NCBI GenBank assembly: GCA_003142535.1
Contig: PLMQ01000026.1
Span: forward strand, 1-42,962
Direction of reading: 5' to 3'
Origin: Syntrophaceae bacterium
GTDB taxonomy: Bacteria; Desulfobacterota; Syntrophia; Syntrophales; Smithellaceae
DNA: 42,962 bases
Part shown: positions 1 to 42,962 of the stretch, piece by piece
Numbering within the stretch: the stretch's first letter is position 1
Layout of the letters: each line of letters opens with the position of its first letter
Notes under the pieces: generated by a model
Told to the model about the DNA's origin: nothing
Databases searched by the model: none
What the model saw: the letters and a program-made list of their open reading frames with translations, nothing else
Translations under genes and position numbers: made by a program

Positions 1-1
1 A

Positions 2-43
2 GCTCGTTGGAAATTGCTGGGGGGCATGAGCTACGATAAATGA
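2..43 (+). CDS. Possible 3' end of an upstream gene (partial)
   Basis: The window opens in an open frame of 13 codons ending in TGA at 41-43. The stop overlaps an ATG (ATGA arrangement) that begins the next small ORF, as in translationally coupled genes. Too little is visible to identify a product. It could equally be non-coding sequence at the left end of an integron cassette. Confidence 0.2.
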   Translation, partial: ARWKLLGGMSYDK

Positions 44-141
44 GCCGACCTAAAAAACCTATTGGAGAAGGTTTGGTGAGCCCTTTAATCTTGAATTACG
101 GGAAGGACAAGACCTATTGGGACCATAAGGTTACGTTATGA
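40..141 (+). CDS. Small ORF (33 aa), unknown
   Basis: This ATG-started frame of 33 codons is rich in Lys, Pro and Gly. It overlaps the preceding frame by ATGA, and its own stop overlaps the start of the SNase gene by another ATGA (138-141). The double overlap suggests a translated coupling peptide or the remnant of a gene. No family is recognised and no signal peptide or membrane segment is seen. It may be chance. Confidence 0.25.
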   Translation: MSRPKKPIGEGLVSPLILNYGKDKTYWDHKVTL

Positions 142-1013
142 AAAAATTTATTCAATCGACAATCAGGTTTTTATTCATAACAGCAGTGCTGATGTTTGGA
201 GGCATTCTTCCATCATTTTCTGCTGAATTGCAAATGTTCTCCAATGCGAGATTGATAAATGATCCGGCAAATGATGGAGATAGCTTTCTTGTGGAAGCTA
301 ATGGGAAATCTTTCCATGTCAGGCTTTATTTTGTTGACTGTCCTGAAACCTTAATTGCCTTTATAGGTGATGCGCAGAGGGTCCGGGAACAAACACGTTA
401 TTTTGGATTGTCTGATGCAAAACGTACTATTCATTTCGGTAACGAAGCAAAAACTTTTGTTGATCATGCCCTTGTTAAACCTTTTACTGTTCATACAGCC
501 TTTGCAAGTGCGTTAGGAAGGTCATCCAAAGGCCGGGTATATGGATTCATCACTACTGCTGACGGAAATGATTTGGCGAGCCTGCTCGTTAAAAATGGTT
601 TTGCCCGTACATACGGCATGGGCAGGGAAACACCCGATGGAGTGTCACGTGACGAAATGGTTAAAAGACTGCGGGATTTTGAGATTTCGGCCATGTTGAA
701 ACGTGTTGGCATCTGGTCGGAGAGTGATCCGGATCGGATTGCGGAACTCCGTTCTAAACAACGCAGTGAAGATCGTGAATTACAGGAAGCACTAGATCAG
801 GTAACAAAAGCTAAATCTCCACAGGGTTTAGTAAGCCTTAACACTGCCTCTGAAAAAGAACTTCAGACTATAAAAGGTATCGGTCCTGTTCTTGCTAAAA
901 GAATTATAGCCGGTCGCCCTTATAGAACCGTTGATGATTTGCTCAAAGTAAAAGGAATTAGCCCAAAAAAAATTGAAACTATTCGCCCTTATTTTTTGAT
1001 AAGTACGGAATAA
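138..1013 (+). CDS. Secreted thermonuclease (SNase-like) with C-terminal ComEA-type helix-hairpin-helix
   Basis: Exported nuclease of the staphylococcal nuclease fold, expected to cut DNA or RNA outside the cytoplasm with calcium. Residues 1-29 form a signal peptide (KK start, hydrophobic core, SFSA cleavage site). The SNase core covers about 45-195. The residues matching the classical active site are present: R62 before VDCPE, E103 in GNEAKTF, and R133 in GRVYGF. Residues 232-287 are a helix-hairpin-helix pair of the ComEA type (LNTASEKEL, IKGIGPVLAKRI, VKGISPKKI), a non-specific DNA-binding module. The SNase plus HhH pairing suggests a DNA-degrading or DNA-binding surface protein. The gene is followed 13 bases later by an attC-like site, so it is probably an integron cassette gene. 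Start at 138 is supported by the signal peptide. Confidence 0.88.
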   Translation: MKKFIQSTIRFLFITAVLMFGGILPSFSAELQMFSNARLINDPANDGDSFLVEANGKSFHVRLYFVDCPETLIAFIGDAQRVREQTRYFGLSDAKRTIHFGNEAKTFVDHALVKPFTVHTAFASALGRSSKGRVYGFITTADGNDLASLLVKNGFARTYGMGRETPDGVSRDEMVKRLRDFEISAMLKRVGIWSESDPDRIAELRSKQRSEDRELQEALDQVTKAKSPQGLVSLNTASEKELQTIKGIGPVLAKRIIAGRPYRTVDDLLKVKGISPKKIETIRPYFLISTE

Positions 1014-1026
1014 AGTAATAACATTG

Positions 1027-1093
1027 GCATGACCCAGCGCTCAAGTGGATGCACTACGCTACACTCCGCGAGCCGCTTAGCTCGCCGTTAGGC
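1027..1093 (+). other. attC-like integron recombination site (first)
   Basis: About 67 bases downstream of the SNase gene. The right end is the R' box GTTAGGC (1087-1093). The left end GCATGAC (1027-1033) matches its complement at 5 of 7 positions. Inside, GCTCAAGTGG (1039-1048) pairs with CCGCTTAGC (1073-1081), leaving one unpaired C. That is the extrahelical-base pattern typical of attC L''/L' arms. Folding, not sequence, defines attC, so this is a structural call. The left AAC triplet is GAC here, so activity may be reduced. Confidence 0.6.
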
Positions 1094-1158
1094 ATATATT
1101 CGTGTGAAGAGCTAAAAGACATTTTAATGACAAAGCGATGTATTAAATCGGAGGGAAA

Positions 1159-1617
1159 ATGGACCTGAATAAGATCAAGTTAGCCCATAAAGAATTGAAG
1201 GAGTTGCAAAAGCCAATATATAATGTCAATGTAATTCATAAGGAAAGTTTAAGTGTATTAGAAAAAATTGCTGTCAAGGTTACTGATTATGTCGGTTCAG
1301 TAGGGTTTTTCTTAGTTATATTTTGTTGGACTTTATTATGGCTAGGCTGGAACACAATTGCGCCAAATGAATTAAGCTTTGATCCATTTCCTGCTTTTGT
1401 TTTATGGCTTTTTATTTCGAACATGATTCAAATATTTTTGATGCCGCTGATAATGATTGGTCAAAATCTTCAAGGTCGTCATGCTGAGAAAAGAGCAGAA
1501 TCAGATTTTGAGGTGAATATTAGAGCAGAAAAAGAGATTGAAGTAATTCTTATGCATTTAGAACAGCAGAATGAACTTATATTAAAAATACTTGATAATA
1601 TAAAAAACCGATACTAA
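1159..1617 (+). CDS. DUF1003 family membrane protein
   Basis: Inner-membrane protein of 152 residues, the usual size for DUF1003. The N-terminal 45 residues are charged and cytoplasmic. Two membrane helices follow at about 46-66 and 78-101, joined by a short loop containing NELSFDPFP. A conserved tail (GQNLQGRHAEKRAE) is followed by a helical, probably coiled-coil, C-terminus (120-150). The molecular function of the family is unknown. A good ribosome site (GGAGGG) sits just before the ATG. The gene lies between two attC-like sites in the same direction, which makes a cassette of about 670 bases (roughly 1088-1759). It is A+T-richer than the chromosomal genes to the right, as cassette genes often are. 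Confidence 0.85.
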   Translation: MDLNKIKLAHKELKELQKPIYNVNVIHKESLSVLEKIAVKVTDYVGSVGFFLVIFCWTLLWLGWNTIAPNELSFDPFPAFVLWLFISNMIQIFLMPLIMIGQNLQGRHAEKRAESDFEVNIRAEKEIEVILMHLEQQNELILKILDNIKNRY

Positions 1618-1649
1618 AAAGTAGGATAGGGTAATTGATTTAGAATAAT

Positions 1650-1765
1650 GCTTAACAACCGGTTAAAGCTGATGGTTCCTTCGATTCACGCTTTTTACGT
1701 GTTCCAGCTTGTTTAAGAGCCTGGGCCGGAGACAAAAAGCGTGCCGGTTATTGCAAACGTTAGGC
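1650..1765 (+). other. attC-like integron recombination site (second, longer)
   Basis: The left box GCTTAAC (1650-1656) fits RYYYAAC exactly and the right box GTTAGGC (1759-1765) fits GTTRRRY exactly. Inside, AACCGG (1657-1662) pairs with CCGGTT (1744-1749), and CACGCTTTTT (1687-1696) pairs with AAAAAGCGTG. The two stems are separated by an asymmetric internal loop, so the site is long (116 bases) and less canonical than the first. It closes the DUF1003 cassette. A family C repeat begins 8 bases later. Confidence 0.55.
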
Positions 1766-1773
1766 CTTTTATT

Positions 1774-1903
1774 GTGAAACTCCAATACCGTGTGCGCAGC
1801 ACGAAGGGATTGGTAAGTTGAACAATCCCGCGAAGCGGAGGGTATAATACCCCGCAGCTTGCTGCGATAAAGTTTCCAAAGCTTGCTTTGGGGTTCCCGT
1901 GAT
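1774..1903 (+). repeat. Family C hairpin repeat, copy 1
   Basis: Begins GTGAAACTCC, then a stem CCAATACC/GGGATTGG, then TAAGTTGAACAATCCCGC and a small CCCGCGAAGCGG hairpin, a GGTATAATACCCC block and further short hairpins. The same order of blocks recurs at 11250-11476, 11865-11954, 13475-13610, 27236-27436 and 28787-28948. It fills the gap between the second attC-like site and the convergent gene at 1905. Confidence 0.65.
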
Positions 1904-1904
1904 T

Positions 1905-2252
1905 TTACCGATCAACTTTATTTACAATCAATCCTTTTTCCTGAAATATTTTTAGCACAGTTGCTGAATTTTCCACAGTAAAACCGATGCGCCACCATTT
2001 GTGGCGGAGGGAAGCAAAGAAAATCTTATCGCGTTTGTATCTTTGGAAATCCTTGGGAAACCATGTTTTAAAATCGCCGGTACCGTGAAAGCGCAAGCGA
2101 CCATTCCAGATGGATGGCTTTTTGACCACTATTTTTTCGATCTCTGAAAATTGCACCAGCCTGTCACCCTCAAAAAAACCGTAGCGCCGGAAAAGAATAC
2201 TTTTCCCCGTTATCTTTACTAATGAATCGGAGTAAACAGTTTCTTCGGTCAT
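1905..2252 (-). CDS. Hypothetical protein, possible PH-like fold
   Basis: Protein of 115 residues counted from the second methionine (MTEETVY), which has GGGAA six bases upstream. An ATG four codons earlier has no ribosome site. It is soluble, with no signal peptide or membrane helix. The pattern of beta strands with alternating hydrophobics (DSLVKITGKSILFRRYG, VQFSEIEKIVVKK) resembles bacterial PH-like domains that open with a short strand-rich lead, but this is a resemblance only. It runs convergent to the cassette region and lies downstream of panE on the same strand, with a gap of 57 bases. Function unknown. Confidence 0.6.
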   Translation of the reverse strand: MTEETVYSDSLVKITGKSILFRRYGFFEGDRLVQFSEIEKIVVKKPSIWNGRLRFHGTGDFKTWFPKDFQRYKRDKIFFASLRHKWWRIGFTVENSATVLKIFQEKGLIVNKVDR

Positions 2253-2309
2253 AAATGTTCCCATATTTTAAGAAGTCACTAAAGTATCATTGGCATTACT
2301 TATCGATAA

Positions 2310-3248
2310 TCAGGTTACGTTAGCTGAATTATTTACAGCTTCAATTTTTCTGATCGCATCAAATAGTTTCTCATTAACTGGCGTGGGAACAGCAAGTTTT
2401 CGGCCTAGCTCGATCACCTTCCCGGCAAACATTTCCACTTCAGTTTTCCTGCCTGCTTCTATATCCTGAAGCATGGAAGTTTTCCCCTGTGGGTTGATAT
2501 TCAGGAGAACTTTATTAAATGTTTCGATATCCTCTTCGGAAAGATTAACCCCTATCCTGCCGGAAAGCATAATAACCTCTCGCATGGCCGATTCCATTAA
2601 GTTTCTGGCTTCGGGCAATGTTTGAAATACTGAGAACGGGGCGCGAAGTACAGCCGATGCCTGATTGATTCCGACATTGACCATAAACTTCCACCAGATG
2701 CTGCGAATCATATCAGGAGGTGTTTCATAAATAATCCCTGCCTTGTCGAAAAACTCCTGAACACGCTTAACCCGTTCTGAAATAATTGTGTTTTGTGCCT
2801 CTCCAAAAAATATTTTCCCCTGACGGGCATAATTAACACGGTTTTTTTCTCGTAGCGCATCAATACCAACAGATATGGCATATAGAACCTTTCCCATTCC
2901 ATAGACAGCTCCAATTTTCTCTTCGCTCTCTATGCCGTTCATAACGGATATAATAATAGTTCTATCACCAACCCTGTTTTTCATATCCCGAATGGCATCT
3001 TGCAGATGCTGATTTTTTACAGCAACAATGACGAGGTCGGAAGGCGCTGATAAATCTTCCGGCCGGAGAACAGGGATGTCGTAGTGTTTGCCATTAACAA
3101 TCAGACCATACTGTCGCAGCCGTTCATAACGAGCGTCGGCGGCAACAAAGGAGACGCAACTGTTGTCCATATTGTGAAAGATACCGGCATAAGCCGCACC
3201 CAATGCCCCTGCTCCGATTACAGCTATTTTTTCGATAGATTCTTTCAT
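2310..3248 (-). CDS. panE: 2-dehydropantoate 2-reductase (ketopantoate reductase family)
   Basis: NADPH-dependent reduction of ketopantoate to pantoate, in the pantothenate and coenzyme A pathway. Some members of this family act on other 2-oxo acids. The N-terminal Rossmann motif GAGALG sits near residue 12, followed by VAVKNQHL. The C-terminal helical domain has the family pattern WWKFMVNVGINQASAV, which carries the catalytic lysine, and SMLQDIEAGRKTEVE, which carries the conserved glutamate. Start chosen at 3248 (MKESIEK), giving 312 aa, the usual length. A longer frame to 3311 would add 21 residues encoded by the mobile repeat at 3253-3400, so those residues are unlikely to be real. The gene lies downstream of hisD on the same strand, but the repeat separates them. 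Confidence 0.85.
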   Translation of the reverse strand: MKESIEKIAVIGAGALGAAYAGIFHNMDNSCVSFVAADARYERLRQYGLIVNGKHYDIPVLRPEDLSAPSDLVIVAVKNQHLQDAIRDMKNRVGDRTIIISVMNGIESEEKIGAVYGMGKVLYAISVGIDALREKNRVNYARQGKIFFGEAQNTIISERVKRVQEFFDKAGIIYETPPDMIRSIWWKFMVNVGINQASAVLRAPFSVFQTLPEARNLMESAMREVIMLSGRIGVNLSEEDIETFNKVLLNINPQGKTSMLQDIEAGRKTEVEMFAGKVIELGRKLAVPTPVNEKLFDAIRKIEAVNNSANVT

Positions 3249-3252
3249 GCTC

Positions 3253-3400
3253 TTATACCATTTCTTAATCAAAGCGCTATCTTTGTTGGCTGCGTCGTCT
3301 GGCTTCCTCAATGTATGTACAACGCGTGACCTTTAGGTTATACGCCTCGTCGCCTCCTCCTTGCCGCCTCGATATCATCTCTGATTTAGAAATGGTATTA
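3253..3400. repeat. MITE-like element, family A, copy 1
   Basis: 148-base element with imperfect 18-base inverted ends: TTATACCATTTCTTAATC at 3253-3270 and GATTTAGAAATGGTATTA at 3383-3400. Its interior is nearly identical to the element at 10987-11115. This copy carries about 19 extra bases near 3331-3349 that contain the palindrome ACCTTTAGGT, which is also found inside family C repeats. No ORF. It separates hisD from panE and supplies panE's upstream region. Confidence 0.8.
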
Positions 3401-3428
3401 GGCCATATCTCGCATAACGCGAGGTTTC

Positions 3429-4715
3429 CTACTTAAGCCGTACCAAAACTGAATTGGCATGGGCATCCAGTCCCTCCAACTGCGCAAAGTGAGCTGTCTC
3501 TTTACTTAACTTACCCAGAGCTTTCTGCGAAAAAGATAAAACGCTCATGCGTTTAATAAAATCATAAACTCCCAGCGGAGAAGAAAACCGCGCCGTTCCT
3601 TCTGTAGGCAAAATGTGATTTGTTCCCGCCAGATAATCACCCAGCGCCTCCGGTGTAAACGAACCCAGAAAAACGGAGCCGGCATTGCGCACCTTTGTCA
3701 AAACATTAGCCGGATTTTCGACCATCAACTCCAGATGCTCCGGCGCGAAGAGATTGGCCAGCTCCACGGCTTCCTCAATACTGGCCGTAACAATAATTGC
3801 ACCGTATTTGGCCAGAGATTTTTCAATAATTTTCGTACGCGATAAAGCTTTCAGTTGTTTATCCACTTCCCGCGAAACTTCGCGCGCCAGATTTTCATCG
3901 GGAGTAAAAAGAACTGCCGCCGCCATTTCATCATGCTCCGCCTGCGCCAGCATATCGGCGGCCACATAGGCAACCTTTGCCGTTTTATCGGCAATAACAA
4001 CAACTTCACTGGGCCCGGCAATCATATCAATATCCACTTGACCAAAAACCAGTTTTTTGGCCGCGGCAACATAGGCATTTCCGGGACCCACAATTTTATC
4101 CACTCGGGGAATAGTCTTTGTTCCGTAAGCCAGCGCGGCAATTGCCTGCGCCCCGCCTACTTTAAAAATGCGGTTCACAGAGGCCTCTTCGGCCGCTGCG
4201 GCAATTAACGGATTGAGCTTGCCGTCTTTAGCCGGGCTGACCAGAATTATTTCCTCCACACCGGCAATACGTGCCGGAATGGCCGCCATCAGCAGAGTTG
4301 AGGGATAAAAAGCCTTACCGCCCGGAGCGTAAATGCCGACGCGCTGCAAAGGTAAAATCCGTTGGCCTAATTCCACGCCTTCTTCATCATTAACCAACCA
4401 ACCCTTGATAATCTGGTTTTTGTGATATTTTTCAATGCGCTGGGCCGCAAGTTTAATAACCGCCAAATCCTCAGAGCGCACTTGTGCCAGAGCAGATTTT
4501 CTTTCTGCGGCAGTTACCTCGACTGTATCTGCATTTAATTCGTATTTGTCGAATTTTTTCGTATACTCAAATAGGGCTTCATCGCCTCGGACGGCAACAT
4601 CACGCACAATATCCACCGCAGCATTGAGCAATTCAGGACTAAATGCACTGCCCCGCTGGCGCAGGTTGCGGAAAAATTCTCCAAACTCAGCAGCATCAGC
4701 TTTGATTATTTTCAC
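3429..4715 (-). CDS. hisD: Histidinol dehydrogenase
   Basis: Zinc enzyme that oxidises L-histidinol to histidine in two NAD-dependent steps, the last reactions of histidine synthesis. At 428 aa it has the usual length. Signature sequences are present: GPGNAYVAAAK, the zinc-site segment DMLAQAEHDE, FAPEHLEL with the Glu-His pair of the active site, GDYLAGTNHILPT, and the terminal LDAHANSV. The start is GTG at 4715, supported by AGAGGTGAT six bases upstream. No other his genes are in the window. The gene follows murA on the same strand, with a 168-base mobile element in the gap. Confidence 0.97.
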   Translation of the reverse strand: MKIIKADAAEFGEFFRNLRQRGSAFSPELLNAAVDIVRDVAVRGDEALFEYTKKFDKYELNADTVEVTAAERKSALAQVRSEDLAVIKLAAQRIEKYHKNQIIKGWLVNDEEGVELGQRILPLQRVGIYAPGGKAFYPSTLLMAAIPARIAGVEEIILVSPAKDGKLNPLIAAAAEEASVNRIFKVGGAQAIAALAYGTKTIPRVDKIVGPGNAYVAAAKKLVFGQVDIDMIAGPSEVVVIADKTAKVAYVAADMLAQAEHDEMAAAVLFTPDENLAREVSREVDKQLKALSRTKIIEKSLAKYGAIIVTASIEEAVELANLFAPEHLELMVENPANVLTKVRNAGSVFLGSFTPEALGDYLAGTNHILPTEGTARFSSPLGVYDFIKRMSVLSFSQKALGKLSKETAHFAQLEGLDAHANSVLVRLK

Positions 4716-4755
4716 AATTAATCACCTCTAGAGAAATCATGTTTTTTACGAATAA

Positions 4756-4923
4756 GACGACTTGGTAAAAAGCTCCAGATGTAAGGCGCGCGAATCTTTA
4801 GGAGCGAGACGTACTTGGTTTGTACGTCGCAGTGAACTAATGATGAAGCGCATCCGGCATGCGCCGGATATACTACGCAGATGCATAGCCCGGCGTATGC
4901 TGGGGACTTTTTACCAAGTTGTC
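4756..4923. repeat. MITE-like element, family B, with inner hairpins
   Basis: 168 bases bounded by inverted ends GACGACTTGGTAAAAAG (4756-4772) and CTTTTTACCAAGTTGTC (4907-4923). Two perfect 7-bp inner hairpins are visible: GACGTAC/GTACGTC near 4807-4827 and ATCCGGC/GCCGGAT near 4852-4869. The right edge lies one base from the murA stop codon. No coding frame. Only this copy is seen in the window, so calling it mobile is inference from its shape. Confidence 0.7.
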
Positions 4924-4924
4924 A

Positions 4925-6175
4925 TTATTGTGTCATCCTTCTAATATCCGCACCCAGTGCGGAAAATTTCTTTTCAATCTCCTGATAACCGCGGTCAATG
5001 TGATAGACGCGGGAAATTTCCGTCGTCCCCTTGGCAACCAGCGCCGCCAAAAGCAAGGATGCCGAAGCCCGCAGATCGGTAGCCATTGTTTGCGCGCCGC
5101 GTAACGCGGGCACTCCGCGCACAATCGCGCTACCGCCCTGAATATTAATATCCGCACCCATGCGCATCAGTTCGCTCACATGCATAAAACGGTTTTCAAA
5201 AACAGTTTCGCTGATTACACTTAAACCAGTACCCACCGACATATAAGCCATCATCTGCGCCTGCAGGTCAGTCGGGAAACCCGGATAGGGCAGCGTTTTA
5301 ATGTCAACACTGTGGATTTTTTTCGAGCCTACTGCTTTCAGACCATTTTTTATCGGCTTAATCTTCATGCCGATCTCGCGCAATTTATTGATTAATGCCT
5401 CTAAGTGATGATAGTTACAGCCATAGATATTAATTTCACCTCCGGTCATACCCGCGCCGATCATGAAAGTTCCCGCTTCTATGCGGTCGGGAATAATTGT
5501 TGCCTCGACCGGTTTCAATGATGTCACACCTTCGATTGTTATCGCATCCGTACCCGCGCCGCTGATCTTCGCGCCCATGCCCTTTAAAACATCCGCGAGG
5601 TTGACAATTTCCGGCTCGCAGGCGGCATTATTCATTACTGTTGTGCCTTCCGCCAGAACCGCTGCCATCATTATATTTTCAGTACCGGTCACTGTGGGAA
5701 TATCAAAATAAATATCCGCACCTTTTAATTTTTTCGCTTTTGCCTCAATATAGCCGTTATTCAATTCCACCTGCGCACCTAGTTCCTGCAGGGCTTTGAT
5801 ATGCAGATTCACCGGCCGGGCGCCGATAGCGCAACCGCCCGGCAACGATACCCGTGCCACACCGTGGCGGGCGATAAGCGGCCCCAGAACCAGAATGGAG
5901 GCCCTCATCGTTTTTACTAAATCATAGGGCGCTTCGTGATTGGTAATTTTTTCCGCATTGATCCGGATCGTTTCTCCGCCTTCTATCTCGACGCCCAGAT
6001 TGCACAACAGCTTTTTGGTTGTCTTAATATCCATAAGATCAGGTATATTATGAAACGTGCTTGTACCTTCCACCAGTAGCGCCGAAGCTAAAACAGGCAG
6101 CGCGGCGTTTTTTGCCCCGCTAATATGCACATCCCCGTGCAACGGCTTGCCGCCTTTAATAACAAACTTATCCAC
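4925..6175 (-). CDS. murA: UDP-N-acetylglucosamine 1-carboxyvinyltransferase
   Basis: First committed step of peptidoglycan synthesis in the cytoplasm: transfer of enolpyruvate from PEP to UDP-GlcNAc. At 416 aa it has the normal length. The substrate lysine K22 (SGAKNAALP) and the catalytic cysteine C115 ([12 protein letters not shown]) fall at the same numbers as in the E. coli enzyme. Cysteine at 115 predicts a fosfomycin-sensitive form. The start is GTG at 6175, whose first base is the last base of the prmC stop (TAGTG), with AAGGAG upstream. This indicates tight coupling with prmC. Confidence 0.98.
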
Positions 6176-7029
6176 TAATTAATTCTCCTTGCTTTGATTA
6201 CACGCGGTCTTCCGGCATAATCGTTTCTGACACTAATATCTTTATATCGTCCTGAAGCTTCGGCAATCTTTTTTATATCTGCCGCCTGTGTTGAACCTAT
6301 CTCCAGCAGAAGCCAGCCTGCACTCTTTAAATGGTCGTGCGCCTGATTAATAATTTTTTCATAAAATTCCGTTCCCTGAACTCCGGCCAAAAGCGTCTCG
6401 GGCGGCTCATAATCTTTAACACCGCGCGGCAAATTCCGGTATTCCTCTTCCGCTATATAAGGCGGATTGCTGACTATTATATCAAAAAAATCATCAACCG
6501 GCTCTAATAAATTACCCTGACGAAAGTCTATTAGAGAATCCAGCCCCAAATTGCGAGCATTTTTTTTCGCAACGGCAAGGGCGGCAGACGAAATATCCGT
6601 GGCGGTTATTTTTGCGCCGGTGATTTCTTTAGCAAGGGCTAGGGCAATTGCCCCGCTTCCCGTGCCGATATCCAGAATTTTAATTTCAGCAGAGTTGATT
6701 GTTTTTATAATATTGAGGGTTTCTTCCACCAACACTTCGGTATCCGGCCGCGGAATAAGCACAGAATTATTGACTTCCAGCACGAAAGACCAAAATTCTT
6801 TACGGCCGATAATATAGGCCACAGGTTCCCACTTCAACCTTCTATCCACCAATTTTTGAAATACGGCCAGTTCCTTATCATTGATGCGCCGGGCAGGATT
6901 CTTGTAAAATTCTAGCCTCTCGCAGCCCAGACAAAAGGAAAGTAATACTTCCGCATCCAGCCGCGGCGAAGGAATCCCGGCCGCTTCTAAAGCTTTTGTT
7001 GACTCATTGAGAATGTCGCGAACGATCAT
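6175..7029 (-). CDS. prmC: Peptide chain release factor N5-glutamine methyltransferase
   Basis: Methylates the glutamine of the GGQ motif in release factors RF1 and RF2, using S-adenosylmethionine. It has the N-terminal helical domain, the SAM-binding motif [16 protein letters not shown], and the NPPY motif ([15 protein letters not shown]) that holds the target glutamine. Start chosen at 7029 (MIVRDIL), giving 284 aa, with AGGA nine bases upstream. A frame extending to 7086 adds 19 unconvincing residues partly from repeat sequence. The expected partner prfA is the next conserved gene upstream, but about 2.8 kb of accessory genes now lie between them. Confidence 0.95.
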
Positions 7030-7082
7030 GGCGTTGTTTCCTGTAGGATGAGTGATCTCATAATAATTTAGACACCATTTTG

Positions 7083-7112
7083 TCATTCCACGGCTTGACC
7101 GGGGAATCCAGA
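7083..7112. repeat. Short GTCATTCC repeat (family D), copy 1
   Basis: TGTCATTCC, a short arm, then GGGAATCCAG. The same flanks occur at 19221-19245, 32820-32850, 40906-40935 and 42871 onward. The gap between prmC and the next gene (7030-7346, 317 bases) holds this repeat and the promoter described below; nothing else is seen. Confidence 0.5.
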
Positions 7113-7228
7113 AAGCATTTTACCAGTGACAATTTCAATCTCCAAATGTCTTTTTAATTATACGGCTGTTAATAAATCACGAAATTACTAAAAAATGAAA
7201 TGATATCTAGATGCCTGAAAATAAATTG

Positions 7229-7257
7229 TTGCAAAAAAAATGTCAAGCGTTTATAAA
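7229..7257 (+). promoter_or_regulatory. Candidate sigma-70 promoter for the TIR-like gene
   Basis: TTGCAA (7229-7234), a 17-base spacer, then TATAAA (7252-7257). This is a good match in sequence and spacing in an A+T-rich stretch about 90 bases before the start codon of the gene at 7347. Such matches also arise by chance in A+T-rich DNA. Confidence 0.45.
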
Positions 7258-7346
7258 TCTAAATCATTAATATTTTAACAGAATTTATCTATAGGAATAG
7301 ACGGAAACTTTAGAATAGCTTTTTATGAACATAAGAGGAGGCAACT

Positions 7347-8288
7347 TTGGACATCACGATTAGAAAAAATGAACATTGCATTGTAGGGCTGCCGCGGTGT
7401 GACTTCGTGTTCTCCTCCACAAGGAGTTGTTTTATAGCTTATGGTTTCAAAACTAGTCCCTTGGAGATGACAATAATAAGAAACCTTCTTACCCAAAAGG
7501 GCGTCCAGTGTGAAGAAGCTGGCGGTAACTTGGCCCCTGGTCAGAATGCTTTTTGCCAGAAGATCTGTTCAAAGATAATAACTTCCCAATTCTGCATCGT
7601 TCTTTTAAATCATGATGACGAAAATGGCAAGTTAGTTCCCAATGCTAACGTCAACATGGAATATGGTCTCATGTTGGGGTTCAACAAATATTTGGTCCCG
7701 TTTCAGCAAGAGGCTGAAACTCTTCCTTTCAATGTAGCCGGATTAGATACCATAAAATACGATAAGAATAATTTCGAATCAAAAGCATCTACAGCAATTG
7801 ATGTTGCCATTAAGAAAACGAGTCAAAATCAAGCCGACTTGACTAATCCAGATCAAGTAATCCAGCTATTTATTCTTTCTAGGAAAGCCTTGTACTCCGC
7901 TGTCGACAGCGTTGGCGAGAAGAACATATTTCGCATGGGTTCGCCATTTGGATTTAACTTGCTGAACGATTTTTCCGGAATGATATCCATCTTCTTCGGT
8001 AATTTTACAGCGCTTCGACCAGAAATAGTTATCTGGCGATTACAGATGTTAAATCAGCTACTAACTGAAAGAATCTCGTCGCTTAAGGAGCGAATAGAAC
8101 TAGGCTTAGTTACGCCAAAACAGGTCGAACTGGCGGAGAATCACTTCGGCAAAATGAAAATATGGATTCTTGTTACAAGCGATGAGGATAAGGCCATCAT
8201 ACTCAGGGAGACTCAGAGCGTTACGTTTTTTGACCGGATGCAGGTTCTTTCTACCGTGGATATGAAAAGAGAGTTAGGCTTGCTTTAG
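7347..8288 (+). CDS. Protein with putative TIR/nucleoside deoxyribosyltransferase-like N-terminal domain
   Basis: 313 aa, not assigned with certainty. Residues about 25-140 read as an alternating beta-alpha fold: strand CFIAYGF, a helix, a second strand with KGVQCEEAGGN, a helix with CSKIITS, strand FCIVLLNHD. Then comes the segment PNANVNMEYGLMLG, with E105, and a strand KYLVPF. A conserved N-V-x-x-E-x-G segment of this kind marks TIR-like and deoxyribosyltransferase-like nucleotide-processing domains, where the glutamate is catalytic. Residues 165-313 are helical and unassigned. Seven cysteines lie in the first 85 residues. The start is TTG at 7347, strongly supported by AGAGGAGG five bases upstream. 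It is divergent from prmC, sits inside a translation operon, and is followed by a GNAT gene. A nucleotide-cleaving effector or sensor is a guess. Confidence 0.6.
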   Translation: MDITIRKNEHCIVGLPRCDFVFSSTRSCFIAYGFKTSPLEMTIIRNLLTQKGVQCEEAGGNLAPGQNAFCQKICSKIITSQFCIVLLNHDDENGKLVPNANVNMEYGLMLGFNKYLVPFQQEAETLPFNVAGLDTIKYDKNNFESKASTAIDVAIKKTSQNQADLTNPDQVIQLFILSRKALYSAVDSVGEKNIFRMGSPFGFNLLNDFSGMISIFFGNFTALRPEIVIWRLQMLNQLLTERISSLKERIELGLVTPKQVELAENHFGKMKIWILVTSDEDKAIILRETQSVTFFDRMQVLSTVDMKRELGLL

Positions 8289-8364
8289 TGAACAACCGCG
8301 TCTTGTAATGGATCGTCAGAGGTTTCCGCTGGAACTGAGCATTAACGGGCATAAGCAATAGACA

Positions 8365-8871
8365 ATGTTGAGTCCTTTGATACGCACTTGCACACAAAAA
8401 GATATCGAAGTTTTAGTTGAGACTATCCGAAGATCATTTCAGGATGTAGCTTTGCGCTTTGACTTGACCCGGCAGAACGCTCCTCGCCATCCATCCAACT
8501 GCACAAAGGACTGGATTCAAAAGGATATGGAACGCGGTGTTACCTATTACGTTGCGGAAAATGAAAACATTGTTGCAGGGTGTGTTGCTCTTGAGCAAGC
8601 AAATTCTGAGGTATGTTATCTGGAACGCCTCGCAGTTCTTCCCTACCAGCGGCATCGTGGTTTTGGGAAAGCATTGGTAACTCATGCGTTGTCCGAGGCT
8701 AAACTTCTTGGAGCTAAGCACGTAAACATTGGAATAATTGCAGAGCATTCTGAACTGAAGAACTGGTATAGAGAAATTGGATTTGTAGATGGAGAGAGCA
8801 AGGAATTTCCCCACTTGCCTTTTCGTGTTGCTTTCATGTCTTACGAAGTAAATAAAAACTGCCGACAATAG
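8365..8871 (+). CDS. GNAT family N-acetyltransferase
   Basis: 168 aa, a single GNAT domain that transfers an acetyl group from acetyl-CoA to an unknown amine. The central strand YLERLAVLPYQRHRGFGKAL contains the R-x-x-G-x-G/A coenzyme A pyrophosphate loop. It is followed by a helix, strand AKHVNIGIIAE and the typical NWYREIGFVD motif. It starts 76 bases after the TIR-like gene on the same strand and may share its promoter. Part of the block inserted between prfA and prmC. The substrate cannot be told. Confidence 0.85.
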   Translation: MLSPLIRTCTQKDIEVLVETIRRSFQDVALRFDLTRQNAPRHPSNCTKDWIQKDMERGVTYYVAENENIVAGCVALEQANSEVCYLERLAVLPYQRHRGFGKALVTHALSEAKLLGAKHVNIGIIAEHSELKNWYREIGFVDGESKEFPHLPFRVAFMSYEVNKNCRQ

Positions 8872-8953
8872 GGTGAATACCAGATCAAATGAAAATAGAG
8901 ACATTGATTGTTCTTTTGCAGAAAACAACCAATGCCACTATTTACTATTCTAA

Positions 8954-9760
8954 TTATCGCGAAATCATATTTTCACCGCGGCGAATCGTCCAAAAATCAT
9001 CGGAAAGGTTTCTATCGGCGACATATTTGTATGGCATTGTAAAATATCCTTTTATTCCCCATTTTTCTCCCCAGGAATTCCGCACAATAAATCTTTCTTC
9101 AGCATCGTCGTAACCTACAGCCAGAACAGCATGACCACCCAGTGACTTTTCATCATGTGCCGGCATGTTCACGACGCCGGTTTTTGCGACTGCCTGCGAT
9201 TCAAAGCTTTCATATACTGTAAAACCAAAGACAAACGGAAAGCCTTCCGCCAGGCATGCACGCATTTCATCTCGCGTGATAATGCGGCGATAGGAAGTAA
9301 TTTTATGTTTCGCCGCATCCTTGTAACAAGATGGAGTTGGTTTAACCCGGAATTTGGAGACAAGATAAGGCCATTTCTTCTCCGAGCATACGCCCTTTTT
9401 CGCGAGTGTCTTGATACCATCACGGATCATGGCTCCGGAGTCGGATTGGATGGAGTGTTCAATGGCTCTTTCGTTATAGTAAATAAATAGCCTGCTGAAA
9501 TCCTCAAAGGCAATTTTATCCTTCCGCTCCAGAAATTCCAGCGATCCGGCCAGAGCGTTGGCGGTGCAACTGCCAAGTTGTCCCTGATTCTCTACTTGCG
9601 GACAGAGAGGGCGCAAATCTACCTTGCTGGGTAGCTTTGCCGGTACACGGAGTACAGCGCTAAGCAAATAATCACGCTGATCGGGCACATCAGGCATCCA
9701 CCCATAGCGAGTGTTTTTAAACTTACCTTGTTTAGAAGCGATAACTTTCTTTACTGCCAT
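8954..9760 (-). CDS. Papain-like (C1A) cysteine peptidase
   Basis: 268 aa cysteine protease with the complete papain set: oxyanion glutamine Q59, nucleophile C65 (NQGQLGSCTANA), H210 (GGHAVLAVGYDD) and N228 (VRNSWGEKWG). There is no signal peptide and no long inhibitory propeptide. The protein starts with a basic stretch and WMPDVPDQRDY, a lead common in bacterial C1A enzymes that are mature as made, so it is probably cytoplasmic or exported by an unseen route. It shares its direction with prfA but lies 124 bases downstream, and converges with the GNAT gene. Physiological substrate unknown. Confidence 0.9.
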   Translation of the reverse strand: MAVKKVIASKQGKFKNTRYGWMPDVPDQRDYLLSAVLRVPAKLPSKVDLRPLCPQVENQGQLGSCTANALAGSLEFLERKDKIAFEDFSRLFIYYNERAIEHSIQSDSGAMIRDGIKTLAKKGVCSEKKWPYLVSKFRVKPTPSCYKDAAKHKITSYRRIITRDEMRACLAEGFPFVFGFTVYESFESQAVAKTGVVNMPAHDEKSLGGHAVLAVGYDDAEERFIVRNSWGEKWGIKGYFTMPYKYVADRNLSDDFWTIRRGENMISR

Positions 9761-9884
9761 ATAAACCTCCTTGTTTGAAAATTTGTCTTCGCGGTGGGGT
9801 TTACGCTCACCGGAGAAATGAAGCGGAATTACTTCCCCACTTTATTCATCAAGCAGTACATAAAGACCCATTTAATTTATTGGA

Positions 9885-10952
9885 CTATTTCAGCGATTCT
9901 GCCTGATAATGCGTTGCCAGCGCATCAATCATCGCGCCGATATTGCCGTTGAGAAAATTGTCCAGATCATAACGGGTCATGCCGATGCGATGATCGGTAA
10001 TGCGTCCCTGAGGGAAATTATAAGTGCGGATGCGCTCGCTGCGATCGCCGGAACCTACCTGGCTTTTTCGGGCTTCGGAAATTTCCGCATTTTGTTTTTG
10101 CACCATGGCATCGAGCAGGCGCGCTCTTAATACCTTCATAGCCTTGATTTTATTTTTTAGCTGTGATTTTTCATCCTGACAGGTGACAACAAGGCCTGAC
10201 GGCAAATGGGTGATACGTACCGCTGAATCTGTTGTATTGACGCTCTGACCGCCATGTCCGGTAGAGCGATAAACATCGATGCGCAAATCATTCGGATCGA
10301 TCGTGAGTTCCACATCTTCCACTTCCGGCATAATGGCCACCGTCACCGCCGAAGTGTGAATACGCCCCTGCGCTTCCGTAACCGGTACGCGCTGCACACG
10401 ATGAGTGCCGCTTTCATACTTCATGCGGCTGTAAGCGCCTTTGCCTTCGATCTGGGCGATAATTTCCTTAAACCCGCCGACACCACCGGTCGAAGAACTG
10501 CTGACAATTTCTACGCGCCAGCCCTGAGCTTCCGCATAGCGCGCATACATACGAAACAAATCGCTCACAAAAAGTCCGGCTTCATCTCCGCCCGTTCCCG
10601 CCCGAATTTCCAGAAAAACATTTTTATCATCATTCGGGTCTTTCGGCAGCAGCAGCACTTTTAACTTTTCTTCCAAACCGGCCTCTTCCTGCTGCAATTG
10701 GGGCATCTCTTCTCTGACCATTGACTTTAATTCTTCATCGTTCCCTTTTAGAAAGCCCTGGTATTCTGCAATACGTGATATTATTTTTTCATATTCACGG
10801 ATGGTTTCCACCAATTCCGTTAAATCGGAATGCTCTTTAGCATATTTCTGATAAAGACCTTGTTTGGAAACAATTTGCGGGTCGCTGAGCTGTCCTTCCA
10901 GCTCCCGATAACGGATTTCAATGTCACGAAGTTTATCTAATAAAATATTCAT
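9885..10952 (-). CDS. prfA: Peptide chain release factor 1
   Basis: RF1 ends translation at UAA and UAG codons. At 355 aa it has the standard length. It has an N-terminal helical domain, the stop-codon recognition tripeptide of RF1 type (PVT, residues 190-192, in [14 protein letters not shown]), and the GGQ motif (234-236, in GHGGQSVN) that triggers peptide release in the ribosome. The glutamine is the target of PrmC, encoded downstream. RF2 would carry SPF at the tripeptide, so RF1 is clear. Between this gene and rpmE lie about 540 bases of repeats. Confidence 0.98.
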
Positions 10953-10986
10953 TTTAATTCTTTAAGCAAAGGTTGAGATGATTAAG

Positions 10987-11115
10987 TTATTCCAATTCTA
11001 AATCAAAGCGCTATCTTTGTTGCCGTCGTTGTCGGCTTCCTCAACGTATGTACAATACGCCTCGTCGCCTCCGCCTAGCCGCCTCGATATCATCATTGAT
11101 TTAGAAATGGTATTA
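10987..11115. repeat. MITE-like element, family A, copy 2
   Basis: 129 bases with imperfect 18-base inverted ends, TTATTCCAATTCTAAATC (10987-11004) and GATTTAGAAATGGTATTA (11098-11115). The interior matches the copy at 3253-3400 apart from point differences and the 19-base block present only there. It lies in the rpmE-prfA gap. No ORF. Confidence 0.8.
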
Positions 11116-11249
11116 GTTTAGAAAAGGCGCACTTGCAGATAACCATTCCTGCTGAAATGGGCGTATCTACAAATAACAAGATAGATGAAATATTTTCATC
11201 ATGCGGAGAGAATCCAATCACGAGCGCTAAAGTAAACTGCAGAATATTT

Positions 11250-11476
11250 ACCCCGCTTCGCGGGATAATTCCGCCATCAAGTTTCCGTGCACTTCGTTTC
11301 CGAAGCTTGGGTCTCATTACAACTGACCAATTCCGACTTGTGACCTCGTGCCACCTTTAGGTGGTCAGGTTATGCACTGCGTTTTCGGAATTGAAGTTTC
11401 ACAACCACCGCTTCCGCGGGATTGTTCAACTAGTGAATTCCGCTACGTTGCACTTGCGGAATTGAAGTTTCACAAC
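11250..11476 (-). repeat. Family C hairpin repeat, copy 2 (double unit)
   Basis: Read on the minus strand, two units start with GTTGTGAAACTTCAATTCCG (near 11476 and 11407). Each is followed by a loop and the pairing sequence CGGAATT, then AATCCCGC hairpins. One loop contains CCACCTTTAGGTGG, a perfect 14-base palindrome. Together with the family A element it fills the 542-base space between prfA and rpmE, where no gene is seen. Confidence 0.65.
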
Positions 11477-11494
11477 AAAATATTATGCAGATGC

Positions 11495-11731
11495 CTATTT
11501 CGTTGTTTTCTTTTTAGTTTGCGGCTTTGTTTCTTTGACTTCGTACCTCTTTTTAAATCTTTCCACGCGGCCGGCAGTATCCATAATCTTTTGCTTGCCG
11601 GTCATAAAGGGATGACAATTGGAACAAATTTCGACTTTAATGTCTTTCTTGGTTGACTTTGTTTCAATGACATTACCACAAACACAGGTGATTTTAGTTT
11701 CTTTATAATCGGGATGAATGCCTTCTTTCAT
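11495..11731 (-). CDS. rpmE: 50S ribosomal protein L31
   Basis: 78 aa protein of the large ribosomal subunit. It has the zinc-binding (C+) pattern with C16, C18, C36 and C39 (CVCGN and CSNCHPF), then the conserved [19 protein letters not shown], and a lysine-rich tail. The zinc form is usually expressed in zinc-replete cells. The start at 11731 has GGAGGAG upstream. The gene sits between rho and prfA as in many related bacteria, here separated from both by repeats. Confidence 0.97.
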
Positions 11732-11864
11732 TTTTTTTACTTCTCCTCCTTCATCTTTATCTTCAACAAGTAATGATCTTTTTAAAGCAATTACGCTGCA
11801 TTATAATATCTGCGGTAAAAATTCAAGCAATTTCGCAGAGATTTACAGCCAAACTTTTTTCGCT

Positions 11865-11954
11865 ACCACGGGAATTACATACCCTCTGCTTACGCAGGAT
11901 AGTTCGACTTACCGATTCTGCTACGCTGCGCTTGCAAAATCGGAGTCTCACTAT
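11865..11954 (-). repeat. Family C hairpin repeat, copy 3, touching the rho stop
   Basis: On the minus strand it begins TAGTGAGACTCC, where TAG is the rho stop codon. The stem CCGATTTTGC/GCAGAATCGG follows, then TAAGTCGAACTATCC and a small hairpin. Compared with other copies both sides of the stem have changed yet still pair. It fills part of the 219-base rho-rpmE gap. Confidence 0.6.
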
Positions 11955-13198
11955 GAGTTCATGGAATCCAGGAACTCCTGATTGGTTTCCGTTTTTCTGA
12001 TTTTGCCGATGATGAATTCCATCGCATCCACCGGATTCATTTCTTGCAGCAGACGGCGTAACACCCAGATACGGTTCAAATTCGCTTTGGGAATCAGCAA
12101 TTCTTCTTTTCTGGTTCCGGAACGAATCAGGTCAAACGCCGGGAATACTCTGCGGTCGGCGATACGACGATCCAAATGCAACTCCATGTTGCCGGTTCCT
12201 TTGAATTCTTCGAAAATAACTTCGTCCATCCGGCTGCCGGTATCAATCAGTGCCGTGGAAATGATGGTCAGGCTGCCGCCGTTTTCGATGTTACGGGCAG
12301 CACCGAAGAACCTTTTCGGCTTATGCAGCGCGTTGGAATCCACACCACCGGAGAGAACTTTTCCGCTGGGCGGAACAACCGTGTTATAGGCACGAGCCAG
12401 ACGGGTAATACTGTCCAGCAGAATAACAACATCTTTTTTGTGTTCAACCAGCCGCTTGGCTTTTTCAATAACCATTTCGGCTACCTGCACGTGGCGGGAA
12501 GCCGGTTCGTCAAAGGTTGAAGAAATTACTTCACCGGCAACACTGCGTTGCATGTCGGTAACTTCTTCCGGCCGTTCATCAATCAACAGCACCATCAGAA
12601 CCACTTCTTTGTGATTGGCCGTGATACTGTGAGCTATATCCTGCAGCAGAACCGTTTTACCGGCGCGGGGCGGAGATACTATCAATCCGCGCTGACCCTT
12701 CCCAATAGGTGCAAACAAATCCAGCGTTCTGGTAGAATAATTTTCCGGATCAAATTCCAGATTTAATTTTTCTTGCGGATAGAGAGGTGTCAGGTTATCA
12801 AAGAGAATTTTGTCGCGGGCGGACTCGGGACTTTCGAAATTGACCGTGTCCACTTTCAGGAGGGCAAAATATTTTTCCCCTTCCTTAGGCGGCCGCACTT
12901 CGCCGGAAATGGTATCGCCGGTGCGTAAATTGAACCTTCTTATCTGCGAGGGAGAAATATAAATATCATCGGGGCTGGGCAGATAGTTGTAATCCACTGC
13001 TCTTAAAAATCCGAATCCGTCCGGAAGAATTTCCAGGACACCCGAGCCGGAGATCATCCCGTTTTGTTCAGCCTGTGTCTGAAGTATGGAAAATATTAAA
13101 TCCTGACGGCGCATACCGCTGGCACCGGGTACGTTCAGATCTTTGGCTAAATTGTTAAGTTCACTAATCGGCAATCGCTTAATGTCTTCAATGTGCAT
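11951..13198 (-). CDS. rho: Transcription termination factor Rho
   Basis: Hexameric RNA-dependent ATPase and helicase that ends transcription. At 415 aa it is standard. It has the N-terminal Rho domain ([17 protein letters not shown]), the cold-shock-like RNA-binding domain ([14 protein letters not shown]), Walker [13 protein letters not shown], Walker [17 protein letters not shown], and the conserved GTRKEELL region. AAGGAAG precedes the ATG. The C-terminus EFLDSMNS is where Rho normally ends, and the TAG stop is the first codon of a family C repeat. It is divergent from the DEAD-box helicase across about 500 bases. Confidence 0.98.
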
Positions 13199-13474
13199 AC
13201 AAACACTTCCTTATTTAAATTATAATCAGACAACTAAAATCGTTATTCTGACATGCTTGATATTCTTTTTTTCCTGCATTATTATTCAAGAGATACACTT
13301 GGGATACACTAAACCACGAATTTATTTTAGCAGTTACAGACTAAATATCGGCTTGTTTATTAGAATACTTGAAACGCTCCAAAGGACAGGGCCTAAAATG
13401 GCCACTTATGATTGGCAATAAACCTACATTAATCTGGAAAAGCTGTCAAGATATTTTATTTGTGATATTTTATA

Positions 13475-13610
13475 GTGAAACTCCAATTCCAAAAGCGATG
13501 CGTAATGGAATTGGCTAGTTGTAATGAGACCCAAACTTCAGAAACAAAGTGCGCAACCTAAAGGTCACAAGCTGAAGTTAGCTGGTCGAATTATCCCGCA
13601 AAGCGGTGGG
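13475..13610 (+). repeat. Family C hairpin repeat, copy 4
   Basis: Starts TAGTGAAACTCC with a perfect stem CCAATTCC/GGAATTGG, then TAGTTGTAATGAGACCC, a second stem ACTTCAG/CTGAAGT around an AACCTAAAGGT loop, and CCCGCAAAGCGG. It lies in the divergent space between rho and the helicase (13199-13739). The rest of that space, 13199-13474, is A+T-rich and must hold the rho promoter, but no clear match was identified. Confidence 0.65.
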
Positions 13611-13674
13611 CTAGGATGCAAATTTGCAATTTTTTTCTGTAAGCCTCGTGGAGTATCTGAGGTTAATTTTTCTC

Positions 13675-13703
13675 TTGATTCCTGAGCCGCACTAAACTAT
13701 ATG
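13675..13703 (+). promoter_or_regulatory. Candidate sigma-70 promoter for the DEAD-box helicase gene
   Basis: TTGATT (13675-13680), a 17-base spacer, and TATATG (13698-13703). The -10 hexamer overlaps the most upstream ATG (13701). If this promoter is used, the transcript starts near 13710, so translation must begin at a later codon, most likely the TTG at 13740. Confidence 0.45.
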
Positions 13704-13739
13704 ATTTTAAATAATTATTTTCTAGAAAGGCAATTTATT

Positions 13740-15191
13740 TTGGAAGAAATTAAAAAAAATGAAGAAGTCAATGTTGAAGTTAAACCAGTCGAGGCCATCT
13801 CCGAAATTTCTCTCGAGGGGCTAACGCCGGCACTGCGCGCTGCCTGCGAAAATGCGGGATGGAAAGAACTGGTGCCGGTACAGGCAAAGGCCATTCCTTA
13901 TATGTTGGCAGGCCGCGATGTGATGGTGCAGTCGCGAACCGGCAGCGGGAAAACCGGCGCTTATATTTTACCCATTATGCAGAAAATTGATTTAAACCAG
14001 AACGCCGCACAGGCACTGGTGCTTGTTCCGACGCGCGAGCTGGCCCTGCAGGTCTCGAGGGAAGCGCAGTTGCTGGCGCAGGGTTCGAATTTGCGGACGG
14101 CGGTGGTTTACGGGGGAGTCGGCTACGGTCCACAACTGGAAGCATTCCGCGGCGGAGCCCAGCTTGTTGTTGGCACTCCCGGGCGCATCCTCGATCATCT
14201 CCTGAAAAATACATTATCGCTCGATCACCTGAAAATACTTATATTCGATGAAGCCGACCGCATGCTTTCCATGGGGTTCTATCCCGATATGGTGAAAATA
14301 CGCAAGTATATACAGCCAAAGCAAATTATCAGCAGCATGTTTTCCGCGACTTTTCCGCCGCAGATCATCCGCCTGGCGGATCAGTTTCTCCGTAACGCTG
14401 AGCTATTAAGTCTGAGCGGCAATCAGGTGCATATCGCCGAGATCGAGCATATTTATTACCTTGTGCCGGGGATGCGTAAAGAGCGGTCTTTAGTGCGCAT
14501 AATCGAAATCGAAAATCCGGCTTCCGCTATTATCTTTTGTAACACTAAAGACACAGTGCATTATCTATCCGTTGTTTTAAAGCGTTTCGGTTATGATGCC
14601 GATGAGCTTAGTTCCGATTTATCCCAAGTCATGCGGGAAAAAGTCATGGGACGGGTAAGGCGCGGCGCACTGCGCTTTTTAGTAGCAACGGATGTTGCAG
14701 CCCGCGGTATTGACATCCCCGATTTATCTCACGTCATACAGTATGAACCGCCGGAAGACCCGGAAGCTTACATTCACCGTGCAGGGCGTACCGGACGCAT
14801 GGGATCAAGCGGCGTCGCCATATCTCTCGTTGCCGAAATGGAAAAATTCAAATTGCAGAGTATCGCCCGTTATTACAATATCAACATGGAAGAAAGGCCT
14901 CTGCCCGATGATGAAGAGCTGGAAAGGGTTGTTACTGAACGGATAACAGCACTACTGGAGGCGGAACTGCGCTCTCGCGACAATCTGCAAATTGAAAGAA
15001 TGCAGCGTTTTCTGCCCCTTTCCCGTAATCTGGCGCAGTCCGAAGATGAATTAGCCCTGATTGCCATGCTGCTCGATGACTATTATCAGCAGACGCTGCA
15101 CGCTCCGCCGGAGCAGCCGGCAACCGACGGCGAGCAAGCATCCGCCGCCAAACCAAAAATGAAACGACCGCGTCCCCGAAGAAAGGACTAA
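13740..15191 (+). CDS. DEAD-box ATP-dependent RNA helicase
   Basis: Unwinds short RNA duplexes and remodels ribonucleoprotein; related enzymes act in ribosome assembly, RNA decay and cold adaptation. All core motifs are present in order: Q motif (VPVQAKAIP), SRTGSGKT, PTRELALQ, TPGR, DEAD, SAT, the C-terminal ARGIDIPD, and HRAGRTGRMG. The tail after about residue 370 is acidic then basic, ending in KPKMKRPRPRRKD, likely an RNA-binding extension. Start: TTG at 13740 (MEEIKKNEE) has AAAGG nine bases upstream. The ATG at 13701 lies inside a likely -10 box and lacks a ribosome site, but would add 13 residues if used. The patatin gene follows after 9 bases, so the two are probably co-transcribed. 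Confidence 0.93.
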   Translation: MEEIKKNEEVNVEVKPVEAISEISLEGLTPALRAACENAGWKELVPVQAKAIPYMLAGRDVMVQSRTGSGKTGAYILPIMQKIDLNQNAAQALVLVPTRELALQVSREAQLLAQGSNLRTAVVYGGVGYGPQLEAFRGGAQLVVGTPGRILDHLLKNTLSLDHLKILIFDEADRMLSMGFYPDMVKIRKYIQPKQIISSMFSATFPPQIIRLADQFLRNAELLSLSGNQVHIAEIEHIYYLVPGMRKERSLVRIIEIENPASAIIFCNTKDTVHYLSVVLKRFGYDADELSSDLSQVMREKVMGRVRRGALRFLVATDVAARGIDIPDLSHVIQYEPPEDPEAYIHRAGRTGRMGSSGVAISLVAEMEKFKLQSIARYYNINMEERPLPDDEELERVVTERITALLEAELRSRDNLQIERMQRFLPLSRNLAQSEDELALIAMLLDDYYQQTLHAPPEQPATDGEQASAAKPKMKRPRPRRKD

Positions 15192-15200
15192 TTAATATTT

Positions 15201-16094
15201 ATGTTATCCAATAGCTCTCGTTTAATTAAATTTATTGCAGTCTCTTTTATACTATTGACGCTTGCTGCCTGCGCTTCAACATCAAAAGATTTGTCGCAAC
15301 AAAAACCGGCCCGGATTGCGGTTGTTTTGGGTGCCGGAGTATCCAAAGGTTTTGCCCATATAGGTGTTTTAAAGGTACTCGAATCACATAACGTGCCCAT
15401 ACATATGGTTATCGGCACCAGCGTCGGCGCGTTTGTCGGCAGCCTGTATGCTTACGGCTATACTCCTTATGAACTGCAAACTATCGCCTTTGGTTTGCAG
15501 AAAGACGACATTGTCGATTATATCATCCCGGATAACGGGTTTATCAGGGGAGAAAAACTGGAAAACTTCATCAACAATAAAGTTAAATATACGCCTATAG
15601 ATAAATTCAAGATACCGTTTTACGCCGTAGCCGCCAATATTCAGACCGGTGAGGAAATGGTTTTCGGTCGCGGCAATACCGGCAAGGCAGTACGCGCGAG
15701 CTGTTCCATCCCCGGCATTTTCCAGCCCACAGTCGTTGGCGATAAGCTTTATGTAGATGGCGGTGTTGTCAGCCCGCTGGCTATTGACGTCGCCCGCCGT
15801 TACGGCGCTGATGTTGTTATTGCCGTAGATATATCAGCGAACCTGACATCTTCTATACCGACAGGTACTATCGAAACGATTATGCAGGCAATCGATATCA
15901 TGTATAATAAAATGGCTGCCTTTCAGATGAAAAACGCTGATGTCGTCATTAAACCGAAAGTAGGCTACATTGGAACCAGCGATTTTTCCAAACGCAACGA
16001 AGCCATTATGGAAGGTGAAAAAGCTACCGTCGAAGCAATGCCCGCAATCAATCAAATAATTACCAAACTGCGTCTGGAAGGCCGTCTGCAGTAA
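15201..16094 (+). CDS. Patatin-like phospholipase, predicted lipoprotein (RssA-like)
   Basis: Serine lipid acyl hydrolase. The N-terminus is a lipoprotein signal with the lipobox LAAC (C24 modified), so the protein is probably tethered to a membrane facing the periplasm. The patatin fold follows: the oxyanion segment GAGVSKGFAHIGVL, nucleophile S74 in GTSVGAF, and the catalytic Asp in YVDGGVVSPL. 297 aa is normal for the RssA type. It starts 9 bases after the helicase gene, probably in one transcript, though a functional link is not evident. Substrate unknown; a role in membrane lipid turnover is inferred from the family. Confidence 0.92.
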   Translation: MLSNSSRLIKFIAVSFILLTLAACASTSKDLSQQKPARIAVVLGAGVSKGFAHIGVLKVLESHNVPIHMVIGTSVGAFVGSLYAYGYTPYELQTIAFGLQKDDIVDYIIPDNGFIRGEKLENFINNKVKYTPIDKFKIPFYAVAANIQTGEEMVFGRGNTGKAVRASCSIPGIFQPTVVGDKLYVDGGVVSPLAIDVARRYGADVVIAVDISANLTSSIPTGTIETIMQAIDIMYNKMAAFQMKNADVVIKPKVGYIGTSDFSKRNEAIMEGEKATVEAMPAINQIITKLRLEGRLQ

Positions 16095-16367
16095 ATATTG
16101 TTATATTTGACCGGAATAATATTAATTTCTTCCTGTACTGTTGTTTTTCTTATTTTCCCATTTCACACACCATTTCAAGCAGTAATAAACAAAAATGGCT
16201 GAACTCTAACTTAATATGTATTACAAATATCGGGGCAGGTCACCCTGGAGCAAGAGAAAAACAGATAAACAGCATAAAGTAATTTATTTATGTATTTGTT
16301 ACTACGAAAAATGCTACATTACAATACAGGTTTGTTGTCTTGTAATAATAAAATTATATTTTAACAG

Positions 16368-16520
16368 ATGTTCCAACTTACGAATAAAAAATATAAATAT
16401 TGCATTGCTATATTTTTAATTGTTACTTCTTTTATCGCTTATGGCCTGATTTTCAATAATGGTTTTGTTAATTTTGATTACGAGGCTTATATAATAAGAA
16501 ACCAACAGATTAGAGAGTAG
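16368..16520 (+). pseudogene. Truncated N-terminal fragment of a TMTC-like membrane protein
   Basis: Frame of 50 codons with one membrane helix, ending in TAG just before the ribosome site of the next gene. It has the opening pattern of that gene's protein: NKKY, a hydrophobic helix, IAYG or IAYS, an N-x-F segment and F-x-F-D-D/Y. This suggests a leftover of a tandem duplicate whose remainder was lost. It might still be translated and coupled to the downstream gene. The 273 bases before it (16095-16367) hold no recognisable feature. Confidence 0.5.
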
Positions 16521-16523
16521 GAT

Positions 16524-18656
16524 ATGAAACAGAAAAAAATAAAAAAAGAACATCGAAAGAATAAACAAGAGAGTGTCAATACAATGCAACAACTTCATCA
16601 AGCTGTCGATACAGGAGAAGGGAAAATTAAGATAAATAAAAAATATAATCTTTTATTTATCTTAGCTATCTTCATTACGGGCATTATTGCTTATTCCAAT
16701 TCATTTGGCTGTTCATTTCATTTTGACGATGTCAACGTCTTCAACAGCAGTGTTACGGTAGGTTCAGCAAACATCGGTGACTGGCTGCGGTCTTTTCCAA
16801 ACCGCCCCATCGGTATATTGACGTTTGCCCTCAATTATTATTTTCATGGTCTTGACGTTTGGGGATACCATTTGGTGAATCTGATCATTCACCTGACCAA
16901 TGCGTTTCTGGTCTGGTGGCTGACCTGGTTGACCCTGTCCACGCCGGTTATGAAGAACGCCGAGATCAGCAGACATAAGACGATAGTTGCCTTTTTGACT
17001 GGTATGCTTTTCGTAACCCATCCCCTGGCTACACAATCAGTAACATATATAGTTCAACGCTTTGCTTCACTAGCCACATTATTTTACCTTTTATCTTTAA
17101 TTCTCTTTGTCCAGGGAAAGCTTTGGCAGGGAGATAAGAATATTCCATGGTTTTTATTTGGCGGTTCGATTGTATGTGCGTTGCTGGGTATGCTGACCAA
17201 AGAGATTGTCTTTACATTGCCCTTTACTATCTTTTTATACGATTACTGTTTTCTTAAGACCGCTCCGTGGAAGTTGGAAATAAAAGATAAGGGCCTCATC
17301 ATTTCTTTTATTATGTTAGTAATCTTTATCCTCTTGTTTTTCGGAAAGTATTCGCTGAATATATTCGATCCTATACCGCCTGATCGGCTTCAGGGATATT
17401 CCTATTCCATATCAATGAAAGAATATTTTCTTACCCAGTTCCAAGTCATCTTGACCTATATTCGCCTGTTTATTCTGCCGATTAATCAGAATCTGGATTA
17501 CGATTATCAGATCTCCACCAGTTTCTTCCAGATGAAAACGTTTTTCAGTTTTTCCCTATTGCTTGGCATTTTAGCAACCGGTGTCCTATTGTTTAAAAAA
17601 TACCGGTTAATTTCATTCGGGATATTCTGGTTTTTCCTTACCATGTCTGTGGAATCAAGCATCATTCCCATTTCCCAGAATGTGATCTTCGAGCACCGTA
17701 CCTATCTGCCTAGCTTCGGTTTTTTTCTGGCGCTGACAAGCGTATTCTTTTATTTCTTTAAGGAAAGATACCTTAAAATTGCCGTAATTATCATCCTGAT
17801 GTTTACTGCCCTCAACACAGTATTAACATACGAGCGCAACAAAATCTGGAAGAACGAGTATACCTTATGGGCCGATTGCATAAAAAAGTCTCCGAACAAG
17901 GCAAGAGTGAATAACAATTTCGGCATTGCCCTGTCTGCCGAAGGAAAAAACGAGGAGGCAATTGATTATTATAACAAGGCCATCCAAATAACACCGGATT
18001 TTGCCGAGGCCGCCTACAATAACAGAGGAGCTGCTTACGCTCACCTTGGCCAGTATCAGCGTGCCATTGATGACTGTAACAAAGCCGTCAGACTGAAGCC
18101 GGATGATGCCAATGCCTATATCAACCGGGGGCTTGCTTACGCTAGTCTTCGTCAGTATGAGCGTGCTATTACAGACTATAACGAGGCTATCCGCCTGAAA
18201 CCGAATTATGCCGAGGCCTACAGTAACAGAGGAGCTGCTTACGCTTACCTTGGCCAGCATCAGCGTGCCATTGATGACTATAACGAGGCTATCCGCCTAA
18301 AACCGGATTCAGCCGAAGCCTACAACAACCGGGGGATTGCTTACGCTAGTCTTCGTCAGTATGAGCGTGCCATTACAGACTATAACGAGGCTATCCGCCT
18401 AAAACCGGATTATGCCAATGCCCATTACAACCGGGGTAATGCTTACTATAACCTTGGCCAGCATGAGCGTGCCATTGAGGACTATAACAAAGCCATCAGG
18501 CTGAAGCCGGATGATGCCAATGCCTATATCAACCGGGGGGTTGCTTATTTTATACAGGGCAACAACAATCTTGGCTGCCATGATGCACAAAAAGCGTGTG
18601 CAATGGGAGCATGCAAAACGTTAGACATCGCTAAAGTCAAGGGATACTGCCGTTGA
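16524..18656 (+). CDS. Polytopic membrane protein with C-terminal TPR repeats (TMTC-like)
   Basis: 710 aa. After a basic cytoplasmic start, residues about 38-430 contain some nine to eleven membrane helices in the style of GT-C glycosyltransferase-like proteins. The early periplasmic loop holds the FDD motif (FHFDDVNVF), the equivalent of the acidic site in that superfamily. From about residue 458 seven tetratricopeptide repeats follow, each 34 residues with the N-RG-AY-LG-Y-RAI-DYN-AI-LKP pattern. The last is degenerate and ends in a cysteine-containing tail. TPRs bind partner proteins. The activity (protein glycosylation or a scaffold) is not established. AGAGAGTAGG precedes the ATG. The TPR part contains near-identical DNA duplications. 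Confidence 0.85.
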   Translation: MKQKKIKKEHRKNKQESVNTMQQLHQAVDTGEGKIKINKKYNLLFILAIFITGIIAYSNSFGCSFHFDDVNVFNSSVTVGSANIGDWLRSFPNRPIGILTFALNYYFHGLDVWGYHLVNLIIHLTNAFLVWWLTWLTLSTPVMKNAEISRHKTIVAFLTGMLFVTHPLATQSVTYIVQRFASLATLFYLLSLILFVQGKLWQGDKNIPWFLFGGSIVCALLGMLTKEIVFTLPFTIFLYDYCFLKTAPWKLEIKDKGLIISFIMLVIFILLFFGKYSLNIFDPIPPDRLQGYSYSISMKEYFLTQFQVILTYIRLFILPINQNLDYDYQISTSFFQMKTFFSFSLLLGILATGVLLFKKYRLISFGIFWFFLTMSVESSIIPISQNVIFEHRTYLPSFGFFLALTSVFFYFFKERYLKIAVIIILMFTALNTVLTYERNKIWKNEYTLWADCIKKSPNKARVNNNFGIALSAEGKNEEAIDYYNKAIQITPDFAEAAYNNRGAAYAHLGQYQRAIDDCNKAVRLKPDDANAYINRGLAYASLRQYERAITDYNEAIRLKPNYAEAYSNRGAAYAYLGQHQRAIDDYNEAIRLKPDSAEAYNNRGIAYASLRQYERAITDYNEAIRLKPDYANAHYNRGNAYYNLGQHERAIEDYNKAIRLKPDDANAYINRGVAYFIQGNNNLGCHDAQKACAMGACKTLDIAKVKGYCR

Positions 18657-18817
18657 TTGAGTGGGCGGACTCTAAAGCTGATTACAAATGGTAATCTTCA
18701 ATTTGTTTTTCAAGTTGCATGTGCGGACTCGTAGGTGAATTCATTTAATACATTTTCTTAGAAGGTTATTATTTTGCTATATAGATTTACGATTGACAAA
18801 TGGGCAGAGAGGCTGCT

Positions 18818-19168
18818 TCAGGCGATGATATCCATCAGCTCTTTTTGCATTTCGTCGGCGGTTTTGATAGTTAGCGTATTGGCAGTAAAAGAATATTGAG
18901 TGACTATCTGGTCAACAAACTCCTCTTCCAGAGTAACATTTGATGATTGTTGAGGAGCACCTGTGCGGGGATTGGGGTCAATTTCCATACCGGGTGTGTT
19001 TATTTTACTGATGTTGACTTCCACCCCGCCATTGTAGCTTTCCTGTAATTTCACACGGCTCTTTTTGAAATTGTTCGTATCTACATTAGCAATATTATTG
19101 GCGTTAACATCTAGCTTAATATCAAAGGCTTTTAAGGCGCTCAGAGCGGTAGTAAAAGCTGATGACAT
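18818..19168 (-). CDS. Orphan flagellar basal-body rod-like protein (FlgC-like)
   Basis: 116 aa counted from MSSAFTTALSAL, which has GGGAGA upstream; an earlier in-frame Met at 19198 lies within a mobile element. The N-terminal helix carries the rod-protein signature (LSALKAFDIKLDVNANNIANVDTNNFKKSR) and the C-terminus the rod C-domain (NVTLEEEFVDQIVTQYSFTANTLTIKTADEMQKELMD). FlgC of E. coli is about 134 aa, so this is slightly short in the middle. No other flagellar gene is near, so it is an orphan. It could be a spare rod subunit or belong to another axial structure. Confidence 0.8.
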   Translation of the reverse strand: MSSAFTTALSALKAFDIKLDVNANNIANVDTNNFKKSRVKLQESYNGGVEVNISKINTPGMEIDPNPRTGAPQQSSNVTLEEEFVDQIVTQYSFTANTLTIKTADEMQKELMDIIA

Positions 19169-19186
19169 AAAATTATTCTCCCATAG

Positions 19187-19332
19187 AGACCTTTGCAAAA
19201 CTTTATAAAATCAACAATTATGTCATTCCGGTGAAAGCCGGAATCCAGTATTATCAAGTATTTCCTAGATTCACCCTAAAGGGTACTTCGCCGGCTTTCG
19301 CCGGAATGATGAATAGGGAGTTTTGCAAAGCT
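19187..19332. mobile_element. MITE with 9-bp target-site duplication
   Basis: 146-base non-coding element. Inverted ends are AGACCTTTGCAAAACT (19187-19202) and AGTTTTGCAAAGCT (19319-19332). The 9-base direct repeat CTCCCATAG flanks it on both sides (19178-19186 and 19333-19341), the footprint of transposition. Inside are paired GTCATTCCGG and GCCGGAATGA blocks (family D). It sits immediately upstream of the FlgC-like gene, and the left copy of the duplication contributes that gene's ribosome site on the minus strand. Confidence 0.85.
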
Positions 19333-19379
19333 CTCCCATAGTTATTTATCGGTAAAATAAGGCAAAACTAAAATGATTA

Positions 19380-19994
19380 TTAATGGAGTTGCAGCAAATC
19401 TTCGGGTTTATCAAACAGATAATCCGGCTGGGCGGCGGCCATTTTCTCTTTACTATGCCAGCCCCAGGTAACACCGATAGTTTTCACGCCGGCCTGTTTG
19501 CCTTCTTTAATGTCGCCGGTCGTGTCACCGATATAAAAAATCTCTTCGGGAGCAATCTGGTACTTATTTATGGCGTAGAGAATTTTATCTTTTTTACTGA
19601 GCATAAAGTCCGAACCAAGCACTTCCTGAAAATTGCCGTTAAATTGAAAATGCTCAATGGCTTCTTTGATCGTTACAGAATCATTGGAAGAAATCACCAG
19701 AAGAATATTATTTTTCTGCAGCTCTTCTACCACAGGTATCATCCCCAAAACTGGCTGCATATTTTTGTAATCAACCTTCGACAGCAAATCGCCGGATGCT
19801 TCCACGAATTCCTTTAAATCCACGCCTCTTTTCACCAGAGATTCGTAAAAATTGCCTTCAAATAATTCCAGAAATTCTTCCCGCCCGCGCGTCAGCGGTT
19901 TATTTATTTTTTTTAGAACAAGGCTGACGGTCTTTTCGTAAACATCCAGCGACTCTACCAGCACACCATCAAAATCAAAAAGAAATAACTTCAT
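19380..19994 (-). CDS. HAD-superfamily phosphatase (phosphoglycolate phosphatase-like)
   Basis: 204 aa haloacid dehalogenase hydrolase that removes phosphate from a small metabolite. Motif I is FDFDGVLVES (nucleophile and acid/base aspartates), motif II VISSNDS, and the conserved lysine lies in LSKKDK. Motif IV is FYIGDTTGDIKEGKQAG. A helical cap at about 15-80 places it with Gph-like enzymes. Its start overlaps the mtnA stop by four bases, so it is the last gene of the gat-mtnA operon. The pairing with mtnA allows a role in methionine salvage or damage repair, but phosphoglycolate is equally possible. Confidence 0.85.
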   Translation of the reverse strand: MKLFLFDFDGVLVESLDVYEKTVSLVLKKINKPLTRGREEFLELFEGNFYESLVKRGVDLKEFVEASGDLLSKVDYKNMQPVLGMIPVVEELQKNNILLVISSNDSVTIKEAIEHFQFNGNFQEVLGSDFMLSKKDKILYAINKYQIAPEEIFYIGDTTGDIKEGKQAGVKTIGVTWGWHSKEKMAAAQPDYLFDKPEDLLQLH

Positions 19995-21112
19995 AGGGAT
20001 TTTTCCTTAGATGCATTCCGTATGGATTGAAGATACGGTTTTTGGAGAATTCCTTTTTCGGTAATAATCGCCGTAATATATTTTGCCGGGGTTATATCAA
20101 AAGCAGGATTATAAACTTTGATTTTAGCCGGGGCAATCTGCAAACCACGGAAGTGAGTAACTTCCGCACTTGATCTTTCCTCAATCGGAATTTCCGCGCC
20201 GGTTTTCAGAGACGTATCAATTGTGGAGAGAGGGGCGGCAACATAAAAAGGAATACCGTGAGCTTTGGCCAAAACGGCCAAAGCATATGTTCCGATTTTG
20301 TTGGCGGTATCGCCGTTGGCGGCAATCCGATCGGCGCCGACAATTATTTTATCAATCTTGCCCTGCTGCATGAGAAAGCCCGCCATATTATCGGTAATTA
20401 ATGTTGCGGGAATTTTTTCTTTTTGCAGTTCCCACGCGGTAAGCCGCGCTCCCTGCAGGACCGGCCTTGTTTCATCCACATAGACATGCAGCTTTTTGCC
20501 TGCTGCCCTGGCGGCACGAATAGCGCCAAGCGCCGTTCCGTATCCCGCTGTTGCCAACGCGCCCGCGTTGCAGTGCGTCAGGATATTATCACCATCGGCA
20601 AGAAGCGAACTGCCGTGCTTGCCCATCCTCCGGTTGATTTCGATATCTTCAGCACAGATGCGTTTGGCTTCGGAGATTAGTTCTTTGACCAAATGATTGC
20701 TGTGGGGAATATTTATACCACCACCCACCCCTCCCCTGTCGCAGGTGGAAAGAATAAGGAAGGAGGCATTTTCAGATGAACTGATTGCATCATCCAAGCA
20801 TTTTTTCATGCGCTCCAGCGCCCAGAAGAGGTTACGCGCTGTCGGCCGCGACTGCGCGATTTCAGCGCAGATCGCCGAAAATTTATGACGGAATTTTTCG
20901 GGAGGAAGCGAAGAGTGCTTACAGGCACCGAGCGTCGCACCCATGGCCGCGGCCACACCAATGGCGGGAGCACCGCGGACAGTTAAATCTTTGATGGCGG
21001 AAATTACTTCCTGATAAGTCCGGCAGGTAATATAGCGCTCGGTTAACGGGAGCGCCTTTTGATCAAGTAAAACTACTGTATTGTTTTTCCAGGCAATGGT
21101 CTTAATCATCAT
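19991..21112 (-). CDS. mtnA: S-methyl-5-thioribose-1-phosphate isomerase
   Basis: Converts methylthioribose 1-phosphate to methylthioribulose 1-phosphate in methionine salvage. Homologues also act on 5-deoxyribose phosphate. Conserved parts: [11 protein letters not shown], the catalytic cysteine C181 in [18 protein letters not shown], and the aspartate in [19 protein letters not shown]. At 373 aa it is longer than the usual 340-350 because of an insertion of about 23 residues at 115-137 (Gly-rich, DRGGVGGG; bases about 20702-20770) before [10 protein letters not shown]. The frame stays open, so the enzyme may work with a surface loop. The start overlaps the gatB stop by four bases. No mtnB or other salvage gene is near. 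Confidence 0.94.
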
Positions 21113-22539
21113 CCCGCAAGCATCTTTTTGAGCAGATCATTAACCAGTTGAGGATTGGCCTTGCCCTGCGTCGCCTTCATCACCTGGCCGACAAAAAATC
21201 CGAACAGTTTATCTTTACCGCCACGGTAATCCTTCAGTTGATTGGGATTGGCATCCATAATTTTTTGAATTGCGATACTAAGCGCGCCTTCATCAGTTAT
21301 CTGCACCATGCCCTTTTCGGCAATAATCGCCTTGGGGTCTTTTCCTGTTTTATACATTTCTTCGACGATGTCTTTGGCCATCTTGCCGCTGATGGTGCCG
21401 TCTTCAATCAGGCAGATCATTTCCGCCAGCGCCGTTGCACTTATCGGGCAATTTCTAATGTCACGTTTTTCTTCATTCAAAAATTTCAGCACATCACCCA
21501 TAACCCAGTTACTGGCCGCTTTGGGGCTGGAACATAGTTTTACCACGTCTTCAAAATAACCTGCCAACGCCTTATCGACGGTGAGCACACCGGCATCATA
21601 AGCCGGTATCTGATAATCTTTGACAAACCTTTCGCGTTTGGCAAGCGGCAGTTCCGGCAATTCTTTTGCGATTTTTTCCACCCAGGTATCGTCAACTATA
21701 ACCGGAACTAAATCGGGATCAGGAAAATACCGGTAATCGTGCGCTTCTTCTTTGCTGCGCATGGAATTGGTCACGCTCTGCGCATCATCCCACAGGCGCG
21801 TTTCCTGAACAACCTTACCGCCGTTTTCTACAAGATATTGCTGCCTCTTGACTTCATATTCCAGTGCCCGTTGGACATTGCGGAATGAGTTCATATTCTT
21901 CAGTTCCGCTCTTGTGCCGAATTCTTTTTGCCCTCTTGGCCTGATAGAAACATTAGCATCACAGCGAAACGATCCTTCTTCCATATTGCCATCACAAATT
22001 TCCAGATAAACCAGTATCTCATGCAGGCGTTTAAGATAATCGGCGGCTTCTTCCGGTGAACGCATATCTGGCTCGCTGACAATTTCAATCAGTGGCACAC
22101 CGGTACGGTTCAAATCCACATAGCTGAACGGATTATGTTCATCATGTATTAGTTTTCCGGCGTCTTCTTCCATGTGAATGCGGGTAATTCCTATTTTCTT
22201 TTGTACACCATCTACATCCAGAAAAACATGACCATGTTCCGCCAGCGGATAAGCGTATTGCGATATTTGATAGCCTTTAGGGAGATCAGGATAAAAATAA
22301 TTTTTCCGCGCATAACTGCAAGATTTATTAATGAGGCAGTTTGTTGCCAGCGCCATCTTCATGGCGAACTCGACCACTTTTTTATTTAATACGGGCAGCA
22401 CACCGGGCATACCCAGACATACCGGACAGGCATGGCTGTTGGGCGCGCCGCCGAATTTGGTGGAACAGTTGCAAAATATTTTTGTTTCCGTTAAAAGTTG
22501 GGCATGGACTTCCAGGCCGATTACTGTTTCAAACTCCAT
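21109..22539 (-). CDS. gatB: Asp/Glu-tRNA amidotransferase subunit B
   Basis: Subunit B of GatCAB, which phosphorylates and amidates the misacylated Glu-tRNA(Gln) or Asp-tRNA(Asn). At 476 aa it has standard length. Signatures: [12 protein letters not shown], the metal-binding cysteines CNCSTKFG and [26 protein letters not shown], and the helical YqeY-like tail ([13 protein letters not shown]) that contacts tRNA. The gene overlaps gatA by one base and mtnA by four. Its presence shows that the organism makes Gln-tRNA and/or Asn-tRNA by the indirect route. Confidence 0.98.
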
Positions 22540-23996
22540 TATAATTGCGGCCTCCTTTTCTCAATTTTCGCATTCTTCTCATAAGCAGAGGCTATTTGAA
22601 TCAATTTGCCTTCTTCAAAATGACCGGCTAAAAACTGCATTCCTATCGGCAGGCCGGACGCGGTAAAGCCGCAGGGCACCGATATTCCGGGAATTCCCGC
22701 CAGATTGGTAGAAATAGTGAAAATATCAGAGAGATACATCTGCAAAGGATTATCCGTCTTCTCCCCGATTTTAAATGCCGGAGTCGGTGTGGTCGGAGTA
22801 AGAATTATATCACATTTTTTGAGCGCTTCTTCAAAATCCCGTTTAATCAATGCCCGCACCTGCGAGGCTTTTTTATAGTAGGCATCGTAATAGCCAGCCG
22901 ACAGTGCATAAGTGCCGATCATGATTCTTCTTTTCACTTCGGCTCCAAATCCCTGCGTTCTGGTCTTTTTATACATATCCAATAAGTCTCGCGCTTCCGC
23001 CGTCCGGAATCCATATTTCACGCCGTCATAGCGCGCCAGGTTGGAGCTGGCTTCCGCCGGGGCAATAATATAATAAACGGCCAGACAATATTGCGTATGC
23101 GGCAGGGAAATATCAATGCACTGTCCGCCGCTTTTTTCAATTACCGAGATAGCCTTTTTTATCGCGGAGCTCACTTCGGGATCAATGCCTTCGATAAAAT
23201 ATTCTTTAGGAATTCCGATTTTCCAGCCTTTAATATCGCGGCCGACAAACTGGCGGTAATCGGGAACTTCCGCCTGTACTGATGTTGATTCGCGCGAATC
23301 GTAACCCGCCAGAACATTCATCATGATAGCACAGTCTTCAACATCCTTGGTAAAGGGGCCGATTTGATCCAGCGAGGAAGCAAACGCGACCAGTCCAAAG
23401 CGCGACACGCGGCCGTAAGTAGGTTTCAGGCCGACAATACCGCAGAGTGCGGCCGGTTGGCGGATGGAACCACCTGTATCGGAACCGATCGAGGCAATGC
23501 ATTCATCGGCGGCAACCGCAGCTGCCGAGCCGCCACTGGAACCGCCGGGGATTCTTTCCAGATCCCACGGATTGCGGGTTACGCCAAAATAGGAAGTTTC
23601 TGTGGAAGAACCCATCGCAAATTCATCCATATTGGCTTTACCGACAAAAACCGCTCCGGCAGCGCTGAGCTTTTCTACAACCGTGGCGTTATAAGGCGGA
23701 ACAAAATTGTGCAAAATGTGTGAGCCGCACGTGGTGGTTATACCTTTAGTACACACAATATCTTTCAGGGCAATGGGTATACCCGTCAACTGCTTGATGT
23801 TGCCCTTCTTAATATCATCATCAGCCTTTTTAGCAGCGGCCAGCGCTTCTTCTTTCATCAATCTGATGTAAGCATGCACCTGTTTTTCTACGGCATCGAT
23901 TCGTTTAAAAACGGATTCAGCAATTTGTACAGCTGACGTTTTACCGCTTTTTATTTTTCCCTGTAATTCATGAATTGTTAGTTGGTTTAACTCCAT
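22539..23996 (-). CDS. gatA: Asp/Glu-tRNA amidotransferase subunit A
   Basis: Amidase subunit of GatCAB, releasing ammonia from glutamine and channelling it to GatB. At 485 aa it is standard. The amidase signature [13 protein letters not shown] is intact with the Ser-cisSer-Lys triad: lysine in [13 protein letters not shown] and serines in the signature and in [12 protein letters not shown]. The C-terminal [18 protein letters not shown] is typical. It starts 40 bases after gatC and shares one base with gatB. Confidence 0.98.
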
Positions 23997-24036
23997 AACT
24001 TTACCTTTTTTATATGATGGACAATTATCAAGTAAT

Positions 24037-24321
24037 TTATTCGATTACTTTGGGAACACGGAAGAATTCGCCGCGGGCATCCGGGGCATTGGCCAGGGAA
24101 CTTTCGGTGCCGATGGATTCCACAACTTTATCGTCGCGAAACGCATTGGTTACGGCAATCGCATGACTCATCGGCTCGACGCCTTTGGTATCCAGTTCAT
24201 TGAGTTTATCTATGTAGAGCAGAATATCGTTGAGCTGCGAGGTGAATTTATCCTTCTGGGCATCGTCAATTTCCAGGCGCGCGAGGTGCGCCACATATTC
24301 AACTTCCTGTTTGCTGATCAT
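24037..24321 (-). CDS. gatC: Asp/Glu-tRNA amidotransferase subunit C
   Basis: 94 aa chaperone-like belt subunit that holds GatA and GatB together. Family patterns are the opening [17 protein letters not shown], the middle [25 protein letters not shown], and the terminal [12 protein letters not shown]. It lies 15 bases after the HDAC-like gene and 40 bases before gatA, in one evident operon. Confidence 0.97.
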
Positions 24322-24336
24322 CCGTAACGCTCCTTC

Positions 24337-25392
24337 TTAACCCAGTTTCCAAAACGGGTGGATCTTGTTGGCAACTTGGCTGATTAGGCGATTTGTCTCA
24401 TCATCGGTATTCTGCTCAGAAGCAGAGAGCTTCGCTTCCGAATAATGGGTTTCATCAAGCATCTCTTCCAAAACAGCTTTGACTGATTTTGTCAATCCCT
24501 GAACATGATAACCGCCTTCCAGCACAGCGACAAGCCTTCCTTGGCAACAGGAATCCGCAATGTTCAATAAAATGCGCATCAGCGCGGCAAAACCATCGGG
24601 GGTAACGCGCATACTGCCCAAAGGATCCTGATGATAAATATCAAATCCGGCAGACACGAGCACTAATTCCGGGTTGAACTTCAAAGCAACCGGTTCCAGT
24701 ATTCTGCGGAATATTTTTATAAAAGCATTATCTCCGGCACCGCCGCGTAATGGAACATTAACTGTATAACCTTCACCCTCACCCTGGCCGATTTCTTCTA
24801 CGCTGCCGGTTCCCGGATAATAGGGATATTGGTGAGTGGAAAAGTATAAAACACGCTGATCCTTGTAAAAAATATGCTGCGTACCGTTGCCGTGGTGCAA
24901 ATCCCAATCCACGATAAGTACTCTTTTTAAGTTGTGTTTTAAGATGGCATGCATCGCACCGATAGCGACATTATTAAAAATACAAAAACCGGCCGCGGCA
25001 TCACGATCGGCATGATGGCCGGGCGGCCGGACAAAAGCAAAGGCATTATCCACATCGCCTGTCATAACACTATTAATGGCGTTACAGACACCACCGACAG
25101 CCAGCTTTGCTATATGATATGTTTCCGGACTGGTTGCCGTATCCGGATCAAGCATAACACTGTCTTTACCCGCCGTACTGGCGATATAATCAACATAAGA
25201 AGGGGAATGAATAGTAGCGATTTCTTCATAGGTGGCTTCCCGCGTTTCAATTTCCGTAAATTTCCAGGACATGATAGGATTATCCAGCATTTCATAGATG
25301 GCTGCGAGGCGCTCCGGGCTTTCCGGATGGGCAAAACCGGCCGAATGCTGCAAATAGCGTTTGTCTTTGACGATGCCTGTTTTCCTGGACAT
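24337..25392 (-). CDS. Histone deacetylase family protein (AcuC/HDAC-like amidohydrolase)
   Basis: 351 aa zinc-dependent deacetylase of the arginase/deacetylase fold. The active-site segments are intact: RPPGHHADRD (paired histidines), GFCIFNNVAIGA, DWDLHHGNGTQ (zinc Asp and His), and AGFDIYHQDPLG (second zinc Asp). The C-terminal GGYHVQGL carries the substrate-binding glycines. Bacterial members remove acetyl groups from small amines, polyamines or protein lysines (AcuC acts on acetyl-CoA synthetase); the substrate here is not shown. It is the first gene of the gat operon and lies 15 bases before gatC, an unusual placement. Confidence 0.93.
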   Translation of the reverse strand: MSRKTGIVKDKRYLQHSAGFAHPESPERLAAIYEMLDNPIMSWKFTEIETREATYEEIATIHSPSYVDYIASTAGKDSVMLDPDTATSPETYHIAKLAVGGVCNAINSVMTGDVDNAFAFVRPPGHHADRDAAAGFCIFNNVAIGAMHAILKHNLKRVLIVDWDLHHGNGTQHIFYKDQRVLYFSTHQYPYYPGTGSVEEIGQGEGEGYTVNVPLRGGAGDNAFIKIFRRILEPVALKFNPELVLVSAGFDIYHQDPLGSMRVTPDGFAALMRILLNIADSCCQGRLVAVLEGGYHVQGLTKSVKAVLEEMLDETHYSEAKLSASEQNTDDETNRLISQVANKIHPFWKLG

Positions 25393-25560
25393 AGGCCACC
25401 TTCTTTTAAGTTTTTTCTTTTAAAAAACTGACGGCCATGTATCACAAATGACTCTAAAGAGCAAAATATTTCCCCGATGGGACTAAAGAAACGTTGCTTG
25501 TATCGCAGACAGTGAATTTAAATTATGGTGAGTAGTAGAACAATCACCGGTATGAACAAC

Positions 25561-25597
25561 AAAGCGAGCTTTGGAAACAGATTCCAAAGCTCGCTTT
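25561..25597 (-). terminator. Intrinsic terminator after the ABC substrate-binding gene
   Basis: Perfect 16-bp stem AAAGCGAGCTTTGGAA (25561-25576) and its complement (25582-25597), with a 5-base loop. It follows the stop codon at 25623 by 26 bases and precedes the HDAC-gat operon. The T-run on the plus strand and the TTTG on the minus strand fit a terminator, possibly working in both directions. The gap 25393-25560 must contain the HDAC-gat promoter; none was singled out. Confidence 0.75.
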
Positions 25598-25622
25598 TAG
25601 GTACTTATACGGGAGAATTTTT

Positions 25623-26897
25623 TTATTTCTTGGCCTTTGTTTTAACAGCCGCCGCTTTAGTTTCATTAGTTGCTGTTGCAGGTCCTTTAGACGGAAATGG
25701 AAAAACTAATTTGCTCGTTGCAAATTCCCACGGCCAGATGATTACGATCTTGCCTTTTTGATATTGCATCAACTTGGGCTGGACAGAAGCCTGATGATTA
25801 ATGAATCTACTCTTGCGAAAAACAAATCTATCGCCCACCGGAGAAAGGTAATTCGTTTCCTCCAGAGCTTTAATCAGAGCTGATTTCTCCAGCGTTCCGG
25901 CTCGTTTTATGGCCTCGGCAACAATCATGATATTGGTGTAGGCAAAAGGCGTTATAAAGGAGGTCGGCGGTTCTTTATACTCCTTGTAATAGGCGTCGCA
26001 AAAATCTTTGCTGGGCTTATTTACATATTTCATGGCTGGATCCCACATACTGTAAAAAGTCAAGCCATCGCTCAAAGGGTTGGCGGCAAAATCTTTAGGC
26101 CAGGATGGAGGCCATCCGGTAAACATGGGTGGATTGAACCCGATTTCTTTGGCTTGTTCCATCATTGGTATCACGTCTTTTTCATAGGCGACATAGACAA
26201 ATATATCGGGATTATATTCCTTGGCCTGCCGCAACAAGGCACGGAAATCTCCGCCACCATATCCTGCTGCTTTAAAAGGTGCGCCTTGTACGTCATAACC
26301 AAATTGCTTGGCGAATTCCTTGGCGCTGTTCCAGTAACCCATCCCATAGGGGCTGTCGTCATAGGCCATAAAAAATTTTCTTATCTTTACTCCTGGGTAT
26401 TTCTGCTGAAGCTGCGCCCAGCCCCGGTTGGCACCTTCCCAGATCATATAATCCCACTGATAAACATGGAAAAACCAGTCCAGTCCAGCCATAGCTTCTT
26501 CAACTTTGTAGGAAGAAACACCGTTCCAAACTGTTACTTTGGCGTATTTCTTTATCACCGGCATCATGGCCGCGAAAGAGCCGCTGGCCATGCCGCCGAC
26601 CAGAATATCGACCTTATCGACGGTGATTATTTTTTCCATCAGCGCAGGGGCTTTGTCAATTTTCATCTCGTCGTCTTCAAAAACCAGCACAACTTGCCTG
26701 CCCAACAGACCGCCGGAGGCGTTTATCTGTTTTATGGCAAGCTTCATGGCATTGAAGCTTTCTCTGCCGATTACATCACTGCCGACCATCACCGCGCCCA
26801 GCTTGATCGGCTCTATCGCCAATACGGCGCTTGTCACTAAAAAAACACTCACAAAAATAGCCGCTACTGATAATTTAATAAATAGCTTAATTTTCAT
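25623..26897 (-). CDS. ABC transporter substrate-binding protein, branched-chain amino acid type
   Basis: Periplasmic binding protein of the LivK/Peripla_BP_6 family, 424 aa from the chosen start. A signal peptide occupies residues 1-28 (MKIKLF, hydrophobic core, AVLA). The mature part opens with EPIKLGAVMVGSDVIGRESFNAMKLAIKQINASGGLLGR, the family hallmark, followed by FEDDEMKIDKAPALMEK. The C-terminus is a low-complexity Ala/Thr/Lys tail. Start 26897 has GGGGGA upstream; a Met six codons earlier is less likely. No permease or ATPase genes are adjacent, so it is an orphan. The ligand (amino acid, amide or aromatic acid) cannot be told. Confidence 0.92.
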   Translation of the reverse strand: MKIKLFIKLSVAAIFVSVFLVTSAVLAIEPIKLGAVMVGSDVIGRESFNAMKLAIKQINASGGLLGRQVVLVFEDDEMKIDKAPALMEKIITVDKVDILVGGMASGSFAAMMPVIKKYAKVTVWNGVSSYKVEEAMAGLDWFFHVYQWDYMIWEGANRGWAQLQQKYPGVKIRKFFMAYDDSPYGMGYWNSAKEFAKQFGYDVQGAPFKAAGYGGGDFRALLRQAKEYNPDIFVYVAYEKDVIPMMEQAKEIGFNPPMFTGWPPSWPKDFAANPLSDGLTFYSMWDPAMKYVNKPSKDFCDAYYKEYKEPPTSFITPFAYTNIMIVAEAIKRAGTLEKSALIKALEETNYLSPVGDRFVFRKSRFINHQASVQPKLMQYQKGKIVIIWPWEFATSKLVFPFPSKGPATATNETKAAAVKTKAKK

Positions 26898-27235
26898 AAT
26901 ATCCCCCTTTAACATTTTGAAAATTTTATATAACTTCTCTCTGGATAACGTTGTCTAAAAATAAATTGAGCTATTCCATCTTAATTATTCTTATCAGCAA
27001 TTCTTTAAAATCCACGTGTATTATACATAAAGATAATACCATAATATCATGCAATATATCTATCATAATTAACTATGTTATTTATAATTCATTTTTTTGA
27101 AGATAAAGCATTTTAAAATAAACCGCTGATAGCAGCATAATTATCGCTAAATAACTATGTAAATACAATAGCTTAATAAATAAGTAGCCATTATTAAACA
27201 TATAGATAAATATTTATAGTATTTGTCTCTAAACA
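26898..27235. other. A+T-rich intergenic region, no gene seen
   Basis: Very A+T-rich with long runs of A and T and no frame with gene-like composition. It contains the upstream region of the substrate-binding gene (GGGGGA ribosome site at its left edge). Many weak -10-like hexamers are present, so no single promoter is called. A family C repeat borders it on the right. Confidence 0.5.
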
Positions 27236-27436
27236 GTAAAAGCACGGGTATAATACCCCAGAGTTTGCTTTGGGGTATTATACCCGTGCTTTTACGGGAT
27301 AATTCGGCTAACAAACTTCAATTCGCTTCGCTTTTGAAGTTTGAGTCTCATTACCCTCCGCTTTCGTCCCGCCTGCGGCGGGATTCAACTTACCAATTTC
27401 CCTACACTGCGTTATGGAAATTGGAGTTTCACGAAT
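27236..27436 (-). repeat. Family C hairpin repeat, copy 5, with a perfect 25-bp hairpin
   Basis: On the minus strand it starts ATTCGTGAAACTCC, with stem CCAATTTCC/GGAAATTGG. Then come TAAGTTGAATCCCGC hairpins, a CAAACTTCAA/TTGAAGTTTG stem, and AATTATCCCG. It ends in a perfect 25-bp inverted repeat (27236-27260 and 27271-27295) with a 10-base loop around GGGTATAATACCCC. The TGA inside its first bases is the stop codon of the GNAT frame at 27429. The end hairpin may act as a terminator. Confidence 0.7.
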
Positions 27437-28230
27437 AAAATTTCATTTTACAGTATTCCATAAAACCAAATTTTTTATAAATCGGGAAGCCCAGTCCTGA
27501 TGCTTTGAGCGTAGCCAATTTATATCCCATTTTCTTTGCTTCCAGCAAAGCCTTAAAAGTAATTGCCTCGCCTGCTCCTTGCTTGCGTGCATCGGCAAGC
27601 GTTCCCACCCAGTAAATGCCCGTCACTCCGGCACCGGGGAAAAGCAAAGACACAGTAACAGGCTTGCCTTTTAAATAACCGATATAGTAAAAATAAGACT
27701 TATCCAGCCTGTTGTTATTGAATAACTCCCGGCACATCTCTTTACAAGAAAGATCCATACCAAATGATTGAAACGCAACTGGTATCCAATCGGTCAATTC
27801 ATTTTCATTTTCGATTTTTTTGATTTCCAAATTTTTTGAGATAGGAAATTTATCACCAAGATCGTTCAACTGCAGCGCCATTCCCGGTTGATGGGCGAAC
27901 AATTTAAAACCTTGTTTTTCCAAATTATCTCCGAGGTTTTGCGGTCTGGAGGAAGGAGTAGCCCACCACATAAAGGGAAGGCCTTCAGATTGGAATTCTT
28001 TTTTAATCTCTTCGATTTTATTTCCAGTTTTGCTTGCCTCAAAATTGTTATAAAAGACGCCGTTAGAGGCGCGCAGGGGAATGCCGCTTTTTACCCAAAA
28101 AACATTCTGGTTCTGCCGCAAATCGCCTTTCCTTAGTTCGGGCGTAGCATTTAAAAAATTCTATTTGGTTTTCTTCAATTGCCTGAGTGATCAGCCGCTT
28201 GTCCTGAAAATTCTTTAAAATAAAAGTCAC
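27429..28230 (-). pseudogene. GNAT acetyltransferase gene with a frameshift near its start
   Basis: The main frame (27429-28121) encodes about 230 aa of a GNAT protein, with ARKQGAGEAITFKALLEAKKMGYKLATLKASGLGFPIYKKFGF as the acetyl-CoA domain. The best start lies further upstream: GTG at 28230, preceded by AAAGGAG five bases away, opens a frame reading ...ITQAIEENQIEF. That frame runs into six T's (minus strand; A6 at 28153-28158). After removing one T it continues as LNATPELRKGDLRQNQNVF into the main frame, giving a 266-aa product. So the gene is either frameshifted, phase-variable at the T-run, or affected by a sequencing error. A TTG start at 28121 would give the shorter protein. The stop codon comes from a family C repeat. 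Confidence 0.7.
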
Positions 28231-28339
28231 TTCCGCTCCTTTATTTTATAAAAGAATATTCTGAATAATTATAAATCAATGGCATAAACACTTAAGCAAG
28301 CTGCATGGTATTCCCCAGCCGGAGTAATAGGAAATTTAC

Positions 28340-28756
28340 TCAGGGCTTAAACTTGTCCGGATAGATGACATACCAAGCCTTGTTGATTCCTTCCCCCTTC
28401 ATATTACCGGGCAGTTTATCATCATACCAGTAATATAGGGGACGTCCCCTGTAGGCAGTCTGTTTGGGTCCGTCAATCCGCGTTATAGTACTGAAATCAT
28501 TCGTATTCACACCATCGGGAACCGTAAGGTTTTCCCTAAAAAAAATAGGCCAGCGTTTGATACAGTTATCAATGCAGGTGCTTTGTCCATCGAGATCATT
28601 TTTATAATGATACAGGGTCATTCCCCTTTCATCAGTTAAATATTTGCCGGAGCCTTCTTTGTCTCTTAGCTGAACTGTGGCTGTAGTTGCACATCCCCAC
28701 AAGCAGACCAGCAAAAGAGCCAAGCATAGTAAAATCAATCTGGTTATTTTTCTCAT
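28340..28756 (-). CDS. Small secreted lipoprotein with COG4315-type repeats
   Basis: 138 aa from MRKITRLILL, with AAGGAGG upstream. The signal ends in a lipobox-like LWGC (C22), so lipid anchoring is likely although W is unusual there. The mature part has two related segments, GSGKYLTDERGMTLYHYKNDLDGQSTCIDNCIKRWP and QTAYRGRPLYYWYDDKLPGNMKGEG. This is the repeat of the Lipoprotein_15/COG4315 family of secreted proteins of unknown function, and the C-x3-C pair is typical. It stands alone between a GNAT pseudogene and lpdA, with a family C repeat upstream. Confidence 0.85.
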   Translation of the reverse strand: MRKITRLILLCLALLLVCLWGCATTATVQLRDKEGSGKYLTDERGMTLYHYKNDLDGQSTCIDNCIKRWPIFFRENLTVPDGVNTNDFSTITRIDGPKQTAYRGRPLYYWYDDKLPGNMKGEGINKAWYVIYPDKFKP

Positions 28757-28786
28757 AATATCCTCCTTAATCATTGGTCTTGTTTT

Positions 28787-28948
28787 ATTCGTGAAACTCC
28801 AATTCTTGGTATAATATAAGAGAATATATTTTGTAAGTAAAGGGATTAATTAGCCTATAAATCACTGCAACCTCAAAGCAAGCTGCGTGTGATTGTTCAA
28901 CTTACCAATTTCCCTGCACTGCGTTATGGAAATTGGAGTTTCACGAAT
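28787..28948. repeat. Family C repeat, copy 6, with 18-bp inverted ends
   Basis: 162 bases bounded by a perfect 18-base inverted repeat: ATTCGTGAAACTCCAATT (28787-28804) and its complement at 28931-28948. The right part carries the usual CCAATTTCC/GGAAATTGG stem. The last seven codons and the stop of lpdA lie inside it. These ends suggest the family can move as a unit. Confidence 0.75.
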
Positions 28949-30297
28949 ATTGACGCAAATATTTCGCTCAACGTCGGATGCGGAATAACCCATGCCTGCA
29001 ATTGTTTTATATTCAGCCCGCTAGCAACGGCCAGGCTCATCGGAGCAATTAATTCCGCAGCATGATCACCAGCAATTGTAACGCCGATTAATTGATCTTG
29101 ACAAAAGATGGCGGTGACAAAACCTTGTCCCATCAATTCGCTGCGGGCAATGATGTTGGCGCTATATGGGGATTTAACAACTTCTACAGACAAGCCCGTT
29201 GCGACGGCCTGTTTTTGTGTCAGGCCTACACGAGCAATTTGCGGATGGCTATAAACAATGGAGGGAATAAAATTTTCATTGTATATCGGTGCCTCATATT
29301 GGCAAATATGCGCGGTGGCAACTTTGGCCTGCTGCGTCGCCCGATGCGCCAGCATCATGCCGCCAGTCACATCACCCACTGCATATATGCCCTGCACATT
29401 CGTCATCATATTCTGATCAACTTTTATTCCCGCTTTTGTAAATTCAACCCCCAGCTTATCCAATTCGTAGGTCCGCAGCAGAGGCTTGCGCCCGATGCAC
29501 AGTAAAGCGTAATCAGCCTTTAGCTCCAGCTTTTCCGAATTTTGTTGCGCCTGCATAGTAATGTCGGTTGCCGTTTCCTGAAGACGCAGGAGTTTAGTTG
29601 AAGTGTGAACGGCAATGCCCAGGCGAGTCAATTCCTGCTGCAAAAAGTCGGCGGCCTCTTCATCTTCCTGAGGTAATATACGATCCAATAGTTCTATCAA
29701 TGTTACCTTCGTTCCTAATTCCGCAAAAAACGTGGCAAACTCGACTCCGATAAAACTCCCGCCGATAATGATAATACTGGCAGGAAGTGTGGTTAAATTT
29801 AAGATGCCGTCCGATGTTAAGATACGTTCGGAAAGATTAATTCCCGGAAACATCGCCGGCTCAGAGCCCCAGGCAATTAAGATATTTTGGGTGTTGATTA
29901 TTTCAGCATCACCTGCCTGATTCGTGAATTTTATTTCCGTGGGTGTGATGATTTTCGCTGTTCCTGATTTTGTTTCCACCTGCGCATCATCAAGTGTTTT
30001 TTTCGCACCCAGCGCGGCTATCTTTACTATTTGCTGCTGATGCTTTTTCATGGCGGAAAAATCTAAGGCGGCGGAAGCAATGTTGATTCCTAATCTTTTG
30101 ATTTTTTTTAAGTCTGCATAATATTTGCTGCAGGTCAGCAATGCTTTTGTCGGAATGCAGCCACGATGTGTGCAAGTGCCGCCCCAGCCGTCTTTCTCGA
30201 TAATCAGCACGCGCTTTTTTCCGGCCGCTGCAAGTTCTGCCGCCGCTAATCCTCCCGGCCCGCCGCCGATAATTACCAAATCATATTTATCAGACAT
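28924..30297 (-). CDS. lpdA: Dihydrolipoyl dehydrogenase (glycine cleavage L-protein)
   Basis: FAD enzyme that reoxidises the dihydrolipoyl arm of GcvH with NAD. 457 aa. It has the FAD motif GGGPGGLAAAELA, redox-active disulphide C42/C47 (GGTCTHRGCIPTK), NAD-binding GGSFIGVEFATFFAELG, the second FAD segment YAVGDVTGGMMLAHRA, and the catalytic His-Glu segment HPTLSEIF near the C-terminus. The final seven residues (FVKLQFP) and the stop codon are encoded by a family C repeat, so the native C-terminus has been replaced. Active-site residues are upstream of that point, so activity is probably kept. Last gene of the gcv-lipA cluster, 99 bases from lipA. Confidence 0.95.
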   Translation of the reverse strand: MSDKYDLVIIGGGPGGLAAAELAAAGKKRVLIIEKDGWGGTCTHRGCIPTKALLTCSKYYADLKKIKRLGINIASAALDFSAMKKHQQQIVKIAALGAKKTLDDAQVETKSGTAKIITPTEIKFTNQAGDAEIINTQNILIAWGSEPAMFPGINLSERILTSDGILNLTTLPASIIIIGGSFIGVEFATFFAELGTKVTLIELLDRILPQEDEEAADFLQQELTRLGIAVHTSTKLLRLQETATDITMQAQQNSEKLELKADYALLCIGRKPLLRTYELDKLGVEFTKAGIKVDQNMMTNVQGIYAVGDVTGGMMLAHRATQQAKVATAHICQYEAPIYNENFIPSIVYSHPQIARVGLTQKQAVATGLSVEVVKSPYSANIIARSELMGQGFVTAIFCQDQLIGVTIAGDHAAELIAPMSLAVASGLNIKQLQAWVIPHPTLSEIFASIFVKLQFP

Positions 30298-30396
30298 CTC
30301 AAAACCTCTCCTACTAATAATCTAAACATTACCGAATTCCAAATCCTCCGATTAGCATTAGTCTGGCTGTTGCCTTGCTAATTGTTATTTGACTCT

Positions 30397-31263
30397 TTAT
30401 GCTCCAGCCTGCGCTGCATGATAGGAGCTGCGCACCAGCGGCCCCGCCGCCACATATTGAAAACCCTTTTGATAAGCTACTTCTTTGAATTCGGCAAACT
30501 CGTCAGGATGATAATATTTAGCCACCGGCCAGTGCTTTAGTGTCGGCTGTTGGTATTGCCCAATGGTCAGGCGCGCGCAGGAAACGGAAGCCAGATCATC
30601 AATCAGGCGCAAAATGTCTTCACGGCTTTCGCCAAAGCCAATCATGAAGCCGCTTTTGGAAATTACAGGCGATGACGACACGCGAGCAAGCAGTTCCAGC
30701 GAAACATCATAATTACCATGAGGACGAAGTTGCGCGAACATTGGTTTGACCACTTCCATATTGTGGTTGATGACATCGGGACGAGAAGCCATCACAATTT
30801 CCAGCCCCTGCCGGTTGCCCTGAAAATCAGGAATCAGGACTTCAATTTTGCATTCAGTCAGATTCAAACGCAGCTCAGCGATGCAATGGGCAAAAACTCC
30901 GGCGCCGCCATCCGGCAAATCATCGCGCGTAACTGAAGTTATCACAATATATTTTAACGCCATTTTTTTTACGGCGGCAACTAACTGGTTAACTTCATTT
31001 TCGGCCAAAGGCAACGGTGCACCTTGCTGCACATTGCAATATAGACAATGCCGGGTGCAGATATTGCCCATGATTAGAAAAGTTGCCGTTCCATTGGCGA
31101 AGCATTCCGCAATATTGGGGCAGGCCGCCTCCTGACAGACAGTGTGCAATTTCAGTTCGGCCAAAGTAGTTTTTATTTTCCGGCAATCTTCGGCATAAGG
31201 CGGGCGGACTTTTAGCCATGATGGCTTGCGCAGTAATGGTTTACTGTTTTGAAGTTCAATCAT
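30397..31263 (-). CDS. lipA: Lipoyl synthase
   Basis: Radical SAM enzyme inserting two sulphurs into octanoyl groups to make lipoate on proteins such as GcvH. 288 aa. The auxiliary cluster cysteines C43, C48 and C54 (CQEAACPNIAEC) and the radical SAM cysteines C69, C73 and C76 (CTRHCLYC) are all present. The conserved C-terminal serine is in VRSSYHAAQ. Its location beside gcvPB and lpdA fits local supply of lipoyl groups to the glycine cleavage system. No lipB or lplA is in the window. Confidence 0.97.
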   Translation of the reverse strand: MIELQNSKPLLRKPSWLKVRPPYAEDCRKIKTTLAELKLHTVCQEAACPNIAECFANGTATFLIMGNICTRHCLYCNVQQGAPLPLAENEVNQLVAAVKKMALKYIVITSVTRDDLPDGGAGVFAHCIAELRLNLTECKIEVLIPDFQGNRQGLEIVMASRPDVINHNMEVVKPMFAQLRPHGNYDVSLELLARVSSSPVISKSGFMIGFGESREDILRLIDDLASVSCARLTIGQYQQPTLKHWPVAKYYHPDEFAEFKEVAYQKGFQYVAAGPLVRSSYHAAQAGA

Positions 31264-31355
31264 AAAGCGGCTCTTTGGGAAAATTTAATCAAACAGAAAG
31301 AAAAACCACCCTCACCTTTCCTTCTCCCCTCAAAGGCGAGGGATCCAGGGGGAAA

Positions 31356-32798
31356 CTATGTTTTTTTCCAGCAAACATCGGGCTTGCGGGCGGCCAATAC
31401 TTCGTCGAGCCTATTAATCTCCGTGCTGAGTGGGGCATCTTTCAGTATTTGCGGATTTTCTTTCGCCTCGCACGCAATCGTAATCATCGCTTCACAAAAA
31501 GCATCCAGAGTTTCTTTACTTTCCGTTTCGGTGGGCTCGATCATAATTGCTTCCGGTACAATCAAGGGGAAATAAATTGTCGGCGGGTGGTAACCGAAAT
31601 CAATCAGCCTTTTGGCAATATCCGTGGTATGCACGCCGCTTTCGGCAACTTGCCTTTTACCGGAGAAAACGCATTCATGCATGCAGACGCGATCGTAAGG
31701 CAAATCAAAATAAGGCTTTAATTTTTCTTTGATGTAATTGGCATTAAGCACGGCCATTTCGGTTGCATGCCGCAATCCTTCTGCACCAAGAGAACGGATA
31801 TAGGTATAGGCTTTGACAATAACATTGAAGTTGCCGTAAAAAGTCCGGACTCGGCCGATAGTATCGGGGAAATTATCCGACCATTGATAACCGTCAGCGG
31901 TTTTCACGATTTGCGGCACGGGGAGATAATCAATAAGTGATTTGCTTACGCCGACAGGCCCACTACCCGGGCCACCGCCGCCGTGCGGTGTGGAAAATGT
32001 TTTATGCAGATTGAGCTGGATAACATCGAACCCTAAATCACCGGGGCGGGCGATACCCAGAAAAGCATTGGCATTGGCGCCGTCGCCATAAAGAAGGCCG
32101 CCTTTTCCGTAAACAATACGGGATACTTCTTCAATATTGCGTTCAAAAAGCCCCAGTGTGTTTGGATTGGTCAGCATCAGGGCGGCTACGTCTTCCGTCA
32201 TCAAAGATTTTAGATGTTCAATATCCACGCCGCCCTCATTGTTTGAGCGGAGCGTGATAGTTTCAAAACCGCAAAGCGCGCCGGAAGCCGGGTTGGTGCC
32301 GTGAGCGGTATCGGGAATAATTATACGATGGCGTTTTTCTCCTTGTTTTTCAAAATATTTTTTAATCATCATCACGCCGGTAAGCTCGCCGTGAGCACCC
32401 GCCGCAGGTTGCAGTGTAAATTGCGCCATACCGAAAATATTGCTCAAATACTGCTGCATTTCATATATCAGTTGCAGATTACCCTGTGCCATTTTATCTG
32501 CAGCATACGGATGCAATCCGGTAAAACCGGGCAGAGATGCGGCACTCTCATTGACTTTGGGATTGTATTTCATGGTACAGGAACCCAGTGGATAAAAACC
32601 AAGATCAACACCGAAATTACGGCGCGACAAATTAGTGTAGTGGCGGATTAAATCCACTTCGGCCACTTCGGGCAAATCGAGTTCAGTGCGCAGATATTTT
32701 TTATCAATGGCTGTATCAATATCGGTTGCGGGAACGTCGCTTTGCTGAATACTGACAGAGCTGCGTCCCGGCTTACTTTTTTCAAAAATCAATTCCAT
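31356..32798 (-). CDS. gcvPB: Glycine dehydrogenase (decarboxylating) subunit 2
   Basis: C-terminal half of the P-protein in two-gene form. It binds pyridoxal phosphate and decarboxylates glycine, passing the aminomethyl group to GcvH. 480 aa. It has the family opening [17 protein letters not shown], the PLP lysine in [16 protein letters not shown], and [12 protein letters not shown]. The last part, [23 protein letters not shown], is typical. The partner gcvPA is upstream, separated by 172 bases that contain a family D repeat, where most genomes have a few bases. Upstream of lipA, on the same strand. Confidence 0.97.
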
Positions 32799-32819
32799 GC
32801 TTGATCTCCTTGTTTAACT

Positions 32820-32958
32820 GTGTCATTCCCGACCTGATCGGGAATCCAGAAGTTTTAATCTACTTGAAGCAAGTAACAGGAATGCGTAATAAATTTTATA
32901 TTCAATAAACTCTGGATACCGACTCTCGTGCCCTTTAGGGTATTCGCCGGTATGACTA
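32820..32958. repeat. Family D repeat between gcvPA and gcvPB
   Basis: Opens with TGTCATTCCCGA and CGGGAATCCAG and closes with CTCTGGATACC and CCGGTATGACTA, so the two ends are roughly inverted. Similar ends occur in the MITE at 19187-19332. It lengthens the gap between the two glycine dehydrogenase genes. No coding frame. Confidence 0.55.
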
Positions 32959-32970
32959 ATCGAATTATAT

Positions 32971-34296
32971 TCATTTAATTATCGCAACAACTTTATCCAT
33001 ATCTTCTTTGGATAACATTTCTGTGGCGCAAAAGAGCAGCGCGTTTTTGAGTTTCGGGTAATCCTTCTGTAATTCATAGCCGCCGACAATGCCTTCTTTT
33101 TTCAGTTTGTCATTTACCTTTCCTGCATCGGGGCAGCTCAAAACAAATTCATTATAAACAGGCGCAGCAAACACTTCCTTCCAGCCGGATAATTGTAACA
33201 ATTGCTTTTTTAAATATTGCGTTTTCTGAACATTCAGCAAAGCCAACTTCTGCAGGTTTTTCCCCAGCGCCGCCAGATAAACACCCGCCGCCAGCGCGCA
33301 GAGCGCTTCATTGGAGCAGATATTGGATGTAGCTTTTTCCCTGCGGATATGCTGCTCGCGCGTTTGCAAAGTCAAAACAAAACCGCGCTGACCTTTTTTA
33401 TCCACTGTCGCGCCGACCAGCCTGCCCGGAATGCGCCGCAAGAATTTTCCCTGCGCGGCAAAAATACCCAGATACGGGCCGCCGTAATTGAGCGAATTGC
33501 CGAAACTCTGGCCTTCACCCACAACAAAGTCCGCGCCCAATTCTCCGGCCGGTTTCAAAATGCCCAGCGCCGTGCCATCGGTAAAACCGGCAACCAAGAG
33601 CGCACCATGCGCGTGCACTGCCTCAGCAATCGGAACGATATCTTCAATCCCCCCGAAAAAATTGGGGCTCTGCACTAAAACGGCAGCGACATTTTCTGCC
33701 AGTTCTTTTTGCAGCACAGGCAAATCAAGTTGCCCGGATTGGTTAAAAGGTATTTCGACAACTTCATAGCCGTTGGCCCAACAATAAGTGCGGGTAACAG
33801 CCCGGTATTCGGGATGCACTGAGCGGGCAATAATAATTTTGTCGCGGCTTAATGTTTTGGCGGAAAGAATTGCCGCCTCCGCCATTGCTGAAGAGCCGTC
33901 ATACATCGAAGCATTGGCGATTTGTGTTCCCGTGAGATGGGCAATCATCGTCTGGTATTCGTAAATAGCCTGCAAGATACCCTGGCTAATTTCCGCCTGA
34001 TAAGGGGTGTAAGCGGTGTAAAATTCGGCACGGTTAATTATGTGTCCGACAACTGCCGGGATAAAGTGATGGTACGCTCCCGCACCGGTCAGGGTCATTT
34101 GCGGCAACCGGTTTTGCAGGCTCAAACTCTGCATAAGAGCCATCGTTTCCTGCTCGGAAAGAGACGCGGGAATGTCGGGCAATCGCTTTAAGCAGAATTT
34201 TTCAGGAATATCGGCAAACATATCTTCAAGGGAGGCAATGCCGATTGCTTTTTTCATTTGAGCAATGTCCTCATCAGTATGGGGCGTGTAGTCCAT
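32971..34296 (-). CDS. gcvPA: Glycine dehydrogenase (decarboxylating) subunit 1
   Basis: N-terminal half of the P-protein, 441 aa. It pairs with GcvPB as a heterotetramer and has the PLP-enzyme fold but not the catalytic lysine. Signatures: MDYTPHTDEDIAQM, GAGAYHHFIPAVV, FYTAYTPYQAEISQGILQAIYEYQT, LTGTQIANASMYDGSSAMAEA. The overlap with the gcvH stop is one base (34296), so the two are translationally coupled. Confidence 0.97.
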   Translation of the reverse strand: MDYTPHTDEDIAQMKKAIGIASLEDMFADIPEKFCLKRLPDIPASLSEQETMALMQSLSLQNRLPQMTLTGAGAYHHFIPAVVGHIINRAEFYTAYTPYQAEISQGILQAIYEYQTMIAHLTGTQIANASMYDGSSAMAEAAILSAKTLSRDKIIIARSVHPEYRAVTRTYCWANGYEVVEIPFNQSGQLDLPVLQKELAENVAAVLVQSPNFFGGIEDIVPIAEAVHAHGALLVAGFTDGTALGILKPAGELGADFVVGEGQSFGNSLNYGGPYLGIFAAQGKFLRRIPGRLVGATVDKKGQRGFVLTLQTREQHIRREKATSNICSNEALCALAAGVYLAALGKNLQKLALLNVQKTQYLKKQLLQLSGWKEVFAAPVYNEFVLSCPDAGKVNDKLKKEGIVGGYELQKDYPKLKNALLFCATEMLSKEDMDKVVAIIK

Positions 34297-34694
34297 CAGT
34301 GCTTTCCCTCTTGCAGAAATAAATCATAAGCGGCGGCATCCATTAAAGAGCTAAGCTCTGCCGCATTAGCCAAACGCATCTGGACTATCCAGCCCTCGCC
34401 AAAGGCGTCCTTGTTGATTAAAGCCGGATCCTCTTCGAGCTTATTATTCACAGCAACAACTTCGCCGCTGACGGGCGTATAAACATCGGATACTGATTTG
34501 ACTGATTCCACAACAGCTACCGGCGCGCCTTTGGCTACTTTTTTCCCTATCGCGGGCAGTTCGACAAAGACTATATCTGTGAGCATTTCCTGCGCATAAT
34601 CGCTGATGCCGATGAGAGCGGTGCCATCGCCATTATCTTTAGCCCATTCATGATCGCGTGAATATCTTCTGTCTGCCGGAGTTTGTTTCGACAT
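34296..34694 (-). CDS. gcvH: Glycine cleavage system H protein
   Basis: Shuttle protein whose lipoyl-lysine carries the aminomethyl group between P, T and L proteins. 132 aa from MSKQTPAD, with GGAGGAA upstream; an earlier Met would add five residues. The lipoyl lysine is K66 (VESVKSVSD), followed by YTPVSGEVVAVN. Overlaps gcvPA by one base. Lipoylation would depend on LipA, encoded three genes on. Confidence 0.97.
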   Translation of the reverse strand: MSKQTPADRRYSRDHEWAKDNGDGTALIGISDYAQEMLTDIVFVELPAIGKKVAKGAPVAVVESVKSVSDVYTPVSGEVVAVNNKLEEDPALINKDAFGEGWIVQMRLANAAELSSLMDAAAYDLFLQEGKH

Positions 34695-34715
34695 ATTTCT
34701 TCCTCCCATGTTTAT

Positions 34716-35807
34716 TTATTTCTGTCTTTTATAAAAAGGAATCTTGACGATTTTTGCCGGACACATAGTATCGCGAATAGCAATGGAAATTTCCGTATCC
34801 GGTGCGGTGCAGGTAATATCAACAAAAGCCAGCCCTATTGCCTTATTTAAAGTGGGAGCAAATGTTCCCGATGTGACGATGCCGATTTCCTTATCTGACT
34901 GATAAACCTTATAGCCGTGGCGGGCAATACCGCGTCCGGTCATGGCAAATCCGGCAAGTTTCTTTTGCAGGCCGGATTTTTTCAGCGCTACTAAGGCCTC
35001 CGCGCCGATAAATTCCTTATCCATATCCACAATCCAGCCGTAAGGAACTTCCAGCGGCGAGATGTTTTCGCTCATGTCCTGGCCATTGAGCAGCATGCCC
35101 GCCTCCAGCCGCAGGGTATCGCGCGCACCCAGCCCCACCGGCTTAATGCCCTTGTTTGTCCCGGCTGCCAGCAGTTTATCCCAAATATCGCCGATAATAT
35201 TAGCGGGGGCATATATCTCAAAACCGTCCTCGCCGGTGTAACCGCTGCGGGAAATAATCGCCGGATGATTCAACAATTTCGTTTCTGTAAAATGATAGAA
35301 TCGCAAATTTCCATAATCCAAATCAATCAGTTCCTGCATAATTTCCTGAGCAAATGGACCCTGCAAATCCAATTTGCCTGTCTGATCGCTAATATCTTCC
35401 AGGGTACAATTAAATCCCTTTTCCGTGCGGACGGATTTTATCCATTGCCAGTCGCTTTCGCGGATTGCCGCATTGGTTACCAGCATATAATAATCCTTTT
35501 TTAACTTATAAACAGTCAGATCGTCGATAATACAGCCTTCATTATTGAGCAGGGCGGAAAGTTTTACCTGGCCGATTTCCTGATTCTGCAGATTTCTGGT
35601 TAAAACCAGTTGCAGAAGATCAAAAGACTGCGGACCCTTAACTGCAAATTCCCCCATGTGGCAAATGTCAAAAAGACCGGCGGCGTTGCGGGTTGATTTA
35701 TGTTCCTCAATGACATTCGTATATTGAACAGGCATCGCCCAACCGCCGAAATCAATAATTTTGGCATTCAGAGCAACGTGTTTTTCATACAGCGGTGTTT
35801 TTCTCAT
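34716..35807 (-). CDS. gcvT: Aminomethyltransferase (glycine cleavage T protein)
   Basis: Transfers the methylene of the aminomethyl group to tetrahydrofolate, releasing ammonia. 363 aa from MRKTPLYEKH. The start codon lies one base after the stop of the zinc-ribbon gene (TAAaATG), so translation is probably coupled; a frame 13 codons longer overlaps that gene and is rejected. Conserved parts include DFGGWAMPVQY, ISRSGYTGEDGFEIY, GARDTLRLEAGMLLNGQDM and the C-terminal VTSGTFAPTLNKAIGLAFV. The gcvH gene follows after 21 bases. Confidence 0.97.
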   Translation of the reverse strand: MRKTPLYEKHVALNAKIIDFGGWAMPVQYTNVIEEHKSTRNAAGLFDICHMGEFAVKGPQSFDLLQLVLTRNLQNQEIGQVKLSALLNNEGCIIDDLTVYKLKKDYYMLVTNAAIRESDWQWIKSVRTEKGFNCTLEDISDQTGKLDLQGPFAQEIMQELIDLDYGNLRFYHFTETKLLNHPAIISRSGYTGEDGFEIYAPANIIGDIWDKLLAAGTNKGIKPVGLGARDTLRLEAGMLLNGQDMSENISPLEVPYGWIVDMDKEFIGAEALVALKKSGLQKKLAGFAMTGRGIARHGYKVYQSDKEIGIVTSGTFAPTLNKAIGLAFVDITCTAPDTEISIAIRDTMCPAKIVKIPFYKRQK

Positions 35808-35808
35808 T

Positions 35809-36144
35809 TTACCAAACCACATATTTAAGGATGAGAGATAACACAATAAGGGTTATACATATTGCCAAAAAAAAGGAGCTTTTTTTGAAAAATTTTTCCC
35901 CTATCACCATCCGGCCGCAATGCCGACAAATTGTAATTTTGGATTTAATTTGCTCATGGCAAGAAGGACAGCTCAATTTGGGGGAAATAACTTCCGCCTT
36001 CCCGCGCTGAGCAATATTGCGTTTTAATTCCGCATGAATGTCATACTGCCAGTTACAATCAACTGCCGGACATTTGCCTTCCGTCGGCATATCATCAGTC
36101 CAAAGAAAATTTTTATTACATTCAGGGCATTGGATTTTTAACAT
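35809..36144 (-). CDS. Small zinc-ribbon protein with C-terminal membrane helix
   Basis: 111 aa, unknown function. The N-terminal 30 residues hold a first metal site (CPECNKNF and CPAVDC). A second ribbon lies at about 57-77 (CPSCHEQIKSKITICRHCG). The C-terminal 22 residues are a single membrane helix (FFLAICITLIVLSLILKYVV), so the protein is tail-anchored with ribbons in the cytoplasm. It is coupled to gcvT by the stop/start arrangement. That may be an accident of packing or a regulatory tie; no catalytic residues are seen. The 169 bases upstream hold no clear riboswitch. Confidence 0.7.
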   Translation of the reverse strand: MLKIQCPECNKNFLWTDDMPTEGKCPAVDCNWQYDIHAELKRNIAQRGKAEVISPKLSCPSCHEQIKSKITICRHCGRMVIGEKFFKKSSFFLAICITLIVLSLILKYVVW

Positions 36145-36313
36145 AAGGCTTCTCCGGAAACAACTTCTGAAATCACGATATTAGTTGATGCGTGAGAACT
36201 ACTACAACTTAAAGCAGAATTCAAGATTTAATCAAAAATATTTGCTCATACTGTTTCGGCTGGTGTTGATAATCAGTAGAATTTTACCGCCGGCAAAAAT
36301 TTTATGTTTCTAA

Positions 36314-36871
36314 TTATCCTTCAAATATCTTTTCGAAATACTTTTCTTTATTTTTGGGATAATAAAGATTGCCTTCATAGTCGACAATTAATTTGCCATC
36401 CAGATGATCAATTTCATGTTGAATAATACGGGCGACATAATCCAGGTATCTCTTGCTGATTTTTTCTCCTTTAGCGTTAAAAGCCCGAACTTTAATTTCC
36501 GGGAAGCGGCTAATTTCCACCTGAATTTCCGGACAGGACAAACAACCTTCGGCCATTGTTACTTTCTCACCGCGTGCCTGAGTAATCCGCGGATTGACCA
36601 GTACCTCAAAATCATCCGGTTTGACTTTTTCTTTTTCGCCAAAGCCCTTGGTACGAAAAACGATGATTCTTTTGGTGATGCCGATTTGCGGTGCGGCCAG
36701 ACCGGAAGCATCGTCTCTTTCTAAAAAAGAATCGATAAGCGTCTGGATGGCAGCGCGCGCCGCTTTGTCCTGGGGCACCGGAACATCGGAAGATTTTTTC
36801 CGTAAAACGCTGGTATCCTTTTTGTTGATACCTTCTTCATCCCAGAGAGTTAGAACTTTTCCGTTAGCCAT
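36314..36871 (-). CDS. def: Peptide deformylase
   Basis: Removes the formyl group from the first methionine of new proteins. 185 aa from MANGKVLTLW; a start 14 codons upstream is possible but lacks support. The three motifs are present: GLAAPQIG, EGCLSCPE with metal ligand C110, and QHEIDHLDG with H152, E153 and H156. The N-terminus and the EKEKVKPDD insert make it longer than the E. coli enzyme (169 aa). It is divergent from the HemN-like gene, with a 121-base promoter space. Confidence 0.96.
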   Translation of the reverse strand: MANGKVLTLWDEEGINKKDTSVLRKKSSDVPVPQDKAARAAIQTLIDSFLERDDASGLAAPQIGITKRIIVFRTKGFGEKEKVKPDDFEVLVNPRITQARGEKVTMAEGCLSCPEIQVEISRFPEIKVRAFNAKGEKISKRYLDYVARIIQHEIDHLDGKLIVDYEGNLYYPKNKEKYFEKIFEG

Positions 36872-36992
36872 TATCTTATCGCCTGTTTGATGTTTTGCTG
36901 CCGGATATAACATCTCCGCTTCGTAAATTCAAGGAATTGTACCTTGCAATATCGGTGCATCTTTTGCTAAACATAAGTTTAAATTATTGAAT

Positions 36993-38324
36993 ATGTTTTT
37001 ACAAGGGGAACTATTGATTAATCAAATAGTCACAAAAATTGCCAGGCGGGAATTTGCCCGCGCTCTGAAATTTGCCGAAGGTACTGTGCCGGAAGTACCA
37101 GTGTGCCATGATGACCGGCAGCGCCTGCTCTATCTGCATATACCTTTTTGCGAAGAACTTTGCCCCTATTGCTCGTTTCATCGGATCTTGCTGAATAAAG
37201 AACTGGCCCAAAAATATTACGCGGCGCTAAAGAGTGAAATAAAGCTTTATAAAGATATGAATTATAATTTCACCGGTATTTATGTGGGCGGCGGTACACC
37301 GACTGTTTTGATCGAGGAACTGGCAGAGGTACTGCAATGCTCCCGTGATACCTTTCCCATCCGGGAAATTTCGGTGGAAACTAATCCTAATCATCTGACC
37401 GATGAAAATATTTCTATTTTACATCAGGCGGGAGTGAACAGGCTTTCCGTGGGCGTACAGACATTTAATGATGGGTTACTGAAAAAAATCGGTCGCTATG
37501 AGAAATACGGTTCGGGGAAAGTTATCTCTGAACGGCTCAACAGTATCCGGAATAGCTTTGCCACTGTTAACGCCGATATGATTTTTAATTTTCCGGAGCA
37601 ATCAGCCCGAATGCTCAATGATGATCTGGATATCTTGCTTAATTTAAATATGCAGCAAATCACTTTTTATCCGTTGATGGTTTCGACAATTACTCAAGAT
37701 TTGATGGATAAGGCTATAGGCCATGTTGATTTCCGCCGGGAAAAGAAACTATTTAAAATCATCGCACGACGGCTGGAAAAGGATTATAATGCTTCATCGG
37801 CCTGGTGTTTTTCGCGCAAGGGAAATGAAAAAACATTGATTGATGAATATGTTGTGGAGTACGATGAATATGCAGGCTTGGGCAGCGGCGCCATTGGCTA
37901 TCTGCAGGGCGTCTGTTATGCCAATACTTTTGATATTGCTGAATATATCGCAGCAGTCGGCAAAGGCAAGCTGCCGCTTCTGGCCTCGCGAACATTTGCG
38001 AGGGAAGATCAGATAAGTTATGATTTTCTAATGAAGTTATTCAGCACAAGAATTAATGTGCCCGACATAGAAAAAAAATACGGGGGGAAGTTTTTAAAAT
38101 CACTTTGGAAAGAAATGATTGCTTTTGTTTTAGCAGGCTCGTTTCGTTATTTTCCGCCCAATTTATATTTGACTCCGCGAGGGCGTTATTACTGGGTAAT
38201 CATGATGCGGGAATTTTTTATCGCAGTAAATAATTTCCGCGATTTCTGCCGTGGAGTTCCTCCGGTAGGAGCCGGAGGCTCTTTTCCAATAAACGACATC
38301 CCGCAGATAAGAGAACGCATTTAA
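36993..38324 (+). CDS. HemN-like radical SAM protein (coproporphyrinogen III oxidase family)
   Basis: 443 aa from ATG 36993 (a TTG two codons earlier is possible). Radical SAM core with cluster cysteines C53, C57 and C60 (HIPFCEELCPYC), the GGGTPT SAM loop, and SVGVQTFNDGLLKKIGR of the HemN/HemW family. It differs from true HemN in the C-terminal domain, so the role (heme synthesis, heme transfer as HemW, or another radical reaction) is open. The final ~25 codons cover a GC-rich hairpin (38254-38285) and end in a Gly/Pro-rich tail, suggesting the end is acquired. selA follows after 76 bases. Confidence 0.85.
   Translation: MFLQGELLINQIVTKIARREFARALKFAEGTVPEVPVCHDDRQRLLYLHIPFCEELCPYCSFHRILLNKELAQKYYAALKSEIKLYKDMNYNFTGIYVGGGTPTVLIEELAEVLQCSRDTFPIREISVETNPNHLTDENISILHQAGVNRLSVGVQTFNDGLLKKIGRYEKYGSGKVISERLNSIRNSFATVNADMIFNFPEQSARMLNDDLDILLNLNMQQITFYPLMVSTITQDLMDKAIGHVDFRREKKLFKIIARRLEKDYNASSAWCFSRKGNEKTLIDEYVVEYDEYAGLGSGAIGYLQGVCYANTFDIAEYIAAVGKGKLPLLASRTFAREDQISYDFLMKLFSTRINVPDIEKKYGGKFLKSLWKEMIAFVLAGSFRYFPPNLYLTPRGRYYWVIMMREFFIAVNNFRDFCRGVPPVGAGGSFPINDIPQIRERI
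38254..38285 (+). terminator. Hairpin plus T-run inside the 3' end of the HemN-like gene
   Basis: CCTCCGG (38259-38265) and CCGGAGG (38272-38278) form a perfect 7-bp stem, with an outer GAG/CTC, followed by TTTT. It has the shape of an intrinsic terminator but lies within the coding frame, 39 bases before the stop. It may be a repeat that extended the gene. Confidence 0.4.
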
Positions 38325-38400
38325 TCGTCGGCGGTAGCCGGGGGCGTTCTGCTGCGGGGCAGGCAGGCCAACATTACGTAATCAGGTCGAGAGGTGCCTT

Positions 38401-39816
38401 ATGGATGAAGATAGAAAAGCATTGCTGAAAAATCTGCCTAAAATTGACGAAATAATTCTGCTTTTGGAAAAGAAGGACATCTATTCCCTGGCCCCGCGGG
38501 AGATTGTCAAGGAAACCTGCCAGAAAGTTGTGCAGCGTCTGCGGGAAAATATTGTCGGCGCGGCACAAAAAGAAGCCATGGAATCTTCATTAGATGCCGT
38601 CTCCGTCGCGCAGGTGGTGGAAAAATTAATTAAAGGCTTATACCATTACCGTCTGCGGCGGGTGGTCAATGCCACCGGCGTTATTTTGCATACAAACCTG
38701 GGACGCGCACCGCTCTGCCCCGAAGCGTTGCAAAGAATTGTCGAAGTGGGGCGCGGTTATTCCAATTTGGAATTTGATTTGACCAGAGGCGAACGCGGGC
38801 ATCGTTACGACCATGTCCGGGAAATAATTTGTGCTCTCACCGGCGCGGAAGATGCCTTGATTGTTAACAATAACGCTGCTGCCGTCCTGCTGGTTTTGAA
38901 CACACTGGCCGAGAGAAAAGAAGTAATAATTTCACGCGGCGAGCTTATTGAAATCGGCGGCGAATTCCGCATTCCGGAAATCATGCAGAAAAGCGCGGCC
39001 ATCATGCGTGAAGTAGGCACTACCAATTGCACGCGGCTCGGCGATTATGAAAAAGCAATTGCCGCCAACACCGGCTTAATCTTAAAAGTCCATACCAGCA
39101 ACTACCGTATTGTCGGTTTTACTGAAGAGGCGGATATTTTATCGCTTGTGGCATTAGGAAAAAAACATGGCATCCCGGTAATGGATGATCTGGGCAGCGG
39201 CTGTTTGATTGATCTGGAGCAATACGGCCTCCAGCATGAACCCCCAGTGCGAGAAGCGTTAGCGACCGGCGTTGATGTTGTCACCTTCAGCGGCGATAAA
39301 CTTTTGGGGGGACCGCAGGCGGGTATTATTGTCGGTAAGCAAGATATTCTAGAGTCGGTTAAGCGCAATCCACTGAATCGCGCGCTGCGTATTGATAAGT
39401 TTACCCTTGCCGCGCTAGAAGCGACAATGATGCATTACCTCAATCCCGATGATGTTGTAAATAAGTTGCGCCCATTGCAGGCGCTGACTGAACCCATAGC
39501 TGTTGTAAAAAAACGTGCAGCGGGTCTTATCAGTAAATTACGCAAAGCGAAATTAACATCTCTGGAATATTCTTTAAAAGAATCTTTTGCCGCCGCGGGT
39601 GGCGGGTCTCTGCCCACGGAAAAAATTCCCACCTTTCTGGTTGGTATCAAAAGCAAAAAAATAAAGCCAAGCCAAATGGAAGCAAGGTTGCGCCAGGTTG
39701 AAGTTCCGGTCATTGTCCGGGTGGATAAGGAAGAAATTTTAATCGACCTGCGGACAGTCATTGTCGATGAGTTCCCATTGATAATTGATGGTTTGCGCAA
39801 TTGTCTGACAAAGTAA
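38401..39816 (+). CDS. selA: L-seryl-tRNA(Sec) selenium transferase
   Basis: Converts Ser-tRNA(Sec) to Sec-tRNA(Sec) with selenophosphate, making selenocysteine. 471 aa, normal length. PLP enzyme with the substrate-tRNA helical N-terminus, VVNATGVILHTNLGRAPL, VMDDLGSGCLIDL, and the PLP lysine K300 (TFSGDKLLGGPQAG). The start has GAGAGGTG upstream. The gene implies that the organism encodes selenoproteins, but selB, selC and selD are not in this window, although selA and selB are often neighbours. Confidence 0.97.
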   Translation: MDEDRKALLKNLPKIDEIILLLEKKDIYSLAPREIVKETCQKVVQRLRENIVGAAQKEAMESSLDAVSVAQVVEKLIKGLYHYRLRRVVNATGVILHTNLGRAPLCPEALQRIVEVGRGYSNLEFDLTRGERGHRYDHVREIICALTGAEDALIVNNNAAAVLLVLNTLAERKEVIISRGELIEIGGEFRIPEIMQKSAAIMREVGTTNCTRLGDYEKAIAANTGLILKVHTSNYRIVGFTEEADILSLVALGKKHGIPVMDDLGSGCLIDLEQYGLQHEPPVREALATGVDVVTFSGDKLLGGPQAGIIVGKQDILESVKRNPLNRALRIDKFTLAALEATMMHYLNPDDVVNKLRPLQALTEPIAVVKKRAAGLISKLRKAKLTSLEYSLKESFAAAGGGSLPTEKIPTFLVGIKSKKIKPSQMEARLRQVEVPVIVRVDKEEILIDLRTVIVDEFPLIIDGLRNCLTK

Positions 39817-39917
39817 ATGAATACAGATAATACATCATGTAAATATCATTATAGGGAGTAGCTCAAAACAGGCAGAGATCATTATCTGCTGATAAGAATT
39901 CAGGGAGAAGTATCAAA

Positions 39918-40799
39918 ATGATAAAATATTATTTTACACTAGTCACAATAATTTATTTTGTATTTATCAGCATATCCGTCGCAGCAAGCGCAACTGTAGA
40001 AACCGAAAATCTAATAATCAGGGATGTTACAGAAAAGCTGTCTCCGGAAGAGCTGGAAAAATTTGCTCATAAGACTGATTTGACCTTTGCAGCAGTACTT
40101 AAATTTTGGGAAGCCGATCCGCGTATTCAAAAATTGGGAAAAATAATTATTGAATACAATCACCCCTTACCGAAAGCAAATGCCTCTTTATTTTTCTGGA
40201 AGAAAGAAGGCGGCCAAAGAGTACGGGTTGTAAAGGTCTTTGGCGGTGACGAGAATCCCTCTCAGCTGGCGCATAAATTGACAAGCGCGTTATTTCCCAA
40301 TCCCGATAAACTAATTAGAAATATGATGGGTGAAGCGGCAGAAAAACGTTTTGGCAATACGCTTTCTTTTCCCATGTGCGGCTTTGATAAAGATCAATGG
40401 ATCATGGCCATACAGAAAGAAGGTCTATATATTCCTTTAACTAATATCGGGTCCAAACACAGCGACTGGGGCATGGACATTGTTAATGATTGGCCAACTG
40501 TCACAGACCGGGTAAAACAGCATATTTCTTATCTGGAGGCAGGGTCTTTTGGCGAATTTTTGATTGATACTTACGGCATCGACAAGATGAAACATTTTTA
40601 CAAACTATCGCTGAATGAAGAGCGCCCCTGGCAGCAGATATATGGAATTACGCTTATGCAATTGGAAACAAAGTGGCTGGGGGATATAAAATTGAAAACG
40701 AAAGCTAAAGAAGGTGAAATATCAAGATTAGCTTCATTATTAAGAAGTAATCCTGCTCAGGCTTGTTTTTCAGCGCAAAATATGGCGGAGAAAAAATAA
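39918..40799 (+). CDS. Secreted protein related to MA-type metallopeptidases, with degenerate active site
   Basis: 293 aa with an N-terminal signal peptide (about 1-24, ending SVAAS), so exported. The segment QLAHKLTSALFP (H119-K-L-T-S123) sits where gluzincin peptidases have HExxH: the Glu and the second His are replaced by Lys and Ser. Downstream RNMMGEAAEKRF resembles the third-ligand helix, and SYLEAGSFGEFLIDTYGIDKMKHFYK matches the C-terminal helix common in such peptidases. Most likely an inactive, binding-only paralogue, though the homology itself is inferred from pattern. Preceded by GGGAGAAG. Neighbours selA and rluD give no functional clue. Confidence 0.65.
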   Translation: MIKYYFTLVTIIYFVFISISVAASATVETENLIIRDVTEKLSPEELEKFAHKTDLTFAAVLKFWEADPRIQKLGKIIIEYNHPLPKANASLFFWKKEGGQRVRVVKVFGGDENPSQLAHKLTSALFPNPDKLIRNMMGEAAEKRFGNTLSFPMCGFDKDQWIMAIQKEGLYIPLTNIGSKHSDWGMDIVNDWPTVTDRVKQHISYLEAGSFGEFLIDTYGIDKMKHFYKLSLNEERPWQQIYGITLMQLETKWLGDIKLKTKAKEGEISRLASLLRSNPAQACFSAQNMAEKK

Positions 40800-40905
40800 T
40801 CCCGGATTATTCAGAGGGCATGGAGTAACTAGAGGGCCGCTTACGCTTGACAATTAAAGGAGAAAAGACAGTAGCGAATTAGCAATGAGCAACAAAAGAA
40901 TAAAC

Positions 40906-40935
40906 TGGATTCCGGCCTGCGCCGGAATGACGATT
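40906..40935. repeat. Short GTCATTCC repeat (family D), copy in the rluD leader
   Basis: CTGGATTCCGGCCTGCGCCGGAATGACG forms a hairpin TTCCGGC/GCCGGAA. The same ends occur at the other family D sites. It lies 40 bases upstream of the rluD start. Confidence 0.5.
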
Positions 40936-40975
40936 TATTATTGCTTAATTACAGATAATTAGACGGAGCAGTGAT

Positions 40976-41953
40976 TTGTCCATTTCGAATGAGCTATCCA
41001 CAGAAACAAATTTTACCGTAACCGAAAATGACAACGGCCTGCGCCTTGATGTTTTTCTGGCCGCCAATAGTTCCGCGCTTTCGCGTTCGCAGGTAAAGAT
41101 TGCCATTGAAGAAGGTGATGTGCTGGTGAACGGCAAAGCACCCAAAGTCAGTCAATTGCTCAAAACCTGTGACGTGGTCACTCTCAAGCAAAATCCTCCC
41201 GAAGAAGCTTTAGCCTCGCCGCAGGATATTCCGCTCAATATTGTCTATGAAGATGAGGCGATTATTGTTGTAAATAAAGAGGCCGGCATGGTTGTTCATC
41301 CGGCACCGGGCAATGCCGGCAGTACGCTGGTCAATGCCCTGCTTTTCCATTGTCATGATCTTTCGGGAATCGGCGGTGTGCTGCGCCCCGGAATAGTCCA
41401 TCGGTTGGATAAAGGAACTTCCGGGTTGATTGTTGCGGCTAAAACTAATGACGCTCACCGCAAACTGTCAGCGCAGTTTGAAAATCATGAAGTTCATAAA
41501 ATGTATAACGCGCTGGTTTGGGGAGATATTAAGGGTAATTCCGGTGAAATTGTTTTACCTGTCGGCAGGCATCCCGGTGACCGCAAAAAGATGTCCACAA
41601 GAAGCAAGCGCGGCAGAGACGCGCTGACATTATGGAAAGTACGGGAAAGATATGGTGTGGCGACATTGCTGGATGTGGAAATAAAAACCGGCCGCACCCA
41701 TCAAATTCGCGTACACCTGGCGGATCGCGGTTATCCGGTTATCGGCGATACGGTCTATGGTAACCCCGCCAAAATTCGTACCGTCACCGACAGCACTCTC
41801 AAGGGACAGATAAAAGCTGTAGATAGGCAGGCGCTGCACGCCGCGGAGCTTTCTTTCCTGCATCCGTCAACGGGAAAAAGAGTGGTTTTTACAGCAGCTA
41901 TGCCGGAAGACATGACTAATTTGTGTACCCATCTCAGAAAAGGCAAAGAGTAA
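40976..41953 (+). CDS. rluD: RluA-family 23S rRNA pseudouridine synthase
   Basis: 325 aa enzyme isomerising uridines of 23S rRNA to pseudouridine. The S4 RNA-binding domain occupies about 17-80 (GLRLDVFLAANSSALSRSQVKIAIEEGDVLVNG). The catalytic domain contains the aspartate D145 in HRLDKGTSGLIVAAKT and the family pattern RTHQIRVHLADRGYPVIGD. With an S4 domain and pgeF just downstream, RluD is the most likely member, as in the E. coli rluD-yfiH pair. The start is TTG at 40976, supported by GGAG eight bases upstream. A 4-base gap separates it from pgeF. Confidence 0.93.
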   Translation: MSISNELSTETNFTVTENDNGLRLDVFLAANSSALSRSQVKIAIEEGDVLVNGKAPKVSQLLKTCDVVTLKQNPPEEALASPQDIPLNIVYEDEAIIVVNKEAGMVVHPAPGNAGSTLVNALLFHCHDLSGIGGVLRPGIVHRLDKGTSGLIVAAKTNDAHRKLSAQFENHEVHKMYNALVWGDIKGNSGEIVLPVGRHPGDRKKMSTRSKRGRDALTLWKVRERYGVATLLDVEIKTGRTHQIRVHLADRGYPVIGDTVYGNPAKIRTVTDSTLKGQIKAVDRQALHAAELSFLHPSTGKRVVFTAAMPEDMTNLCTHLRKGKE

Positions 41954-41957
41954 TTAT

Positions 41958-42815
41958 ATGTTCACAATTACCAAAAAGAAATCAATCCCCTATTTGCAGG
42001 GAGCAATTTTTGACGAATGTGATTTCCTGACACATGCTTTTTGCACAAGACAGGGCGGCGCTTCCGAAGAAGATTACAAAAGCCTTAATATGAGTTTCCA
42101 GGAGGGTGATGAAGAATCCAGGGTTCTGCAAAACTGGGGACGGCTGGCGGAAGCATTTGATATCCCCATCGAGCAATTTTTGGTTGTCAACCAGGTGCAC
42201 GGCGATGCAATCTTTGTCATCAAACCTTACGGCAGTTATTTTTCGTCGCGCGCCGAGCTGGATTATGATGCCATTGTTACTGACCGCAAAGATCTGGCGA
42301 TTTGCATCAAAACTGCCGATTGCGTGCCGATATTTATAGTAGATAAAGCGAAACAAGTTATTGCCGTTGTGCATGCGGGCTGGCGCAGCAGCGCATTAGG
42401 TATCAGCAGCAAAGTAGTCCAATTATTGATGGATCACTATCATTCCCGTCCGCAGGATATTCTCGCCGCAATTGGTCCTTCCATCGGTCGTTGCTGTTAT
42501 CAGATTGATTTGGCTACGGCCAAGGCTTTTGCCGGGCAGAAAAATAAAGAAGCCTTTTTATTCCCTGACGCTAAGGGAAAGAAATGGATGCTGGATTTGC
42601 CGGAAGCAAACCGGCAGCAAATACTGGATTGCGGCGTGCCCGAAGAGAACATTGAGCTATCCGGTTACTGCACCAGATGCAATCAGGATATTTTTTTCTC
42701 GCATCGCGGCTCCGGCGGCATTACCGGCAGGCAGATTAACTTCATGATGATTAAAGAAGAATCGCCATGTATAGTGACGACTCTCAATAATCGCAGCTTA
42801 ATTTTTCGCAGTTGA
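41958..42815 (+). CDS. pgeF: Peptidoglycan editing factor, laccase-domain (YfiH-type)
   Basis: 285 aa. Family members remove wrongly incorporated serine from peptidoglycan precursors or act as multi-substrate purine nucleoside or phenol oxidases. The zinc/copper ligands are present: H81 (NQVHGD), C122 (TADCVP) and H139 (VHAGWR). GPSIGRCCYQI and the C-terminal GYCTRCNQDIFFSHRGSGG are typical. Usual sequences have HAGWRG; here it is HAGWRSS, a small difference. It is 4 bases from rluD and co-transcribed with it. Confidence 0.95.
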   Translation: MFTITKKKSIPYLQGAIFDECDFLTHAFCTRQGGASEEDYKSLNMSFQEGDEESRVLQNWGRLAEAFDIPIEQFLVVNQVHGDAIFVIKPYGSYFSSRAELDYDAIVTDRKDLAICIKTADCVPIFIVDKAKQVIAVVHAGWRSSALGISSKVVQLLMDHYHSRPQDILAAIGPSIGRCCYQIDLATAKAFAGQKNKEAFLFPDAKGKKWMLDLPEANRQQILDCGVPEENIELSGYCTRCNQDIFFSHRGSGGITGRQINFMMIKEESPCIVTTLNNRSLIFRS

Positions 42816-42870
42816 CAGCCGTTAATTTAGGTATTACTAAAAGCACAAAGGGATATTGAACTTATACTTA

Positions 42871-42962
42871 ATGTCATTCCGAGAAGTGTAACGATGAGGA
42901 ATCTTGACTTTTGCTTCCGGTGCATAAGATTTCTCCTTTCAGTCGAAATGGGTGTAATGGCA
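42871..42962. repeat. Family D repeat, cut by the window end
   Basis: Starts TGTCATTCCGAG and GAGGAATCTTGAC, with AGATTTCTC further on, a common scattered repeat form. The right end is outside the window. The bases between pgeF and here hold nothing recognisable. Confidence 0.5.

Follow-up and report, generated by a model that had tools for sequence, protein, structure and literature searches.

The first 1,766 bases of the window (the whole stretch of DNA analyzed here, 42,962 bases in length) very probably belong to a sedentary chromosomal integron and form its distal end, far from the integrase. This reading is based on a match to an attC covariance model, a recurrent attC-bounded SNase cassette, an integron integrase gene (intI) with attC sites elsewhere in the genome, and synteny with relatives. 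Because the window is the entire contig C70 of a draft genome (2.93 Mb in 70 contigs), nothing to its left can be read directly. The preliminary description of this DNA had proposed the probable edge of a chromosomal integron array, and that proposal is supported by the attC match, the genomic intI and the differing gene contexts in relatives. To it we add a third, fused cassette end at positions 1 to ~118 (Table 1).

Table 1. Features of the array end and the adjoining core genes, in window coordinates.
Feature	Position	Strand	Basis
Cassette 0 end: NTF2-like gene 3' end and 3' non-coding part, own attC missing	1..118 (approx.)	+	DNA match to G133 C486
Cassette 1 (SNase-HhH), original 5' TTRRRY end missing	123..1093	+	DNA homology to L166/L167 from 123
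SNase-like nuclease with C-terminal helix-hairpin-helix, 291 aa	138..1013	+	Pfam SNase PF00565, HHH_3 PF12836
attC site 1, intact, canonical	1027..1093	+ (bottom strand = folded)	Covariance model R1, 32.4 bits, E=5e-5
Cassette 2 (DUF1003), G^TT crossover of site 1 to site 2	1088..1759	+	Complementary ends
DUF1003 protein, 152 aa	1159..1617	+	Pfam PF06210, E=9e-25
Site 2, probably a decayed or chimeric attC	1650..1765	+	Both end boxes; L'-R' half 1743-1765 canonical; 5' half 1650-1683 attC-like
Dispersed repeat copy, ~140 bp	1767..1905	+	~40 genome copies; begins right after array
PH119, conserved core gene, 119 aa	1905..2264	-	Array border; adjoins rimP in array-free relatives
Core flank hisD-murA-prmC-prfA-rho	3429..13198	-	Synteny with relatives

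attC sites at the left end of the window

Since a search of Rfam gave no attC match, we built an attC covariance model de novo from integrons of other organisms. An integrase alignment was used to fetch 80 integrase-bearing loci from named genomes, and 43 attC sites from the arrays at those loci, none of them from this genome, formed the training set. The resulting model (R1; length 64) has both the R and the L stems modelled, and its L stem covaries strongly, with 92% of cells paired and 7 of the 10 pairs altered on both sides. Half-sites were scored position-specifically against 81,876 background positions. An earlier attC scan that required six-base R''/R' pairing was dropped; it missed three sites beside intI because R' is part of the next cassette.

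Site 1 is the top model match in the window, aligns over the full length of the model (1-64 of 64) and stands well above the runner-up (32.4 vs 13.2 bits, the latter with E=0.7), with nothing else higher. It was scored on the minus strand, as plus-strand cassettes would lead one to expect. Its elements run GCATGAC (R'', 1027-1033), CCAGC, GCTcAAGTGG (L'') ... CCGCTTAGC (L'), TCGCC and GTTAGGC (R', 1087-1093), so that R''/R' and L''/L' are paired and a single extrahelical C lies in L'', the canonical arm. The site had previously been called attC-like for its terminal GTTAGGC and its inner arms pairing around one unpaired C, and both the anatomy and our own covariance model bear this out. It deviates only in R'', which has GAC instead of AAC; related SNase cassettes read GCATAAC at this place. 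A placement of R'' at TAATAAC was rejected, as the unpaired base then falls on the wrong side, whereas with GCATGAC at 1027 the site is canonical. Site 1 is the only intact attC in the window.

The other site, site 2, is probably a decayed or chimeric attC, because its halves are each attC-like yet do not pair with one another. The exact RYYYAAC- and GTTRRRY-type ends ascribed to it earlier are indeed present (GCTTAAC, 1650-1656; GTTAGGC, 1759-1765), but the site is not an intact attC: the full-length model score is 4.5 bits and the L arms are out of register. The 3' half (GCCGGTTATTGCAAACGTTAGGC) scores 21.9 bits, and none of the 81,876 background positions is as good. The 5' half is weak at 3.9 bits, with 12 background positions out of the same 81,876 scoring as well, and across 34 nt it shares 85% identity with the corresponding half of a genuine attC in the relative G010, a site that itself scores 30.8 bits. 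Relative to the 3' side, the 5' side is ~9 nt short and carries 24 nt extra. Alternatively, site 2 could still function as an unusually long and asymmetric attC, a variant compatible with the distal-end reading that we consider unlikely; it would agree with the intact end boxes, with a 3' half equal to typical training sites and with the complementary ends of cassette 2, but not with inner arms displaced by that missing and extra sequence.

Both sites might also be chance hairpins between ordinary chromosomal genes, an explanation to which we give almost no credence. The poor score of site 2 would fit it, as would the minimum-energy DNA folding of sites 1 and 2, which was no better than that of shuffles, although this method is uninformative here. 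The score of site 1, its L''/L' pairing with an extrahelical base, the rest of the 43 kb at or below 13.2 bits and the recurrence of SNase as a cassette all contradict it, and for site 1 the model match has already refuted it.

Cassettes and their genes

Judged by sequence comparison, the SNase-HhH gene is a recurring cassette of the order's genomes. Its product has a putative signal peptide (assessed by eye). SNase-HhH is 93% identical in G010, of another genus, 91% identical in G126, of another family, and ~70% identical in four more genomes of the order. DNA homology with G010 and G126 begins at window position 123, directly past an attC R' end box, and the junctions read ...GTTAGCTCC and ...GTTATGCCC, each followed by TTAAGGTTACGTTATG. 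The ~70% homologues start near GTTATGC-like boxes, and some finish in GCATAAC or CCATAAC, close to the window R'' GCATGAC. The gene thus occurs in different arrays with its 5' ends at attC crossovers in loci L166 and L167; a 3' attC of the cassette was not found in these two loci.

At the extreme left, window positions 3-130 share 84% DNA identity with a G133 contig on which the end of a 158-aa cassette gene, which we take by eye to be NTF2-like, is followed by an attC (22.3 bits). Because the attC that follows this counterpart is absent from the window, cassettes 0 and 1 appear to be fused through loss of the attC between them, or the junction could be an assembly error. The upstream NTF2-like gene was sought elsewhere in the genome and not found. 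Positions 1-56 are 98% identical to the final 55 bases of contig C6 (C6:9050-9104), and the simplest reading is a k-mer overlap where a cassette is repeated. An interpretation of positions 1-122 as an insertion sequence was dropped, since they match the end of the G133 cassette gene. Fusion of gene cassettes through attC loss is already known (PMC4670013); an attC was likewise lost there between two cassettes, but in a class 1 integron, whereas cassette 0 and SNase-HhH belong to a chromosomal array.

In the DUF1003 unit, the 5' GTTAGGC(AT) and the R'' (AT)GCTTAAC are complementary at 6 of 7 positions, or 7 of 7 counting G-T, and as a control, 35 neighbouring site pairs in arrays average 6.14 of 7 vs 4.69 when shuffled (sd 0.15). 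This complementarity supports its status as a cassette. Among 149 relatives no DUF1003 homologue exceeded 38% identity, and the same gene was accordingly not seen in other arrays. Neither gene, then, keeps a common chromosomal context in relatives, SNase-HhH lying in different attC arrays and DUF1003 having no such homologue. The gene-site-gene-site order, spacing and lower GC noted in the preliminary description were confirmed, with 39% GC for the array, 41% for SNase and 32% for DUF1003 vs 45-47% for the core.

One locus and its integrase

To the right of the array, core genes on the minus strand follow in the order PH119, panE, hisD, murA, prmC, prfA and rho. In the array-free relatives G020 and G012, murA-hisD-PH119-rimP-nusA-infB is unbroken at this place. 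In the present genome, PH119 borders the array on C70, and rimP-nusA-infB lies on a second contig, C53, past intI and a PIF1-like helicase. The G007 genome has attC arrays of the same orientation at both borders, one beside PH119 (C44, five attC) and the other beside PIF1-rimP (C15, seven). A single G011 contig carries prmC-murA-hisD-PH119, genes resembling cassettes together with attC (26 bits), an internally deleted intI remnant, PIF1, rimP, nusA and infB. Since the core flanks of C53 and C70 adjoin in the array-free relatives and the locus is whole on one contig in G011, the simplest reading is that a single sedentary chromosomal integron has one end on each of the two contigs. No read or contig links C53 and C70 across the gap between them, and we infer the physical continuity of C53, array and C70 from these sequence comparisons.

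Several further features were seen along this flank. The gene panE (2310-3311) lies between PH119 and hisD here and was probably inserted beside the array border, because it is missing between these genes in G007, G020 and G012. The ~140-bp repeat is intergenic and contains hairpins, and its copy at 1767 begins one base past the end of site 2. Genes for a TIR-domain (PCTIR-like) protein and an acetyltransferase (7347-8871) separate prmC from prfA, which are close together in relatives such as G007.

The integron integrase on C53 (2492-3796; locus L010) matches TIGR02249 at 398.9 bits (cut-off 265), has no stops and is the one full copy in the genome. Upstream of it are three attC sites scoring 22-32 bits, and the cassette ORFs, on the strand opposite intI, begin ~216 bp upstream of it and point away. 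At the attI junction, G^TTGGCC and GGCCAAC form a matching pair. C53 thus has an intI of the integron family and, beside attI and intI, an array oriented away from them. It had been suggested earlier that the integrase would lie to the left of the window; its presence in the genome is now established, and its placement to the left follows from synteny rather than from direct view.

About 20 more attC candidates were detected in the genome, including on C66, C50, C25, C67, C65, C43 and C36, and several sit at contig ends, as expected if arrays break assemblies. C66 (4.4 kb; L137, 1-4368) consists only of cassettes with attC sites all in one direction, among them what we take by eye to be two toxin-antitoxin pairs, BrnT/BrnA-like and Phd/RelE-like. 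On the long contig C50, which has no integrase, about five attC sites cluster internally (L141:2921-5873), and one of their cassettes presumably encodes a VapC-like PIN-domain protein (by eye).

Such clusters raise the alternative that the array in the window is a CALIN (an attC cluster lacking an integrase) unconnected with the integron on C53, which we regard as quite improbable. The attC clusters away from intI on C50, C25 and C67, with that on C50 inside its contig, would be in keeping with it, and so would G007 and G022, in which arrays occur at or near the locus and a search for a full-length intI found none. Against this, C53 with its intI and C70 each carry one side of what was ancestrally a single junction, their cassettes pointing in the same direction, and G011 retains an array together with an intI remnant at the locus.

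If the left end of the window is the far end of the C53 integron, circular cassettes would have been inserted close to intI on C53 when IntI recombined their attC with attI, and newer entries would have pushed older cassettes outward, leaving the oldest end beside PH119 and hisD. Site 1 still retains the folded-strand anatomy that IntI requires. Decay at this edge would have removed the attC that once separated cassette 0 from SNase-HhH, changed a base in R'' of site 1 and left site 2 as a mismatched pair of half-sites. The activity of IntI, the past movement of cassettes and the order of these decay events are what we infer from this arrangement.

The C53 integrase itself is long, with 434 aa, ~100 residues more than IntI4. 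The latter is its best solved relative (2a3v) and aligns to residues 110-424 only. The extra N-terminal part gave weak, repeated matches to Phage_int_SAM_4 in 3 of 4 tested (E 2e-5 to 6e-4, below the Pfam cut-off), and structure prediction placed an extra four-helix bundle ahead of the usual one (mean pLDDT 79.9) in a model whose pTM of 0.48 leaves the relative placement of domains uncertain. On these matches and the predicted fold, the integrase carries a putative duplicated N-terminal SAM-like domain. Similarly long integrases are found in many relatives as well as in records from Nitrospirota and Lentisphaerae, and a literature search found no description of a long integrase with a duplicated domain, which is no proof of novelty. 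The PIF1-like helicase beside intI on C53 (L010:4981-6564) has a WYL domain, and PIF1-WYL helicases adjoin intI or an array border in several genera (L215, L220, L226, L241, L234 and L235). A doubtful but conceivable extension is that the duplicated-SAM integrase and a genetically linked PIF1-WYL mark a distinct, ancient sub-type of integron platform, in which the extra domain and the helicase may aid folding or replication of the single-stranded attC hairpins.

Relation to known integrons

Vibrio superintegrons take insertions proximal to attI and hold long arrays whose genes are mostly unknown. The integron described here would resemble them in both respects, but the attC repeat is uniform there, whereas several attC kinds occur here and the array is broken in the assembly. 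The kind of system is already known, since the same pattern has been described for Xanthomonas, in which sedentary chromosomal integrons occupy a fixed ilvD-intI locus with repeated intI loss and extra attC clusters elsewhere (PMC12444791). Both have a locus conserved across species, an intI that has repeatedly been lost or inactivated and attC clusters at other loci, but the borders here are PH119/hisD and PIF1-rimP-nusA-infB, the family is uncultured and the integrase is longer.

Under IntegronFinder version 2, a CALIN requires at least two attC (PMC9024848). C50 would be called one, and the window end taken alone would be as well if two sites were scored; the window array differs in being tied by synteny to an integrase-bearing contig. 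Draft assemblies inflate CALIN numbers (PMC9024848), which fits the scattered attC contigs of this genome.

Taken as the far end of a sedentary integron, the left end of the window would document that several genera of an uncultured family carry an old chromosomal integron at the same fixed locus, with relatives displaying states of that locus from array-free through a full array to an integrase remnant. It would also provide concrete cases of cassettes common to different genera and families and of decay at the far end of an array, and the long form of the integrase is worth attention.
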